A program made the position numbers and the translations under genes. The notes beneath the pieces are model-generated. The model did no database searches, was not told the origin of the DNA, and saw only the letters and a program-made list of their open reading frames with translations. Shown here piece by piece: positions 1-64,000 of a DNA stretch of 64,000 nt. Every line of letters starts with the position of its first letter. The stretch's first letter is position 1. The DNA comes from Treponema sp. (GTDB taxonomy: Bacteria; Spirochaetota; Spirochaetia; Treponematales; Breznakiellaceae): assembly GCA_031265845.1 (NCBI GenBank), contig JAISCC010000105.1, positions 1-64,000 of the forward strand, in the 5' to 3' direction.

Positions 1-44
1 CCGGCAAATTCTTCCGCCATATCGCAACTTTTCCCCTGCGCCAT
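1..44 (-). CDS. 5' end of a gene running off the left edge
   Basis: Only the first 14 codons are inside the window. On the minus strand an ATG is preceded by a strong GGGAGGGG Shine-Dalgarno sequence a few bases upstream, and the frame (MAQGKSCDMAEEFA) stays open to the window edge. The fragment is too short to identify. It is divergent from the sugar transferase gene at 362. A promoter-like site lies just upstream at 81-113. Confidence 0.55.
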   Translation of the reverse strand, partial: MAQGKSCDMAEEFA

Positions 45-80
45 ATTCCCCTCCCAGAGTTTTCGGCTTGTATGGGGAGC

Positions 81-113
81 ATTATAGCACAAGCTGTAAA
101 ATTTGTGGGTCAA
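81..113 (-). promoter_or_regulatory. Promoter for the leftward partial gene
   Basis: The minus strand reads TGCTATAAT, an extended -10 box with a perfect TATAAT core. The TTGACC 21 bases upstream is too far for an ideal -35, so the extended -10 probably carries most of the activity. It sits about 37 bp upstream of the partial gene's start codon. Confidence 0.5.
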
Positions 114-326
114 GTTTAGCCTTCAGAGCGGGGAGGTTCATTTTTATGAAAATCATATCAGCTTTTCCCGAAATTAGCCTCGAACCGCAGATTCGCGTTT
201 TTCAACCGTGGTGATGAGAACGTGGCGATTCGCATCAATTTGACTCAAGAAATGTCTTGACTTCCCTTGCGGCATTTCTCAACGAATGGCGGCGGTTTCC
301 GCAGTAGGGCTTTTTTTCATTCGTTG

Positions 327-355
327 TTGATATCCCGCGCATTTTGTAGTATATT
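327..355 (+). promoter_or_regulatory. Promoter placed for a leaderless transcript
   Basis: TTGATA, a 17-bp spacer and TATATT end six bases before the ATG at 362. The expected transcription start therefore coincides with the A of the start codon, and no Shine-Dalgarno sequence precedes it. The rest of 114-326 holds no ORF that I can support; a GCGG/CCGC hairpin followed by seven T residues near 292-318 may be a weak terminator. Confidence 0.55.
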
Positions 356-361
356 AACGCT

Positions 362-1804
362 ATGACGTTGACCCAATATGAGGCGTGGTATTCATCTCAT
401 TTTCATAGAACCAGTTCGGCGTTGACAGCCATTATGTTTATCATTTCAGACCTTTTCGGCGTTATGCTTTCCTTTGGCGGCGGGTTTTTTCTGGTCAATC
501 TCTATGACATGAGTCTCATCTCTTTTAGATCGTTTGTGATGTACGCGCCTTATTTGCCGGTTTTTGTCTTTCTGTTCTGGATGAACGGGTTGTATCCGGG
601 GATTGCGCTCGCGCCGGCTGAGGAATTGCGTTCTTTTGTGGTGGGGTCTGTTATTGCGCATGGGGGCATCATCATTTCCCGTTTCATTGAAGACGGGGAA
701 TTCGACGCGATTTCGGTTGCGTTTATCATAAGTTTTGCATGTTCGTGTTTTGCGCTTTTGCTGTGCCGTTCTTGTATGCGCGGCATAATGAGCAAGGCGA
801 AATTGGGAGGGCTTCCCGCAGTGATATACGGGAACGGACGCACGGCTCATCTTGTCATTGACCGGCTTCTTAAAAGAAGGTACGCGGGGTATGCGCCGGC
901 TCTTATTCTGGATGACGACAAAACGGGAAGCGACATGTACACGGGCGTTCCGGTTATCCATGACATTGGCATTGGTCATATCATTGTGAAAAAATTTAAA
1001 ATCAAGATGGCTATTGTCGCCATGCCTTTGACAAACGCGGAGAAAATCGCCCATTTGCTCAATAAATCGGCTTCAGGATTTCGATATACGGTCATTGTGC
1101 CGGACTTTTTCAGTATCGCCAATATTTGGATGAAAGTGCGCGATTTTGACGGCATTCTTGGATTTGTCACCAGTCATAAACTGAAAATGTTTTGGAATTT
1201 AGGCGTAAAGAGGACGATAGACCTGGCGCTGACGCTCATAGGGGGAGCGATTATACTGCCGTTTCTGCTTGTCATCGCATTTCTGATAAAGATTGCTTCC
1301 CCGGGACCCGTTCTCTATGGACACACGCGGGTCGGTCAGAACGGCAAGCCTTTCACCGCGTGGAAATTCCGTTCCATGAAGGTGGACGCCCAAGAGCGGT
1401 TGCAAAAACTCCTTGATTCTGATCCCGCGATTCAAGCGGAATGGGAAATGAATCACAAGTTGAAAAACGATCCGAGGGTGACTGAAATCGGGAAAATGCT
1501 GAGGAAATTCAGTTTCGATGAATTTCCTCAGTTGATCAATGTGCTGAAAGGGGAGATGAGTCTCGTGGGACCGCGCCCCATCGTTGAGGCGGAAGCGACA
1601 AAATACGGAGAGGATTTTGAGCGCATTTTTTCGGTAAAACCCGGTATGACCGGTTTGTGGCAGGTTTCAGGCCGTTCGGATACGGACTATGCCGAACGGG
1701 TGGCGTACGACACGTATTATATGCAGAGCTGGTCTATTTGGCTTGATGTGTGGATATTGTATAAAACCATTGGAGTCGTCCTCCGGGGCAAAGGGGCGTA
1801 TTAA
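362..1804 (+). CDS. Undecaprenyl-phosphate sugar phosphotransferase (WbaP/WcaJ type)
   Basis: Polyprenyl-phosphate glycosyl-1-phosphate transferase of 480 aa, the membrane enzyme that moves a sugar-1-phosphate from a nucleotide sugar to undecaprenyl phosphate and so starts a surface polysaccharide repeat unit. The N-terminal ~150 residues hold about four hydrophobic membrane segments. Residues ~150-260 form the CoA-binding-like domain of the long family members. The C-terminal bacterial sugar transferase domain (PF02397) begins near residue 280 with KRTIDLALTL and shows the family landmarks KFRSM, LRKFSFDEFPQL and LVGPRPIVEAE. The sugar used (galactose, glucose, GlcNAc) cannot be read from sequence. 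Its stop overlaps the next start (TAATG), so the two genes are translationally coupled. The gene lies far from the 55-64 kb polysaccharide locus; a shared pathway is only an inference. Confidence 0.93.
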   Translation: MTLTQYEAWYSSHFHRTSSALTAIMFIISDLFGVMLSFGGGFFLVNLYDMSLISFRSFVMYAPYLPVFVFLFWMNGLYPGIALAPAEELRSFVVGSVIAHGGIIISRFIEDGEFDAISVAFIISFACSCFALLLCRSCMRGIMSKAKLGGLPAVIYGNGRTAHLVIDRLLKRRYAGYAPALILDDDKTGSDMYTGVPVIHDIGIGHIIVKKFKIKMAIVAMPLTNAEKIAHLLNKSASGFRYTVIVPDFFSIANIWMKVRDFDGILGFVTSHKLKMFWNLGVKRTIDLALTLIGGAIILPFLLVIAFLIKIASPGPVLYGHTRVGQNGKPFTAWKFRSMKVDAQERLQKLLDSDPAIQAEWEMNHKLKNDPRVTEIGKMLRKFSFDEFPQLINVLKGEMSLVGPRPIVEAEATKYGEDFERIFSVKPGMTGLWQVSGRSDTDYAERVAYDTYYMQSWSIWLDVWILYKTIGVVLRGKGAY

Positions 1805-2589
1805 TGTTTTTTTTGGGAAAAAGCAAGAGGGCGGATGTTTTTTGGTGCGTCCTGTGTATGTTCGTCACGGCGCCGGTTTTGGGGCAGAATCGCTCGTTTG
1901 CTGATGTTTTTCCGGAATTAGATGAAGAAAAGACACAGATCGCGTTATCGGCGGACGGTTTTGTCACTGCCGGAAAAGGGACGGCGTTGCAGCGCATTGT
2001 TCCGGCGGGCCGCGAGTTTGCTGTTCAACAAGCCATTCTCAAGAACGCCTACATAACGGAAAGCGTCTCGCTTATTTCATCTCAAAAGACGACGGTTTTG
2101 ACGATCTACAACGCCCTTCTAAATATCCGGGACATAAAAGGCATTCTCTATCATTCGGCGACAAAAGACGCCGATGTTCCGCTTTTTGAAGACGCGACCC
2201 GCATTAAAAGCGACAAGGACACGTCCGCGATTCCTGATCCGCCGCGAGCGCTCGCAACGCCCAGTACGGAAAGGTGGTACGTACGACTGAAAGACGCCAA
2301 TTTTGGCAACTCCTATTACCGCGTTGACATCGCCGCCAACAGCAGGGCGATTATATGTACGCTCACGAATTTTAGGGATATTTCTTTTTTATTTATACCG
2401 GTCATCAAGAAAGAGAAATTTATCGCCCAGATCTACTTTGAGCCGGTCGCCGACGGACTCGTTATCTACGGCGTCGCAAGCGCGGATGTGAGCGATTTTT
2501 TCGCCTCAAAAATCCATGTGCCTTCGGCGGTGCAGAAGAGGCTTGAAGTGATTGAGCGGTGGGTGATTGGCGGACTTGGAAGAGAGTAG
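1804..2589 (+). CDS. Exported protein of unknown function
   Basis: A 261-aa protein with an N-terminal signal peptide (hydrophobic stretch around VFWCVLCMFVTAPVLGQ, probable cleavage after the Gly-Gln region) and no later membrane segment, so probably periplasmic. The mature part has regions such as NSYYRVDIA and ISFLFIPVIKKEKFIAQIYFEP that resemble exported spirochaetal proteins without an assigned role. It overlaps the sugar transferase gene by one base and is presumably co-transcribed with it. I do not recognise a catalytic motif. A role linked to the envelope is suggested only by its neighbour. Confidence 0.75.
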   Translation: MFFLGKSKRADVFWCVLCMFVTAPVLGQNRSFADVFPELDEEKTQIALSADGFVTAGKGTALQRIVPAGREFAVQQAILKNAYITESVSLISSQKTTVLTIYNALLNIRDIKGILYHSATKDADVPLFEDATRIKSDKDTSAIPDPPRALATPSTERWYVRLKDANFGNSYYRVDIAANSRAIICTLTNFRDISFLFIPVIKKEKFIAQIYFEPVADGLVIYGVASADVSDFFASKIHVPSAVQKRLEVIERWVIGGLGRE

Positions 2590-2723
2590 CCGTACCGATT
2601 GGGCGAAGTCCGGGGAGCGGCTGTTTTTGGAACCGGTTCGGCATGTAAAACACGAGCCTTCATCAAAACATCAGTTTCCAGGAAGGCGTTTGAAAAATTG
2701 AAAAGATGAGAGAAGAAGGGTAT

Positions 2724-4382
2724 ATGCTGAGAGTAACTTTTCCAGACAATACGTCGCTTTCTTGCGAATTTGGCGTGAAGATTGAAAGCGTCGCCGGACA
2801 TTTCGGCGAGCGAAAAGCCGGATCGGAACTTGTGGCGGTACGGGTGAACAATGAAATCCTCCCGCTTTCCGCGCCGCTTGAGGTGAACGCCCGCCTTGAA
2901 CCGGTAACACGCGACAGCGTGGAAGGGACGGTCATTTACCGGCGTTCTTTGGCGTTCCTGCTCGCCTTATCCGCGCGCGCCCTTTTTTCCGATGAACGGC
3001 TTTCCATAGGACATTCGCTCGGCAGGAGCTACTACTACACGTTTGCCGATGGAAAGGTTCCTTCCGCACAGGAAATTGAGGATTTAAAAAATGGCATGAA
3101 AGTTTTGGTGAAAAAAAATCTTCCCATTGATTTTCATTACCTTGCCTATGCGGAAGCGATGGAGCTTTTCGCCAGCAACAAGCAGTACGAGACGAGTCTG
3201 CTTTTGGACCAGCGGAGCGAATCAAAGGCGCCGGTAAATGAGTGCGATGGATGGACAGACCTCTACATCGGACCCCTTGCGCCGAGGACGGGACTTCTCA
3301 TCGCTTTTGATCTCATGCAATACCATGACGGTTTTCTGCTTAGATTTCCGGGAGCTGGCAAGGGCAATGAAATCGGCGAGTTTGAGGACCATCCGGTGAT
3401 ATTTTCCGTGTACCGCGAACATAAGAATTGGGGGCGCAATATAGGAGTCACCGTAGTTGGACACCTCAACAAGCTGGTTGCGGACCGCGCCGTCAAGGAC
3501 TACATAGGGGTTGCGGAGGCGTTTCAGGCGAAGAAACTCGCTGAAATAGCGGATAAGATTTATGCGAGGCGGGATTCGGTCAAAGCGGTGTTTATAGCGG
3601 GACCGTCGAGTTCCGGCAAGACCACAACAGCAAAACGTCTTTCCATTCAGTTGAAGGCGCTGGGCATTGAGCCTATCGCGGTCAGCCTTGACGATTACTA
3701 TATAAACACGGACAAAACGCCCCGCGATGAGAATGGACAGCCTGACTTCGAGTGTCTTGAGGCGCTTGATGTGCCGTACTTAAACGAACAACTGCTTTCC
3801 CTTTTCAGGGGAGAGGAGATAACGTTGCCCATATACGATTTCAGGACGGGCAGGCGCAGGGAATCAGGCGGAAAGTCCATCAGACTGGGAGAAAAGTCCA
3901 TGCTGATTGTGGAAGGCATCCACGGTTTGAACGACGCCCTCACCCCGCTTGTGGATAAAAGCGTCAAGTTCAAGCTCTATGTTTCCGCGCTCACCCAGCT
4001 TAACCTTGACGGACACAACCGCGTTTCCACGAGCGACAACCGGCTTATCAGGCGCATGGTGCGCGATTACCAGTTCAGAGGCACCAGCGCGGCGAAGACG
4101 ATCCACATGTGGAGCAATGTACAACAAGGCGAGAAGAAGCACATTTTTCCGTTCCAGAATTTTGCGGACGCCGCGTTTAATTCCGCGCTTGACTATGAGC
4201 TTGGAGCGCTCAAGGTCTACGCGGAGCCGCTTTTGCGTTCCATAAAGCCCAATCTCCGCAGCTATGCGGAGGCGGTGCGGCTCCGGGCGTTTCTGGAAAA
4301 CTTCGCCGCCATTCCGCCCCAATATGTGCCCGGTCAGAGCATCCTGCGCGAATTTATCGGGGAGAGCGAGTTTAAGTACTGA
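2724..4382 (+). CDS. TGS-domain uridine kinase-like protein
   Basis: A P-loop kinase of the uridine kinase/phosphoribulokinase superfamily with a long N-terminal extension that resembles the TGS and second additional domains of threonyl-tRNA synthetase. The kinase part starts near residue 290 with the Walker A motif GPSSSGKTT, followed by SLDDYY (substrate-side aspartates typical of Udk) and the LIVEGIHGLND strand. This fusion is common in spirochaetes, Firmicutes and Bacteroidetes and is usually annotated as a nucleoside kinase. The listed ORF starts at 2706, but the ATG at 2724 is directly preceded by AGAAGAAGGG and opens on the TGS strand MLRVTFPDN, so I prefer 2724 (552 aa). It ends about 70 bp before the tRNA-His promoter. 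The in vivo substrate is uncertain. Confidence 0.85.
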   Translation: MLRVTFPDNTSLSCEFGVKIESVAGHFGERKAGSELVAVRVNNEILPLSAPLEVNARLEPVTRDSVEGTVIYRRSLAFLLALSARALFSDERLSIGHSLGRSYYYTFADGKVPSAQEIEDLKNGMKVLVKKNLPIDFHYLAYAEAMELFASNKQYETSLLLDQRSESKAPVNECDGWTDLYIGPLAPRTGLLIAFDLMQYHDGFLLRFPGAGKGNEIGEFEDHPVIFSVYREHKNWGRNIGVTVVGHLNKLVADRAVKDYIGVAEAFQAKKLAEIADKIYARRDSVKAVFIAGPSSSGKTTTAKRLSIQLKALGIEPIAVSLDDYYINTDKTPRDENGQPDFECLEALDVPYLNEQLLSLFRGEEITLPIYDFRTGRRRESGGKSIRLGEKSMLIVEGIHGLNDALTPLVDKSVKFKLYVSALTQLNLDGHNRVSTSDNRLIRRMVRDYQFRGTSAAKTIHMWSNVQQGEKKHIFPFQNFADAAFNSALDYELGALKVYAEPLLRSIKPNLRSYAEAVRLRAFLENFAAIPPQYVPGQSILREFIGESEFKY

Positions 4383-4448
4383 TTTTATCCGTTTTACTGA
4401 ACGCTTCCCGCAGGACGCCGCGTCAGGACGCATGTTAAAAAAGACATA

Positions 4449-4477
4449 TTGACAAATGTTTAAAGATTTGCTATTCT
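4449..4477 (+). promoter_or_regulatory. tRNA-His promoter
   Basis: TTGACA, exactly 17 bp, then TATTCT, ending 11 bp before the tRNA. It is a near-consensus sigma-70 promoter. Confidence 0.8.
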
Positions 4478-4489
4478 TGCTGATATATG

Positions 4490-4561
4490 GTGGATGTAGC
4501 TCAGTGGTAGAGTCCCAGATTGTGGATCTGGTCGTCGCGGGTTCAAACCCCGTCATCCACC
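4490..4561 (+). tRNA. tRNA-His (GTG)
   Basis: Cloverleaf with acceptor stem GTGGATG/CATCCAC, D arm AGCTCAGTGGTAGAG, anticodon stem CCAGA/TCTGG around TTGTGGA (anticodon GTG) and T arm GGGTTCAAACCCC. The preceding G at 4489 can pair with C4561 (C73), the extra G-1:C73 pair that defines tRNA-His. CCA is not encoded. The 3' end overlaps the last codons of the convergent CapA-like gene by 9 bp. Confidence 0.95.
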
Positions 4562-5824
4562 TTCTTTTTCCCTTAACGCCGTCGGCGCCGTGATGGGTTG
4601 CGGCGTTGGCTGTTCAATCATCATATCCCCCAACACTTGTTTTGCCAATGCGGTGAAATACCGGACGCTTACATTTTTGCCTTGCAGGGCGCGGAGGTGT
4701 TTTGCGGCTGTTTCGCCGGAATATGCGTAAAGCGGATACACTTTGAAATTGGTGTAGCCTTTCTCGTAATGGGTGACGAGCGGCAGTACGCCCGCGCTTT
4801 CAATGGAGATCGCTCCCTCATGTTTTTTTATCCTCATCATCAACATGCCGCCAAGCAGAGTGGGGCTTTCCGCCTGAGCGGAAAGAAAATTGCCGAGCGA
4901 GTAAGCGCAGAAGGTCGTGTTGCCTTCTTTCCCGGTAAGGAATACGGCGGGTTCAAGCACATGCGGGTGGTGTCCTATGATGATGTCGGCTTTATGATCC
5001 GCAAGCAGTTGGGCGAGCCGCTCCTGTTCTTTGGTCGGCTGGAGCCGGTATTCCTCGCCCCAGTGCATGGAAACAACAAGCAGATCGCAGTTTGGCCTCA
5101 ACGCTTCAAGGTCTCTTGCAATGCGCCGGTCATTGATCAGGGGAACCAGATACGGCTTGGATTTTGGAACCGGAAGCCCGTTGGTTCCGTAGGTGTAGGA
5201 GAGAAAGCCTATCGTGATATTGTTTTTTTCGATGATCACCGGGTCGCCTGACGCTTCTTCCGATCTGTGCACGCCCAAACAGGCGATTTCCGGGTGGTTG
5301 TCCCAGAAATCCATAGTGGCGAAGACGGCTTTTTCACCTTTGTCCATGATGTGATTCGTGGCGTGGTTCACCACATTAAAACCAGCGGCGATGAGCGCGT
5401 CGCCAACGAGTTGGGGCGTGTTGAATTGAGGGTAGCCTGAATACCCAAAGTCTTTTCCGGCAAGAACGGTCTCCTGATTCACAAACGCAATGTCGGCGTT
5501 TTCCACAAGACGCGCTATCTCGGAATAAAAGTCCGATGGATCAACGGGGTCTTGTTTGGTGATGAGCGCAATCATGGGATCATGGTAAAGATTGTCGCCC
5601 ACCGCCGCAATGGTAAGATAGTCCGGTTCGGGAGGAACGGGAATTGCGTCGCCGCCGATGGCGCCGGGCGCCGTGATTTCGGGAAATTGGTCTGCTGGGA
5701 CAGGCTTTTCTTCCAGCGGCTTCTCGCCGAGCGGTTTTTGGGTGGCGCACGAGACCGCGAATATAAAGACGCATGCCCCCAACGCGCACCGGGTTAAAAA
5801 AGAAAAGCGGGCGGAGCGACGCAT
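4553..5824 (-). CDS. CapA-like (PGA_cap) lipoprotein
   Basis: Metallophosphatase-fold protein of the CapA/PgsA family (PF09587), known from capsular poly-gamma-glutamate synthesis but widespread in bacteria that make no such polymer. Visible landmarks are TIAAVGDNLYHD near the start, FVNQETVL, NVVNHATNHIMDKG, VSMHWGEEY, IIGHHPHVLEP and YSLGNFLS, in the family order. I place the start at the internal methionine MRRSARFSF (about 423 aa), which gives a lipoprotein signal peptide ending at the lipobox FAVSC; the 20-residue upstream extension in the track does not look like a leader. A Pro-rich linker follows the lipidated Cys. The gene ends inside the opposite-strand tRNA-His. The substrate is unknown. 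Confidence 0.85.
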   Translation of the reverse strand: MRRSARFSFLTRCALGACVFIFAVSCATQKPLGEKPLEEKPVPADQFPEITAPGAIGGDAIPVPPEPDYLTIAAVGDNLYHDPMIALITKQDPVDPSDFYSEIARLVENADIAFVNQETVLAGKDFGYSGYPQFNTPQLVGDALIAAGFNVVNHATNHIMDKGEKAVFATMDFWDNHPEIACLGVHRSEEASGDPVIIEKNNITIGFLSYTYGTNGLPVPKSKPYLVPLINDRRIARDLEALRPNCDLLVVSMHWGEEYRLQPTKEQERLAQLLADHKADIIIGHHPHVLEPAVFLTGKEGNTTFCAYSLGNFLSAQAESPTLLGGMLMMRIKKHEGAISIESAGVLPLVTHYEKGYTNFKVYPLYAYSGETAAKHLRALQGKNVSVRYFTALAKQVLGDMMIEQPTPQPITAPTALREKEGG

Positions 5825-5884
5825 CGTTTGTTTTTTTGACGCCGCTTTGAAATCCGCTTTGAAACAGTTTGTATAATGCGCCAT

Positions 5885-6092
5885 ATATCCTCTTTTTATA
5901 GCAGTGGGGTCTCATACCGCGCCCTAAAAGGCGACCTTTCAGGGCGGTTAGAGTTGGCGACGCCAACAAAAAATCACGGTGATCCCACCGTTACATAATT
6001 TCTTACAGTCGAACCAACGGTTCGACGAACCTCGTCCATAATGCAACGCGGATAAGATGTCTTGCCCTGAAGGGTGGGGAAGTTCCTTCAAT
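5885..6092. repeat. Intergenic cluster of small perfect palindromes
   Basis: This spacer between the CapA-like gene and aroA, both minus strand, holds nested inverted repeats: GTTGGCG-A-CGCCAAC (5953-5967, flanked by six A on the plus strand), TCGAACC-AAC-GGTTCGA (6009-6025), CGCCCT/AGGGCG (5920-5946), and TGAAGG/CCTTCA close to the aroA stop. They could form terminators or protein-binding sites. No ORF or RNA gene is evident. Confidence 0.5.
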
Positions 6093-7448
6093 TTACATAA
6101 ACTGCGCTCCAAGCAGGTTCAGAAACCCCGGGTAGGTGACATCGGCGGCTTCGGCGCCGCGTATCTCAAGATCGCCTGCGGCGCCTAATCCCATTGCCGC
6201 TAAAGCCATCACCACCCGGTGATCCCCGTGTCCGTCAACCGCGCCGCCGGACGACATCCCCGGCGGCGCCCCGCCTCGAATGATAAGACCGTCAGGCAAT
6301 TCTCTGCACTGGACGCCGAGCTTGCCGAGTTCTTGCGCCATGACGGCGATCCTGTCGGTTTCCTTGATGCGAGCGTGCGCGACATTGGTCAGGTGGGTTT
6401 CGCCTTCGGCAAAAGCCGCAAGCGCGGCCATGACAGGCAACAAGTCGGGTGTGGCGTTCAGATCGAAGGCGCCGGCGTACAGTTTTTTTGCGCTTCCATT
6501 TCTGGAAACCGTAACTTCCCAATCGCCGGACATTCCCTTTGTCCGCTTCCACGCAACCGAAACGCCCATACGGGCGATCATGTCGAAGAACGCCCTGTCT
6601 CCTTGTGTGTCATGGGGATCGAGACCTTGAAGCGTAACGGACCCGCCTCCGATGATCGCCGCCGCGGCCGGAAACGCGGCTGATGAGAAATCTGCGGGAA
6701 CGCTCCCGTTTATGGGTTTGTAAACCGCGCCGCCCGGTATGCGGAAACGGGAAAAGTCCGCGTTTTTTTCGTACGGTACGCCTTGGGCGTCGAGGTAGGA
6801 AAGCGTCATGTCAATGTAGGGCTTTTCATTGAGAAGGGGAACCTCGACGCAGGTGACGCAACCTTTTTGCGCAAGCGGCGCGGCTAGAAGCAGGGCGGAA
6901 AGGTACTGGCTTGTGGGACACTCGATCCGGCATGTGCCGCCCTTCCATGGTCCCCGCACCGTTATCGGTACGCAGCCGTTCGCCGATGATGTTACGGTCG
7001 CCCCAAGCGATGTCAGGGCGGACAGAAGATTTGCCGCGCTTCGCCGCCCGATCTGTTCGTCGCCGGTGAAGGCGCGGGGCGTAACGCCGAGCGCGGCTAT
7101 AGCGAGCGCCAGAAACAACGTGGTGCCGGAGTTTCCCACATCCAGAACCGTGTTCCGCGTTGCGGCGCACTCGTCAGCGAATGAAAAGCCGGTTGCGGAA
7201 CGGGTTGCGACGCCTTGGACGATCCAGCGTTCCGGCGCTCCGGTTTTTTCTTTTTTTTCTATTATATCCGCGCCGAGCGCCGCGCATACGGCAAGGCAGG
7301 AACGGGAGTCCAGAGAATAGAGCGGATGATCAAGACGCGAAACGCCATCCGCCAGCGAGGCGATAAGCAACTGCCGTATGGTGTGAGACTTTGACGCCGG
7401 TATGCGAACGGCGCCGGAAAATGTATGCGGGGTGATAAGGGCTTGCAC
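6093..7448 (-). CDS. aroA: 3-phosphoshikimate 1-carboxyvinyltransferase (EPSP synthase)
   Basis: Sixth enzyme of the shikimate pathway; it joins phosphoenolpyruvate to shikimate-3-phosphate in the cytoplasm. The protein shows the N-terminal substrate-binding motif RIPASKSHTIRQL, DVGNSGTTLFL (equivalent to the LGNAGT loop), TSQYLSALLLAAPLA, VPADFSSAAFPAAAA, and the C-terminal RIKETDRI and DGHGDHRVVMALA signatures. Length fits the family. The start is uncertain: the track begins at a TTG (7514) and gives an implausible hydrophobic leader, while the in-frame GTG at 7448 gives MQALITPHTFSG, the usual family beginning, but no clear Shine-Dalgarno sequence precedes either. It lies downstream of marC on the same strand. 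Confidence 0.92.
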   Translation of the reverse strand: MQALITPHTFSGAVRIPASKSHTIRQLLIASLADGVSRLDHPLYSLDSRSCLAVCAALGADIIEKKEKTGAPERWIVQGVATRSATGFSFADECAATRNTVLDVGNSGTTLFLALAIAALGVTPRAFTGDEQIGRRSAANLLSALTSLGATVTSSANGCVPITVRGPWKGGTCRIECPTSQYLSALLLAAPLAQKGCVTCVEVPLLNEKPYIDMTLSYLDAQGVPYEKNADFSRFRIPGGAVYKPINGSVPADFSSAAFPAAAAIIGGGSVTLQGLDPHDTQGDRAFFDMIARMGVSVAWKRTKGMSGDWEVTVSRNGSAKKLYAGAFDLNATPDLLPVMAALAAFAEGETHLTNVAHARIKETDRIAVMAQELGKLGVQCRELPDGLIIRGGAPPGMSSGGAVDGHGDHRVVMALAAMGLGAAGDLEIRGAEAADVTYPGFLNLLGAQFM

Positions 7449-7559
7449 AAAGAAAGCATACCATAAAAACAGGAAAAAAGGAAGAGTCCGCCCGGTCTGA
7501 TCGGGACGCCGCAAATAATGCGCTCTGCGCCGCTTGCTGTGGGGCGCGGCCGGAGCGCG

Positions 7560-8180
7560 TTATATAACGCCGAGGGACAAAAGTCCGTTGTAAATGAGTT
7601 GAACCGCAAAGCCCGCGAGGATAAGCCCCATTATTTTTTCCATAACCGCTATACCCATGACGCCGAGAACACGGAGGATTAAAGCGCTTGACTTGAGAAC
7701 CGCGAACATGCACAGAAGCCCAATGAGCAGGGCGGGGAGCAAGGTCAGCGCGGTAGGCAGCCACGGGTTGTCGCCGGATACATAGGTCATTATCACCGTG
7801 AGCAGTCCTGGTCCTGCGATCATGGGGACAGCCAGAGGGAAGAGGGCGACAAAGCTGGTATGCGTTTCTTTTTCTTCGGAAGGCGGCGGCCGGTTCGTCC
7901 CGGGTTTGCTGTAGATCATGCCAAACGCAATGAGAAAGAAGAGAATGCCTCCCGATATGTAAAACGCGCCCGGTTTAATGCCGAAAAAGTCAAGGATGAA
8001 TTTTCCGGCGACAAGGAATACGCCCAACACCAATCCCGCGAGCAGAATGGCTTCTGTTATAATGCGATTGCGCGTCTTCGCATCGTAGGAGGACGTGATC
8101 GTCAGAAAAGGCGGAATAATCCCGATGGGATCCATCACCAACAGAATGGTGAGAAGAATTTGCAAAAAACCATGTTCCAT
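7560..8180 (-). CDS. MarC-family integral membrane protein
   Basis: A 206-aa membrane protein of the MarC/UPF0056 family with about six hydrophobic segments. Landmarks are LLVMDPIGIIPPFL near the N terminus, FGIKPGAFYISGGILFFLIAFGMI in the middle, and FPLAVPMIAGPGLLTVIM. The function of the family is not established despite the historical link to the mar locus. I chose the internal methionine MEHGFLQILL because the 30 residues before it in the track are hydrophilic and atypical. It lies between pheS and aroA, same strand, with about 110 bp on each side. Confidence 0.9.
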   Translation of the reverse strand: MEHGFLQILLTILLVMDPIGIIPPFLTITSSYDAKTRNRIITEAILLAGLVLGVFLVAGKFILDFFGIKPGAFYISGGILFFLIAFGMIYSKPGTNRPPPSEEKETHTSFVALFPLAVPMIAGPGLLTVIMTYVSGDNPWLPTALTLLPALLIGLLCMFAVLKSSALILRVLGVMGIAVMEKIMGLILAGFAVQLIYNGLLSLGVI

Positions 8181-8299
8181 GTATGCCTGCCTGTGTTCGC
8201 CTTGCGGCTTTTTTATAAAACAACGCCCCTCCCCGCGTTGAAGGACGGAGAAGGGCGTTTTACCGCTCACGCTTGTTGTGTTGTCGCGCGGTTGCCGTC

Positions 8300-9901
8300 T
8301 TACGCTGTCCGGCGCAACCGCACATGCTCAATATCGTAGCTGAAAAGCTCCCGCAGATCGTTCAAGCCGAGCGCCATCAGCGCCATGCGGTCGATGCCTA
8401 TGCCCCACGCCGCGACCGGCACATTCACGCCGAGCGACGCCGTAACTTCCGGGCGAAAGACGCCTGAGCCGCCAAGCTCAAACCAGCCGAGCGCCGGGTG
8501 CTTTATATGCACTTCCACCGAAGGTTCCGTGAAGGGAAAATAGCCCGGCACGTATTTCACCTCTTTCGCGCCGGCGACCTCAACAGCGAACATTTCGAGA
8601 AAGCCAAGCAGGGTGCGGAGATTCACCTCTTCGCCCAGCACTATGCCTTCGGTTTGGTAGAAGTCGGATAGATGAGTCGCGTCCACACGGTCGTAGCGGA
8701 AACACCGGAGCATTCCAAAGTACTTGCCCGGAATCTTCGCGTGGGGCAGGGTTTTCGCGGACATGACGGTTCCCTGACTGCGGAGTATGAGCCGTTTGGT
8801 GAACTCGCGGTCAAAGGCGTAACTCCAGCCCCGGCTGCCCGTATCGCCGCCGTTTTCGTGCGCCGCCGCGACCTGCGAAAGCCACGGCTCCTCAATGCAT
8901 TGCGCGTGTTGCGGTTCGGTGATGCGGTACACGTCATGGATGTCCCGCGCCGAATGGAATTGGGGCATGAAGAGCGCGTCCGAATTCCAGAATTCGGTCT
9001 CCACAAGAGGCCCGTCAAATTCCTCAAAACCCAGGGACACGAGTTTGTCCTTCACATCCTCAAGAAATTTTGCGTAGGGATTCGTACGCCCCGGTATAAG
9101 GCGAGTGGGCGGCACATGCACGTTGTAGGCGCGGAACGTTGCGGTTTTCCACGCGCCGGTTTCAAGCATGTCCGGCGTGAGGGCGCCGGTTTCCTCTCCG
9201 GTAAGCCCGGCCCGCTCAAGCGCCGAGGCCACAGCGTTCCGCTCTTCGGAAAAGCCGAACACAACGGTTTCGCGGTCGAATTCACGGAACGCCGCGCCGC
9301 TTGCGCCGCGTTTCTTCGCAATGCCCGCGACAGCCGCCCGCTCTTCGGCGGAAAGCTCCGCCGCCGCAATGACGCCGCTTTCTGCGGCTTTGTCGAGCAG
9401 TCTGCGGATGAGCGCGAGGCGTTCCGCCGCCGCGCCTGCGGCAGGGCGTCCGTTTTGCGATGTGTCCTCAGGATAGATGTACGCGATCCGCTTGTCGCTG
9501 TTCATGGCGAGAACGCCCAGCTTGGAAAGCGACCCAAACGCGCTGCCCGCGTCTTTATTGTCAAGTTTCAATGTAGAGGCGATTTCAGGCAGGCTCATGC
9601 CCTGTTGTATCCTGACCAGTTCTATGATCCGCTCTTCAGGCGTCCCCTGTTCCTTCCATTGCCTGCCCAAATCGGTTAATTCAAAAAATACGGCGGTTTC
9701 ACGGCGAATTTCCCGCGCCAAACCTTTGCCTACAAGCCAAGAAAGCGCCTGATTGCCGTTTCCGCTCTTAAAATTGAGGTCTTTTTCAACCTTGTCAACA
9801 AACATCTCATCGCCTTTCTTATAAAAGAGGATGATCTTTATCTCCAGCGGGTGAAGGTTTTTTATCGCCGCGTCAGCCGCTGTTGTTGTGTCAGCATTCA
9901 T
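8300..9901 (-). CDS. pheS: Phenylalanyl-tRNA synthetase alpha chain, archaeal/eukaryal type
   Basis: Catalytic subunit of the alpha2-beta2 enzyme that charges tRNA-Phe. At 533 aa it is much longer than a typical bacterial PheS (~330-350) and carries winged-helix-like N-terminal domains (residues ~15-150) as in archaeal and cytosolic eukaryal enzymes. Class II motifs are present: motif 2 region GKYFGMLRCFRYDRVDATHLSDFYQTEG, and motif 3 near FELGGSGVFRPEV and AWGIGIDRMALMALG. Spirochaetes are known to carry this archaeal-type gene by ancient transfer. The start at 9901 is supported by GGAGATAGT-ATG; the track start lies seven codons upstream. The partner pheT is not adjacent and is not in this window. 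Confidence 0.95.
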   Translation of the reverse strand: MNADTTTAADAAIKNLHPLEIKIILFYKKGDEMFVDKVEKDLNFKSGNGNQALSWLVGKGLAREIRRETAVFFELTDLGRQWKEQGTPEERIIELVRIQQGMSLPEIASTLKLDNKDAGSAFGSLSKLGVLAMNSDKRIAYIYPEDTSQNGRPAAGAAAERLALIRRLLDKAAESGVIAAAELSAEERAAVAGIAKKRGASGAAFREFDRETVVFGFSEERNAVASALERAGLTGEETGALTPDMLETGAWKTATFRAYNVHVPPTRLIPGRTNPYAKFLEDVKDKLVSLGFEEFDGPLVETEFWNSDALFMPQFHSARDIHDVYRITEPQHAQCIEEPWLSQVAAAHENGGDTGSRGWSYAFDREFTKRLILRSQGTVMSAKTLPHAKIPGKYFGMLRCFRYDRVDATHLSDFYQTEGIVLGEEVNLRTLLGFLEMFAVEVAGAKEVKYVPGYFPFTEPSVEVHIKHPALGWFELGGSGVFRPEVTASLGVNVPVAAWGIGIDRMALMALGLNDLRELFSYDIEHVRLRRTA

Positions 9902-9979
9902 ACTATCTCCAGTGCTTCTCATAATAGCAGGTTTTTATGGCAGATGCAAGGCGGCGCCCCTGGGCTGCGGTTTTTGAAA

Positions 9980-11430
9980 CGGGATCATTCATACATTCTT
10001 TGTCGAACAGCCCCGCCAGCGGTACACGTTCAGCCATTACACGGTGGACGGAGAGGAGATCGAAGGCGATGTTTCCATCCTGCACAAGGACGTAACGGCG
10101 AGCGGCATGCCCCCCAGCCCGCGACCCTTAAAATCGACGGGGCTTCGATAACTATTCCCGTTCCTGCCGAGGGTGTGAATACTATAAATGTTTCCGCCGT
10201 GGTGTCGGGTGGAGTGGTTGCTGACTTTTCCGACCCCAGCGGGATATTAGCGGGAAAGACAATAAATCTCGATCTGTCCGCACCGAACGGGATGGGCGCG
10301 GGTCAAGACGGCAGAATCAACTACTCGGTGATTTCCATGATCGAGAATGCTTTCAAAACCAAAGGCGCGGCCGCCGTGTTGTCTGATACCGGCCCGGCGA
10401 TTCCGGTGTTTGATGTATCCCGTGGCAATGATTCCATATCAGCATTGATTGATTCAAAGGGGATTACGGCACAAAATCCCGAAGTCAAAATCGTAAATGG
10501 TATTACGGCACGCTACAAGAGCGGAAACAAAATCTTGGAAGTATCCGCCACATGCAACTATCCGGAAGCATATATTGTAGTGAACTTGCCGTATTGCAGA
10601 TCCAAGCAATATCATATATGCGGACGAAACTTTAATGCTTACCGAATATGGCGGTGAAATTACACTTGCCGACTTTTTGGCGGCCTATACAAATTGCGGT
10701 TTCAATCTGGACGGGGAAAACAACTTCATGCCCAAGCTCCGCCTTATATCCACAATGATGGGCAACGAGCTTTCTTTCAATATCACTGACACGGCCAAGA
10801 GCTACGACCTACAAGCTGTTCGACCGCTACCACGACAAGGGCAAGCTGGCAAACCTTGATAAATTTTATGCCGAGCTACGCCTTCGCCGGGTTTGAAAAT
10901 CTATATGAAAACACCGGGAACCTGTCATTGCCGAGTAGGCAAGGCGGATACAAAATCAAGAACTTTGCAACGGAAAGCCACCCATTGAATGGTTTTGCCT
11001 CTGAAGGAGCGCGCTTTTTCCAATACGCCACGGGTAGCGCGCGAACCTCGTCCGGTGCGGTCAAAATTATGCGCGCGCCGACTGAATCCATCGCCGCATT
11101 CAAGGCCAAGTCGAACGGGGAATCCATGTCACTGACTTTTCCCCGCGACATCAACTATGCCAAAGACGATTCCGGTATTACAAAGCTAATCGGCGCGACA
11201 TCCGAAGGTTTCGGCGCCCTGTACGCAAGCAAGCGCGATACCGGACTCTATGGGGTTTTGGAATTACAAGACTGGGCTAATGACACTCCGCCCGCCACGA
11301 AAACCGCAACCGACTTCGAGGTTGCGGGCAGGAAGCGGCCTTCGGTGGAGTTCAATCAACTCTTCTCCTCTGTAATTAAACCGTACACAAATCAAAACCC
11401 CGCTCTCATTTTAACAGGGAATCCCATGCT
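9980..11430 (+). pseudogene. Decayed gene region, several frames
   Basis: About 1.45 kb in which protein-like sequence jumps between all three plus-strand frames. Pieces include a frame with YTFSHYTVDGEEIEGDVSI (about 10020-10110), then ATLKIDGASITIPVP to about 10600, then TEYGGEITLADFLAAYTNCG (10639-10800), then KLFDRYHDKGKLANLDKFYAEL (about 10810-10880), then NLYENTGNLSLPSRQGG to about 11430. Read together they look like one or two genes broken by at least three frameshifts, with no start codon or ribosome site in front. I do not recognise the family. The three ORFs in the track (9851, 10635 and 10856) are pieces of this and should not be taken as separate proteins. Sequencing error could explain some shifts, but not the lack of an intact 5' end. 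Confidence 0.55.
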
Positions 11431-11534
11431 CCACGCCATCCTTGACGGCAGGCGCCGTACAAGTCCCGAAGCGCATCGGGGTCGCTGTAGAGGAGGGAGA
11501 ACACGCTGTCTTTGTACTGTACGCCGCGCAACAA
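11406..11534 (-). pseudogene. N-terminal fragment of a PDDEXK-type transposase
   Basis: The minus strand encodes VQYKDSVFSLLYSDPDALRD followed by LYGA, the characteristic beginning of the PD-(D/E)XK nuclease family transposases (Rpn/PDDEXK_2 type) that are very common in treponemes and other gut bacteria. After LYGA the frame continues for only ~15 unrelated residues to a stop, so only the first ~30 residues remain. The catalytic residues are absent. It abuts the decayed plus-strand region and marks a past insertion. Confidence 0.6.
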
Positions 11535-11595
11535 TCACTCGCATATTTAAAAAACGAAATTATCAGAGGTTATTCATAAATTCCTTAAATTAGAG

Positions 11596-11624
11596 TTGAC
11601 ATAAATAATATTGTGTGGTATATT
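11596..11624 (+). promoter_or_regulatory. Promoter of the tRNA-Thr/rpmG/secE/nusG block
   Basis: TTGACA, 17 bp, TATATT: consensus or near-consensus boxes with ideal spacing, 12 bp upstream of tRNA-Thr. It is a plausible start of the whole translation-transcription gene block. Confidence 0.8.
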
Positions 11625-11636
11625 ACTTTCAATCTT

Positions 11637-11709
11637 GCCCTTGTAGCTCAGTCGGCAGAGCATATCCATGGTAAGGATAAGGTCAACGGTTCGATTCCGT
11701 TCGAGGGCT
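11637..11709 (+). tRNA. tRNA-Thr (GGT)
   Basis: Acceptor stem GCCCTTG/CGAGGGC, D arm GCTCAGTCGGCAGAGC, anticodon stem TATCC/GGATA around ATGGTAA (anticodon GGT), T arm ending CGGTTCGATTCCG. CCA is not encoded. A tRNA-Thr ahead of rpmG is a common bacterial arrangement. Confidence 0.95.
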
Positions 11710-11793
11710 TGTTGAGAGTATGGAAGGAATTTCTGAAAATGTCAACCTGCGGGACGACGGTTTCGGCGGTTCTCATTATAACCGGAGGAAGGT

Positions 11794-11967
11794 ATGGCGA
11801 CAAAGAAAACGGCGATTGAACTTATTGCGCTTCAGTGTAGCGAGTGTAAACGGAAGAACTATACAACCAAGAAAAACAGGCGGAATTCTCAGGAAAAGTT
11901 TGAATTCAGTAAGTATTGTCCTTTCGACCGTAAGCACACCATTCATAAAGAGACAAAAATCAAGTGA
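11794..11967 (+). CDS. rpmG: Ribosomal protein bL33
   Basis: A 57-aa protein too short for the ORF track. GGAGGAAGGT directly precedes the ATG. The sequence ([47 protein letters not shown]) is a clear bL33 of the large ribosomal subunit. Zinc-type bL33 proteins carry two CxxC pairs. Here the first pair, CSEC, is intact but the second reads CPFD, so three of four ligands remain; this is either a zinc site with a substituted ligand or a form losing zinc. It lies between tRNA-Thr and tRNA-Trp, the usual position. Confidence 0.95.
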
Positions 11968-11968
11968 G

Positions 11969-12025
11969 CTTGTTTCCAAACGCGAACCCAAGATTCGGGT
12001 TGGTTTTGGAACGGTTTCAAGCAAT
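11969..12025. repeat. Intergenic palindrome of the CAAAAC/GTTTTG family
   Basis: Just after rpmG the sequence GTTTCCAAACGCGAACCC, a short loop, and GGGTTGGTTTTGGAAC form an imperfect hairpin. It shares the outer CAAAAC/GTTTTG and inner CGAAC elements with the perfect copy at 32279-32321. It has no U-tract, so it is unlikely to be a simple terminator; it may be an RNA processing site before tRNA-Trp. Confidence 0.45.
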
Positions 12026-12085
12026 TGACTTCTAAAATTTGTATGTGTTGAAGTTTTTCAGACGGGTTTTGTCTGGAATCTTTCT

Positions 12086-12158
12086 AGGCCAGTAGCTCTA
12101 ATGGTAGAGCGTCGGTCTCCAAAACCGAATGTTGTGGGTTCGAGTCCTACCTGGCCTG
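12086..12158 (+). tRNA. tRNA-Trp (CCA)
   Basis: Acceptor stem AGGCCAG/CTGGCCT, D arm AGCTCTAATGGTAGAGC, anticodon stem TCGGT/ACCGA around CTCCAAA (anticodon CCA), T arm GTGGGTTCGAGTCCTAC, discriminator G. It sits between rpmG and secE, a conserved position for tRNA-Trp. Confidence 0.95.
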
Positions 12159-12231
12159 TCGGTGTCTTCACGTGTCCGCATGGATACAGATCTTGCTCTG
12201 CGCAAGGATTGAAACTGATAAAGAGGCTCCC

Positions 12232-12432
12232 ATGGAAACGACAAAGAAAAAAGAAAATAAACTCGTTGCTTTTGCAAAAGAATCGTATGCGGAACTCCGC
12301 AAGGTGGTATGGCCAAGCAGGGAAGACGTGATCAGTTCTGTAAAAGTTGTCATCATCTCCACCGTTATTATTGCGGCTGTATTGGGATTGATTGACGTGC
12401 TGTTGCTTTTCGGCGTACAGGCGATATTTTAA
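12232..12432 (+). CDS. secE: Preprotein translocase subunit SecE
   Basis: A 66-aa single-membrane-span SecE that clamps SecY in the SecYEG channel. The cytoplasmic amphipathic segment FAKESYAELRKVVWPSREDV carries the conserved (E/K)VxWP motif, followed by one transmembrane helix (VVIISTVIIAAVLGLIDVLLLF). The track starts 20 codons earlier, but METTKKKENK is the family-like start. The GAGG a few bases upstream is a weak ribosome site, and the gene is probably expressed from the upstream tRNA/rpmG promoter. Confidence 0.95.
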   Translation: METTKKKENKLVAFAKESYAELRKVVWPSREDVISSVKVVIISTVIIAAVLGLIDVLLLFGVQAIF

Positions 12433-12530
12433 TTAATTTTCATAATGCGGTTTGCGTGGAGCCAAGGAAGCCGTTCTGGTTGCCCTAAGGCGGAGTGGCG
12501 GCGGCATTCGGCTTAAAAAAAAGGACAAAC

Positions 12531-13088
12531 ATGGCTACAGGTTGGTATATCCTTCATGTCTACTCAGGATTTGAAAGTAGAATAGAAAAAACTATCCGTA
12601 TGATGATTGATTCTGGAGATCTAGATAAAGAGATTGTACGGGATGTCAAAGCGCCCTCTGAATCTACGGTGGAAATAAAAGATGGGAAGAAGCGCACTCA
12701 AACCCGGTTGATGCTTCCGGGCTATATGCTGGTTGAGATGGATCTTCCTGATGATAATTGGAAGACTACCTGTCAAAAGATACGGCAAATTCAGGGTGTC
12801 ACCGGTTTTGTTGGAACCCCTGTCGCGAAAAAGCCCCAGCCCCTCCCTTCAGAAGAGGCGCGTTCCATCCTACAGAAATCCGGCGACATCAAGGGAGAGC
12901 GCTTCATCCACGCCCGCCAGTCGTTTTCCGAAGGCGAACAGGTTAAAATTGTTGACGGACCCTTTGAATCGTTCACCGGCGTTATTGAAGAGATCGATCC
13001 GTCGCGGAACAAGCTCAAGGTTATGGTGGGCATCTTCGGCAGAAATACGCCGGTTGAAGTGGATTTGTTGCAAGTGGAAAAGGTATAA
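12531..13088 (+). CDS. nusG: Transcription elongation/termination factor NusG
   Basis: A 185-aa NusG that binds the RNA polymerase clamp and links transcription to Rho or to ribosomes. The NGN domain opens with ATGWYILHVYSGFESRIEK and includes MLPGYMLVEMD and the VTGFVGT strand; the C-terminal KOW domain contains GEQVKIVDGPFESFTGVIEEID. The ATG at 12531, with AAGGA upstream, is the correct start; the track adds 12 spurious residues. It lies downstream of secE in the conserved secE-nusG-rplK order. Confidence 0.96.
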   Translation: MATGWYILHVYSGFESRIEKTIRMMIDSGDLDKEIVRDVKAPSESTVEIKDGKKRTQTRLMLPGYMLVEMDLPDDNWKTTCQKIRQIQGVTGFVGTPVAKKPQPLPSEEARSILQKSGDIKGERFIHARQSFSEGEQVKIVDGPFESFTGVIEEIDPSRNKLKVMVGIFGRNTPVEVDLLQVEKV

Positions 13089-13148
13089 GCGGGGGGAGAT
13101 GGATGCGGAGCGTCATTCGGGAGCCGTCCGAAGGCTTCAGAGCGCGTT

Positions 13149-13220
13149 TTGCGATTTCCCTCTTTATTATAGAAAGTAGGAGAGGGGCGTAGCTCCCTCG
13201 CCAGATGTGAAAAATCGCAA
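13149..13220 (+). promoter_or_regulatory. Structured leader upstream of rplK
   Basis: An outer 9-bp perfect stem TTGCGATTT/AAATCGCAA encloses CCCTCT/AGAGGG and a small GGGGCGTAGCTCCC hairpin, about 40-110 bases before rplK. In many bacteria ribosomal protein L1 represses the L11-L1 operon by binding an rRNA-like leader in this position. Assigning this fold to L1 is an inference from position only. Confidence 0.4.
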
Positions 13221-13258
13221 TTCTGCAAGTTGTCACATCACACTACAAAGGAGAAGAT

Positions 13259-13690
13259 ATGGCAAAGAAAAAAATCATCGCGCTTATTAAACTGCAATGT
13301 CCTGCCGGTAAAGCGACGCCCGCTCCGCCCGTAGGTCCTGCGCTTGGTCCGCACGGGGTGAGCGCCCCTCAGTTTGTCCAGCAGTTCAACGACAGGACAA
13401 AGTCAATGGAGCCGGGGCTTGTAATACCGGCGGTCATCACTGTGTATGCGGACAAGACGTTTACCTTTATTCTCAAGACCCCGCCCGCGTCGGTGTTGAT
13501 CAAGAAGGCGGTGGGCATTGAAAAGGGGTCGCGTGAGTCGCACAAAACCAAGGTCGGCACACTTTCCATGGCGAAATTGGAAGAAATCGCCAAACTAAAG
13601 GCGCCTGACTTGTCGGCGAAAGATATTGAAGGCGCGAAAAAGATCATAGCGGGTACCGCCCGTTCCATGGGTGTTGAGGTGGAAAGATGA
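13259..13690 (+). CDS. rplK: Ribosomal protein uL11
   Basis: A 143-aa large-subunit protein at the GTPase-associated centre, where it binds 23S rRNA with L10 and L12. Landmarks are [21 protein letters not shown] (proline-rich N-terminal switch region), [18 protein letters not shown] and the C-terminal RNA-binding [17 protein letters not shown] precedes the start. The stop overlaps the rplA start (ATGA), giving translational coupling in the classical L11-L1 order. Confidence 0.97.
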
Positions 13691-14364
13691 AGCGCGGCAA
13701 AAAATACCGCGATGCGGTCAAGAAATACGATGTTGCGGCAGTTTACGAAGCGAAAGCCGCTTTTGATCTGGTCAAGACAATGGCGTTCGCCGCATTTGAC
13801 GAGACTATCGATCTGTCGGTGAAGCTCCGCCTGAAGAAGAGCCAGTCTGTGCGCGATACGGTGGTGCTTCCCTATCAGTTTAAGGCTGAAAAACGGGTGC
13901 TGGTGTTTTGCAAGCCTGAAAAAGAAACCGAGGCGAAAGAAGCGGGCGCGTCTTATGTCGGCGCCGACGACCTTATCGAAAAGGTGAAGGGCGGCTGGCT
14001 TGATTTTGATGTCGCGGTCGCCACGCCGGACATGATGAAAGATGTCGGCAAGCTCGGCATGGTGTTGGGGCGCCGCGGACTTATGCCCAATCCCAAGACC
14101 GGAACCGTCACCTTTGATCTCAAAGGAGCGCTTGCGGAGCTTAAAAAGGGACGCACCGAATTCCGCGCGGACAAGACCGGCGTTGTCCACCTTGCCGTCG
14201 GCAAAGTGAGCATGGACAGCGACAAACTGACGGAAAACGCGAAAACCGTTGTCGCGGAGATCAAACGGAAAAAGCCTGCGGACGCGAAGGGTGATTTTAT
14301 TCTGTCCCTTTCGGTCGCGGCAACCATGGGGCCCGGCGTGTGGGTTTCCATTAAGGAGGAATAA
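13687..14364 (+). CDS. rplA: Ribosomal protein uL1
   Basis: A 225-aa L1-stalk protein that also represses its own operon in many bacteria. Seen in sequence: the N-terminal [14 protein letters not shown], the central [26 protein letters not shown] signature, and [15 protein letters not shown] near the C terminus. It overlaps rplK by 4 bp and rplJ by 1 bp (TAATG). Confidence 0.97.
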
Positions 14365-14903
14365 TGGCTATTGTTGCGAAAAAAGAACAGCCGACGAAAG
14401 TCGCGGGAATAAACGAGTTGAAAGAGGCTTTTAGCGTCGCTCCCGACTTTATTTTTGCGGACTATCGTGGTCTTACCGTAGAGCAGATATCCAATCTTCG
14501 AAAGCGCCTTACAGCCAAAGAAGCGACTTTCAAGGTCGTGAAGAATAATTTTGCCCGCATCGCGTTTGAGCGGCTCTCATTGCCTGACGTGTCGTCCTAC
14601 CTTGCAGGGCCTACGGCGGTTGCTATTGCGCCCAGGGATTCAAACGAAGTGGCGAAAGCCCTCCTTGACTTCACCAAAGAAGCGCCGCGTCTCAAGGTAA
14701 AGGGCGCTCTTATCGGCTCGTCGGTGTACACTCTTCAACAGGTGGACGCCTTTTCCAAACTGCCGGGCAAGTTGCAGCTTGTTTCCATGCTTATGTCCTG
14801 CATGAATGGACCAGCCCGCAATCTCGCGGCTGCTCTCAACGATGTCAATGCGCGTCTCGTGCGGACGATCAAAGCTGTCGGAGACAAGAAGGCGGAAGGT
14901 TGA
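14364..14903 (+). CDS. rplJ: Ribosomal protein uL10
   Basis: A 179-aa L10, which anchors L12 dimers to the ribosome stalk base. Landmarks are FADYRGLTVEQISNLRKRL and KVVKNNFARIAFE, followed by the C-terminal helix (ARLVRTIKAVGDKKAEG) that binds L12. The start overlaps the rplA stop by one base with GGAGG just upstream. A 149-bp spacer before rplL contains no ORF. Confidence 0.96.
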   Translation: MAIVAKKEQPTKVAGINELKEAFSVAPDFIFADYRGLTVEQISNLRKRLTAKEATFKVVKNNFARIAFERLSLPDVSSYLAGPTAVAIAPRDSNEVAKALLDFTKEAPRLKVKGALIGSSVYTLQQVDAFSKLPGKLQLVSMLMSCMNGPARNLAAALNDVNARLVRTIKAVGDKKAEG

Positions 14904-15052
14904 AACTGGAGCGTTTCCCACAACTGTCGCTCTGCGCGTTTTGGGAAAACCTCACTGTTCATAAAACCGTCAGGCTTCGTTGCTGCCGTTCCTGTCGGTT
15001 CATTATAAGTGTATCTGTATAGATAACATATTTTATTTTAGGAGAAGATAAT

Positions 15053-15445
15053 ATGGCAGAACTTACAGCGGATCAGATTTTAGACGCCATTGCGTCTATG
15101 ACCGTTCTTGAAGTTTCGGAACTGGTCAAAAAAATGGAAGAAAAATTCGGCGTTTCTGCGGCGGCTCCCGTAGCAGTCGCGGCGGTTGGCGCGGCGCCCG
15201 GCGCGGAGGCTGCGGCGGCGGAAGAAGAGAAGACCGAATTCAACGTCATCCTCAAGGCGTTTGACGATTCCAAGAAAATCGCGGTCATCAAGGAAGTCCG
15301 CAGCCTTACCGGTCTTGGCCTTAAAGAAGCCAAAGAACTGGTTGAAGGCGCGCCCAAGCCTCTGAAAGAAGGCGTTTCCAAAGAAGACGCCGCGAAGATC
15401 AAAGAGTCCGTTACCGCCGCAGGCGGCACGGTGGAGATTCAGTAA
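15053..15445 (+). CDS. rplL: Ribosomal protein bL12 (L7/L12)
   Basis: A 130-aa stalk protein that recruits translational GTPases. It has an N-terminal dimerisation domain ([28 protein letters not shown]), an alanine/glycine-rich hinge, and the conserved C-terminal domain [22 protein letters not shown] plus [27 protein letters not shown] precedes the start. An attenuator-like hairpin follows before rpoB. Confidence 0.97.
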
Positions 15446-15526
15446 CCATCGGCAAGCGTTTGGCAACGGCTTGCGTTGACAACGTTGCAATACCTGACAG
15501 AGGCGCGGCGCGTTGCTGGACAAGAG

Positions 15527-15562
15527 GCAGGCGGTAAAATTTTTACCGCCTGCGTTCTATTT
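15527..15562 (+). terminator. rplL-rpoB attenuator
   Basis: A perfect 12-bp stem GCAGGCGGTAAA/TTTACCGCCTGC with a 3-nt loop, followed by GTTCTATTTT. The location between rplL and rpoB matches the partial terminator known in E. coli, which lowers polymerase gene expression relative to ribosomal protein genes. The imperfect T-run fits partial rather than full termination. Confidence 0.75.
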
Positions 15563-15666
15563 TGCAGGTTCATAGAGTTTTCCCGCAGGCGCGTTGTAAG
15601 GCGTTGATGAATGGGCGAGCCTGTGGAAAATTAAAAAAGTATAACGCAATAATTCAGGAGGGTTTC

Positions 15667-18600
15667 GTGGTTACAAGAGACAAAGACAGACTGCTTATTG
15701 GAAAAGACATTGAAAACGGCGTAGATTCAAAAGATGTGATGACCATGCCGGATTTAATCGACATTCAGCTTTGTTCTTATGAACGTTTTTTGCAAAGGGA
15801 AAAGTTAAAAAACCATGAACCCCTTGAAAATCAGGGGCTTGAGGAAGTCTTTAGAATGACGTTTCCCATCGAAAGCCAGAATGGGGAAACTGTTTTAGAA
15901 TATGAATATTACACTCTTGATGAAGACGAGGTTAAATTTACCGAGCAGGAGTGCAGGCAGAAAGGCTTGACGTACGCCCTGCCCCTCAAAGCCCGCATGA
16001 TCCTCATCTTTCAGCAGACCGGTGAAATCCGGCAGAAAGACATCTATATGGGCGATATTCCCATTATGACCGAGCGGGGAACCTTCATCATAAACGGGGC
16101 GGAACGGGTGGTCGTAAGCCAAATTCACCGTTCGCCGGGCGTCATTTTCAGCCATGAAAAAGGCGTTTTCTCTTCGCGCATCATTCCCTATCGCGGCTCG
16201 TGGCTGGAATTCGAGATCGATCAGAAAAAAGATCTGATTTACGCCAAGATCGACCGCAAAAAAAGGATTTTATGCACCATTTTTCTTCGCGCTCTTGGAT
16301 TTCAAACGCGGGAAGAGATTATCAGGGCTTTTTATAAGACTGAAACCATAGAGATAAAAGACGACCGCGAGACGCGGGAGAGGATCAATGCGCGGGCGCT
16401 CGCCTCTGCCGTGTGGATCGCCGCTGAAGGCGAAGACGCGGTTGATGGAAAGAAAAAACTGTACCGCGCGGGCGAGAAGATGCATCCGCATAATGTCGAC
16501 GAATTCCTCGCAAACGGCGTGGCTTCTATTGAAGTGATAGATTTTGACGCCGAAGGATCGCTCAGGTCGCCTATGCTTCTCAACTGCTTTGAGCGGGAAG
16601 AGATAAAATTTCTCACTTCGGACAGTCCGGGCGTTGACGAGCCTTCCAAGGAAGACGCCATCAACGCGGTGTACTCGGTGATCATGCCCGGGGATTCCAT
16701 CACCGTGGAAGCCGCCGAGAAAGACCTGATGAGCATGTTTTTTACCAGCCGCCGCTACAATCTGGGCAAAGTTGGACGGTACAAGCTCAACAAGAAATTC
16801 GATCTTGACACGCCGGACACGGAATTTACGTTGACCAGGAGCGATATCATCGCCACGGTGAAATTCCTTATCAAGGTGTACATCGGCGATGAAAATATAG
16901 ATGATATTGATCACATGGGCAACCGGCGCGTTCGCTCCGTGGGCGAACTCATGGCGAATGTGATGAAAACCGCGTTCAGCCGCATGGAGCGCATCGTGAA
17001 GGATCGCATGAGCCTTAAAGAGGTCGACACCATCAAGCCGCAAGACCTCATTTCCATAAAACCGATTGTTGCCGCGATAAAAGAATTCTTCGGTTCAAGC
17101 CAGCTCTCCCAGTTCATGGATCAGGTGAATCCGCTTGCGGAATTGACCCACAAGCGCCGTCTCAATGCGTTGGGTCCCGGAGGTTTGAGCCGCGACCGCG
17201 CAGGGTTCGAGGTGCGCGACGTGCATTACACGCACTATGGCAGAATGTGTCCCATTGAGACGCCCGAAGGTCCGAACATCGGTCTTATTGTGTCGCTGGC
17301 AAACTATACCCGCGTGAACGAATATGGCTTTCTTGAGTCTCCGTACCGGATGGTGGAACACGGCGTCGCCACAACCGCAGTGGAGTACCTTTCCGCTATG
17401 GACGAGGACAAGTACTACATTGCCCAGGCGTCGGCGAAACTGAACGTGGACAATTCCTTTGCGGACGATCAGGTTTCATGTCGCAGACAGGGCGATTACA
17501 CAACCAGAAGCCCGCAGGAAATTCAATTCATGGACGTGTCGCCCAAACAAATCATCTCGGTGTCCGCGTCGCTTATTCCTTTTCTTGAGCATGACGACGC
17601 GAACCGCGCGCTCATGGGTTCCAACATGCAGCGTCAGGCGGTGCCGCTGGTGTTTCCGGAAGCGCCTATTGTGGGAACCGGTATGGAAGCCAAGTGCGCC
17701 TACGATTCAGGGGTGCTCATCAAGGCGCGGCGTTCCGGTACGGCTATTAGGGTGACTTCCGATGAGATTACGATCAACCCGGATGACGGCGGCGGAGATG
17801 AAAAATTTGTGGAGACTACGGAGCAAGGGCTGGATGTGTACAAACTTAGCAAGTACCAGCGGACGAATCAGGATACGTGCTACAACCAGCGTCCCATCGT
17901 GAGGGTTGGCGACCATGTGGAAAAAGGGCAGGTGGTAGCCGATGGTCCCGCAACCCAGAACGGAGAGCTTGCCTTGGGACGAAACGTACTGGTGGGATTT
18001 ATGCCGTGGAACGGGTACAATTACGAAGATTCGATTCTCATTTCCCAGCGTGTGGTGAAGGAAGACATGTTCACCTCCATTCATATAAAGGAATTTATGA
18101 CCGAAATTCGGGAAACCAAACTGGGTCCCGAAAAAATCACCCGCGATATACCGAACACAAGCGAAAAAAGTCTGGATAGTCTTGACGCCGAAGGCATCAT
18201 CATAGTGGGCGCGAAGGTTCGGGCGGGCGATATTCTTGTGGGCAAGGTGACGCCCAAGAGCGAGACCGAAACCACGCCGGAATTCAAGCTCCTCAACTCG
18301 ATCTTCGGCGAGAAAGCCAAGGATGTACGGGACACCTCCCTGCGCGTACCCCATGGGATCGATGGCACCATTATTGAAATACAGCGTCTCAAGCGCACTA
18401 CGGGCGATGATCTTAATCCGGGAGTCAACGAGGTGGTGAAAGTGTTGATCGCCGTGAAGCGCAAGTTGCGCGAAGGCGACAAAATGGCGGGGCGCCACGG
18501 CAACAAGGGCGTTGTCGCCCGAATTCTGCCGGAAGAAGATATGCCGTACATGGAAGACGGCGCTCCGCTTGATCTGTGCCTTACTCCGCTCGGCGTGCCG

Positions 18601-19239
18601 TCCCGCATGAATATTGGGCAGCTTTTGGAAACAGAGCTTGGCTGGGCTGGACTTGCCTTGAATGAGTGGTACTCCGCGCCGGTGTTCCAATCTCCAACCG
18701 CCGAACAGATCTGCGAAAAACTGAAAGAGGCGGGTGTGTGCAACGCGGACGAAACCCGTCGCGCCAAGACCTTTTTGCGAGACGGGCGTACGGGAGAGCC
18801 GTTTGTCCACCCGATATTCTGCGGCGTGATCTACTTCCTCAAACTGCACCACCTTGTTGATGACAAAATGCACGCCCGCTCCACGGGACCTTACTCGCTT
18901 GTCACCCAGCAGCCGCTCGGCGGCAAAGCTCAGTTTGGCGGACAGCGGCTTGGTGAAATGGAGGTTTGGGCGCTGGAAGCCTATGGCGCGGCGAACACCC
19001 TGCAAGAGCTTCTCACTATCAAGTCGGATGATATGACCGGACGCTCCAAAGTGTACGAAGCCATCGTCAAAGGAGAGCCGTCCACCACCGCCGGCGTTCC
19101 CGAATCTTTCAACGTGCTTGTACAGGAACTTCGCGGGCTTGCTATGGATATGACGATTTATGATGATAAAGAGAAACAGATACCACTCACCGAGAAAGAC
19201 GAAGACCTGATCAACAAGGGCGGAGTGAAGAACGGGTAA
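15667..19239 (+). CDS. rpoB: RNA polymerase beta subunit
   Basis: Catalytic beta subunit of RNA polymerase, 1190 aa from the GTG at 15667, which has AGGAGGG directly upstream; the track's ATG at 15562 lies inside the attenuator and is wrong. Visible landmarks are the rifampicin region [36 protein letters not shown], the [20 protein letters not shown] block, and RHGNKGVV near the end. The residue equivalent to E. coli Ser531 is Asn (codon 17164-17166), the substitution correlated with natural rifampicin resistance in Treponema and Borrelia. It is followed after 129 bp by rpoC. Confidence 0.98.
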
Positions 19240-19368
19240 TGCAAGATGCGCCGCGCATACTGGCATGAATGGATGAACCACACGCAGCCGCGCAATCTTG
19301 AAATTGAAGACCCTATTGAAGCGGTTATAAAAGATTGAAGCGGTTCTAGAAGAAAGAGGAGACTTGCC

Positions 19369-22300
19369 ATGAGAGACATACAGGACTTTAATTCAATTAA
19401 GATTCAACTTGCATCGCCTGACATGATTAGGGAGTGGTCATACGGGGAGGTGAAGAAACCCGAAACCATAAATTACCGGACGTTGAGGCCGGAAAAAGAC
19501 GGGCTTTTCTGTGAGCGCATCTTCGGCACCACCAAAGAATGGGAGTGTTACTGTGGAAAGTTCAAATCAATCCGCTATAAGGGCGTGATCTGCGACCGGT
19601 GCGGCGTTGAGGTGACGCATTTCAAGGTGCGGCGCGAGCGCATGGGGCATATTGAGCTTGCGGCTCCGGTGTCCCACATCTGGTATTACCGTTCCGTGCC
19701 GTCCCGCATGGGGCTTCTCCTTGATGTGCCGATGGCGGCGCTCCGTTCCGTACTCTACTACGAGAAGTACATGGTGATAGATCCGGGCGACACCGACCTC
19801 AAGAAGATGCAGACGCTGGCGGAAGATGAGTACGCCGATGCGCAGGAACGCTACGGCGGCGCTTTTAGCGCAGGCATGGGCGCCGACGCCATCCGAACTC
19901 TGCTTGAAAATCTTGATTTGGATGCCATGTCCGCTGAACTCCGCGCAAAGATGATCGAGAAAGGCTCCAAATCAGACAAGCGGCTTTTGAAACGAATCGA
20001 AATAGTTGAAAATTTCCGCAACTCAAACAACAAGCCCGAATGGATGATCCTTGATGTGATACCGGTTATTCCGCCGGAGCTTCGCCCCATGGTGCAGCTT
20101 GACGGCGGGCGGTTCGCAACCTCTGATCTGAACGATCTGTACCGTCGCGTCATCAACCGCAACAACCGGTTGCGCAGGCTCATGGCGTTGAACGCGCCGG
20201 ACATCATCATCCGCAACGAGAAACGTATGCTTCAAGAGGCGGTTGACGCCCTATTCGACAATTCCAAGAAGAAGCGGGTGGTAAAAGGCGCGTCCAACAG
20301 GCCGCTCAAATCCATTTCAGATATGCTCAAGGGCAAGCAGGGGCGGTTTCGCCAGAACCTGCTTGGAAAGCGCGTGGACTATTCCGGGCGTTCGGTCATT
20401 ACGGTTGGTCCCGATCTCAAAATGTGGCAATGCGGGCTTCCCACGAAAATGGCGCTCGAACTTTTCAAGCCCTTTATTATGAAACGCCTCAAGGACAAGG
20501 GCGTTGTGTACAATATCAACAAGGCGAAGCTGCTGGTTGAGCAGGAGACGCCGGAAGTGTTCGCAATCCTTGACGAGGTGGTGAAGGAGCATCCCGTACT
20601 GTTGAACCGCGCTCCTACGTTGCACCGGCTTGGCATTCAGGCGTTTGAGCCGGTGCTGGTTGAAGGCAAGGCGATCAGGCTTAATCCGCTGGTGTGCCAT
20701 GCCTTCAACGCGGACTTTGATGGGGATCAGATGGCTATTCACGTGCCGCTTACCCAGGCCGCGCAGATGGAATGTTGGACATTGATGCTTTCCGTACGCA
20801 ACCTTCTCGATCCGGCCAACGGCAAGACCATCGTATACCCGTCCCAGGACATGGTGCTTGGCTGCAATTTCCTCACCTGCGTAAAGCCGAATTCCAGGGG
20901 GCAGGGACGCCGATATCTGGATTTGGACGAGGCTCTCATGGCGATAGACAGGGGCGCTCTTGAATGGGAAGCCCTAATCAAGACAAAACCGCCCAAGTCG
21001 CCTGTGTGGGAGAAAGTCGGCAAAGAAGCGCGTGTGGGCGAGGACGGGCTTATTGAGACGACTGCCGGAAGGCTGGCGTTCAATGAGGCTATGCCGGAAG
21101 AGATTCCCTTCATCAATTGTGAATTGAAAGACAAGGAATTGCGCGCCCTTATTGAGCAGGTGTTTGTCAAACAAGGCTCATGGATCACCGTGAAGATGGT
21201 CGACGCCATCAAAGCTACGGGCTACAAATACGCCACTATTTTCGGCGCGACCATTGGCATTGATGATATTGTGGTGCCGAAAGAAAAGACGGAAATGCTT
21301 GACAAAGCGAACAAAGAAGTCGATTCGGTGCAGAGGCAGTACCAGCAGGGACACATCACCGCCCAGGAGCGGTATGATCGCGTCGTCGACATTTGGAACA
21401 AGTGCAACGACGATCTCACCAGCATCACGATGAAGACTCTGGAAGCCGATAAAGACGGGTTTAACTCGATTCACATGATGGCGAATTCGGGCGCCCGCGG
21501 AAGCCGCACCCAGATACGTCAGTTGGCGGGTATGCGCGGGCTTATGGCGAAGCCTTCCGGCGACATCATCGAATTGCCCATACGGTCGAACTTCAAAGAA
21601 GGCTTGTCGGTCATCGAATTCTTCATCTCAACCAACGGCGCGCGCAAAGGGCTTGCCGACACCGCGCTCAAAACCTCGCAGGCAGGCTATCTGACGCGGC
21701 GGCTTGTTGACATTGCGCAGGATGTGGTTGTGAACGAGGACGACTGCGGCACCATCAATGGCATCGCGTACTCGGCGATCAAGGACGGCGAAGAAATTGT
21801 GGAGCCATTGAGCGACCGCATCGTGGGGCGCTACACGCTTGAGCGGGTCAGGAACCCCATCACCGGCGAGATTATCATTGACATAAATGAGGAAATTACT
21901 GAAGAAATCGCCAAGCGGATCGATGACGCGGGCGTTGACGCCGTGGCGATCCGCACAGTGCTTACCTGCGAGGCGAAACACGGCGTGTGCCGCAAATGTT
22001 ATGGGCGCAATCTCGCCACGAATCGTCCGGTTGACATCGGCGATGCGGTCGGCACCATCGCGGCTCAGTCCATTGGGCAGCCCGGCACCCAGCTTACCAT
22101 GCGAACATTCCACATCGGCGGCGCGGCGAGCAAGATCAGCGAGGAAAATCGCATTTCCCTGAAATATCCGGTGTTTGTCAAAGAAGTGTCAGGCACTCAT
22201 GTGGAATTGCCGAACGGTATATGGCTCTTTACCCGCAAGGGGCAGACCATCGTCAACAAGGTGATGTCCGAATTCAAGATCGAAGACGGCGACACGCTCC

Positions 22301-23736
22301 TTGTGGAGGAAGGGCAGCGGGTGTACTTCGGCACGGCGCTCATTAAAAGAGAAGAGAAAGAAATCACCGCGCCGGAAAACGCCTTTGCCATGCGCATCGG
22401 CGACACGCTCTACCTTATCGGACAGGATCAGAAGATCGAAGTCCGCAACGGTTCCGAATTTCTCGTGAAAAAAGGCGATGTCGTGGTTGCCGAAAAAACG
22501 CTGGCAATGTTCGATCCCTTCTCCGATCCCATCATTGCGGAAGCGTCCGGCATTGTAAAGTACGAAGACATTGTGGCGGGTTCAACACTGAAAGAAGAAG
22601 TTGATGAGGAAACCGGCAATATTGAGAAACGTATCACCGACATTCAACTTGAAACCAAGCAACCCCGCATTCTCCTTGTTGATGACGAAGGCAATGAGCT
22701 TGCGTCATACTTCCTCCCCGGCGGCGCGTACATTCTGATCGATGAGGGCGAGCGGATAAGCGCAGGTAGAACCATAGCCAAGACCTTGAAAGAGTCCGCC
22801 AAAGCGAGCGACATCACGAGCGGACTTCCCCGCGTCAGCGAGCTTTTTGAGGCGCGCAAGCCCAAGAGCCCGTCGGTGTTGGCGCAGGTGTCAGGCGTGG
22901 TGCATTTTGAAGGCGCGGTCAAAGGCAAACGCCTTGTCGTCATACACGACGGCTTTGGCAAGGAATTCAAGCATCTAATTCCCATGACCAAGCGTCTGCT
23001 CGTACGGGACGGCGACAGCGTGGAGGCGGGAGAACCGCTCTGTGTGGGCGCCGCGAATCCGCACGAAATTCTGCACATCATGGGCGAGAGTTATTTGCAC
23101 CGGTACCTTATGGATGAGATTCAGCAGGTCTACCGTCTCCAGGGCGTGTCCATCAATGACAAGCATATCGGCGTCATCATCAGGCAGATGATGCGCAAGG
23201 TTGAGATAATGGCGGTGGGCGACACCAAGTTCATCTACGGACAATTGGTTGACAAGCGGCGATTCCATGCGGAAAATGAGCGCGTGATCGTGGAGGGGGG
23301 GCAACCGGCGATTGCCCGTCCGGTGTTTCAGGGCATTACCCGCGCCTCGCTCAACATTGACTCGTTTCTTTCGGCCGCAAGCTTTCAGGAAACCACCAAG
23401 GTGCTTACCAACGCGGCAATCGCGGGCGCTACGGACGCTCTGCGCGGCTTGAAGGAAAACATCATCATCGGACACCCGATTCCCGCAGGCACGGGCATGA
23501 AGCTCTACCGTGACGTGAAGCTCTTTGGCGGCGAAAATCAGGACCTTGACAAAGAAATGGAAGAGATTCTCGAACGTCGCAAACTCGAAAGAGCCCAGGA
23601 AGCGGCTAATGAATATGATTACGGCATGGACGATGATGATTACTATGATGACGAACTGTCGAATGACTTTGAAGGAACGGATATGGAGACTGGCGGGACA
23701 GGCTTTGACGATGATTATGACGATGACGATGATTGA
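19369..23736 (+). CDS. rpoC: RNA polymerase beta' subunit
   Basis: Catalytic beta' subunit, 1455 aa. The N-terminal zinc ribbon [20 protein letters not shown], the active-site [13 protein letters not shown] (three metal-binding Asp), the bridge-helix/trigger-loop region around [19 protein letters not shown], and the second zinc site ([15 protein letters not shown]) are all present. GAGGAG precedes the ATG. The C terminus ends in a strongly acidic tail of mostly Asp and Tyr (about 40 residues, ending DDDYDDDDD), longer and more acidic than in most bacteria. It is the last gene of the block before a strong terminator. Confidence 0.98.
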
Positions 23737-23818
23737 GCGTGGCAGAGGCGCTTCGGAGAAAATGGATAAATCATTGTATTATAAATAAGTATGCTAAAGC
23801 GGTTTTCTCTTCAGGCTA

Positions 23819-23856
23819 AAAACCTCTGAAAACTCCAATTTTCAGAGGTTTTCTTT
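23819..23856 (+). terminator. Rho-independent terminator after rpoC
   Basis: A perfect 13-bp stem AAACCTCTGAAAA/TTTTCAGAGGTTT with loop CTCCAA, followed by TCTTT. It also reads as a hairpin on the other strand, so it may serve the convergent PTS operon as well. The 190 bp beyond it to the ptsI stop holds no feature that I can support. Confidence 0.85.
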
Positions 23857-24045
23857 ATATAATTCCATGTGTGTTATCCTTGTTTGTTCATTGGTTCAAC
23901 GCAATGTAAACATGTCCTAGTCAAAAAACCTGCGCGACAGGAAAAGCCCGATGGAGCAAACCTTTTCGGGATATTCTCCGTCAATTCAGATCATGTGTGA
24001 GGCAAGCCCGGCAGCAATCTTGCATGGAATGCCCCAAGACGCGCT

Positions 24046-25665
24046 TCAACATTCGGCAATAATTGAGCGCAGCTTGAGTATGCGCGAGGGTTCTACTGAA
24101 AGCTCGTCCATTTCCATCTCTACAAACGCTTTCGTCAAGCTGTAGTCCCCTCCTAAACCGCCGCAGACGCCGCACCAGATGCCCGCCTTGTGAGCGTTTT
24201 CGCAGGCAAGCCGAATAAGCCGCAGTATCGCTTCATGGCGGGTGTCACAAAATGAGGAGAGCGAATCGTTCTGCCGGTCTATCGCAAGCGTGTACTGAGT
24301 CAGATCGTTTGTGCCTATGCTGAAAAAGGCGGCTTCTTTTGCCAATACATCGCTTATAACTGCCGAAGCGGGCGTCTCCACCATAATTCCTATGGGAACA
24401 TCAGCCTTAAACGCTATGCCCTTGGACGCAAGCTCCTCGCGGGCGCTTTTAGCCATCTCTTTCGCCCTCACCAACTCTTCCAGCGAGTTTATCATGGGAA
24501 ACATGATGGACGCATTCCCGTAGATCGAGGCGCGGTAGATCGCCCGCAATTGGGTCTTGAACAGATCTGGACGGGTAAGGCAGATGCGGATAGCCCGCAT
24601 ACCTAACGCGGGGTTTTCTTCCTCAGGCAGCTTAAAGTAATCCGCCTGTTTGTCAGCCCCTATGTCAAGCGTACGGATGATGACCTGCCTGCCCCCCATC
24701 TTTTCAAGCGCCTTCCGATAACTTTCGTACTGGGTATCCTCATCCGGGTAATCGTTTCTGCCCAAATAGAGAAATTCACTGCGGAAAAGCCCTATGCCTT
24801 CCGCGTCTCCGGCAAGAGCGGCGTCAGCGTCGCTCACTGACCCTATGTTGGCGTAGAGCTTCAGGGGGCGTCCGTCTTTCGTGAGGGTCGGTTTGCCCCG
24901 CCTCTTTTCAAGGTTTTCCTTTTCCCTGCGTTGCCGCTCTTCTTTTTCCTCCAGTTTCTTGAGTATTTCAGGATCAGGGTCAATGTACAAAACGCCAGTC
25001 TCGCCATCAACCGCCGCTTGCTTGCCGGACAAATCGCCGGACAGAAACGCGCCGAAAGATATGACTGCGGGAATGCCCATAGTTCGCGCGAAAATAGCCG
25101 TGTGGGAATTGGCGGCGCCGTGACGGGACACCAAGGCAAGCGTTGCGTTGCGGTCAAGCTGGGCGGTTTCGCTTGGCGTAAAGTCATCGGCGGCAAGAAT
25201 GACCGGCCCGCCGTTCTCTCCAAGACTCTGATCCTCGCCTGAGAGTATCCGTATCACCCGCTTGGACACATCGTAGACATCTATGGCGCGGGCTTTCATG
25301 TACTCGTCGTCCATGTCGGCGAAGTCCTGCGCCAGACAGGAGCCTGCGGTATTGACCGCGTACTCGGCGCAGACTTTCTCGGATGTGATAATGTCGAGTA
25401 TAGGGTCGGTGTAATCAGTGTCTTCGAGCATCATGCGGTGTATCTCGAAGAGCAGCGCGTTTTCCTTTCCGATTTTATCGGTCATTGTACCGGCTAACTG
25501 GTCAAGCTGCTCCGCCGCTGTTGCGCGAGCGGCATGAAAGCGTTCGGTTTCTAATTCAACATTGTCTATAGCGCGTTTTTCAACGGAAAGGCTTTTCCGT
25601 TTGAGAAAGGAAAGGCGTCCCCTCGCTATGCCTCCGCTTACGCCCTTGCCTTGCAGTGTGATCAT
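24046..25665 (-). CDS. ptsI: PTS enzyme I (PEP-protein phosphotransferase)
   Basis: General PTS enzyme that takes phosphate from PEP and passes it to HPr. It is 539 aa from MITLQGKGVSGGIARG, an ATG overlapping the upstream dehydrogenase stop (ATGA); the track's extra 24 residues are not coding. The swivelling-domain histidine lies in GAANSHTAIFARTMGIPAV, the PEP-domain shows GIGLFRSEFLYL and the catalytic Cys in IWCGVCGGLGGD. Length is slightly short of the ~570 usual. It is the last gene of a minus-strand operon that also encodes an HPr, EIIA and EIICB, so the whole phosphorelay is encoded together. Confidence 0.95.
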   Translation of the reverse strand: MITLQGKGVSGGIARGRLSFLKRKSLSVEKRAIDNVELETERFHAARATAAEQLDQLAGTMTDKIGKENALLFEIHRMMLEDTDYTDPILDIITSEKVCAEYAVNTAGSCLAQDFADMDDEYMKARAIDVYDVSKRVIRILSGEDQSLGENGGPVILAADDFTPSETAQLDRNATLALVSRHGAANSHTAIFARTMGIPAVISFGAFLSGDLSGKQAAVDGETGVLYIDPDPEILKKLEEKEERQRREKENLEKRRGKPTLTKDGRPLKLYANIGSVSDADAALAGDAEGIGLFRSEFLYLGRNDYPDEDTQYESYRKALEKMGGRQVIIRTLDIGADKQADYFKLPEEENPALGMRAIRICLTRPDLFKTQLRAIYRASIYGNASIMFPMINSLEELVRAKEMAKSAREELASKGIAFKADVPIGIMVETPASAVISDVLAKEAAFFSIGTNDLTQYTLAIDRQNDSLSSFCDTRHEAILRLIRLACENAHKAGIWCGVCGGLGGDYSLTKAFVEMEMDELSVEPSRILKLRSIIAEC

Positions 25666-26933
25666 GACGCCGCTCCATAGGCTTTGAGAAGCAACGATTC
25701 CGCCTCCGCGTTCCACAAACCCTGATGAGCTTGGCAACTTGCGTGAAGCTGCGCGAACAGACTGTCGTTTTGTCCGAGCTTTTCAAAGTCGGCCAAGGCG
25801 GTCAGCGGCAGGTTAATGTGGGTATACGTGAGTATCTTGCCCGCCCTCAGTTCCGGCAGTTTCGCCACCGCCTCGGCAACCGCGTCTAGCCCGCAAATAT
25901 GCGTCACCATAACCGCCGGACGCATCTTCTTTTCAGAGGCTAAAGCGAGCGCTTCCTTAAGGTCTTCGGTATTGCCGCCGGTGCTTCCTAAAATATGGGC
26001 GCTGGTGTAATGGCAGTTGTACAGGTTCATCATCGCCGAAAAGTTCTTGTCCTGGGGTCCGGCGAAAAAGTTAAGGCAACCGTCAAATGCCAGAAGCTTG
26101 TCGCCCAACTCGGCGAGTTCCTGTATGGGCGCATAGACAAACACATCGTCATAGCCTTGTCCGCCGGAGATGTCCATAAGAAGCGCGTACTGGTCCGCGT
26201 GGCGGCTGGGATTTACGTAGCGCAGTTCAACGCCTCGCTTTTGCGCCAGTTCCGGGCTGACAAGCTGCTCAGCCCGCCGCAGTCTTCCTTCGTCCACATC
26301 GGTAACAACGATTCGCGCCGGGCGGTTGCCGCCATAAAGCGGGTACTCAACCGCGCCCAGCCCCATGGGCCCCGCGCCGCCGAGGATCAGCGCATTGCCG
26401 CCGGGCTTGATGTCCATGGCGTGTTGGTAGTTCTGCTTGTTGGTGTGGTACATCATATGATAGCCGCCGATGATGCAACTGACCGGCTCCGCAAGCGAAG
26501 CGTAAAAATAGGCGTCCCCGTCGTAGTGGAGCAGGCAGCCCAGTTCCATGACCTCATGCGGCAGGATGCAGTAGGTGGCGTCCCCGCCGAAAAACTCGTA
26601 GGAGTAGCCGGGGGAGGCGAGGCTGCCCTTGTAGTTCAGCGCCGGCTGCTGGGCGAATTTTTCGCCGGCTTTGAATTCGTTCTGCCATTGGGCGCCGACT
26701 TTGACAATATCGCCGGCAAACTCATGCCCAATGATGATGGGGTTGGTGGCTACGTTTTGAGGGCAGCGTTTGTGGTTCTTCCCCTGTTTCAATAGTTTGT
26801 AGGTTGACATGCAGATGCTGTCGCTCACCACTTTGACCAGGATTTCATCGTCTTGTATGTCGGGAAGTTCAAATTCTTCCAGCCTTAAATCATCAGCGCC
26901 GTAAAGCCGCGCCGCTTTTGTCTTCTGTCCCAT
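25662..26933 (-). CDS. Zinc-type sugar(-alcohol)-phosphate dehydrogenase, SorE-like
   Basis: Medium-chain dehydrogenase/reductase, 423 aa. The N-terminal part has DSICMSTYKLLKQGKNHKRC and NPIIIGHEFAGDIVKVG (the GHE zinc-site motif); the Rossmann fold follows with ALILGGAGPMGLGAVEY. The pattern resembles L-sorbose-1-phosphate reductase (SorE) proteins found in PTS operons, which oxidise or reduce the carbon next to the phosphate. Here it lies between a 1-phosphofructokinase-like gene and ptsI, with 1-4 bp overlaps on the ptsI side and 52 bp to fruK. I infer that it oxidises the phosphorylated hexitol brought in by the EIICB. A plain sorbitol dehydrogenase role is the alternative. Confidence 0.7.
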   Translation of the reverse strand: MGQKTKAARLYGADDLRLEEFELPDIQDDEILVKVVSDSICMSTYKLLKQGKNHKRCPQNVATNPIIIGHEFAGDIVKVGAQWQNEFKAGEKFAQQPALNYKGSLASPGYSYEFFGGDATYCILPHEVMELGCLLHYDGDAYFYASLAEPVSCIIGGYHMMYHTNKQNYQHAMDIKPGGNALILGGAGPMGLGAVEYPLYGGNRPARIVVTDVDEGRLRRAEQLVSPELAQKRGVELRYVNPSRHADQYALLMDISGGQGYDDVFVYAPIQELAELGDKLLAFDGCLNFFAGPQDKNFSAMMNLYNCHYTSAHILGSTGGNTEDLKEALALASEKKMRPAVMVTHICGLDAVAEAVAKLPELRAGKILTYTHINLPLTALADFEKLGQNDSLFAQLHASCQAHQGLWNAEAESLLLKAYGAAS

Positions 26934-26985
26934 ATAATTTCTCCTTGTGTGTGGATTTGCAGGAACCTTGTACCCGCAGGGTTCC

Positions 26986-27936
26986 TTACGCGGTTTTCTC
27001 TATCCGCGTTTTTTGTAAAAGCTCGTCTACCAGAGCGCGATCAGGCGGGTTGGTTCCCGCTGTCGCGCAGGCTCCGGCTGAGGCTGCCATTGCCAGGGCA
27101 AAGCGCTGTTCCTCGGGCATTCCTTGCTCAAAGCCGTATGCCAGTGCGCCTGCCATGCTGTCCCCTGCGCCCACTGTTGAGCATACTTCCACCGGAATTG
27201 CCGCAGCCCGCCAGACGCCGTTTTCGCTTGCAAAGATAGCGCCTTCGCGGCCCATTGAAAGAGCGACCAGCTTAACGCCTTTGTCAATCAAAGAGTGGCA
27301 AAGTTCCGCAAGCCGCGCCTCTGTCACCCGCTCATCATCCGGTATGCCGAAATAATGCAGCAATTCAAAACGGTTGGGCTTGATGTAATCGGGAATCGAA
27401 TCCGGCTCCAACTGGAGCGCCTGTTTAAGGGCTTCGCCGTCCGCGTCAAGAAACACAACAGCGCCGGCGCGGCGCAACAGAACGCACAGGCGTTTGTAGG
27501 CGTCTGCGCCGGGACCCGCCGGAAGGCTGCCTGAAAGCGCGACGGTATTTCCCGGTACGCCGTAAAAGGAAAGTTTGTTTTCCATTTCGCGCCATTCCGT
27601 TGGTTTTATCTCCGGCCCGGGTTCGTTCAATTCGGTTAAAGCGCCGTCCTTGTCCACCACTTTCACATTGGTTCTGGTAAGGGCGGCGATGCGGACAAAA
27701 TCGGCTTTGATTCCTTTTTGAGCAATGCGGGACAAGAGTTCTTCTCCGGCGCCGCCTCCGGCAAATCCAACGGCAACGCTTGCGCCGCCCAAGGCGCGGA
27801 TCATCGCCGAAACATTGACCCCTTTTCCACCGGCGTCCACTTGAACATCCCGCAAACGATTAAGCGCGTTAGGCCGCATCACATCCACACGGGCAGTCTT
27901 GTCCAGCGCGGGATTCAGCGTTACGGTGATTATCAC
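26986..27936 (-). CDS. fruK: 1-phosphofructokinase-like PfkB kinase
   Basis: Ribokinase-family sugar kinase, 316 aa, closest in pattern to FruK, which makes fructose-1,6-bisphosphate from fructose-1-phosphate. Visible landmarks are ITVTLNPALDKTARVD at the start, DAGGKGVNVSAMIRALGG (PfkB signature 1), IKPNRFEL, and the catalytic STVGAGDSMAGALAYG (signature 2; Asp is the base). The start is a GTG that overlaps the EIIA stop (GTGA). LacC-type tagatose-6-phosphate kinases share the same motifs and cannot be excluded. Its presence next to a mannitol-type transporter, with no mannitol-1-phosphate 5-dehydrogenase in the operon, is unusual. Confidence 0.82.
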   Translation of the reverse strand: MIITVTLNPALDKTARVDVMRPNALNRLRDVQVDAGGKGVNVSAMIRALGGASVAVGFAGGGAGEELLSRIAQKGIKADFVRIAALTRTNVKVVDKDGALTELNEPGPEIKPTEWREMENKLSFYGVPGNTVALSGSLPAGPGADAYKRLCVLLRRAGAVVFLDADGEALKQALQLEPDSIPDYIKPNRFELLHYFGIPDDERVTEARLAELCHSLIDKGVKLVALSMGREGAIFASENGVWRAAAIPVEVCSTVGAGDSMAGALAYGFEQGMPEEQRFALAMAASAGACATAGTNPPDRALVDELLQKTRIEKTA

Positions 27937-28373
27937 GTCTTCCCTCCGGTTAACATCCGGTACACCTCGTCAACGCCAGCGTTTTTGACAAGGTTTATCG
28001 TATCTTCCCCGGTTTCCAGGTTGTCCACGATATTCCCCATGATGTCCAGGTGTTCGTCTCCTTTCGCCGCAATGCCGATCACCAGGTACACCGGATTTCC
28101 GTGCCAATCTACGCCTTCAGGATAGGCCAGCGCCACAATGCCGGTTGTGATGATGTCTTTTTTGTACGCTTCCTCTCCGTGGGGAATGGCGATAAAATTG
28201 CCTATTCCGGTGCTGAAGGAATTGTCCCGTTTGATCATGCCTTCGATATAGGTTTCGTTGGCATAGCCTGAATCAACCAGCATACGTCCGCAACGGCGTA
28301 TAACGTCTTCGCGTTCCGCCTTTGGTTGATTTAAAATGATATTTTCTTTCTTGAGCATGGGTATATCCGCCAT
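27933..28373 (-). CDS. PTS EIIA component, fructose/mannitol type
   Basis: A 146-aa EIIA of the PTS_EIIA_2 family. The phosphorylated histidine is in FIAIPHGEEAYKKD, and the family segment MIKRDNSFSTGIGNFIAIPHG is complete. The start MADIPMLKKENI has AAAGGAG upstream; the 43-residue extension in the track reads into the regulator gene. It accepts phosphate from HPr and passes it to the EIIB domain of the MtlA-like protein at 30835-32244, which lacks its own EIIA domain. Confidence 0.9.
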   Translation of the reverse strand: MADIPMLKKENIILNQPKAEREDVIRRCGRMLVDSGYANETYIEGMIKRDNSFSTGIGNFIAIPHGEEAYKKDIITTGIVALAYPEGVDWHGNPVYLVIGIAAKGDEHLDIMGNIVDNLETGEDTINLVKNAGVDEVYRMLTGGKT

Positions 28374-28383
28374 GACAGCTCCT

Positions 28384-30450
28384 TTATGGTAGTGTCCCGC
28401 CTCCGAAACGGGCGAGGATTTCTGTAATTTCTCTTTCAAGAACCGCCCGTATGGTCTCTTGGTTTCCGGCGCGAACCGCCTCAAGAAAAAGAGGCAGATC
28501 AATCAAGGCGCTGGAAATCCCTCCCATTAATTCGCTCACTTCATGAGGCGACGTTTCGGGCAACAACATAAGCGCACAACTTTTTGTATGCTTAAAATAC
28601 GGTTGGGTGAATTTTCCTCCTTCGGGAACAATGACCGCAAACACCGGCGCCGCGTTGCAGGCGCTGCGGATATGCAACAGTACTATTCCCAGTTCGCTGA
28701 CAATCTGGGTGACAATGGACTCCCTGTCCATAAGGGCGCTACGGACAGACTCTGGATTTTCAGGCGCAAAGCGGGCTGCGGCGAAATGGACAAGCTCCTC
28801 AAAGGAGCAGTCCGCTTTGATCGGTTCAACGGCGAAATTGTCAAGCAAGAGCCGCGACTGCATGAAAATCTCAATAAGGCTGTCAAGCCGCTTCTCTAGG
28901 GAAACCGGACGCGCCGGTTGTTCCGCATCCCGCTTGATAAAGGCGAAGGCGTCGACAGCCGTCTGAATTTTCTGATAATCTTCCGCCCCAAGCAGCGTAT
29001 TCACCTGAACAAATGGCTTGTCTGTTTCCGTTAAAGGGATGGTTGAGACAAGAAAATCAACGTCAGCCCATGAAGCCTTGTCATCACAGCCGGACACCTC
29101 GACTTCCAATTCCCCCTTGAACCGCTTGCGCACCTGATACGCCAGCATATAGGACGCGCCGATGCCGGACACACAAACAATGCCTGCCCGAAGAACCCGC
29201 CGCCTGATATTCCGCTCGCCCAAAACGGCAAGAGCTGCCAAGAAATGTATCAGGATGAACGAAATTTCATTTGATGGAACAGGAATCCCAAGACGCTCCT
29301 CAAGAACTTTCACCGCCCTGCGCGTCTTTTCATATTCTTTAGGATAATTTTTTATAAGTTCCTCTTCAAGGGGATTCGGCAGCGCTATGCCTCCCTGCAA
29401 TCTGAGCAGCGCGGCTTCCAGATGCAATGACAAGAGCCGCGTCAACTGCTCATTAGTCTTCAAGATAGCCGCTATCGGGGGATCAAAGCGGTCTATCATC
29501 CGCATGGCAAGGCTTTGGATGAGCGTACGCCTGTCCACCGGACTCGGCTCAAGCGGGCTGTCCTGTTTTGATCGGCACGCCTGAATCCATCCGGCAAGCG
29601 CCTGCCGTTCCGTTTCAGGTACGGGTAGGGAGAATTCGTGTTCCATTTCCGCCGTGATATCTTCGGCAAGGGCGTTTTGGAACGCGCCCATTGAAACATG
29701 CCCGCTGACGCGGCTATTTGTGGCGATCCTGCTCTTTCGCAAACGGTCAACCATCACCATAAGGTAAACGGCGATCAGCGAGAAAGATTCTGCGGTCATC
29801 CAGTCAATCGCATCCTTCTTTCTCCGTAGAATTTCCCGTACGCCCATCTCAATGTCCTCGCCAGGAAAATCAAAGGACGCGGTGTATGACCTGCCGCCCG
29901 AATCTCCGTCTATCATAAAGCGGCTCACCAGAGCGGCGCGAAGAGCTTCCTCGGTTCCAACGCACTGAACGCCCATGCCGCTTTTGCGGGTGACGCTGAC
30001 GCCTCGCACAGAAAGCCAGTCTTCAAGCTCGTCAAGATCGTTGCTTACCGTGGATTCGCTTACACCAAGAACGCTTGCGTAGTAAAACAGTTTTTGCACT
30101 TCGCCGGCATTGGCGATGATCTCTACCAGCAGGCGGAGCAACCGCTCCCGTTTTGAAATAGGATGGGGGGGGGGGGGGGTAAGAACCTCAAGCATTCTCT
30201 GACGGGATTCGCTATCGCCGGAAAGGGTCAATCCTTTGCCCGGAATGGAAAGCAGGGCCGTGTGAAAGGCGGACAGCGCCTCATCCGCGCTTTCCAGTTC
30301 CCGAAAGACGGTCCGGCGGCTTGTGTTCAACGCCGCCGACAAGTCGTCGATCTTCACCGGCTCATCAGAACGCGCCAACAGTTCAAGCAACCGCACCAAT
30401 CTGGGAGAAAGATTCCGCACAGGATTAGACGCCACAACCGTTTCTTCCAT
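28384..30450 (-). CDS. MtlR-like PTS-regulated transcription activator
   Basis: A 688-aa regulator of the MtlR/LicR type. In order: a DeoR-like winged helix (residues ~12-60, LSAALNTSRRTVFRELE), a linker with Pro92-95, a second HTH (~100-150, LGVSESTVSNDLDELE), two PTS regulation domains (~190-400), an EIIB-like domain with Cys in IVCVSGIGASYMLAYQV, and an EIIA-like domain (~545-680) with its histidine in GIVLLHIRS. Such proteins read the phosphorylation state of the PTS and activate their own operon. The Pro codons are made by an uninterrupted run of 15 C residues on the coding strand (30165-30179 as G), so a one-base change would truncate the protein after its first HTH. It lies inside the operon, between HPr and EIIA. 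Confidence 0.9.
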   Translation of the reverse strand: MEETVVASNPVRNLSPRLVRLLELLARSDEPVKIDDLSAALNTSRRTVFRELESADEALSAFHTALLSIPGKGLTLSGDSESRQRMLEVLTPPPPHPISKRERLLRLLVEIIANAGEVQKLFYYASVLGVSESTVSNDLDELEDWLSVRGVSVTRKSGMGVQCVGTEEALRAALVSRFMIDGDSGGRSYTASFDFPGEDIEMGVREILRRKKDAIDWMTAESFSLIAVYLMVMVDRLRKSRIATNSRVSGHVSMGAFQNALAEDITAEMEHEFSLPVPETERQALAGWIQACRSKQDSPLEPSPVDRRTLIQSLAMRMIDRFDPPIAAILKTNEQLTRLLSLHLEAALLRLQGGIALPNPLEEELIKNYPKEYEKTRRAVKVLEERLGIPVPSNEISFILIHFLAALAVLGERNIRRRVLRAGIVCVSGIGASYMLAYQVRKRFKGELEVEVSGCDDKASWADVDFLVSTIPLTETDKPFVQVNTLLGAEDYQKIQTAVDAFAFIKRDAEQPARPVSLEKRLDSLIEIFMQSRLLLDNFAVEPIKADCSFEELVHFAAARFAPENPESVRSALMDRESIVTQIVSELGIVLLHIRSACNAAPVFAVIVPEGGKFTQPYFKHTKSCALMLLPETSPHEVSELMGGISSALIDLPLFLEAVRAGNQETIRAVLEREITEILARFGGGTLP
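30165..30179. repeat. 15-base G/C homopolymer inside the regulator gene
   Basis: Fifteen consecutive G residues on the plus strand, encoding the last two bases of Thr91, Pro92-95 and the first base of His96 on the minus strand. The gene is in frame at 15. Tracts of this length are slippage-prone in bacteria. Confidence 0.9.
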
Positions 30451-30469
30451 AAATCCCTTAAAGATTCAC

Positions 30470-30727
30470 CTAAAGGTTCGCCGTTAGAAAACCCCGCGCC
30501 GCTTCAATGGCCGCAGTTTCGTCTTCGCCTTCCGCTTGCACCGTGAACGTCTGTCCGCATTTGAGGCGCAGCTTCATCAAGGCGATGAGCTTCTTGGCGT
30601 CCGCGCTTTGATCGCCGCGATTCACCATAACGCGGCTTTTGTATTCCTGCATTTTCTGTACAAGTTGTCCTGCGGGTCTCGCGTGAATGCCGTTTGGATC
30701 GGTAATCGTATACGAAAATTCCTGCAT
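30470..30727 (-). CDS. ptsH: HPr phosphocarrier protein
   Basis: An 85-aa HPr, the small protein that carries phosphate from enzyme I to EIIA. The active-site histidine is in NGIHARPAG. The regulatory serine-46 region reads KKLIALMKL, with Lys where Firmicutes HPr has Ser46, so control by HPr kinase at this residue looks impossible. The start MQEFSYTITD is chosen because AAGGAG lies about 7 bases upstream; the earlier MHM and the 28-residue extension in the track are too close to or upstream of this site. It lies between mtlA and the regulator, a dedicated HPr for this operon. Confidence 0.93.
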   Translation of the reverse strand: MQEFSYTITDPNGIHARPAGQLVQKMQEYKSRVMVNRGDQSADAKKLIALMKLRLKCGQTFTVQAEGEDETAAIEAARGFLTANL

Positions 30728-30834
30728 GTGCATCTCCTTATTCAAAGATGTCTGGCGCCGACCGTTTGACGCGCCGGAAGACGCCCCTTCCGGCGCACCG
30801 TCAGACATCACCGCGTCCGCTTCGTGCGCGGCGG

Positions 30835-32244
30835 TTATTTCTTCAAGGCCGCGACAATTCCATCATATTCCGGCGCGCCAAGAAAATCTGTGATCGTTAC
30901 AAGGCGGGCTTTCGGGTTCGCGTTTCGCGCCCGTTCCTGCAATTCCTTGTGGCAGATGATAATATCCGCGTCAGCAGGGACTTCGCTCACCGGCGAATGG
31001 ATGACGGTGACGCCTGTGACGCCCGCAGTCTGTATCTTTTTCCGCAGTTTGGTGGCTCCCATAGCGCTGGAACCCATGCCGGCGTCGCAGGCAAAGACAA
31101 TTTTCTTTACCGCCGCGTTAGCCGAAGCGCCAGCCGAAGCGTCCCATGCGGTTTTGGTCGCTTCTACGGAAACGCCTTTGGACTCAGCTTTGTTCACCCT
31201 GGTTTTTGCCTGCGCCGCTTCAAGATCAGCGTCATCCTTGCCGAATGCTTTGAGCAATATCATTGACAGGAGGAATGATACGCCGCCGCCTGCCAGTATG
31301 CCCAGGATGTTAGGAATATACGCGCCTCTAGGCGTCATCATAAGCTCGGCGAAAATGGAACCCGGTGAAGCCGGAGCGATGAGTCCGCCGCCGAATATGC
31401 TTAAAACCAGAACGCCGGTAAAACCGCCGCCCATCATGGCAAGAATCAGAATCGGATTCATCAGGACGTATGGGAAGTAAATTTCATGGATGCCGCCCAG
31501 GAAGTGAATGATCGCCGCGCCGGGAGCGCTGCTTTTGGCGTTGCCCTTTCCCACCAGGCAGTACGCCAGCAGAAGTCCAAGCCCGGGACCGGGATTTGAT
31601 TCAATCATGAAATAAATGGAGCGGCCTACCGCCTCCGCCTGCTGGGAGCCGAGGGGGGTGAACACGCCGTGGTTAATGGCGTTGTTCAAAAACAGGACTT
31701 TTGCGGGTTCTACAAGTATTGACGCAAAGGGAAGCAGCTTGTGATCCACCATCCAACCGACCCCGGCGCCGAGCGCGTTGGTTGCGGTCGCGGCGATGGG
31801 GCCTATGCCGAGGTAGCAGACAACTGAAAGTGTGCCGCCAATGATCCCTGCGGAAAAATTGTTCACCAGCATTTCAAAACCGGCCGGGATATGACTTTCT
31901 ATCATATCATCAAATTTCTTGATGCAGAAACCGCCCAGGGGTCCCGCAATCATGGCGCCCAGGAACATAGGAATGTCCGCCCCCATGATGACGCCGATAG
32001 TGGCGATTGAGCCGACTAAGCCGCCTCGCACGCCGCCGCCCGCCAGCTTGCCTCCGGTATAACCAATGAGGAGCGGCAGGAGATAGGTCAGCATGGGACC
32101 GACCATGGCTCCCAGCTTTTCATTGGGCAGCCAGCCCGTGGGAATGAATAATGTCGTAATAAGCCCCCATGCGATAAAAGCGCCTAAATTCGGCATAACC
32201 ATAGCGGAAAGCGACCGCCCCACTTTTTGTACCGTCTGTTTCAT
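30835..32244 (-). CDS. mtlA: PTS mannitol-type EIICB transporter
   Basis: A 469-aa membrane permease with EIIC (residues ~1-340, about eight hydrophobic segments) and EIIB (~375-469) domains. The EIIC carries NNAINHGVFTPLGS and the mannitol-family signature GGIHEIYFPYVLMNP; the EIIB phosphocysteine is in FACDAGMGSSAMGA. It imports a hexitol, most likely mannitol, as its phosphate. The EIIA is a separate protein encoded downstream. GGAGAG precedes the start, and it is the first gene of the minus-strand operon. Substrate assignment is by family pattern only; glucitol or another hexitol is possible. Confidence 0.92.
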   Translation of the reverse strand: MKQTVQKVGRSLSAMVMPNLGAFIAWGLITTLFIPTGWLPNEKLGAMVGPMLTYLLPLLIGYTGGKLAGGGVRGGLVGSIATIGVIMGADIPMFLGAMIAGPLGGFCIKKFDDMIESHIPAGFEMLVNNFSAGIIGGTLSVVCYLGIGPIAATATNALGAGVGWMVDHKLLPFASILVEPAKVLFLNNAINHGVFTPLGSQQAEAVGRSIYFMIESNPGPGLGLLLAYCLVGKGNAKSSAPGAAIIHFLGGIHEIYFPYVLMNPILILAMMGGGFTGVLVLSIFGGGLIAPASPGSIFAELMMTPRGAYIPNILGILAGGGVSFLLSMILLKAFGKDDADLEAAQAKTRVNKAESKGVSVEATKTAWDASAGASANAAVKKIVFACDAGMGSSAMGATKLRKKIQTAGVTGVTVIHSPVSEVPADADIIICHKELQERARNANPKARLVTITDFLGAPEYDGIVAALKK

Positions 32245-32278
32245 ATTTCTCTCCTTTATATAGTTGATAAACGTACGC

Positions 32279-32321
32279 CTGTTTCAAAACGCGAACTACG
32301 TTCGGGTTAGTTTTGAAACAG
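32279..32321. repeat. Perfect nested palindrome upstream of the PTS operon
   Basis: Outer arms CTGTTTCAAAAC and GTTTTGAAACAG (12 bp, perfect) enclose CGAAC-TAC-GTTCG. It lies 35 bp upstream of the mtlA-like start, in the probable 5' leader, since a candidate minus-strand promoter (TTGCGT, 18 bp, TAAAAT) lies at about 32338-32367. It is the cleanest member of a family seen at six places in this window, so a general intergenic element is more likely than an mtl operator. Confidence 0.6.
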
Positions 32322-32518
32322 CTTCCTGTTATTATTTTACGGCGTAAGCGTTAAAAAACGCAAGCAAAACACATGCAGAATTGACATGCCCATGATGTGC
32401 CAAAAATGAAGAACAGGCGAGAGTCTTGACGGCGTGGCGAGGCGCTCTCACGCGAAGGTTGTAGTAGAGCGACAGGAGGCTCTTCGCATACCCAAGTCGA
32501 GCGTTTCACCGGCGGCGG

Positions 32519-32571
32519 CGAATCTTGCCGTACTGACGCGGGCGAAGGGCCGGTCAGTACGGCAAGATTCG
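32519..32571. repeat. Perfect 19-bp inverted repeat
   Basis: Arms of 19 bp (CGAATCTTGCCGTACTGAC and its exact complement) flank a 15-nt spacer GCGGGCGAAGGGCCG. There is no T-run of a terminator on either side. It lies in a 700-bp stretch (32245-32953) with no intact gene. It may be the end of a lost mobile element or a strong RNA hairpin. Confidence 0.65.
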
Positions 32572-32734
32572 ATTACAACAGCCGCTTCAGCATGGTTTGT
32601 TTCACGGACAGACGCCTGCCCGCGCCGTCAGACTATCTTCCCTCAAGAAGAAGGCAGGCTTGGCGTCATGGATGTGAAGCCATGCCAAAACCAATTGCCG
32701 GTTTAACAACCGTCCCTTGTCGTGCCCAAGAGTC

Positions 32735-32836
32735 GGCGCAGGAAGCAAAGTTGACGCGGGCTATAAACAAAAGAGTTTGCTATGAAGAAGGCGCGGCTAT
32801 TTCTGGCGTGTGTTTTGTATGCGGCGCCCGCGCTGT
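32735..32836 (+). repeat. Direct repeat copy 1: BspA-type 5' end
   Basis: About 100 bp, similar to 33752-33855. It contains an ATG at 32782 that begins a signal peptide (MKKARLFLACVLYAAPALS) and then stops after 21 codons. It is the decapitated 5' end of a leucine-rich-repeat gene; copy 2 keeps more of the gene. The 42 bases following the last signal-peptide codon are unrelated. Confidence 0.65.
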
Positions 32837-32953
32837 CCCGTTGCTGAAACGCTTCTCGCGGCGCGTGTCCGCTCTTACCGGTTGCGTTCTTATATGCTAT
32901 CATATTTGAATTATTAAACCGCCGCTCACGCGGCTTATAAAGGAGTTATTGTA

Positions 32954-33438
32954 ATGAAAAATGACCGGCACAAAGACGGCGTTTCAGAAGCCGCTTTGAC
33001 GCAGGTGTATAACCAGATTGAGGCGGTAAAGACGGCGCTTGCGCCCTATACCTTCGCCCTGACCCCGCAGGAACGCCACGCCATACTCAAGATGGGAGAC
33101 AAAAGCCGTGCCTTCGTGGAAAAAACCCGCGACTACGCCCATGACAACCCCGCGCTCGTCCCCAGTTGCCTGGACATAGACGGCTTTGACAAGGATTTTA
33201 GCGACGCCCGCGACTTCTGGAGCCTCCACGCGGCGATTCGGCAGCTTGAGGAAGCCGTATCGACACGATCATGACAGCCGAAAGCGAAGCCTGCCATGCA
33301 GCCCTTGTGGTCTACCACAATGTACAGGCGGCGGCAAAACAGGACGTCCCCGGCGCAAAAGCCGTCTACGAAAATCTGAAACCCCACTTCCCCAGCGGCA
33401 AAGAGCGGAACGCCGCCGCCGAACCCGAAACACACTAA
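32954..33438 (+). pseudogene. Frameshifted gene of a repeated unknown family
   Basis: AAAGGAG precedes an ATG and a 106-aa ORF (MKNDRHKDGVSEAALTQVYN). At about 33260 the frame breaks: restoring one base lets it continue as DTIMTAESEACHAALVVYHN to a TAA at 33436-33438, giving about 161 aa. The restored C-terminal half (VPGAKAVYENLKPHFPSGK) looks like a family of small proteins of unknown function that occur in gut Bacteroidetes and treponemes. No slippery heptamer is present, so I call it a pseudogene; sequencing error is the alternative. Confidence 0.65.
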
Positions 33439-33507
33439 TCCCTTCCTCACTGACCCTCTTTGAACATCTGCGGGGACGTTTTTTCAGTCTTCTGAGACGC
33501 TACGAGC

Positions 33508-33745
33508 GTGTCCATTGACGTTCAGAACGTGTCCGTTGAGGTTCATAACGTGTCCATCGAGGTTCTGAGCGTGTTCGTTGATGCTTGGAGAGTATTACGG
33601 ACACGTTCTTTCAATGTCCGTCGATGTTCAGAACGTGTCCGTCGACGCTTAGAGCGTGTCCATCGACATTCATAAGGTGTCCGTCGACGTTTATAACGTG
33701 TCCGTTGACGCTCCGAGCGTGTCCGCTGATGTTCTGAGCATGTCC
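33508..33745. repeat. Array of about twelve 21-bp repeats
   Basis: The core GTGTCCRTYGAYGTTC recurs at 33508, 33529, 33550, 33571, (33592, degenerate), 33614, 33635, 33656, 33677, 33698, 33719 and 33740: a 21-bp period with a single 22-bp step in the middle. The degenerate central unit contains the core in inverted orientation (ACGGACACGTTC, 33597-33608). In one frame the units encode heptads such as VSVDVYN, but stops interrupt. It could be a decaying heptad-coding gene or an array of protein sites on one face of the helix. The flanks 33439-33507 and 33746-33800 hold nothing further. Confidence 0.75.
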
Positions 33746-33751
33746 AAAGGC

Positions 33752-33855
33752 GGCGCAGGAAGCAAAGCCGGTGTGGACTTATACATACAAGGAGTTTCTT
33801 ATGAAGAAGACATGGCTATTTCTGGCGTGTGTTTTGTATGCGGCGCCCGCGCTGT
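33752..33855 (+). repeat. Direct repeat copy 2: BspA-type 5' end
   Basis: Second copy of the 32735-32836 repeat, starting GGCGCAGGAAGCAAAG and running through the ribosome site (AAGGAG) and signal-peptide codons. The two copies bracket the frameshifted gene and the 21-bp array. Confidence 0.65.
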
Positions 33856-34055
33856 TCGCGCAGGATGCGGGTGATTTCCAGACAGAGCTTGCGGAATGGG
33901 CAAGTTGCCATTATTGGTTATAGCGGAAGCGCGGAAGATGTTCACATCCCAGACAGGATAAACGGGAGACCGGTTATCTCCATCGGGGATTATGCGTTTG
34001 CTGATACATCCTTAACGAGTGTAACGATTCCGAACAGTGTTACCTCCATCTGCCA
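33801..34055 (+). pseudogene. Broken BspA-type leucine-rich-repeat protein
   Basis: An ATG with AAGGAG upstream starts a signal peptide (MKKTWLFLACVLYAAPALFA) and a short mature part, then a stop at 33921-33923. Shifting one base near 33895 lets it continue as GQVAIIGYSGSAEDVHIPDR and SIGDYAFADTSLTSVTIPNS, a typical LRR_5/BspA beginning. After VTSI the similarity ends, so the repeat array itself is lost. BspA-like proteins are surface adhesins in treponemes and Tannerella. The remaining ORF to 34248 and the spacer to 34418 show no recognisable coding content. Confidence 0.75.
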
Positions 34056-34418
34056 TAACATGCTCCTTAAAATGATTTTTATGAGCGAAATTCGAAATCC
34101 GCCGTTCTGGAACAGCCTGCCTTCCGGAAAGACTTTAGTTTTCTCCTCAAAGAATTATATGCCCTGCGGAATTCTGTCAAATTTTTATATATTTTTTTCG
34201 ATAAGGCTGGAAGCGGAGTCCTTTTGCCCGGTCTGCGGCAAGGCGTAGAAAGCGCCGCGTTAAATGAAGGCGTCTTTTCAAAGGCATTTTAACAATAGAG
34301 TGTAGTTAAGATATTATTCTTTATATTTTGATGACGCCATTCATTTGTCGCACGGTGGATATGACGCGGCGTTAAAATTAATGAACATCACCTCCAATTT
34401 TATTTTATTGGAATTGCC

Positions 34419-34877
34419 TTAATTATTTTTATATGGAAAATAATGTTCGGATTTTGATTGAAATTCCTTGATCATTGTTATTTTATCGCCATCAAATTCA
34501 ATAATTGAAACCCCGTCAAAAGAATGTTTATTTGTTTTTGTTTCACATTCAAAAAACCACTCTGCTATTATGACGTTATTTCGATTAAAAAACCGTTTCA
34601 TATTCCACTGTAAAACATTGTTTTCTTTTTGCCAATCGTTGAACCATTGTATAATGCGCTCCTTCCCATTATATTCAGGGCCATAACATTCGACATATTT
34701 AATATTTTGAGAAAAATGCCTTTCGATAATATTTATGTCTTTATTTATCCATGAATTAAAATATCGCTTTATTATTTCTTTTCTTGCGCTCGCTTCTTGT
34801 TCCAATGTTTTGTTGGTTTGTCTTTTGATTTTAATCCGGCGCATTTTCTTGCGGACGGAAATTTTTATGCGTTCCAT
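34419..34877 (-). CDS. SnoaL/NTF2-fold small protein
   Basis: A 152-aa protein whose residues ~30-150 match the SnoaL-like/NTF2 pattern: EIIKRYFNSWINKDINIIER, YNGKERIIQWFNDW, VIIAEWFFEC, and FDGVSIIEFDGDKITMIKEF. The fold is a cone-shaped barrel used by many unrelated small-molecule enzymes and stress proteins, so the role is open. GAGGTGAAATA precedes the ATG. The gene is clearly more AT-rich than its neighbours, which suggests transfer. A basic N-terminal extension of about 25 residues (KKMRRIKIKRQ) precedes the fold. Confidence 0.75.
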   Translation of the reverse strand: MERIKISVRKKMRRIKIKRQTNKTLEQEASARKEIIKRYFNSWINKDINIIERHFSQNIKYVECYGPEYNGKERIIQWFNDWQKENNVLQWNMKRFFNRNNVIIAEWFFECETKTNKHSFDGVSIIEFDGDKITMIKEFQSKSEHYFPYKNN

Positions 34878-34995
34878 TATTTCACCTCAGATAATTCTAT
34901 TATATCTAAAGCTGAAGTTTTGGGAAAGACCCATATCCAAAAAAATTAGCCAAAAGCGTTGCGCCCAACCTCCGCATTAGACGAAATGCGGTCTA

Positions 34996-35024
34996 TTGAC
35001 GGACGTTGTTCTATGGTATACAAT
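34996..35024 (+). promoter_or_regulatory. thyX promoter
   Basis: TTGACG, 17 bp, TACAAT. The predicted start of transcription (about 35030-35032) lies only a few bases before the thyX ATG at 35035, so the transcript would be almost leaderless. The track's upstream start at 34996 falls inside the -35 box and cannot be used. Confidence 0.65.
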
Positions 35025-35034
35025 GTCCTCCATT

Positions 35035-35883
35035 ATGGCGCATTGCATTATTTCCGAAGCGGAAGCTCTATTGGACAAAAAATTTCCGGTTCTCGACAAG
35101 GGTTTCATCCGGCTTGTTGATTACATGGGCGGCGACGCTCGCGTGGTGCAGGCCGCGCGGGTTTCCTACGGCGCGGGAACCAAAAGCCTCCGCGAAGACG
35201 CGGGGTTGATAGACTACCTTTTGCGCAACCAGCACACCTCGCCCTTTGAACAGGTTGTTCTCACCTTTCATGTAAAGCTGCCGATTTTTGTCGCCCGCCA
35301 ATGGATACGGCACCGTACTGCCCGGGTGAATGAGGTGTCCGGGCGGTACTCGGTGATGAAAGACGATTTTTACGCGCCTGAACTTGAAGACATCGCCGCG
35401 CAAAGCGCGGACAACAAACAGGGGCGCGGCGCGGCGTTTGAGGCGGAAGAGGCGGCTGCGGCGCAAGCGTCGCTGAAAAGCGTACAGAAAGACATGTACG
35501 CGGCGTATGCCGAACTCATAGACAGGGGCGTAGCTCGTGAGCTTGCCCGCATCAATCTGCCGTTGTCCCTGTACACCGAATGGTACTGGCAGATAGACTT
35601 GCACAACCTCTTTCACTTTCTGGAACTGCGCCTTGACGCTCACGCCCAAAAAGAAATCCGGCTGTACGCGCAGACGCTGTTCGCTATAACGAAAAGCGTG
35701 GCTCCCCTCTGTTGCGCGGCGTTTGAGCGGCATGTACTGGGCGGCGTCAGGTTTTCCAGAGAAGAGTTTGCGGAACTCCAAAACAGGCTTGGAAACAGCG
35801 GCGGCGCTGGCTGCGGCGCGAGGCTTGCCGGCAAGGAGCTTGAGCGTTTTGAAGAAAAACTGTACGCGGGAAGTCCGACATAA
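35035..35883 (+). CDS. thyX: FAD-dependent thymidylate synthase
   Basis: Makes dTMP from dUMP using methylenetetrahydrofolate and reduced FAD. The ThyX motif RHRx7S is present as RHRTARVNEVS within FVARQWIRHRTARVNEVSGR. NQHTSPFEQVVLTFHVK and the C-terminal RINLPLSLYTEWYWQIDLHN block are also family-typical. I start at MAHCIISEAEALL (282 aa) because the promoter lies immediately upstream. The stop overlaps the alpha-galactosidase start (TAATG), an unexpected coupling of nucleotide and sugar metabolism. Confidence 0.95.
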   Translation: MAHCIISEAEALLDKKFPVLDKGFIRLVDYMGGDARVVQAARVSYGAGTKSLREDAGLIDYLLRNQHTSPFEQVVLTFHVKLPIFVARQWIRHRTARVNEVSGRYSVMKDDFYAPELEDIAAQSADNKQGRGAAFEAEEAAAAQASLKSVQKDMYAAYAELIDRGVARELARINLPLSLYTEWYWQIDLHNLFHFLELRLDAHAQKEIRLYAQTLFAITKSVAPLCCAAFERHVLGGVRFSREEFAELQNRLGNSGGAGCGARLAGKELERFEEKLYAGSPT

Positions 35884-37724
35884 TGCCGGGCGTTCCGTAT
35901 CACACCAAAACCTTTTACGCGCAGTCCGACGTTCTACAAAACGCTTTTTGCATGGAAATCGCCTCGTGGACATACCGGGAATTGTGCGCCGCCGCCGGAT
36001 TGGGCGAGAAAGAGCGCGAGCCTTTTATCCAAAATAGAGACGTTTTGGTATATCCGGGCGGCTGGCAGTCATGGTCAGCGGGTTGGGAGCTTGCCGCCGA
36101 TGAAACGCTTCCCCGCTCGGTGTTGTTGTTGCGCGATCTCATCAAACTCACCAACCGCGATGGTGATGCGCCGAAGCGCGGCGAGATTGTGGGACACTTC
36201 CTCATGTACCTTCGTTCTGGCGATATGTACCTTTGCGTCGCCTCCCGCACATGGACAGGCGGCGCCAGCGGCGCCCCGCTTCCGCCCGTGACTTTCCGTA
36301 TAAACCGGAAAAAACAACGTGTTGTTGCGGAACTATTCTGTCCGGGAAAGCGTTGGACGGCCCACGAGGTGATGGCGGAACTGCGCTTCTTTGCGTGCGA
36401 AGGCTGTTTCAATCTGAAAGACACGCTCGTTGCGGTGTACCGCGCCGAAACGTCTGTTTCGGCGGGCGCTTCCGCGCTTGACTTCTTGACACGGACAAAG
36501 CCCGGTCAAGCGGCGCGCGCTGGCGGTAAAAACCCAATCGGCGGGTATGAATCGTGGTACAATCATTATACAAACATCAACGAAAAACTCATTCTGGAAG
36601 ACCTTGAGTCCCTGCCCGCGACTGACAATCTCATCAAACGTATCTTTCTTGACAAAGGCAAGCCCGCTGTCTTCCAAATTGACGATGGTTGGGAACAGCG
36701 CGTAGGGCAGTGGGAGATAGATGAAAAGAAGTTTCCTCGCGGCTTGCGGTTTTTGGCGGAGAAAATAGAACGTCAGGGCTTGACGCCCGGTTTGTGGATA
36801 GCCCCGTTCATCGTTACCAGAAAGTCAAAGATTTTTTCGGAAAAATACGAATGGGTTCTCAAAGACAAAACGGGAAAGCCGGTTGTCGCCGGCTTCAACC
36901 ACCTGTGGGACGGACGCTACTACTGTCTCGATCTTTCGCGGGACGACGCGCTCGCCTACATACAAGGCTTGATCGACAGGATGATTGACTGGGGGTTCCG
37001 GTACATCAAAATAGATTTCCTGTATGCGGGCTTTCTTTTCGGCGATTTCGCGCGCGGAGGCTCGCCGTATGAACATTACGAACGCGCCTGCGCCCTCTTG
37101 ACAAAACGCGCCGCTTCCGCCGACGCCGACGCGCCGGTCGCCTTTCTCGGCTGCGGCTTGCCGCTCGGCGCGTCGTTCCGGCATTTTCCGCTGTCGCGCA
37201 TCGGCGCGGACGCCCGCGAGGAATGGGACTGGAAGCTGGTCAAGCTCTTGGGGCATGTGGGAAGGCCAAGCGCCTACATCAACCTGCTTGACACCATAGG
37301 ACGTTCCTTTTTTGACGGCGTGATCTATTGCAACGATCCTGACGTGGTGTTCATGCGTACGCGGAACTGCAAGCTCACGGAAAACGAGAAAGAGCTTATC
37401 GCCCTGGTCAACTTTTTGCTTGCCGGGCAGATCATGACATCCGATGATCCGCTTCATCTTGAACCTGCGGACATGCAGCTTGCCAAACGCATGTCGGCGC
37501 TGTACGCGGCGCTTGCGGACGATGAATACGGCGCGGTTCGGCTTGATCGTGATGTTTTCCGCCTCGTAAGCCGTTCCGGTAAAACCACGGGCGTCATCAA
37601 CCTGTCGAACCGCCCGCATCCGTTGCGGGAGCCGCTTATGAACAGACAATTCCTCGTGGATCGCCGGAAGAATGGCGCCTATGCGCCGCACAGCATTTCG
37701 ATTCAGACCGGTACAAGCCCGTGA
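35883..37724 (+). CDS. Alpha-galactosidase (GH36, Thermotoga GalA-like)
   Basis: A 613-aa glycoside hydrolase of family 36. The sequence follows Thermotoga GalA in order: PGGWQSWSAGWEL, GGYESWYNHYTN, VFQIDDGWE, GLWIAPFI, RYIKIDFLYAG (nucleophile Asp in KID), LGCGLPLG and SRIGAD (acid/base Asp region), NDPDVVFMR. It has no signal peptide, so it probably acts in the cytoplasm on imported raffinose-type or galactosyl oligosaccharides. It is longer than the 552-aa Thermotoga enzyme. It starts inside the thyX stop and overlaps the convergent response regulator by 22 bp at the 3' end. No transporter lies next to it. Confidence 0.88.
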   Translation: MPGVPYHTKTFYAQSDVLQNAFCMEIASWTYRELCAAAGLGEKEREPFIQNRDVLVYPGGWQSWSAGWELAADETLPRSVLLLRDLIKLTNRDGDAPKRGEIVGHFLMYLRSGDMYLCVASRTWTGGASGAPLPPVTFRINRKKQRVVAELFCPGKRWTAHEVMAELRFFACEGCFNLKDTLVAVYRAETSVSAGASALDFLTRTKPGQAARAGGKNPIGGYESWYNHYTNINEKLILEDLESLPATDNLIKRIFLDKGKPAVFQIDDGWEQRVGQWEIDEKKFPRGLRFLAEKIERQGLTPGLWIAPFIVTRKSKIFSEKYEWVLKDKTGKPVVAGFNHLWDGRYYCLDLSRDDALAYIQGLIDRMIDWGFRYIKIDFLYAGFLFGDFARGGSPYEHYERACALLTKRAASADADAPVAFLGCGLPLGASFRHFPLSRIGADAREEWDWKLVKLLGHVGRPSAYINLLDTIGRSFFDGVIYCNDPDVVFMRTRNCKLTENEKELIALVNFLLAGQIMTSDDPLHLEPADMQLAKRMSALYAALADDEYGAVRLDRDVFRLVSRSGKTTGVINLSNRPHPLREPLMNRQFLVDRRKNGAYAPHSISIQTGTSP

Positions 37725-38389
37725 TGTATGGCGAAAAGGGCGAGCTGGCTGCGGTTGCTCACCCCGACTTTCCGCATCACCACCGAAATGTAATTTCTGG
37801 CCGTGCCTTTGGTAATAGAAAGTTTTTCCGCTATCTCATGGGTGGAGAAGCCTTGTGCGATGAAGCCAATGATCCGCATCTCTACGCCGGAAATGCCGGG
37901 AGGCGCCGGTTGTTTTGCAGGGCATTGCGTGTTATGCGATATGATTTTGGGATACACGCCTCCTTGCGCCATGCGCGAAAAAATAGAGCATATTTTTGGC
38001 GCGATCTGCGAGCTGATATAACTATCGCCGTGGCGGATGTTTTTGATAACCCTGCAAAGATTGAGAACGCCTTCGCGCTTGTCGACATATCCCGCTGGTC
38101 CTTGAATGAGCGCCTTGCAAATATGCTCTTCATCTTCAAGACCGGTAAAAAAAACAACAGACGTATTGGGCGACTTGCTTTTGAGCAGCGGTATGAGTCC
38201 AATGCCATCGCCGTCTTTTAACTCAATGTCCATGATGACTATATCGGGATGTTTGCCCTCAACCAGTCTGATCGCGTCATAGCAGTCTTTCCCGATCCCG
38301 ATGATGTCAAAATCACTTTGAGAAGAGAGGGTGTTTTTTATTTTATGCCGCTCCGCTTCATCGCTGTCAATAATAACAATTTTTATCAT
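37703..38389 (-). CDS. NarL/LuxR-family response regulator (orphan)
   Basis: A 228-aa two-component response regulator. The receiver domain has the acidic pocket IIDSDEAE, the phosphorylated Asp in DIVIMDIELKDGDG, and a Thr/Lys pair (FFTGLED, YVDKREG). The C-terminal LuxR-type HTH (GFSTHEIAEKLSITKGTARN then VGVSNRSQLA) binds DNA. The start MIKIVIIDSDE is chosen because the receiver fold begins there. No histidine kinase is encoded nearby, so the input is unknown. It converges on the alpha-galactosidase gene; the two 3' ends overlap by 22 bp. Confidence 0.92.
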   Translation of the reverse strand: MIKIVIIDSDEAERHKIKNTLSSQSDFDIIGIGKDCYDAIRLVEGKHPDIVIMDIELKDGDGIGLIPLLKSKSPNTSVVFFTGLEDEEHICKALIQGPAGYVDKREGVLNLCRVIKNIRHGDSYISSQIAPKICSIFSRMAQGGVYPKIISHNTQCPAKQPAPPGISGVEMRIIGFIAQGFSTHEIAEKLSITKGTARNYISVVMRKVGVSNRSQLALFAIHHGLVPV

Positions 38390-38430
38390 AAGCCAAGCCC
38401 TTTTCAACAAGTAGAAAATAATAACAGCAA

Positions 38431-38515
38431 CGCTTTCTCAAAACTCAGAGGGTTTGAAAAAACGTTGGAGAAGAGCGGTTTAGAAGCCCACTTTTCCGCT
38501 TAAATCTAAAAATGT
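38431..38515. repeat. Dispersed repeat, copy matching 60272-60357
   Basis: About 85 bp beginning CGCTTTCTCAAAACTC and including GGTTTGAAAAAACGTTGGA and CACTTTTCCGCTTAAAT. It aligns along most of its length with 60272-60357 (AGCTTTTTTCAAAACTC, GGTTTTGAAAAAGGCTTTGGA, CATTTTTCCACTTGAAT). It lies upstream of the response regulator. Confidence 0.5.
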
Positions 38516-38517
38516 AA

Positions 38518-38736
38518 TGAGAAAATCGGGCTTTGATCGATTTTCTCAAGAGCTAGCTCCAAAACAAACCGGGTTTGGAACTAATTCAACTGTATAACTT
38601 GTTTTGAATAAAAGCAATATTTATTCTAAAAAAGGCGCATTTTTTATTATAATCGTCATAATCTGACAGTTATTTTATAATAACTGTGAGTTTTTTCTGA
38701 CCAAAATATGGTTTGGGCGGCGCCAAACCGCCGCCC
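38518..38736. repeat. Hairpin-rich spacer before ackA
   Basis: In order: perfect 11-bp arms TGAGAAAATCG/CGATTTTCTCA (38518-38548); an AGCTCCAAAAC/GTTTGGAACT palindrome (about 38554-38582); ACAGTTATT-TTAT-AATAACTGT followed by GAGTTTTTT (38666-38696), an AT-rich terminator-like hairpin; and two mutually exclusive GC-rich hairpins, GGTTTGG/CCAAACC and GGGCGGC/GCCGCCC (38710-38736), directly before TTGACA. No gene is present here. Confidence 0.5.
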
Positions 38737-38816
38737 TTGACAACTATACGCTAGACACACTTCGGCGTATCATAGTAAAATAACGCCATCTGTTTTATGA
38801 TTATGGGGGAGCATAT

Positions 38817-40154
38817 ATGGTTATTTTGACATTGAACTGCGGTTCGTCATCGGCGAAGTATCAGGTGTACGATTGGGACGCCAAGGATGTATTGGCTGTG
38901 GGCGTTGTGGAGAAGGTTACGTTTGACGGGTCTTTTATCGCGCATAAGGCGAAGGGCAAGGAGGAGTACACCCTCTATCAGGACTGCCCCACTCATACCG
39001 ACGCTGTGAACCTTATTATCAAGTTGCTGACCGATCCCGAACGCGGGGTCATTAATGATATGAGCGTTATCAAGGCGGTTGGACACCGGGTGTTGCATGG
39101 GGGCGACAAATTCACCAAGAGCGTGATCGTTGACGATGAGGCGATGAAGGCTTTTAACGAGGTGAAGGATTTGGGTCCGCTTCACAACCCGGCGAACATC
39201 ATGGGCATAGAGGCGGCGAAGAAGGTGTTGCCCGATGCGCCGCATTGCGCGATTATGGATACGGCGTGGCATCAAACCATGCCGGCTTCTTCTTTTATGT
39301 ATGCTGTGCCGTATGAATGGTACGAAAAGTACGGCGTACGGAAATACGGGTTCCACGGCACGAGTTTTCTGTACACGGCGAAACGGGCGTCCGTGCTGCT
39401 CGGCAGGAAGCCTTCCGGGACGAATCTTATCATCTGCCATATTGGGAACGGATCGTCCGTGTGCGCGGTTAAGGACGGCTGTTCTTTTGATACGAGCATG
39501 GGCGTCACGCCGCTTGAAGGTCTGGTGATGGGAACCCGATCCGGCGATGCGGATATGGCTATGCCGTTTTATGTGATGAGGAAAACCGGCATGAGCGCGG
39601 CGGAAATGGAGAGCGCTCTGAACAAGAAGTCCGGTCTTTTGGGCGTTACCGGCAAGTACAACGACCGCCGCGACATACAAAAGGCCGCCGAACAAGGCGA
39701 CGCGCGGGCGGCGCTGGCGCAGGATATGGAGGCGCGCCGCGTGAAGAAGTACATCGGCGCGTATATGGCGACGCTTGGACGGGTGGACGCTGTTGTACTT
39801 ACCGCAGGCGTGGGCGAATTCGCCAGCTTCATGCGCAAGAAATTCCTTGAAGGGCTTGAAGGATTGGGCATTGTCTACGATCCGGCGAAGAACGCCCTCG
39901 CCCATACGCGCAACGCCGAGACCCGCATCTCCGCGGATTCTTCGGCGATTCCCATCTTCATCATCCCGACCGATGAGGAACTCGTAATGACCGAGGACGC
40001 TTACGCGCTTATGGCGGGTACGTACGACGTTCATACGAAGTTCACCTATTCGTTCCAGAGCAAGGACTACATGAACAAGACCCGCGCTGAAGGGTTGAAA
40101 GAGGATTTGAAGAGACTGCCGGAACTGGAGAAAATTTTAGCGTTGCCTAAATAA
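38817..40154 (+). CDS. ackA: Acetate kinase
   Basis: Converts acetyl phosphate and ADP to acetate and ATP, the energy-yielding end of fermentation in treponemes, or the reverse in acetate activation. Landmarks are [19 protein letters not shown] (phosphate-binding start), [36 protein letters not shown] and [14 protein letters not shown]. At 445 aa it is longer than the ~400 typical of E. coli; the extra ~40 residues are a C-terminal tail ([17 protein letters not shown]), as in other spirochaetes. GGGGGAG precedes the ATG. No pta is adjacent. Confidence 0.95.
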
Positions 40155-40170
40155 GGCGCGGAGGCGCTTC

Positions 40171-41250
40171 ATGCTGAAACTACAAGTGAATGATGAAGAT
40201 AAAAAGCTGGAAATGCTCTGCGTCGGCAGAGCGCTTGTTGATATTTTTGTAAAAGTCAACAATGAGCAATTCAGGAAGATCGGTATAATCAAGTTGCGCC
40301 ACATCGAATATGAGAAGTTGCTTGGGATTCTCGGGCATTTTCCCGACAGCAATGTGGTTTCCGGCGGCGGAGCCGCGAATGTCGCCAAGGTCGCCGCTCT
40401 TCTTGGAATCCGCGCGGGGTATATAGGCGCGGTTGGTCCAGATGATGAGTTTGCGAAGGTTTTTGAGCGGGAAATGGAGTCCGCAGGCGTAACGCTTTTT
40501 TTGATAAAAGAGCGGAAGCCGACCGGCGCGTGCGTTTTCCTGCAACGCAAAGGCGAGCCTAACGTTATCGCCGCGTCTATTTCCGCAGCCGATCTTCTTA
40601 AGGCGAGCGACGTGAGGGAAGACGCGATTAAACAGGCGCGGATTGTGGTGATAGACGGCTATATTCTTAACCGGGAGGATCTGGTGAGCCGCATCCTTGA
40701 GCTTGCCTCCGAATACGGCACCGTGGTCGCCCTTGACGTTGGCTCGGTTGAGATGGCCGAGACGTACGCCCGGGACATCATGCGGTACTGCAAGGAGTAT
40801 CCGCTTCTGCTCTTTATGAATAAGGAAGAAGCGGGCGCCTTCTATTGGCGCATTAACGGCGAGCCAAGCGAAGAGGAGAAAGAACCCGTCGGCTTTATGG
40901 ATTGGCTTTTTACCCGCAGAAATCCATTGCCATCGAAAATGCAAGCCTTTTTCCAGAAACTCGCCGACGATTTATTTCCGGTTATTGTGGTGAAACTCGG
41001 CGCAAAAGGCGCGATGGTGTTCGCGGGCGGCAAGGTCCACCGCGAGGACACGCTTGCCGTTATTCCCAAGGAGACCACTGGCGCGGGCGACGCTTTTTGC
41101 GCCGCTTTCTTGAGCGCGTGGTTGCGCGACAAATCGTTCGGCGAGTGCGCCGGTTTCGGCAACAAAGCCGCCCGCGAGGTGCTTGATGTTGACGGCACGT
41201 TTGTAGACAGGAAGAAAATGTCCGGCATTGCGCGGCTCCTTGGCGGATGA
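40171..41250 (+). CDS. PfkB-family carbohydrate/nucleoside kinase
   Basis: A 359-aa ribokinase-superfamily kinase. It has the SGGGAANVAKVAALLG signature 1 region, YIGAVGPDDEFAKVF, VVIDGYILNREDL, and the catalytic ETTGAGDAFCAAFLSAW signature 2. The N-terminal LCVGRALVDIFVKV fits adenosine kinase/ribokinase-like members. A 15-residue lead precedes the first strand, and there is an insertion (INGEPSEEEKEPVGFMDW) before the C-terminal third. GGAGG lies six bases before the start. It follows ackA by 16 bp and is probably co-transcribed. The substrate cannot be named. Confidence 0.85.
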   Translation: MLKLQVNDEDKKLEMLCVGRALVDIFVKVNNEQFRKIGIIKLRHIEYEKLLGILGHFPDSNVVSGGGAANVAKVAALLGIRAGYIGAVGPDDEFAKVFEREMESAGVTLFLIKERKPTGACVFLQRKGEPNVIAASISAADLLKASDVREDAIKQARIVVIDGYILNREDLVSRILELASEYGTVVALDVGSVEMAETYARDIMRYCKEYPLLLFMNKEEAGAFYWRINGEPSEEEKEPVGFMDWLFTRRNPLPSKMQAFFQKLADDLFPVIVVKLGAKGAMVFAGGKVHREDTLAVIPKETTGAGDAFCAAFLSAWLRDKSFGECAGFGNKAAREVLDVDGTFVDRKKMSGIARLLGG

Positions 41251-41302
41251 CGCGCCGCGTGACGCCGATTGTTTTGCGTCTGACAAATGTCTGACAGACA
41301 TC

Positions 41303-41333
41303 TTGACAAAAGCCCTGTTTATGGCGCTATACT
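41303..41333 (+). promoter_or_regulatory. tRNA-Arg promoter
   Basis: TTGACA with a 19-bp spacer and TATACT, ending 9 bp before tRNA-Arg. The spacer is long but both hexamers are good. Confidence 0.55.
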
Positions 41334-41342
41334 ATAGCGGAA

Positions 41343-41415
41343 GGTCCAATAGCTCAGAGGATAGAGCGGCCGCCTCCTAAGCGGCAGGTCGGCCGTTCGA
41401 TTCGGCCTTGGATCA
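41343..41415 (+). tRNA. tRNA-Arg (CCT)
   Basis: Acceptor stem GGTCCAA/TTGGATC (one G-U pair), D arm AGCTCAGAGGATAGAGC, anticodon stem GCCGC/GCGGC around CTCCTAA (anticodon CCT, reads AGG), T arm CGGCCGTTCGATTCGGCC. CCA is not encoded. Confidence 0.94.
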
Positions 41416-41593
41416 AGTGAATTATACAAAACTTCCGCGAAACTGCGGGAGCGGTAAATTTTCTTACTTATCAATAAGGCTGTTTCAAAAATATGGCTCA
41501 CACGAACGCCGCAAGCGATAGGCAGCCGCAGCATCCTGTTCGTTCAGGCGAGAAAAACGCGCTGAGAAAACTACAATTTTTATGACAACCTAC

Positions 41594-41622
41594 TTGACAT
41601 AAAATAGAAAATCAGGTAGATT
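41594..41622 (+). promoter_or_regulatory. Promoter of tRNA-Glu and probably infC-rpmI-rplT
   Basis: TTGACA, 17 bp, TAGATT, about 70 bp upstream of tRNA-Glu. The 41416-41593 stretch before it holds only a left half of the TTTCAAAA palindrome family (near 41483). Confidence 0.65.
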
Positions 41623-41693
41623 ACACACGTATACTTTCAAAACAACGAAGTTTTCCCTGTGTGTACCGGCGCTTTGAGAAAACCTCGGAGAAT

Positions 41694-41765
41694 GTCTCCT
41701 TCGTCTAGTGGTCAGGACATCGGGTTTTCATCCCGACAACAGGGGTTCGACTCCCCTAGGAGATG
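41694..41765 (+). tRNA. tRNA-Glu (TTC)
   Basis: Acceptor GTCTCCT/AGGAGAT, D arm GTCTAGTGGTCAGGAC, anticodon stem TCGGG/CCCGA around TTTTCAT (anticodon TTC), T arm AGGGGTTCGACTCCCCT, discriminator G. It ends 80 bp before infC. Confidence 0.94.
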
Positions 41766-41845
41766 GTTTAATTGCGCGGCAATCGGACGGCAACATACAG
41801 GCGCGACGCGCAAGCTATTAAATTATACGCCATAAGGAAGGGCAG

Positions 41846-42364
41846 TTGTCAGAAAAAGATTTGCGGATCAATGAACAAATTAGGGTGAGGGAAGTTCGTC
41901 TCATTCGGGACGAGGGAGAGCAACAGGGAATCATGCCGACTCAGTCGGCGCTTGAAATCGCCCGTTCCTTGGGACTCGATCTTGTGGAAGTTGCGCCTCA
42001 AGCCGCTCCGCCGGTAGTTAAAATTCTTGATTATGGTAAGTTTAAATTCGAAAACGAGAAAAAAGTCCGCGACTCAAAGAAAAAGCAAAAATTGCTTAAA
42101 CTAAAAGAAATTCGTATGCAGCCCAAGATTGATGATCACGATATGGAATTCAAATCCAAGCATGTTAAAGAATTTCTCGCGGAAGGCAATAAGGTCAAGG
42201 TTACAATCAGGTTTCGGGGCAGGGAGCTTGCCCATACGGAACTGGGGTTTGGCGTTATGAACGATATGTTGAAACGCATTGAAGGCGAATATATCATGGA
42301 CAAGCCCCCTGCGATGGAGGGGCGGAACATGTCCATGATAATAAGCCCGAAAACCAAGAAATAA
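41846..42364 (+). CDS. infC: Translation initiation factor IF-3
   Basis: A 172-aa IF-3 that keeps ribosomal subunits apart and checks the initiator tRNA. The N-terminal domain starts [16 protein letters not shown]; the linker [22 protein letters not shown] and the C-terminal [19 protein letters not shown] are conserved. The start codon is TTG with AAGGAAGGG upstream. In E. coli infC uses the rare AUU so that IF-3 represses its own translation; the non-ATG start here may serve the same autoregulation, which is an inference. Confidence 0.96.
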
Positions 42365-42377
42365 TGAGGATAGCAGT

Positions 42378-42578
42378 ATGCCGAAAATGAAGACAAGAAA
42401 GAGCGCAGCAAAACGTTTTTCTTTTACCGGAACGGGCAAGGTTAAGTACAAGAAGCAAAACCTTCGCCATATTTTGACCAAGAAGTCGACCAAACGGAAG
42501 CGGAATCTCCGCCACCCCGGCATCTTGTCGAAAGACAATGTCGCCGTTATTAAAAAGCAGCTTCTACCCAACGGGTAA
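42378..42578 (+). CDS. rpmI: Ribosomal protein bL35
   Basis: A 66-aa basic large-subunit protein: [20 protein letters not shown] then [18 protein letters not shown]. It lies between infC and rplT, the universal order; the spacers are 13 and 21 bp. In many bacteria L20 represses this operon through the rpmI leader; no such fold was resolved here. Confidence 0.97.
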
Positions 42579-42599
42579 GTATAAAGAAAAGGAGAAAAT

Positions 42600-42962
42600 A
42601 TGCCGAGAGCGGTGGATGGGGCGAAACGAAAGAATCGCCGCAAAAAGATATTAAAACTCGCAAAAGGGTATTGGGGAAGACGCCATTCAAATTTCAAAAC
42701 CGCAAAAGACGCGGTGACAAAAGGGCTTTCTTACGCATACCGCGACAGAAAAGACCGGAAAGGCGATTTTCGCCGGATTTGGATTGTGCGCATCAACGCG
42801 GCGTGTCGCGCTGAAGGCATCAGTTATTCACGTCTTATAAACGGGCTTAACAAGGCGGGCGTCGTGATCAATCGGAAGGCGCTTGCGAGCCTCGCCGCTG
42901 AAGATGCGGCGGCTTTTAAAGCTGTCGCGGAAAAGGCGAAAGCGGCCTTGGAGGTGTTATAA
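42600..42962 (+). CDS. rplT: Ribosomal protein bL20
   Basis: A 120-aa early-assembly 23S rRNA-binding protein: basic N-terminal helix [37 protein letters not shown], and the globular domain [27 protein letters not shown] precedes the start. The next gene begins one base after the stop. Confidence 0.97.
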
Positions 42963-42963
42963 T

Positions 42964-43362
42964 ATGGCTACGCTTGAAAATGTAAGACTGCTGGAGGCGA
43001 AGGTCGCCAAGGCGGTGGAGGTGGTGAAGCAGTTGGCGGGAGCCAATGCCGCGCTAGTGGAAGAAAACGGACATCTCAAGAAAAAAATTGAGGCGCTTCA
43101 AAACCAGATAAACGAGCTTGAGTTTTCAATACTTGGCTACAAGGAAGATCAGCAGAATATTGAGAGCGGCATCCTTTCGGCGCTGGACAGGCTCAATCAG
43201 GTTGAAGACTCTCTGGAAGGTAATGGCGCGGATTCAGAGCGGCGCGTGGATTCCGTTCAGCCGGACGTTCACCATGAACAGCCTGATCAGAATCCTCCTA
43301 ATAATGGGGAGATGCTCCACGACCAGGGATATCAAGGTAACAACGTCTATTACCCCTCGTGA
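42964..43362 (+). CDS. Coiled-coil cell-division protein, ZapB-like
   Basis: A 132-aa protein whose first ~85 residues form a continuous coiled coil (LLEAKVAKAVEVVKQLAGAN, then ENGHLKKKIEALQNQINELE), followed by an acidic, Asn/Gln/Pro-rich, apparently disordered tail. It begins one base after rplT and ends four bases before a ZapA-like gene, so the pair looks like ZapB-ZapA, which stabilise the FtsZ ring. The ZapB label rests on the coil and the neighbour, not on a clear family motif. The track's extra N-terminal residues read through the end of rplT. Confidence 0.6.
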   Translation: MATLENVRLLEAKVAKAVEVVKQLAGANAALVEENGHLKKKIEALQNQINELEFSILGYKEDQQNIESGILSALDRLNQVEDSLEGNGADSERRVDSVQPDVHHEQPDQNPPNNGEMLHDQGYQGNNVYYPS

Positions 43363-43366
43363 AGAT

Positions 43367-43681
43367 ATGGCGAAAACCAACCTCCGCATTGAAGTATTGG
43401 GAGCCTCGCTTTCTATTGCGGCGGAGGAAGACTCCGAATACCTCAAGCGTTTGCTTGAACGGTATCAACTGGCGGTTGAGGAAACGCAGAATTCAACAGG
43501 ACTCAAAGATCCGCTCAGATTGGCTATTTTAACTGGATTCCTTGCCTATGACAATTACCTCAAGGTATGCGACCGCCATGAGGCTGAACAAGAAATCAGC
43601 ATACAAGAAGAACAGGAAACTGAAAAAATAACCCGCCATCTCCTTGAATGTATGGATGAAATACTAGAAAACGGAATATAA
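43367..43681 (+). CDS. zapA: Cell-division protein ZapA
   Basis: A 104-aa ZapA-family protein that cross-links FtsZ filaments. NLRIEVLGASLSIAAEEDSE and YLKRLLERYQLAVEETQNST match the N-terminal domain, and AILTGFLAYDNYLKVCDRHE begins the C-terminal coil. The start at 43367 gives MAKTNLRIEVLG; the 83 upstream residues in the track read the ZapB-like gene in another frame. It ends one base before manA. Confidence 0.82.
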   Translation: MAKTNLRIEVLGASLSIAAEEDSEYLKRLLERYQLAVEETQNSTGLKDPLRLAILTGFLAYDNYLKVCDRHEAEQEISIQEEQETEKITRHLLECMDEILENGI

Positions 43682-43682
43682 T

Positions 43683-44864
43683 ATGCATCCGGTTTTTAAG
43701 CTTAAAAATCAAGTGAAACACTACGCATGGGGTTCGCCGGATTGGATTCCTGAACTGCTCGGAGAAAAAAATCCTGATAAAAAGCCCTATGCCGAATTGT
43801 GGATGGGCGTTCACCGGGACGGGCAGTCCCAGACCGAATATAATGGAGAAAAAATAAGCCTTGCGGAGCTTATAGAACAGGACGCCGCATTGTATCTTGG
43901 CAAGGTGTCAGCAGGCGCCGCCCTTCCGTTTCTGTTCAAAATGCTTGCCGCGGACAAGCCGCTTTCCATACAGGCCCATCCCAGCCTCGAACAGGCGCGA
44001 GCCGGTTTTGAGCGGGAAAACAGCGCGGGCGTTCCGCTTGACGCGCCTGAGCGAAACTACAAGGACGCCAACCATAAACCGGAGATTATTTGCGCCCTTA
44101 CGCCCTTTAAGGCGATGGCGGGCTTTAGGGAAATCAATGAAATCCGCGTTCTATTTGACGCCTTTGGTATGGAAAGCCTCTCCTGTGTGAAAGCGGCGCT
44201 TGATTCGGGATTGGAGGCGTTTTTACAGGCGTTGTTCGCGCTTTCGCCGGAAATCAGGCGGCGCGTAAGCGATCACGCCGCAACACAGATGCGGCGGCTC
44301 ATTGAGTCGCACCCCCAATACCGTGAAGTGTGGGAGACGACGGCCTCTTTTGCGAAGCAATACCCATCGGATCCGGCGGCGCTTTCGCCTTTATATCTGA
44401 ACCTTGTTTTTCTTGAAAAAGGCGACGCCATGTTTCTGCCCGCAGGGGTGTTGCATGCCTACATTCGAGGGCTTGGCGTGGAACTTATGGCGAATTCGGA
44501 CAATGTACTGCGCGGCGGGCTTACACCCAAATGCATTGACTTGCGGGAATTGTTTCATATACTCACCTTCTCGGCGTTTAAACCTGAAATTTTGCATCCC
44601 AATCCTTCAAAATATCCCGTGAAATGCAAAGAATTCTCGCTTTCCGTTATGTGCGATCAAGGCGTTTGGGTGGAAGACGGTCCCGCAATCCTCGTCGTTA
44701 CGCAGGGAGAAGTTGGCGTTGTTTCTGTAGATGAAAAAAATAATGAAAACAGTGAAACAAGATTGAAACAGGGGGAAAGCGCTTTCATTGCCGCTGGCAA
44801 CGCGGGAAAACTTTCGTTAAGCGGAAATTTCGTCTTATATATTGCGGCGATTGGGTATATATGA
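43683..44864 (+). CDS. manA: Mannose-6-phosphate isomerase, class I
   Basis: Interconverts fructose-6-phosphate and mannose-6-phosphate. A 393-aa zinc cupin enzyme with KNQVKHYAWGSPDWIPELLG at the N terminus, the zinc-site SIQAHPSLEQA and DANHKPEIICALTPF, and FLPAGVLHAYIRGLGVELMA near the C terminus. It can supply the mannose branch that ends in GDP-mannose for the perosamine/rhamnose locus at 55-60 kb, though manB and manC are not in this window. It is the last gene of the tight infC-manA series. Confidence 0.95.
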   Translation: MHPVFKLKNQVKHYAWGSPDWIPELLGEKNPDKKPYAELWMGVHRDGQSQTEYNGEKISLAELIEQDAALYLGKVSAGAALPFLFKMLAADKPLSIQAHPSLEQARAGFERENSAGVPLDAPERNYKDANHKPEIICALTPFKAMAGFREINEIRVLFDAFGMESLSCVKAALDSGLEAFLQALFALSPEIRRRVSDHAATQMRRLIESHPQYREVWETTASFAKQYPSDPAALSPLYLNLVFLEKGDAMFLPAGVLHAYIRGLGVELMANSDNVLRGGLTPKCIDLRELFHILTFSAFKPEILHPNPSKYPVKCKEFSLSVMCDQGVWVEDGPAILVVTQGEVGVVSVDEKNNENSETRLKQGESAFIAAGNAGKLSLSGNFVLYIAAIGYI

Positions 44865-44899
44865 TATACTGTTCTCCATAGAGTTTGTGAAATGTCTCA

Positions 44900-45373
44900 A
44901 TGGAAAATGAGCGGATGAAGATTTTTGTGGATGCGGATTCCTGTCCTCGAGCGGCGCGAGAATTGGTGTTGAGAGCGGCGCGGAAACGGCGTATAGAGGC
45001 GGTTTTTGCGGCGAATAGACGGATACCGGGTGTTGAAGGCGGTTATGCCGTCATGGAAGTGTGTCCGGTCGGGGAAGGCGCGGCGGACGACCGGATTGTG
45101 GATCTGGCGCGGCGGGGCGATCTGGCGGTTACGCGGGATATTCCGCTTGCCGTGCGGCTTGTTGAACACGGCGTCGCGGTGCTGGACGACCGGGGCAGAG
45201 CGTATACCGGCGAAAACATCAGACAGTGGCTTTCCATACGAAATTTTATGGTGGAGCTTGCCGGAAATGGGCTTGGCGTGGAGCGCTCCGCTCATTACGG
45301 CAAGAAGGAACTCAAAGCTTTCGCCGATAACTTTGATAGAATGGTAACAATCTCTTTGAAAGGGGCGTTATGA
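44900..45373 (+). CDS. YaiI/YqxD-family (UPF0178, DUF188) protein
   Basis: A 157-aa protein of the DUF188 family, which has a PIN-like fold. The N terminus KIFVDADSCPRAARELVLRA and the block DDRIVDLARRGDLAVTRDIP plus VLDDRGRAYTGENI match the family. Its biochemical role is unsettled. The start may be the first ATG (44900) or the second (44915, MKIFVDADSCP); neither has a strong ribosome site. It overlaps the following lipoprotein by 4 bp (ATGA). Confidence 0.88.
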   Translation: MENERMKIFVDADSCPRAARELVLRAARKRRIEAVFAANRRIPGVEGGYAVMEVCPVGEGAADDRIVDLARRGDLAVTRDIPLAVRLVEHGVAVLDDRGRAYTGENIRQWLSIRNFMVELAGNGLGVERSAHYGKKELKAFADNFDRMVTISLKGAL

Positions 45374-45744
45374 AAAAGTATAGTCTGATGAGCCTTTTTC
45401 TTATTTCCGGCGTGATTATGCTCTTTGCTGGTTGCGCTGGCTCTGTCAGCGGCTCTGCCGCCAACAATATAAGCGTATATGATCTCTCATACCCTGACGC
45501 GCAACAATGCCTTTTGATTATTCCCCGGCAGATAACTGTGGTTGCCATAGACGGCGACACGGTTCAATGGAATTGGAACAACATTGAAACGCGAGTCAAA
45601 ATTCCTTCCGGCTCGCATGTTTTGTCTGTAAAAAGGAAAAAAGAAACTGTTGACATCATGTTCGACTTTATGCAGGGCGTCTTTTATACATTTAATACAA
45701 AAAGCGGCGCTGTGGCGATAGTTGAGACGGCTAAAGCGCAATGA
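45370..45744 (+). CDS. Small lipoprotein
   Basis: A 124-aa protein with a lipoprotein signal ending at the lipobox LFAGC. The mature part (about 103 residues) includes VVAIDGDTVQWNWNNIETRV and PSGSHVLSVKRKKETVDIMF, a short beta-rich pattern like the PEGA-like or surface-anchored domains that report on small envelope proteins. The start overlaps the DUF188 gene stop. No function can be assigned. Confidence 0.75.
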   Translation: MKKYSLMSLFLISGVIMLFAGCAGSVSGSAANNISVYDLSYPDAQQCLLIIPRQITVVAIDGDTVQWNWNNIETRVKIPSGSHVLSVKRKKETVDIMFDFMQGVFYTFNTKSGAVAIVETAKAQ

Positions 45745-45868
45745 TTTCCACCTTGAGACGCGGAAGGCGCGATGTTGCGCGGCTTCATAGCCGGACAATT
45801 GTATTGGCAAGAAATTCACCCTAAAGGGCGGGATAGTAAACCAGACTTTGCGAATAAAGGAGAAGCGT

Positions 45869-47590
45869 ATGAAAATTCTGAAAAGACCGGTTCTTTTTTC
45901 TGTGTGTCTTTTGTGTTTTTTGTTTCTTATCTGCTCCTCCTGCGCGTCAACAAAAAAAAACGCTGAAATATCCGGCGATAAACTGGTAAAACCAACGGCG
46001 CTTTCTGCGGGCGAGGGAGAAGCCGAGATACTCATAATATGGCGTGGCGACGCTGAGAAGAATAAAACGTCTTACCCACTTGCGGTTATTATGGATTGGT
46101 ACGAGTCCGATGACGCGATGAATGCGGGAGACGGTGAGAAAGGGCGGCTTGTGGCTCAGATCGATAGGGGAAAATCAGAAAAAATCATCGTGAAAAACGG
46201 AGTGGCCGTCCTGCATCTTGCCGGAAGCGTGTACAATGCCGCAAACAATACGTGGAGCGCTGTAGAATCCGCAAAAGTGAAAAATTTTCCATCCTCAAAG
46301 CTCGTGCCGATTGCGCTGGAAAATAATGCCATAGGAGGAACGACCGTTGTAACGCATCCCTTGAGCAACATCATCACTATAGAGGCGCTGGACGCGGGTC
46401 TGGACTGGTATCCCGTGAATGTAAAAAAAGCCTCGCTTCCAGTTCGTGAAGATTCGCCAGCCCTTGAGGGGGATGCGGATCGGCGCGTTCAAGCCGGCGG
46501 AGAGGCGGCGGTTGAAACCAGATACAATGTCGCCGTAGAGAATCAGCCGACAGGGCCGTTTGGTATGAGCGAACTCGAACAAATGACGCAAAATGGGCGG
46601 TTGACAAAGGAGAGCCTTGTCTGGAGGGAAGGATTATCCCGGTGGGAATCCGCCGGAAATATACCGGAACTCGCGCGCCTGTTTCAAACGGCGCCGGTTT
46701 CTTCACAGCCCGCTGAAACGCAACAAGCGCAGCCCCGGTACAGCGCGGCGTTCAATGGCATTTCGTCTGGACCATATACATTGGAAGAACTCAAGTCGTT
46801 CGCTGAAAAGGGACAGTTGACGAGGGAGACTCAGATATGGAAGGAAGATTCTTCACAGTGGGCCGCCGCAAGCTCCATCCCCGAAGTCGCCGCATTGATT
46901 CCGCAGATCCCGCAGACTCAATCGCCGGCGCAGGGACTCCAGCAGGATGACTCTTCGGCGGGTAAATTTTTCATTTTGATAGACGGGCAGCCGTCTGGTC
47001 CTCTGTCTATTGACAGCCTCAAGCGACAAATAGAAAAAAGGCAGCTTGCCCGTAGCAGCCTCGTATGGAGGGAAGGATTGCAACAATGGGTCGCCGCCGA
47101 AATCATCCCGGAATTAGCGAGCATATTTCCGGTTATACCGCCGCCCCCGCCGCCCCAAAATACCCATTCGTCCATGCCGTACTATATTGCGATAAACGGG
47201 TATCCTGACGGGCCGTACACCATGGACGAACTCAGACAAAAACTTCGGAACGGACAGATCGGACAGCGCACCCTTATATGGAAAGAAGATATGCCTCAAT
47301 GGGCGGCGATGAGCGCCATACCGGAATTTGGCTCTCTGTTTACGGCCACAAAGCCTGCGCCAAGCGCCCCTGCGCCTCAAGAGCCTCCACAACAAGAGCT
47401 TCCGCAACAGTTGGCGCAGGTCAAGTACCATGTCGCCGTAAACGGTCTGTCCACCGGACCCTTTGTCATTGAAGAACTCAAACAAAAGGTTCAGTCCGGG
47501 CAGTTGACGAGAACGACGCAGGTGTGGAAATCAGGTATGACGCAATGGGCGCCGGCAGGAGCCATCGCTGAGTTGCAATCGCTGTTCTAG
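45869..47590 (+). CDS. Lipoprotein with five GYF_2 domains
   Basis: A 573-aa lipoprotein from MKILKRPVLF, with AAAGGAG just upstream and a lipobox near LICSSC. Residues ~35-190 form an unassigned domain. Then five GYF_2 domains of about 50-60 residues follow, each with the pattern GP(F/Y/L), an E-L motif, and VWREG or IWKED followed by W and IPEL: around 215-275, 290-345, 365-420, 435-490 and 515-570. Pro/Gln-rich linkers separate them. GYF_2 domains usually bind proline-rich partners. An extracytoplasmic string of five is unusual and suggests a binding scaffold at the cell surface or periplasm. Confidence 0.85.
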   Translation: MKILKRPVLFSVCLLCFLFLICSSCASTKKNAEISGDKLVKPTALSAGEGEAEILIIWRGDAEKNKTSYPLAVIMDWYESDDAMNAGDGEKGRLVAQIDRGKSEKIIVKNGVAVLHLAGSVYNAANNTWSAVESAKVKNFPSSKLVPIALENNAIGGTTVVTHPLSNIITIEALDAGLDWYPVNVKKASLPVREDSPALEGDADRRVQAGGEAAVETRYNVAVENQPTGPFGMSELEQMTQNGRLTKESLVWREGLSRWESAGNIPELARLFQTAPVSSQPAETQQAQPRYSAAFNGISSGPYTLEELKSFAEKGQLTRETQIWKEDSSQWAAASSIPEVAALIPQIPQTQSPAQGLQQDDSSAGKFFILIDGQPSGPLSIDSLKRQIEKRQLARSSLVWREGLQQWVAAEIIPELASIFPVIPPPPPPQNTHSSMPYYIAINGYPDGPYTMDELRQKLRNGQIGQRTLIWKEDMPQWAAMSAIPEFGSLFTATKPAPSAPAPQEPPQQELPQQLAQVKYHVAVNGLSTGPFVIEELKQKVQSGQLTRTTQVWKSGMTQWAPAGAIAELQSLF

Positions 47591-47617
47591 TGTTTTAAGG
47601 AAGAAATTACAGAAATT

Positions 47618-47646
47618 GCAATCCGGCGTTTTTGCGCCGCGATTGC
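47618..47646. terminator. Hairpin after the GYF_2 gene
   Basis: GCAATC-CGGCG, a TTTTTG loop, then CGCCG-CGATTGC: a stem of about 11 bp with one bulge. It lies 28 bp after the stop but lacks a T-tract, so it is either a weak terminator or a processing site. Confidence 0.45.
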
Positions 47647-47667
47647 GTTGCGGATATCGCGTTAAGT

Positions 47668-47709
47668 TTTTTCAAAATCTGCCGCCCTATGAGGGCGCGT
47701 TTTGAAAAA
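47668..47709. repeat. Nested palindrome, TTCAAAA/TTTTGAA family
   Basis: Outer arms TTTTTCAAAA/TTTTGAAAAA enclose CGCCCT-ATG-AGGGCG. It has the same plan as 32279-32321 but a different inner stem. It lies between the GYF_2 lipoprotein and tRNA-Leu, whose 3' ends converge, so it could stop transcription from either side. Confidence 0.55.
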
Positions 47710-47742
47710 TTTGTAAAATTTGAAAAAATGACGTGTTGTTTA

Positions 47743-47825
47743 TGCCGAGGACGGGAGTTGAACCCGTACCCTCTTGCGAGGAGGGGATTTTAAGTCCCCG
47801 GTGTCTACCATTCCACCACCTCGGC
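47743..47825 (-). tRNA. tRNA-Leu (TAA)
   Basis: On the minus strand the acceptor GCCGAGG/CCTCGGC, anticodon stem GGGGA/TCCCC around CTTAAAA (anticodon TAA, reads UUA), a long variable arm CCTCGCAAGAGG and T arm CGGGTTCAACTCCCG mark a class II tRNA-Leu. Confidence 0.95.
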
Positions 47826-47834
47826 GACAACATA

Positions 47835-47863
47835 ATAATACTTAAAAAAAGAAATCCGGTCAA
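47835..47863 (-). promoter_or_regulatory. tRNA-Leu promoter
   Basis: Minus strand TTGACC, 17 bp, TATTAT, 10 bp before the tRNA. On the plus strand a TATAAT at 47891-47896 may belong to a promoter for the esterase gene, but no good -35 box accompanies it. Confidence 0.65.
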
Positions 47864-47902
47864 GGGCTTCTACGTTCATTTATTTTATACTATAATGAGC
47901 TT

Positions 47903-47934
47903 CCCCGCCTTGAAGGATGCGCCCGAAGGCGGGG
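47903..47934. repeat. Perfect 9-bp inverted repeat CCCCGCCTT/AAGGCGGGG
   Basis: It lies in the leader of the sialate O-acetylesterase-like gene with a 14-nt loop, about 90 bp before the start. It may fold in RNA and affect translation or be a small mobile repeat. Confidence 0.5.
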
Positions 47935-48025
47935 ACGGCTTGCAAGCGGTATATATTGTACGAAGTTCGGCGAATAGCAAGTTCGTTCCGCGTACATAAA
48001 GCGCAACAGTATATAAGAGGTGTTT

Positions 48026-49564
48026 ATGGCAAATTTACAAACCGCTCCTATCTTCTCAGACAATATGGTGGTGCAGCGAGATGTGGATGTTCCGGTGTGG
48101 GGAACGGGCGTTGAGGGGAAGACCGTTATGGTGAGTTTCGGCAATGGCGAAGTTGCGGGCAAATCCCAGTCGGTTGTGCGCAACGGGGAATGGCGGTGTT
48201 TTCTTCCGCCGCAAAACGCGGGCGTCGCGGGCAGTCTGCGCGTGTCGGATGGAAGCGATGAAATCTGTTTCAAAAACGTCATAGCGGGTGATGTATGGCT
48301 TGCGGGCGGGCAGAGCAACATGGAGCTTGAATTGCAAAACTGTCTGAACGGCAAGGACGAGCTTGCCGCATGCGCTAATCCCAATATCCGCATATATCAA
48401 GCCGTAAAACAGGCGGTTGTTGACGAGGGTTTTTTGAAAGCCGAGCGGAACAATGAATGGAAAGAGTGCGCTCCTGACACGGCAGGCGCGATGAGCGCGG
48501 TCGCTTATTTCTTCGCACGCAAGGTCGCGGCAGAGACCAACACGCCTATTGGGATCATCGGTTGCAACTGGGGCGGCACGTCCATAAGTTGTTGGATGAG
48601 CAAGGAACATCTCCAGAAGAGCGGAGCTGGTCAGCAATGCCTTGACGAGTACGCCGCTCTCATTGGAGATAAAACCGACGAGCAGTGGGACGCCGAGATG
48701 GAGGCATATTTCACGGACTGGCGAGCGTGGGACGCCCGTATACAGGCGCGCCGTGCGCTCGATCCCACTGTCGGGTGGGAAACGCTGAACGCCGAGTGCG
48801 GCGAATGTCCGTGGCCCCAGCCCGCCGGCAGAAAAAGTCCTTATTGTCCAACCAACCTGTATCATTCCATGATACGCCGCATCGTTCCCTTCGCCTTAAA
48901 GGGCTTCCTCTACTACCAGGGGGAAGAGGACTGGAGCCGCGCTGGCGACTATGCGGAATTGATGTGGCGCCTCATCGATCAGTGGCGCAAGGATTGGGGC
49001 GATGGCGCTCTGCCCTTCCTTTTTGCGCAGCTTCCCATGTATGCGTCAAAGAGCGAAGTTGACGCGGGTCTTGAAAACAGCAAGGAGTGGTGCGTTATCC
49101 AGGAGAATCAGTACAAAGTGTCGCAATTTGTCGCCAATACGGGCATGGCGGTCATCATCGACTGCGGGGAATTCGACAATATTCACCCGTTTGACAAGCA
49201 GACCGTAGGGTTCAGGCTTGCGTTGCAGGCGCTCAAGAAGGTGTACGGCAGGGATGTGTCCGCCGACGGACCCATTTTCCGCAGAGCCGTGAACGAAGGG
49301 GGAGCCATCCGCGTGTATTTTGCCAACGCCGAGATTGGACTTGAAAGCAGAGGCGCGCTGGAAGGATTTGAGGTCGCGGGTCAAGATGGCGGGTACTACA
49401 AGGCTGACGCGAGGATCGAGGGCGGAACGGTACTTGCTTTTTCGGATGCGGTGGCGATTCCTGTGCGGGTGCGTTATGCGTGGATCAAATGGGGTCCCAC
49501 GCCCCTATACGCGAAGAACGGACTTCCGGCAATGCCATTTAGAAGTTGCGAGGCCGATCTCTGA
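48026..49564 (+). CDS. Sialate O-acetylesterase-like SGNH hydrolase
   Basis: A 512-aa esterase of the SASA family that removes acetyl groups from sialic acids or, in bacteria, often from acetylated plant polysaccharides such as xylan. The catalytic block WLAGGQSNMELELQNC (Ser in GQSNM), GIIGCNWGGTSISCWM, GFLYYQGEEDW and the Asp/His site FDNIHPFDKQTVG are visible. The ATG at 48026 with AAGAGG upstream is preferred over the GTG two codons earlier. It lacks a signal peptide, so it probably acts on imported sugars. The stop overlaps the SulP start (TGATG). Confidence 0.85.
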   Translation: MANLQTAPIFSDNMVVQRDVDVPVWGTGVEGKTVMVSFGNGEVAGKSQSVVRNGEWRCFLPPQNAGVAGSLRVSDGSDEICFKNVIAGDVWLAGGQSNMELELQNCLNGKDELAACANPNIRIYQAVKQAVVDEGFLKAERNNEWKECAPDTAGAMSAVAYFFARKVAAETNTPIGIIGCNWGGTSISCWMSKEHLQKSGAGQQCLDEYAALIGDKTDEQWDAEMEAYFTDWRAWDARIQARRALDPTVGWETLNAECGECPWPQPAGRKSPYCPTNLYHSMIRRIVPFALKGFLYYQGEEDWSRAGDYAELMWRLIDQWRKDWGDGALPFLFAQLPMYASKSEVDAGLENSKEWCVIQENQYKVSQFVANTGMAVIIDCGEFDNIHPFDKQTVGFRLALQALKKVYGRDVSADGPIFRRAVNEGGAIRVYFANAEIGLESRGALEGFEVAGQDGGYYKADARIEGGTVLAFSDAVAIPVRVRYAWIKWGPTPLYAKNGLPAMPFRSCEADL

Positions 49565-51276
49565 TGCGTTTCTCCCCATTCGTCAATGTGAGGGATCTTG
49601 TTCCCCGCGCCGTCGAGTTATTTGCCAAAGGCGGCTATTCGCGGGCGTCTTTTGGGAAAGACTGCCTTGCGGGGCTTATGGTGGGCGTAGTCGCCATGCC
49701 GCTCGCCATGGCGTTCAGCATATCGGCGGGCGGAACGCCGGCTCAAGGCTTGTACACCAGCATCATCGCGGGTTTTTGCGTGAGCGCGTTTGGCGGCAGC
49801 CGCTTCCAAATAGCGGGACCGACCGGCGCGTTTGTGGTCATCATCTTCGGCGTAACAGCGAGGCATGGCATGGAAGGGCTTGTCGCCGCTTCGGTACTTG
49901 CCGGACTCATGCTTGTCGCTATGGGGTTGTGCGGACTCGGCAAATTCATCACATACATACCATATCCGGTTACGACCGGTTTCACCGCCGGCATCGGCGT
50001 ACTGATCTTTTCTCAGCAGGTGAAAGATTTTTTCGGCATGACGATAGAGAAAAGCTCGCCTGAATTTTTTGAGGAATGGGTTCAATACATTAAGGCGATT
50101 CCTACGGTTGATTTCGCCACCCTTGCGGTAGGACTCGGCGCCATTGCGATTATCGCGCTGTTGCGCGTCTTTGCGCCCCATGTTCCGGGCGCGGTTGTGA
50201 GCGCGCTGACACTCACCGTTGTGTGCGCGGTCTTCAAAGCGCCGGTTGAAACCATTCAAACCCGTTTCGGCGGCATACCGTCAAGTTTGGCGCTTCCGCG
50301 CCTGCCGCTCATCACATGGGAAGTGGCGCGAGACGTGTTTCCAGACGCCTTTACCATCGCGTTGCTTGCCGCAATCGAGTCCCTGCTCTCCGCCGTGGTC
50401 GCCGACGGCATGACCGGCGACCGGCACAACTCCAACACCGAGCTTGTCGCGCAGGGCGTAGGCAACATCGCTTCGGTCATCTTCGGCGGCATACCGGCGA
50501 CCGGAGCGATTGCCCGTACCGCGACAAACATCAAATCCGGCGCGACAAGCCCGGTGTCAGGCGTCGTACACTCAGCCGTACTTGTGCTGTTCGTACTTTT
50601 TCTCGCGCCGGTTGCGTCCACGATTCCGCTTGCCTGCCTTTCCGCAACGCTGATGATCGTTTCATGGGACATGAGCGACATTCCTCGCGTCATCCGCATC
50701 ATAAAAACCGCGCCGAAAAGCGACGCAAGCGTGCTTATAGCGACATTCATCCTTACTATCGCGGTTGATCTGACATTCGCGGTTGAAGTGGGTGTGATTC
50801 TTGCGATTTTCCTGTTCCTGCGCCGCATGATCGAGGTGGGCGGCATAAAAAGCGCGAACAGCGATCTGATCATGGAATTGGCTTACGGAGACATCGACAA
50901 CCAGCGTGTGGACGCCGATTCGATACGGGCGTTGCATCAAAATGACGTTGAGGTGTACGAAATAACCGGGCCATTCTTCTTCGGAGTCGCGGACATGTTG
51001 CAAAACACCCTGCGTCATGTCTCAAAATCGCCCAAAGCCATTATCCTGCGCATGAAAGATGTTCCCGCCATTGATTCAACGGGCGTCACCGCGCTTGAAT
51101 CCTTCCTCGCCCAGTGCAGGCGCCGGAAAATAACGCTTATTCTCGCCGAAATAAAAGAGCAGCCGAAAAGCGCGCTTGAGAAAACCGGCTTCATAGCGGA
51201 TATGGGAGAGGAAAACATCATTTCCACGCTTAATGAGGCGATGATTCAAGCAGGAAAAAAGGGGCGCGATGAATAA
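49564..51276 (+). CDS. SulP-family anion transporter
   Basis: A 570-aa SLC26/SulP transporter. It has about 10-12 membrane segments, with GLMVGVVAMPLAMAFSISAG and the FQIAGPTGAFVVII motif, then GTATGAIARTATNIKSGATS-like sequence near residue 320 (PATGAIARTATNIKSGATSP), and a C-terminal STAS domain (~440-560) containing DVPAIDSTGVTALESF. These carriers move sulfate, bicarbonate or dicarboxylates; the cargo is not evident. The start at 49564 overlaps the esterase stop and removes six track residues. An AzlD-like gene overlaps its 3' end by 8 bp. Confidence 0.9.
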   Translation: MRFSPFVNVRDLVPRAVELFAKGGYSRASFGKDCLAGLMVGVVAMPLAMAFSISAGGTPAQGLYTSIIAGFCVSAFGGSRFQIAGPTGAFVVIIFGVTARHGMEGLVAASVLAGLMLVAMGLCGLGKFITYIPYPVTTGFTAGIGVLIFSQQVKDFFGMTIEKSSPEFFEEWVQYIKAIPTVDFATLAVGLGAIAIIALLRVFAPHVPGAVVSALTLTVVCAVFKAPVETIQTRFGGIPSSLALPRLPLITWEVARDVFPDAFTIALLAAIESLLSAVVADGMTGDRHNSNTELVAQGVGNIASVIFGGIPATGAIARTATNIKSGATSPVSGVVHSAVLVLFVLFLAPVASTIPLACLSATLMIVSWDMSDIPRVIRIIKTAPKSDASVLIATFILTIAVDLTFAVEVGVILAIFLFLRRMIEVGGIKSANSDLIMELAYGDIDNQRVDADSIRALHQNDVEVYEITGPFFFGVADMLQNTLRHVSKSPKAIILRMKDVPAIDSTGVTALESFLAQCRRRKITLILAEIKEQPKSALEKTGFIADMGEENIISTLNEAMIQAGKKGRDE

Positions 51277-51685
51277 CGGCGCACTCAGCGGCGCAAGCGG
51301 CGTGAGCGTCGGAAAAGCCGTGGTTTTAACCGTTGTTATGGGGGCGGCCATCTTTTTTTGCCGGGCGTTCCCGTTTCTAATCTTGCGGGACAAGACGAAA
51401 GGCGTCAAGGACAAGCCGTCATTCGCCGCGTTCCTCGCCTTTGTTGAGAAGGTTGCGCCGCCGGTCGCCATGACCGCGCTCGCTTTCAACGCGCTCGCCT
51501 CTCCGGTGAAAGACGCCGTATTGGAACATCGCGTCGGCGACATCGCCGGAATCCTCTGCGCGTGTCTGCCGCTTGTCGCGGGCGCGGCGTTTACCGCCGC
51601 CTCGTATGTATGGAAGCGCAACACGCTCATCAGCATATTCGGCGGAACCATTCTGTATATGGCGCTTGGGAAGATGATCGGGTAG
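51269..51685 (+). CDS. AzlD-like small membrane protein
   Basis: A 138-aa protein with four hydrophobic segments that resembles AzlD (PF05437), the small subunit of the AzlCD branched-chain amino acid exporter: AIFFCRAFPFLILRDK near the N terminus, then FLAFVEKVAPPVAMTALAFN and VWKRNTLISIFGGTILYMAL. The large subunit AzlC is not adjacent. It overlaps sulP by 8 bp, so it is translationally coupled to an anion transporter instead. Either AzlC is elsewhere or this protein has been recruited to another partner. Confidence 0.65.
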   Translation: MNNGALSGASGVSVGKAVVLTVVMGAAIFFCRAFPFLILRDKTKGVKDKPSFAAFLAFVEKVAPPVAMTALAFNALASPVKDAVLEHRVGDIAGILCACLPLVAGAAFTAASYVWKRNTLISIFGGTILYMALGKMIG

Positions 51686-51840
51686 CCGCGCAAGCCGAGG
51701 CTTTCCCGTTGCGGCTCAAACCGGCTTGCTGGCATGTCAACAAAACCTTTTGGACGCCGTTCCGTGTTCAAGCCCGAAGGGAATAATCTGGCGTTTGCGG
51801 CGAAATGCAATCACATTTTTTTGATTTTTTTTGAGAAATA

Positions 51841-51869
51841 TTGACTTTTCAAAAAACATGCGGTATAGT
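51841..51869 (+). promoter_or_regulatory. Promoter of the poly-C leader and FN3 lipoprotein
   Basis: TTGACT, 17 bp, TATAGT. Transcription would start near 51876, 85 bases before the leader ORF and 383 before the lipoprotein. The 51686-51840 stretch before it holds no feature that I can support. Confidence 0.7.
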
Positions 51870-51960
51870 ATTAGTCATAAAATTGTTGTGAAAGAAGCCG
51901 ATCCATGTTTGGAAGCTGGCGCGGCGGCTTTTCAACGATTTCTTAATAAGGAGGAAACGA

Positions 51961-52041
51961 ATGGTTTACAAAAAAGCGCATAGCCTAAAGAATAGAGCGC
52001 AAACAGTGGAAAAAATTGCCCCCCCCCCCCCCCATGTTTAA
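51961..52041 (+). CDS. Leader ORF carrying a 15-C tract
   Basis: A strong AAGGAGG site precedes an ATG that opens a 26-codon ORF: MVYKKAHSLKNRAQTVEKIA, four Pro from the C tract, His-Val, stop. It is too short for the ORF track. With 16 (or 13) C residues the reading frame would instead stay open for 77 codons beyond the tract and stop at a TGA that overlaps the lipoprotein ATG at 52259 (ATGA). In the sequenced state it is a short peptide. Whether it is translated is unproven, but promoter, ribosome site and start are all good. Confidence 0.5.
   Translation: MVYKKAHSLKNRAQTVEKIAPPPPHV
52019..52033. repeat. 15-base C homopolymer in the leader ORF
   Basis: Fifteen consecutive C residues, same length as the tract in the MtlR-like gene and like it followed by AT. 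It lies 225 bp upstream of the FN3 lipoprotein start. Confidence 0.9.
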
Positions 52042-52258
52042 TTACGCCTGAACTTCTTGAGCATTATCTTATATACAAATATTTACATGCAACCGCTTTT
52101 TTAGACGGTTCCGTCTCCTTTTTGCGCCCTGAAACGGGGGCTTTCTCTCAGTCTGCCCCGCGCCCCAAGCGCGTTGCGGAATGCGGATTGTCCGCATCCA
52201 TATATTTTACGGGAGTCTCGCCCATGCGCGGCTCCCCCATTAAAAGGAGAGGAACTTT

Positions 52259-54505
52259 ATGAAAAAAGCCCTTTATCTTTCGGTGGCGACGGCTTTGCTG
52301 TTCGCCGTGATTCTTGCCGGCTGCCAGGATGGACTTCAGGAAACCTTGAACGAGCAGATACGAACGTATCCCGCTCTTCCCGCGCCGAAAAACCTGAAGA
52401 CGACTGTCAGCCCCGGCGCCATTGTGATTGGCTGGGACGCGGTGAAAGACGCCGCTAGCTATGAGGTGTACCGCAGGGACACCGTAACGCAACAGTCGAG
52501 ACAGATTGCAAGCCTTACCGTAGCCCAGACCTCCTATATAGACAAAGTGGGTTACGACAACTACCTTGCTGACGGACGCAAGTACACCTACACGGTGGTT
52601 GCCCTTGGCAAAACGGTTGGCAGCAATAACGTGATACTGAACGGAGAGGCGACCGTTGACGCGACCGCGCAGATTCCCCCCCGGGGTAGCGACGAGGTTA
52701 TTACAGCCGAAGCTATAAAAGAGCTTGCCAGCAGGGTTATAGTAAATACCAATGGGCAAGACACATTAGAAGTGACATGGATCGGCGACCCTCTTCTGAT
52801 ATACTCCGCTCTTTACACCTACGGCAATGGAACAGTCCCGTTAAGGTATAATCTCTGGAATGATGGGAACGGTGGTGGCAATATTCTAGGAAGCGTCTAC
52901 AAACGGCATGCAATCCCCCTCGTTGGCGGCGCGACTACCGTAGAAATAACCGCGAAGTGGGAGGATAATGATAGAGAGTATTATAAGAACGTGGTGGAGA
53001 CAGAGACGTTTGAGGCGGCCGCCACGCTGCTTGCGAACGTTAAGAATTTCGATGTAACTGCCAAGGAGACCGGAATCTATACTATCACATGGGAAGCCGT
53101 AGAGGGAGCTGGATCTGGACTTGCGGGCTATGACATTTGGAAAGCCGAATTGATCGGCAACATATTAGACGATGGTAGCTATACTGACGGTGACGTGGGT
53201 TATGAAGCGGACTGGCCGTCGGCAACGCTTGGCGAATGGGAGCCGGTCATCGGGACTCTCTCCAGGGACGGGAACAAATACACGCTTATTGAGACCCGCG
53301 AAGACGTAGACACATCCAAAAAGTACTTCTACGGCATTGTCGCCAAGAACAGCGACAGTGGCGTGAAATCAGGACTGTCCACCAAGATAGTGAATGCCAT
53401 TGTCGTCCCGGCAATCGCCACAACGTTTGTGAACGGCGACATTGTTGAGATCAAAGGCGCGAACGGGAAGCCGCAGCTTATAATTTCGGTGGATGTTGTG
53501 GCAGGCGAGACCGTCACCAAACTGGAAAGGGCGGAAGCCGTGTTTGCGAGTGCTGCTGCAGCTGAGCCGCAGTCTGTCGGCGGCTACGCCGAGCTACCGG
53601 TGGCGACCCGCACCAATATTGGCGCATACTCCACATGGATTGACACGCAGACTGCTATACGCGCCTCATACGCCTACAGACTGACCATAACTAAAGACGG
53701 CGGCTATACAAAAGAGATCGTCGCGTACAAGAAGGACGGATCGTATACGCCCTTCATTGATAAGGTTACCGTATCTGTGGCGCCCGCTTTGGCAAAGGTG
53801 TACAGCCTCAAGATTTCGCTTGACAGTACTCTCGCCTATACAGGCGACTTGACGATGGTGAACGTCTATCAGGCGGAAGTGAATTCGACGGGAGCAACGA
53901 TTCTGGAGAGCGCATGGACACCGGTTACTATTCCAGCGGCGCAAAGTACTTATGAGAAGCTCTCTACCGTCGGCTTTATACAGTCCGGACTGACGGCTGG
54001 CAAGTACTATGCATATCGCGTGGTACTGACTTCAAAGGATGGTGAAAATCCCGAGAAAACGGTTTCCAACCCCGCCTCAAGCGACGGAATACAGCCTTCA
54101 GTGGCTTCTCCCAGTAGTACCGGATGGGCGAAGGCTGTGGGGACTGTCCGGTCCGGGATCGCACTGTCCGGATCCGCTGACGACGACCCTCCTGAGCTCA
54201 CGAAACTTGAAAAAGCGAAGGTGTTTGTGGTGGATGATACCTATAAGAAAGTAACTGGTGCGGCGTATGAGACAATTATTGACAAAGCCGGAAGCGTCGA
54301 CATGGCCAATCCCGACATTGCGGCATATTCTTACTTTATCCTTTTCTCAAACACTGACTTGTCAGCCCTGAAGGACACCGGCGCCAATCCGAAGCTGAAG
54401 ACTTATTATTTGGTGGCAGAGAACAATACCGGTGTATACGCCGACTCCGACTTCTCGACATTCACTGTAGACACAGATGGGAAGGTGGAATGGTTGGCGC
54501 CATAA
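52259..54505 (+). CDS. Large lipoprotein with fibronectin-III-like repeats
   Basis: A 748-aa lipoprotein with the lipobox VILAGC. Residues ~35-110 form a fibronectin type III-like domain (PAPKNLKTTVSPGAIVIGWD, then SYEVYRRD and KYTYTVVAL). Similar beta-sandwich units follow near 240-370 (IYTITWEAVEG, KYFYGIVAKNSDSG) and 590-640. The rest is Ser/Thr/Ala-rich and without catalytic motifs. Such proteins are typical outer-surface lipoproteins of gut treponemes and probably bind polysaccharide or host or protist surfaces. GGAGAGGAA precedes the ATG. The upstream poly-C leader may switch its translation. Confidence 0.82.
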   Translation: MKKALYLSVATALLFAVILAGCQDGLQETLNEQIRTYPALPAPKNLKTTVSPGAIVIGWDAVKDAASYEVYRRDTVTQQSRQIASLTVAQTSYIDKVGYDNYLADGRKYTYTVVALGKTVGSNNVILNGEATVDATAQIPPRGSDEVITAEAIKELASRVIVNTNGQDTLEVTWIGDPLLIYSALYTYGNGTVPLRYNLWNDGNGGGNILGSVYKRHAIPLVGGATTVEITAKWEDNDREYYKNVVETETFEAAATLLANVKNFDVTAKETGIYTITWEAVEGAGSGLAGYDIWKAELIGNILDDGSYTDGDVGYEADWPSATLGEWEPVIGTLSRDGNKYTLIETREDVDTSKKYFYGIVAKNSDSGVKSGLSTKIVNAIVVPAIATTFVNGDIVEIKGANGKPQLIISVDVVAGETVTKLERAEAVFASAAAAEPQSVGGYAELPVATRTNIGAYSTWIDTQTAIRASYAYRLTITKDGGYTKEIVAYKKDGSYTPFIDKVTVSVAPALAKVYSLKISLDSTLAYTGDLTMVNVYQAEVNSTGATILESAWTPVTIPAAQSTYEKLSTVGFIQSGLTAGKYYAYRVVLTSKDGENPEKTVSNPASSDGIQPSVASPSSTGWAKAVGTVRSGIALSGSADDDPPELTKLEKAKVFVVDDTYKKVTGAAYETIIDKAGSVDMANPDIAAYSYFILFSNTDLSALKDTGANPKLKTYYLVAENNTGVYADSDFSTFTVDTDGKVEWLAP

Positions 54506-54612
54506 CGGCGCACGGCGGGAGACGCGCATGAACGCTTGCGAAGCCTCCTATAGTAAAAGAACATAAAACCATGTAAAAATCAAGAGCGGCTTTGCAAACT
54601 GGCAAGCCCGCT

Positions 54613-54648
54613 TGGCGGATCGTCCACAAGGCGATCCGCTTTTTTTTT
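54613..54648 (+). terminator. Rho-independent terminator after the FN3 lipoprotein
   Basis: GCGGATCG/CGATCCGC 8-bp stem, 9-nt loop, then nine T residues: a textbook terminator. It separates the lipoprotein unit from the polysaccharide locus. Confidence 0.9.
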
Positions 54649-54687
54649 AGCCGGACGTATGCGCGCAACTGGCGGACATTTCAGGCC

Positions 54688-54840
54688 GGGACGCGGTTCG
54701 GCGCTAGCCGTGATATGGTGTCAGACACGATTCGGCGCCAGGCTGGGACGCGGGTCGATGTCAGCCGCAAGATGGCGTCAGACACGGTTCGATGCTGGGG
54801 CGCAGTTCGGTGTCAGAGGCATATAGTGTCAGACACGATG
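54688..54840. repeat. Imperfect 51-57 bp tandem repeat with GTGTCAGACAC palindromes
   Basis: About three copies starting GGGACGCGG (54688), GGGACGCGGG (54745) and GGGGCGCAG (54797). Each holds GTGTCAGACAC or GCGTCAGACAC (54718, 54775, 54826), an 11-bp odd palindrome. In one frame the repeat encodes ~19-residue units (ASRDMVSDTIRRQ and similar) of a 96-aa track ORF, but that ORF starts inside the terminator, so I do not call it a gene. The rest of 54506-55097 shows no further feature. Confidence 0.55.
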
Positions 54841-55097
54841 CTGTGCGGGGCGAGTTTTGCAGCCGGGCCTACAGCGGCATGACACAGTGGAAGACAATCC
54901 TCTTTTATTCATATAAACACCCTCCGACAATGAATTTCCGCGCTATGATTGTCCGCCCTTTATGTAGCCGGCGAGTGATATGTCCGAACATCGAGCGATC
55001 TTCGATCCCGACCGGGCTTCCGGTCTAATCCTCTCATAGGGCGAAGAGGAGATACTAATGATAATGGGGATTCTGTCGACTTGAGGGAGGGTGGAGG

Positions 55098-58311
<3,214 letters not shown>

Positions 58312-58322
<11 letters not shown>

Positions 58323-58956
58323 TATCTTAATTGTTGGATCGGGAGGACACGCTCGAAGCGTGAGTGATATTATATTGCAAGAAAAATTATTTGCGATTGC
58401 AGGATGTATTGATAATTTGTATGAGAAATGTACCAACATCAAGTTTATGGAAGATATATCTATAATCGGAAATGATGGAATGCTGTCAGGTTTTTATAAG
58501 CGGGGATTAAAAAATGTTTTTATTGCCATAGGAGAAAATAAGCTACGAACGAAGCTTTATAATATTGTTTCAGAAATAGGGTTTACAATTGTAAATATAA
58601 TAAGCAACACTTCATCTGTTTCACAAAGGGCGCATATCGGCAATGGTGTTTGTATAATGCGTGGAGCTGTTGTTAATATAAATACTGTAATTGGGAATAA
58701 TTGTATTATAAATACTAATTGCAGTTTGGATCATGATTGTTACGTAGGGAACAATTGCCATATAGCGCCGGGTGTAACAATGTCAGGAGGCGTGCATATT
58801 GGTGACGGTGTTCAGTTGGGAACCGGAACAAGTGTTATTGATGGAGTTAAAATAGGTGAAAATTCTTTTATTGGCGCAGGATCTGTGATAATAAATGATA
58901 TTCCTTCTGGAGTAATGGCTTATGGCGTTCCTGCACGTATTATTAGAACAATATGA
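58312..58956 (+). CDS. NeuD/PglD-like sugar O/N-acyltransferase
   Basis: A 214-aa acyltransferase of the left-handed beta-helix family. N-terminal sugar-binding Rossmann-like part ILIVGSGGHARSVSDII, then hexapeptide repeats (VVNINTVIGNNCIINTNCSL, VGNNCHIAPGVTMSGGVHIG) and a C-terminal loop GVPARII. Such enzymes acetylate amino sugars such as 4-amino-6-deoxy hexoses. Next to the perosamine synthase it most likely N-acylates GDP-perosamine or its glycosidic form. The start at 58312 overlaps the upstream stop by 11 bp; the track's start ten codons earlier is unlikely. Confidence 0.88.
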
Positions 58957-59163
58957 AGCGAATGACGTTAGACAATTTTTCAGTATAGAAGAAAATATCG
59001 CTTTATCTATAGTTTCTTAAAATACGATATTTTGGAGACACATGCTTTAGATGTAAAGAGAAAAATTGGCGCTAGACTTGTTTTACAAATCTAGTTTTTA
59101 TTATAACAAAATGCTGTGAGAATATTTATTGCTCGGTAGTTTATACTAAAAGAGGAAATTGAT

Positions 59164-60270
59164 ATGTCTAAATTTTACCCGGTGGCGGTACCGGCTTTTT
59201 TGGGGAATGAAAAAAAATATGTAAATAATTGTATTGATTCCTCATGGATTTCATCAAATGGTGAATATATTAATTTATTTGAGAGTGCGTTTGCTGAATT
59301 TAATGACATCAAATATGCTCTAACTTGTTGTAATGGAACGGTTGCATTGCATCTTGCTTTAATGGCTATGGGAGTACAGACGGGAGATGAGGTGATTGTT
59401 CCTTCGTTTACGTATATAGCTACAGCAAATGCGGTGAGATACTGCGGAGCCAAGCCTGTTTTTGCTGATTGTTTATCCGACACATGGAATTTGGATCCCG
59501 CTGATTTTGAGCGAAAAATCACGCCGCGCACAAAATGCGTAATTCCGGTGCATTTATACGGTAATCCATGCGATATGAGATCTATAGCGGACATTGCAAG
59601 AAAACATAACATCCTAATACTTGAAGATGCCGCTGAAAGTCATGGAGCGGCTTATGACGGTAAGAAAGTAGGAACTTTGAGTGATATAGGAGTATTCAGT
59701 TTTTTTGGTAATAAAATAATAACTACAGGAGAAGGAGGAATGATAGTCACTGATAATGATAATTATGCTGATCTAATGAAACGTTTAAAAGGACAAGGAA
59801 TGGATCCGAACCGTAGATATTGGTTTAATATGATAGGTTATAATTATCGCATGACGAATATAGAAGCCGCTATAGGATTGGCTCAACTTGAAAATATAGA
59901 TGAACATATACAAAAAAGAAGAAATGTTGCGGAGATTTATATTCATGAACTTGAACAATATCAGGATTATATAACGTTTCAGAAAACAACTAGAAATGCG
60001 GAAAACGTTTGGTGGATGTTTTCTCTATTGCTTAATAAACCATTTAAGCTCTCAAGGGATGAGCTTATGTTGAGATTACACGAAGATAATATTGAAACAA
60101 GACCGTTGTTTTATCCTATGCATGTTATGCCGCCCTACGAAGATAAAACCGCTCAATGTCCTGTAAGTGAAGATATAGCGTCACGCGGCGTCAATTTGCC
60201 TACGCATGGCATGCTCTCGAAAGACGATATAAAATATATCTGTAGGAAATTGATAAAATATATCAAATAA
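59164..60270 (+). CDS. GDP-perosamine synthase-like aminotransferase
   Basis: A 368-aa PLP-dependent sugar aminotransferase (DegT/DnrJ/EryC1/StrS). It follows Vibrio cholerae RfbE/Per closely in pattern: VPAFLGNEKKYVNNCIDSSW, CCNGTVALHLALMAMG, GDEVIVPSFTYIATANAV, the PLP-lysine block FSFFGNKIITTGEGGMIV, YNYRMTNIEAAIG, and RPLFYPMHVMPPYE. It would transfer an amino group from glutamate to GDP-4-keto-6-deoxymannose made by gmd. Its position after gmd and before wzm/wzt parallels the V. cholerae O1 locus. The 207-bp spacer before it holds no gene. GAGG lies upstream of the ATG. Confidence 0.88.
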   Translation: MSKFYPVAVPAFLGNEKKYVNNCIDSSWISSNGEYINLFESAFAEFNDIKYALTCCNGTVALHLALMAMGVQTGDEVIVPSFTYIATANAVRYCGAKPVFADCLSDTWNLDPADFERKITPRTKCVIPVHLYGNPCDMRSIADIARKHNILILEDAAESHGAAYDGKKVGTLSDIGVFSFFGNKIITTGEGGMIVTDNDNYADLMKRLKGQGMDPNRRYWFNMIGYNYRMTNIEAAIGLAQLENIDEHIQKRRNVAEIYIHELEQYQDYITFQKTTRNAENVWWMFSLLLNKPFKLSRDELMLRLHEDNIETRPLFYPMHVMPPYEDKTAQCPVSEDIASRGVNLPTHGMLSKDDIKYICRKLIKYIK

Positions 60271-60271
60271 T

Positions 60272-60357
60272 GAGCTTTTTTCAAAACTCGATTGGTTTTG
60301 AAAAAGGCTTTGGAAAGAGTATTCAGAATATCATTTTTCCACTTGAATATAAGGCGG
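60272..60357. repeat. Dispersed repeat with TTCAAAAC/GTTTTGAA palindrome
   Basis: TTTTTCAAAAC (60277-60287), loop TCGATTG, GTTTTGAAAAA (60295-60305), followed by a tail that aligns with the 38431-38515 copy. It lies immediately after the perosamine-synthase stop and may end or modulate transcription there. Confidence 0.55.
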
Positions 60358-60426
60358 ATTTTTCAGAATTTGACATTCTGAAATTTGATTTTGAATAATT
60401 CTAAAAATAAAACTGAGTAAGATAAG

Positions 60427-61224
60427 ATGTTGGTAGATATTAAAGAGTATTTCAGGTATGTATACGAAATAAGATATTTTTGGGCGTATTTAGCGCGTTG
60501 CGATTTGCTTGCTCGCAACCGTAGATCAAAGTTGGGCATGCTATGGATCATAATGAGCCCGCTGATGCTGACCGTAATAATGGCTGTAGTATTGGGAACC
60601 GCTTTTCGCATACCAATTATTGAATACGCTCCGTATATTTTCATTGGTATGGTGATTTGGGAGTTAATTGTCAGCTCAGTAGTTTCAGGAGGCGGCTCTT
60701 TCGTGAGCGCAACGCCTTATATGAAGCAATTTAATCATAGAGTTACTATTTATACATTAAAAACAGCTTTGGTAAATACAATAAATTTTCTTATTGGCTG
60801 TATCGGGGTGTTTTTATGGATTGCCGTTACGATGCCGGCAAACTTATTTATAGGCTTTTTGACATTACCCATGACAACTTTTTTATTTTTTATCATGTCT
60901 TGGGCGTTGACGACGATAGCATCGTTTGTCAATGTTAAATATCGAGACTATCAACAAATGATGTCTTTGTTTATGCAGGCTTTATGGTATATTTCTCCTG
61001 TATTCTTTCAAGAATCGCTGTTTCAATCTAATAAATTGTTATTGTTATTGTTTCGTTTAAATCCTATTACTCATATTTTGTATCTTCTGCGAAAACCCTT
61101 GTTGAATGGAAGATTGCCATCAGTTGTTGATTATTTATTTTCCATCGGTTTTATATTGTTCTTTGGAATGCTGGCTATAATTATCAACAAGAAATATGAA
61201 AAGAAAGTCATATTCTATTTATAA
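60427..61224 (+). CDS. Polysaccharide ABC transporter permease (Wzm type)
   Basis: A 265-aa ABC-2 membrane protein with about six membrane spans that exports lipid-linked polysaccharide across the cytoplasmic membrane. The N-terminal amphipathic RYFWAYLARCDLLARNRRSK and GMLWIIMSPLMLTVIMAVVL, then NVKYRDYQQMMSLFMQALWY and LNPITHILYLLRKPLLNG, are typical of Wzm and TagG. It pairs with the ATPase 12 bp downstream. The presence of an ABC export route predicts an undecaprenyl-linked homopolymer or simple repeat. Confidence 0.92.
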   Translation: MLVDIKEYFRYVYEIRYFWAYLARCDLLARNRRSKLGMLWIIMSPLMLTVIMAVVLGTAFRIPIIEYAPYIFIGMVIWELIVSSVVSGGGSFVSATPYMKQFNHRVTIYTLKTALVNTINFLIGCIGVFLWIAVTMPANLFIGFLTLPMTTFLFFIMSWALTTIASFVNVKYRDYQQMMSLFMQALWYISPVFFQESLFQSNKLLLLLFRLNPITHILYLLRKPLLNGRLPSVVDYLFSIGFILFFGMLAIIINKKYEKKVIFYL

Positions 61225-61236
61225 GGAACGTCTGTT

Positions 61237-62001
61237 TTGAGAAACGAGAAGCATTTTTTTATAAGAATGCGCAATGTTGATCTAAAGTACCCTTCTACGG
61301 TTTATAATAATACTACTCTTAAACAAGAAATATTTGGGCTTATATCTAGAAAAAATAAGATTAGACGGCTTGATGATGTAGTGGCATTGCATGATTTTAG
61401 CATTGAAATAAATGAAGGCGATAGAGTCGGTGTTATTGGATATAATGGAGCGGGAAAAAGCACTTTGCTTAAAGCGATGGCCGGACTTTATCCGATTTCC
61501 AGCGGCAATATTGAAACGTCAGGAGATATACGTTCTTTACTTGAATTGACATTAGGCTTTGATATGTTTTCTACAGGCAGGGAGAATATAATGTATCGGG
61601 GGTTAATGCTTGGTTTCACGCCACAGCAAATATATGAAAGGGAAGATGAAATAATAGACTTCGCTGGATTAGGAGAGTTTATTGATTATCCGATAACATC
61701 ATATTCATCGGGTATGATGGTAAGACTGGCATTTGCTATATCGACATCAATTGAAGGAGAGATTTTATTGGTTGACGAGGTATTAAGCGCGGGAGACGCT
61801 GTATTTCAAACTAAAGCGAGAGAACGTATGATGAATACTATTGACAAGGCGAAACTTCTTGTTTTAGTGTTGCATGATATGCATGCAATTCAAGAGATAT
61901 GCAACAGAGTCATTTTATTGAATCACGGAAAGATAATTGCTGACGGCGAACCTCAAGAAGTGATTAAATTTTATTTGGAACATGCGGATAATAGTCTGTA
62001 G
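61237..62001 (+). CDS. Polysaccharide ABC transporter ATPase (Wzt type, no cargo domain)
   Basis: A 254-aa ATPase with Walker A GYNGAGKST, the signature YSSGMMVRLAFAI, Walker B EILLVDEVLSAGD and the switch histidine VLHDMHAI. The start is a TTG preceded by AAGGA; the ATG at codon 11 is an alternative. It ends at the nucleotide-binding domain, without the ~150-residue C-terminal cargo domain of the long Wzt proteins that recognise a capped chain end. The next gene may supply that domain as a separate protein. Confidence 0.92.
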   Translation: MRNEKHFFIRMRNVDLKYPSTVYNNTTLKQEIFGLISRKNKIRRLDDVVALHDFSIEINEGDRVGVIGYNGAGKSTLLKAMAGLYPISSGNIETSGDIRSLLELTLGFDMFSTGRENIMYRGLMLGFTPQQIYEREDEIIDFAGLGEFIDYPITSYSSGMMVRLAFAISTSIEGEILLVDEVLSAGDAVFQTKARERMMNTIDKAKLLVLVLHDMHAIQEICNRVILLNHGKIIADGEPQEVIKFYLEHADNSL

Positions 62002-62015
62002 ATTAGAGGGATGTT

Positions 62016-62597
62016 ATGAAAATAGAACCAAAATTTAAGATTTTATCGCTTATTATATTTATGTTTTTTTTATTCAACATGAATAAAATATCAGCTGAAG
62101 ATGTTATGAATGCTGTTGAAATTCAAGTTATTAATAAAGACAAGATTAATTCTCAAAAATTTAATGTCATAGTAAAGGTTCATTTTTATGATGTATCGCT
62201 TTATAATGAAGAAGTTTATTTGTCATACCATATTTATGATCTATCGGGAAATGTTGTTAAATTTGAAAATGAGAGATATCATATGACGCTTGATGATAAT
62301 AATGATTTCATACAAAATATAGTTGTTGATAATATAGATGATTCATGTATAGTAAAATTTGATATTGTTGATCAAAAGAATATATTTTGGTTCTTGGGCA
62401 ATGAGAATATTGAGAAAGAATTTGCGGAGATTAAACAAGAAAGAAATATGTTAACGACGGCGCTGAATAATATATTATATTCTATAAAAGAAGATATATT
62501 CTTGTTTCTTGTAAATTTGCTGTTTTTCATAATGACGATAATTATACTTCTTTCTATTAAGAAAGAGTTGTCGGCATTTAAAAGAAATGGCAAATAG
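62016..62597 (+). CDS. Membrane-anchored beta-sandwich protein, possibly a free Wzt cargo domain
   Basis: A 193-aa protein with an N-terminal hydrophobic segment (LSLIIFMFFLFNM), a middle beta-rich domain (residues ~30-125) and a C-terminal hydrophobic helix (FLFLVNLLFFIMTIIILLSI) with a short basic tail. The middle domain reads VYLSYHIYDLSGNVVKFENER, then VKFDIVDQKNIFWF, which matches the typical run of Wzt C-terminal or related carbohydrate-binding domains (LSYHW..G..V..E..R, ..DLVQEGV.WF). Its position directly after a Wzt ATPase that lacks this domain supports the idea. An N-terminal signal peptide with one C-terminal anchor is the alternative topology. It is strongly AT-rich. Confidence 0.6.
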   Translation: MKIEPKFKILSLIIFMFFLFNMNKISAEDVMNAVEIQVINKDKINSQKFNVIVKVHFYDVSLYNEEVYLSYHIYDLSGNVVKFENERYHMTLDDNNDFIQNIVVDNIDDSCIVKFDIVDQKNIFWFLGNENIEKEFAEIKQERNMLTTALNNILYSIKEDIFLFLVNLLFFIMTIIILLSIKKELSAFKRNGK

Positions 62598-62628
62598 ATT
62601 GGCATGATGAGAGGCTGGAGGCGTAATC

Positions 62629-64000
62629 TTGCAGAAAATAAGCTTTAAATATATTTATGGCGTCTTGTCAAAAAAGACAAAATATGCCGCAAGCATGTAC
62701 GACCAAAACTTTATCCTTTTTAAAAAGAAAGACAATCTCTTTGTAAGATTGGCATTCAGATACAAAAAGTTTATAGTGCGTGTTCCTATTTTAAATAAAT
62801 ACGCTTTGAGTTGTAAGGAGAAATATGTTGAAAATAATAAAACCGAATATTATTTAAATATTGAGCCTTATTTGGCGCAGAATAACGTTGAATTTATTTA
62901 CACAATCTATAGACTTATGTTAAATAGAGATCCGGATGAATTGGGATTTAATTTTTATACCCATCTTATACAAGACAGCGGAGACAAGTGTGTAGTAATA
63001 TATTCAATTTCAAAATCACAAGAATTTGGAAGCCGTTTTAAAATATTTAATATTGATAAGTATAAAAAGGCTTGTATGAAATATAGAATTTTAATAATTG
63101 GAAAATATATACCGTTTGTGAGAAGTTATATATATAATAAATTATCGCATAAAGCGATAATAGATTTGAGAGAATTCGTTATTTCAAAAACTTCACGTAT
63201 GGAATATGAAACATCTATCTATATAAATCAATTACGAGAACGGCTGAATACGCAAAATATTGAATTACAAACAAGTATCAATAGGCTTGAGCGGCGCGTG
63301 GAGGCGGAGTCGGGCGAGCTGCGGGAGAGCGTGTCTGGCTTGGAGCGGCGCGTGGAGGCGGAGTCGGGCGAGCTGCGGGAGAGCGTAGATTATGCTCATA
63401 TTAGAATAGATGACGTAGTCTACAGAATGGGCCCTTACATTGAAAATCAATGGCAGGAGTTGCCCGATATGCTTGAATCAAATGGCATTCTTGATATTCC
63501 TTCATATCTTAAAAAGTCGATGGAGGACGTTAATGATGTTCTTTTTGAGAATATTTCAAAATACGACAAATTTTATTTATTGCTTGCCAATTTAAGCAGA
63601 GGATCAAAAGAAAATTTACATAAATTCTGGGAGAACTATTTATATGATATCAAAAAGAGCTGTGAAGAGTGCGGGCATTTGCCTGTGGTTGATATCGGTT
63701 GTGGAAAAGGAGATTTCTTAGAATTTCTAAGAGATAATGGCATTAAAGGAGAAGGAGTTGATATAAATAAAGCAAGCGCTGAAATTGCCATTCATAAAGG
63801 GCTTGATGTAAGCGTAGCGGATGCTTTTGACTATATCAAGGCGCTTGGTGATAATTCAACAAGCGTAATCTCGTTGTTAGAAGTTGCGGAACATATATCG
63901 TTTGAATATTTTTTCAAATTATGCGATGAAATCTCAAAAAAAATAGCAAATAACGGCTGTTTTGTGATGGATACAATTAATCCATGGTGTTATTATAAAC
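62629..64000 (+). CDS. DUF4214-coil-methyltransferase protein (partial, right edge)
   Basis: A frame open from a TTG at 62629 (GGAGG seven bases upstream) to the window end, 457 codons; the track misses it because it has no stop here. Residues ~88-135 resemble DUF4214 (FIYTIYRLMLNRDPDELGFN). Residues ~200-260 form a coiled coil with two identical 18-residue units, LERRVEAESGELRESV plus two. From ~345 a class I SAM methyltransferase begins (VVDIGCGKGDFLEFL, GVDINKASAEIAI, VISLLEVAEHI). Methyltransferases next to Wzm/Wzt often cap the O-chain end, and coiled coils act as length rulers in E. coli WbdD. A capping role is an inference; the C-terminal end is unseen. Confidence 0.8.
   Translation, partial: MQKISFKYIYGVLSKKTKYAASMYDQNFILFKKKDNLFVRLAFRYKKFIVRVPILNKYALSCKEKYVENNKTEYYLNIEPYLAQNNVEFIYTIYRLMLNRDPDELGFNFYTHLIQDSGDKCVVIYSISKSQEFGSRFKIFNIDKYKKACMKYRILIIGKYIPFVRSYIYNKLSHKAIIDLREFVISKTSRMEYETSIYINQLRERLNTQNIELQTSINRLERRVEAESGELRESVSGLERRVEAESGELRESVDYAHIRIDDVVYRMGPYIENQWQELPDMLESNGILDIPSYLKKSMEDVNDVLFENISKYDKFYLLLANLSRGSKENLHKFWENYLYDIKKSCEECGHLPVVDIGCGKGDFLEFLRDNGIKGEGVDINKASAEIAIHKGLDVSVADAFDYIKALGDNSTSVISLLEVAEHISFEYFFKLCDEISKKIANNGCFVMDTINPWCYYK
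63286..63393 (+). repeat. Two 54-bp tandem repeats inside the methyltransferase coil
   Basis: Copies at 63286-63339 and 63340-63393 are nearly identical at the base level and encode 18-residue coil units (LERRVEAESGELRESV and two more). The block is GC-rich with many GAG, GCG and CGG codons, while the gene around it is AT-rich. The near identity and the composition show recent expansion or insertion. Confidence 0.85.

Follow-up and report, generated by a model that had tools for sequence, protein, structure and literature searches.

A Treponema mannitol phosphotransferase operon without mtlD that may run through fructose-1-phosphate

In textbook mannitol catabolism, mannitol-1-phosphate is converted to fructose-6-phosphate by MtlD. 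The operon described here lies in a Treponema genome of 3.57 Mb (94% complete), on a stretch of 64,000 nucleotides (contig C158), called the window below. It combines a mannitol-type phosphotransferase system (PTS) with a kinase of the 1-phosphofructokinase (1-PFK) subfamily and a zinc-dependent dehydrogenase. As the first-pass annotation of this DNA had stated, mtlD is not among its genes, so it is not a classical mannitol PTS operon. This raises the question of which sugar phosphate the dehydrogenase hands to the kinase.

Our answer, to which we assign a probability of roughly four in five, is that the operon encodes every component of a mannitol PTS, including a dedicated HPr and enzyme I (EI), and leads from mannitol-1-phosphate through fructose-1-phosphate to fructose-1,6-bisphosphate. 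Mannitol would be imported as mannitol-1-phosphate by phosphotransfer from EI through HPr and EIIA to EIICB, and the dehydrogenase would oxidise mannitol-1-phosphate at C2, next to the phosphate, which would yield fructose-1-phosphate. The kinase would then form fructose-1,6-bisphosphate and thereby join glycolysis below the 6-phosphofructokinase step. In this scheme, the kinase and the dehydrogenase together would have taken the place of MtlD.

A mannitol PTS operon with its own HPr and EI

The operon occupies positions 24046-32244 and is encoded, like all features given below, on the minus strand, in the order mtlA (EIICB)-HPr-mtlR-mtlF (EIIA)-kinase-dehydrogenase-EI. The intergenic gaps are, in gene order, 107, 19, 10, -4, 52 and -4 nt, the two 4-nt overlaps being those of EIIA with the kinase and of the dehydrogenase with EI. 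The genes that had been listed at first, for EIICB, EIIA, HPr, EI, a FruK-like kinase and a SorE-like dehydrogenase, were all found in this one tight operon; the list had omitted a PRD regulator of 688 amino acids. Just 3' of the EI gene, a terminator-like hairpin with a T run (23929..23941) lies convergent with rpoC. This call is based on its position, as hairpin sites were not more numerous in the region than in shuffled sequences. The same held for the sites detected in a promoter scan of the region, and we claim no promoter.

In EI, HPr, EIIA and EIIB alike, the phosphorylation residues are intact. The EIICB protein (30835..32244, 469 amino acids), with AAAGGAG upstream of its ATG, is of the MtlA type. 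It scored 668 bits against NF011663 and 500.6 bits against TIGR00851, and an alignment with E. coli MtlA revealed an intact EIIB Cys386 and EIIC GGIHEIYFPYVLMNP motif. Both curated cut-offs are thus passed, and the EIIB cysteine and the EIIC GGIHE motif that mark MtlA are present. HPr (30470..30727, PF00381) carries its active histidine in GIHARPA and has a lysine at the position of Ser46 of E. coli HPr. The regulator (28384..30450) is MtlR-like and consists of HTH, PRD and EIIB-like domains (PF08279, PF00874, PF02302). It is followed by an EIIA of the mannitol/fructose class (27933..28373, PF00359, 1.4e-28) with an IPHG active site. EI (24046..25665, TIGR01417, 540.7 bits) contains the equivalents of His189, Arg296, Arg332, Glu431, Asn454, Asp455, Arg465 and Cys502 of the E. 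coli enzyme, relative to which it is shorter by about 30 C-terminal residues. With the phosphorylatable histidine and these active-site residues, HPr and EI classify as general PTS proteins. The first-pass annotation had called the system self-contained. This holds in that both proteins are encoded in the operon with intact active residues, but they are not the only such pair of the cell, since the genome has a second stand-alone EI (C133), a second stand-alone HPr (C26) and, on C51, an HPr-EI fusion.

An MtlD encoded elsewhere had been named as a finding that would speak against the route, and none was detected in the recovered genome. A search with NF002646 gave no match at E<=1e-25, and the only matches to the Mannitol_dh family were two proteins on contigs C148 and C53. 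One has 493 amino acids and is followed by an altronate dehydratase-like gene, the other has 554 amino acids and is preceded by a mannonate dehydratase-like gene. Based on length and neighbours, we read them as putative UxaB- and UxuB-like proteins in uronate contexts. The operon's own dehydrogenase is a zinc MDR protein and hence not a member of the long-chain Mannitol_dh (NF002646) family to which MtlD belongs.

Predicted chemistry of the dehydrogenase and the kinase

The dehydrogenase (25662..26933, PF08240/PF00107) is a zinc MDR enzyme of the SorE/YggP family and a predicted mannitol-1-phosphate 2-dehydrogenase. It shares 45-48% identity with annotated SorE proteins and 49.6% with E. coli YggP. 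The assignment to this family is founded on full-length similarity near 50%, the zinc ligands and an insertion after the catalytic cysteine. The sorbitol-dehydrogenase-type ligands Cys41, His70, Glu71 and Glu149 were invariant in 23 aligned sequences, and NAD+ is suggested as the cofactor by an aspartate that follows strand 2 of the nucleotide fold. The insertion beside Cys41 is basic (K46, H54-K55-R56) and is shared with SorE and YggP; it is absent from GatD, a zinc enzyme that oxidises galactitol-1-phosphate at a carbon far from the phosphate. It may be guessed that the insertion binds the phosphate group. An AlphaFold2 model (pLDDT 92) displayed the general zinc alcohol/sorbitol dehydrogenase fold. 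Its best structural match, 4ej6 (Z 35.8, rmsd 2.3 Å over 326 residues), does not discriminate the substrate, and a sequence search of the PDB revealed no close member of the family.

SorE reduces L-sorbose-1-phosphate to D-glucitol-6-phosphate. Seen from the phosphate end, D-glucitol-6-phosphate and D-mannitol-1-phosphate have identical configuration at the three carbons that follow, the far C5 being the only point of difference. As the two are alike near the phosphate, a SorE-type hydride transfer on mannitol-1-phosphate would be expected to give D-fructose-1-phosphate. We therefore infer oxidation at C2, fructose-1-phosphate as the product and action of the kinase on this compound. The dehydrogenase is not SorE proper, as it resides in a mannitol operon and the phylogenetic tree places SorE outside the group of the window's enzyme.

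The kinase (26986..27936) belongs to the 1-PFK subfamily of the PfkB family (TIGR03168, 296 bits, above cut-off) and is a predicted fructose-1-phosphate 6-kinase. Against the 1-PFK equivalog model TIGR03828 it scored 286.6 bits, about 5 bits under the cut-off of 292. Its orthologues lie on both sides of this line: those of L003 (the nearest, 293.4), L011 (295.9) and L013 (325.1) pass, and that of L056 (291.4) falls below. The sequence carries TRTNVK and TELN, which match the motifs TRxNxK and TE(L/I/F)N of FruK proteins from fructose operons and are not found in LacC or PfkB. These residues are diagnostic by conservation, and one FruK, from Deinococcus, departs from TRxNxK (TRVGIK). The protein is the only kinase of the 1-PFK subfamily above cut-off in the genome. 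A tagatose/galactitol route was rejected, as the operon contains no tagatose-bisphosphate aldolase and the kinase scored far below the LacC cut-off (134 against 410).

Distribution of the dehydrogenase, the kinase and MtlD

We searched 392 Spirochaetota genomes for the dehydrogenase, MtlD and MtlA and read the gene neighbourhoods. Of 29 MtlA genes, 17 adjoin the dehydrogenase, ten adjoin MtlD and none adjoins both; the remaining two are a gene truncated where its contig stops and a gene next to a short-chain dehydrogenase. In 16 of the 17 cases with the dehydrogenase, an MtlD-family protein (E<=1e-25) was absent from the whole genome. A PfkB-family kinase is present in 15 of the 17 dehydrogenase operons compared to none of the ten MtlD operons (Fisher p 8e-6, a value that ignores relatedness), in which a profile search for such a kinase also detected nothing. 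Counted per genus, which is our own arithmetic, the kinase is in the operon in 12/14 and 0/5, respectively. Once relatedness is taken into account, only 3-4 independent contrasts between dehydrogenase and MtlD are left, too few for significance: in a phylogeny-aware sign test, the three supported pairs ran as expected without reaching significance.

By this locus, the window is closest to metagenome-assembled Treponema genomes, which we take to be termite-gut spirochaetes. A direct exchange is visible within the same family. The locus L111 reads mtlA-HPr-mtlR-mtlF-[mtlD]-EI, whereas the window reads mtlA-HPr-mtlR-mtlF-[kinase-dehydrogenase]-EI, and the two are otherwise collinear. The EII proteins of both loci nest beside each other in the EII tree and are 74% identical, and no 1-PFK was found in the L111 genome at E<=1e-30. 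A second contrast of this kind is formed by L112 beside L100. Moreover, all seven tested genomes that have the dehydrogenase operon without a kinase in it (G429, G563, G680, G463, G784, G276 and G260) hold a 1-PFK above cut-off elsewhere, as predicted; the match in G784 contains one stop codon. Outside the Spirochaetota, the Oscillibacter locus L012 has MtlD 4 kb from its kinase-dehydrogenase operon, and the Lachnospiraceae of L019 and L025 carry both MtlD and the dehydrogenase; these cases count against the proposed route.

The kinases paired with the dehydrogenase fall into three 1-PFK lineages. The first is the window's own clade, with members in Spirochaetota, Planctomycetota and Bacillota. 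The second is represented by Oscillibacter L012, whose FruK is of the fruKA type, and the third by L108, with a FruK of the E. coli/Deinococcus type. In L103, fruK is located next door to the dehydrogenase operon. Six Spirochaetota operons contain a divergent PfkB homologue without the residues diagnostic of 1-PFK, which also counts against the route; L108 has the same layout and a true FruK in its place.

These observations bear on the strongest alternative, which is that the dehydrogenase is a non-orthologous MtlD that oxidises C5 and releases fructose-6-phosphate, with the kinase acting as a dedicated PfkB-type 6-phosphofructokinase. GatD is a precedent for a zinc MDR enzyme whose target carbon lies far from the phosphate, the kinase superfamily also includes E. 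coli PfkB, and the window's kinase lies just below the 1-PFK equivalog cut-off. However, if the dehydrogenase made fructose-6-phosphate as MtlD does, the kinase would have no need to travel with it, and the ten MtlD operons, which do make fructose-6-phosphate, have no such kinase. Furthermore, the paired kinases stem from 1-PFK lineages that include ordinary FruKs of fructose operons, the window's kinase falls well short of the PfkB cut-off too (126 against 353), as it does of that for LacC, and the dehydrogenase resembles SorE/YggP and not GatD. We consider oxidation at C5 improbable. The route from mannitol to fructose-1-phosphate and fructose-1,6-bisphosphate, which had been proposed from the first reading of the locus, is favoured over this and the following alternatives by the mutual exclusion of dehydrogenase and MtlD, the linkage to the kinase, the exchange in L111 and the recruitment of unrelated 1-PFKs.

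Another possibility is that the operon serves a different hexitol such as D-glucitol. In this case, the EII would deliver glucitol-6-phosphate, a SorE-type reaction in reverse would convert it to L-sorbose-1-phosphate, the known substrate pair of SorE, and the kinase would form a bisphosphate. This appears less probable still, as the EII is above the mannitol cut-offs and closely similar to the L111 protein that sits with MtlD, and as sorbose-1,6-bisphosphate is no usual aldolase substrate. Physiological data on carriers of the operon point in two directions. MtlD was absent from all 25 Lacrimispora genomes searched, 18 of which encode the dehydrogenase and 17 the set mtlA-mtlR-mtlF-kinase-dehydrogenase. 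Fifteen of these sets, including L013, read intact; the other two are those of G812, in which the dehydrogenase and mtlA are frame-broken, and G806, in which mtlA runs over the edge of the extracted segment and an extra 2.4 kb separates mtlR and mtlF. G804, in which the contig ends inside the kinase, was left out of the 17. One of the 17 is L. saccharolytica WM1 (G797), and the type strain of this species, DSM 2544, produces acid from D-mannitol and none from sorbitol (PMC11316579), which argues against glucitol. In contrast, a variant operon is present in Treponema caldaria H1 (G194), for which a lack of mannitol use has been reported (PMC3739177); this counts against the proposed route and in favour of another hexitol. 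As a further point against the route, the cmt locus of E. coli is called cryptic. Taken together, the exchange of mtlD in L111 and the Lacrimispora phenotype imply that the window's EII would transport mannitol, and mannitol as the substrate of the pathway is strongly implied by the identity of the EII together with the same exchange.

That the cluster is a product of chance or a relic, its kinase serving fructose and its dehydrogenase something else, is very unlikely: the dehydrogenase family is not mannitol-specific and has members in other pathways such as rhamnose-type clusters, but this combination of genes turns up again in no fewer than six gene orders across Spirochaetota, Planctomycetota, Bacillota and Tenericutes, and the window's genes show translational overlaps and intact active sites.

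Implications and relation to known systems

Mannitol degradation via fructose-1-phosphate and without MtlD appears to take place in a spirochaete of the termite gut as well as in many unrelated bacteria from guts and sediments. If this is true, the signalling sugar fructose-1-phosphate would have a second natural origin besides fructose uptake; for E. coli, exogenous fructose is described as its only documented source (PMC11157272). It would also correct the annotation of 'zinc-binding dehydrogenase' and '1-phosphofructokinase' genes in many gut and termite bacteria and account for bacteria like Lacrimispora that ferment mannitol but have no mtlD. Neither a mannitol-1-phosphate 2-dehydrogenase nor a PTS route for mannitol via fructose-1-phosphate was found in the open-access papers searched. 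In the mannitol/sorbitol degradation of the archaeon Haloarcula, mannitol likewise ends in fructose-1-phosphate and 1-PFK (PMC11519228). That route relies on ABC uptake, an oxidation that yields free fructose, and a ketohexokinase, and involves neither a PTS nor mannitol-1-phosphate.

The operon shares the EII class, the EIIA and mannitol-1-phosphate as the first intermediate with the classical mannitol PTS (MtlA/MtlF/MtlR/MtlD, E. coli mtlADR). It differs from it by its own HPr and EI and by the dehydrogenase and 1-PFK, with fructose-1-phosphate as the probable intermediate, in place of MtlD and fructose-6-phosphate. Fructose PTS operons (fruBKA, or fruK-fruA-ptsH-ptsI in Eubacterium eligens L052) also contain a 1-PFK, and the operon of E. 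eligens has a dedicated HPr and EI too, so that such pairs are not new in kind. These operons import fructose directly as fructose-1-phosphate and contain no dehydrogenase. The L-sorbose operon of Klebsiella (L044) employs the same dehydrogenase family at 45-48% identity, with chemistry beside the phosphate; its EII is of the mannose class, and SorE acts there as a ketose-phosphate reductase that feeds SorD and fructose-6-phosphate.

In E. coli cmtBA-yggP (L043), a locus called cryptic, a mannitol-class EII adjoins YggP, the 49.6% identical relative of the window's dehydrogenase. In contrast to the window, this locus has no PfkB kinase, HPr or EI and contains glpX, fumE and yggC. A function of YggP was not found in the literature searched. 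We regard it as probable, at somewhat lower confidence than for the operon itself, that a fructose-1-phosphate pathway for mannitol, composed of a hitherto unassigned mannitol-1-phosphate 2-dehydrogenase and a 1-PFK, is widespread in bacteria and alternates across phyla with the one that uses MtlD, and that cmtBA-yggP is perhaps its remnant and an unrecognised source of fructose-1-phosphate, the effector of Cra. The proposed route makes the function of E. coli YggP directly testable.

Phosphocarrier proteins of the operon

The operon-encoded HPr (window 30470-30727) carries a lysine at the Ser46 position and, with this residue, should evade HprK-type serine phosphorylation, as judged from the sequence. 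Serine is likewise absent from this position in the orthologues, which have lysine in L003 and glutamine in L056. The operon EI (window 24046-25665) and its close orthologues are about 30 residues short at the C-terminus compared to other EIs and keep the full set of catalytic residues.

PfkB-family proteins

At window 38817-41250, an acetate kinase gene precedes another PfkB-family sugar kinase (40171-41250), which falls outside the 1-phosphofructokinase subfamily. Divergent PfkB-family proteins are encoded in six Spirochaetota mannitol operons (L100, L102, L105, L106, L107 and L109). These proteins have lost the N-terminal NPAxD aspartate and the GGKGxNV motif and retain the GxGD catalytic motif.

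The dehydrogenase in other gene clusters

Relatives of the SorE/YggP-type dehydrogenase with ~50-57% identity occur in L017, L018, L020, L023, L026 and most of L062-L091, where recurrent partners are a bifunctional class II aldolase/short-chain dehydrogenase, a PHP-domain protein, an FGGY kinase and a pyruvate-dehydrogenase-like E1-E2-E3 set. L017 additionally contains L-rhamnose isomerase. These clusters look like an uncharacterised deoxysugar route with a 2-oxoacid-type dehydrogenase complex. In the Lachnospiraceae loci L019 and L025, the dehydrogenase and EIIA are found together with MtlD and hexulose-6-phosphate synthase/isomerase-like genes. Separate frame changes disrupt the dehydrogenase and mtlA in one Lacrimispora genome (G812, L203), reflecting either decay or sequencing error. 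After cmtBA-yggP in E. coli come a class II fructose-bisphosphatase gene, fumE and yggC (L043 7124-12478); this locus could feed Cra, if YggP produces fructose-1-phosphate.
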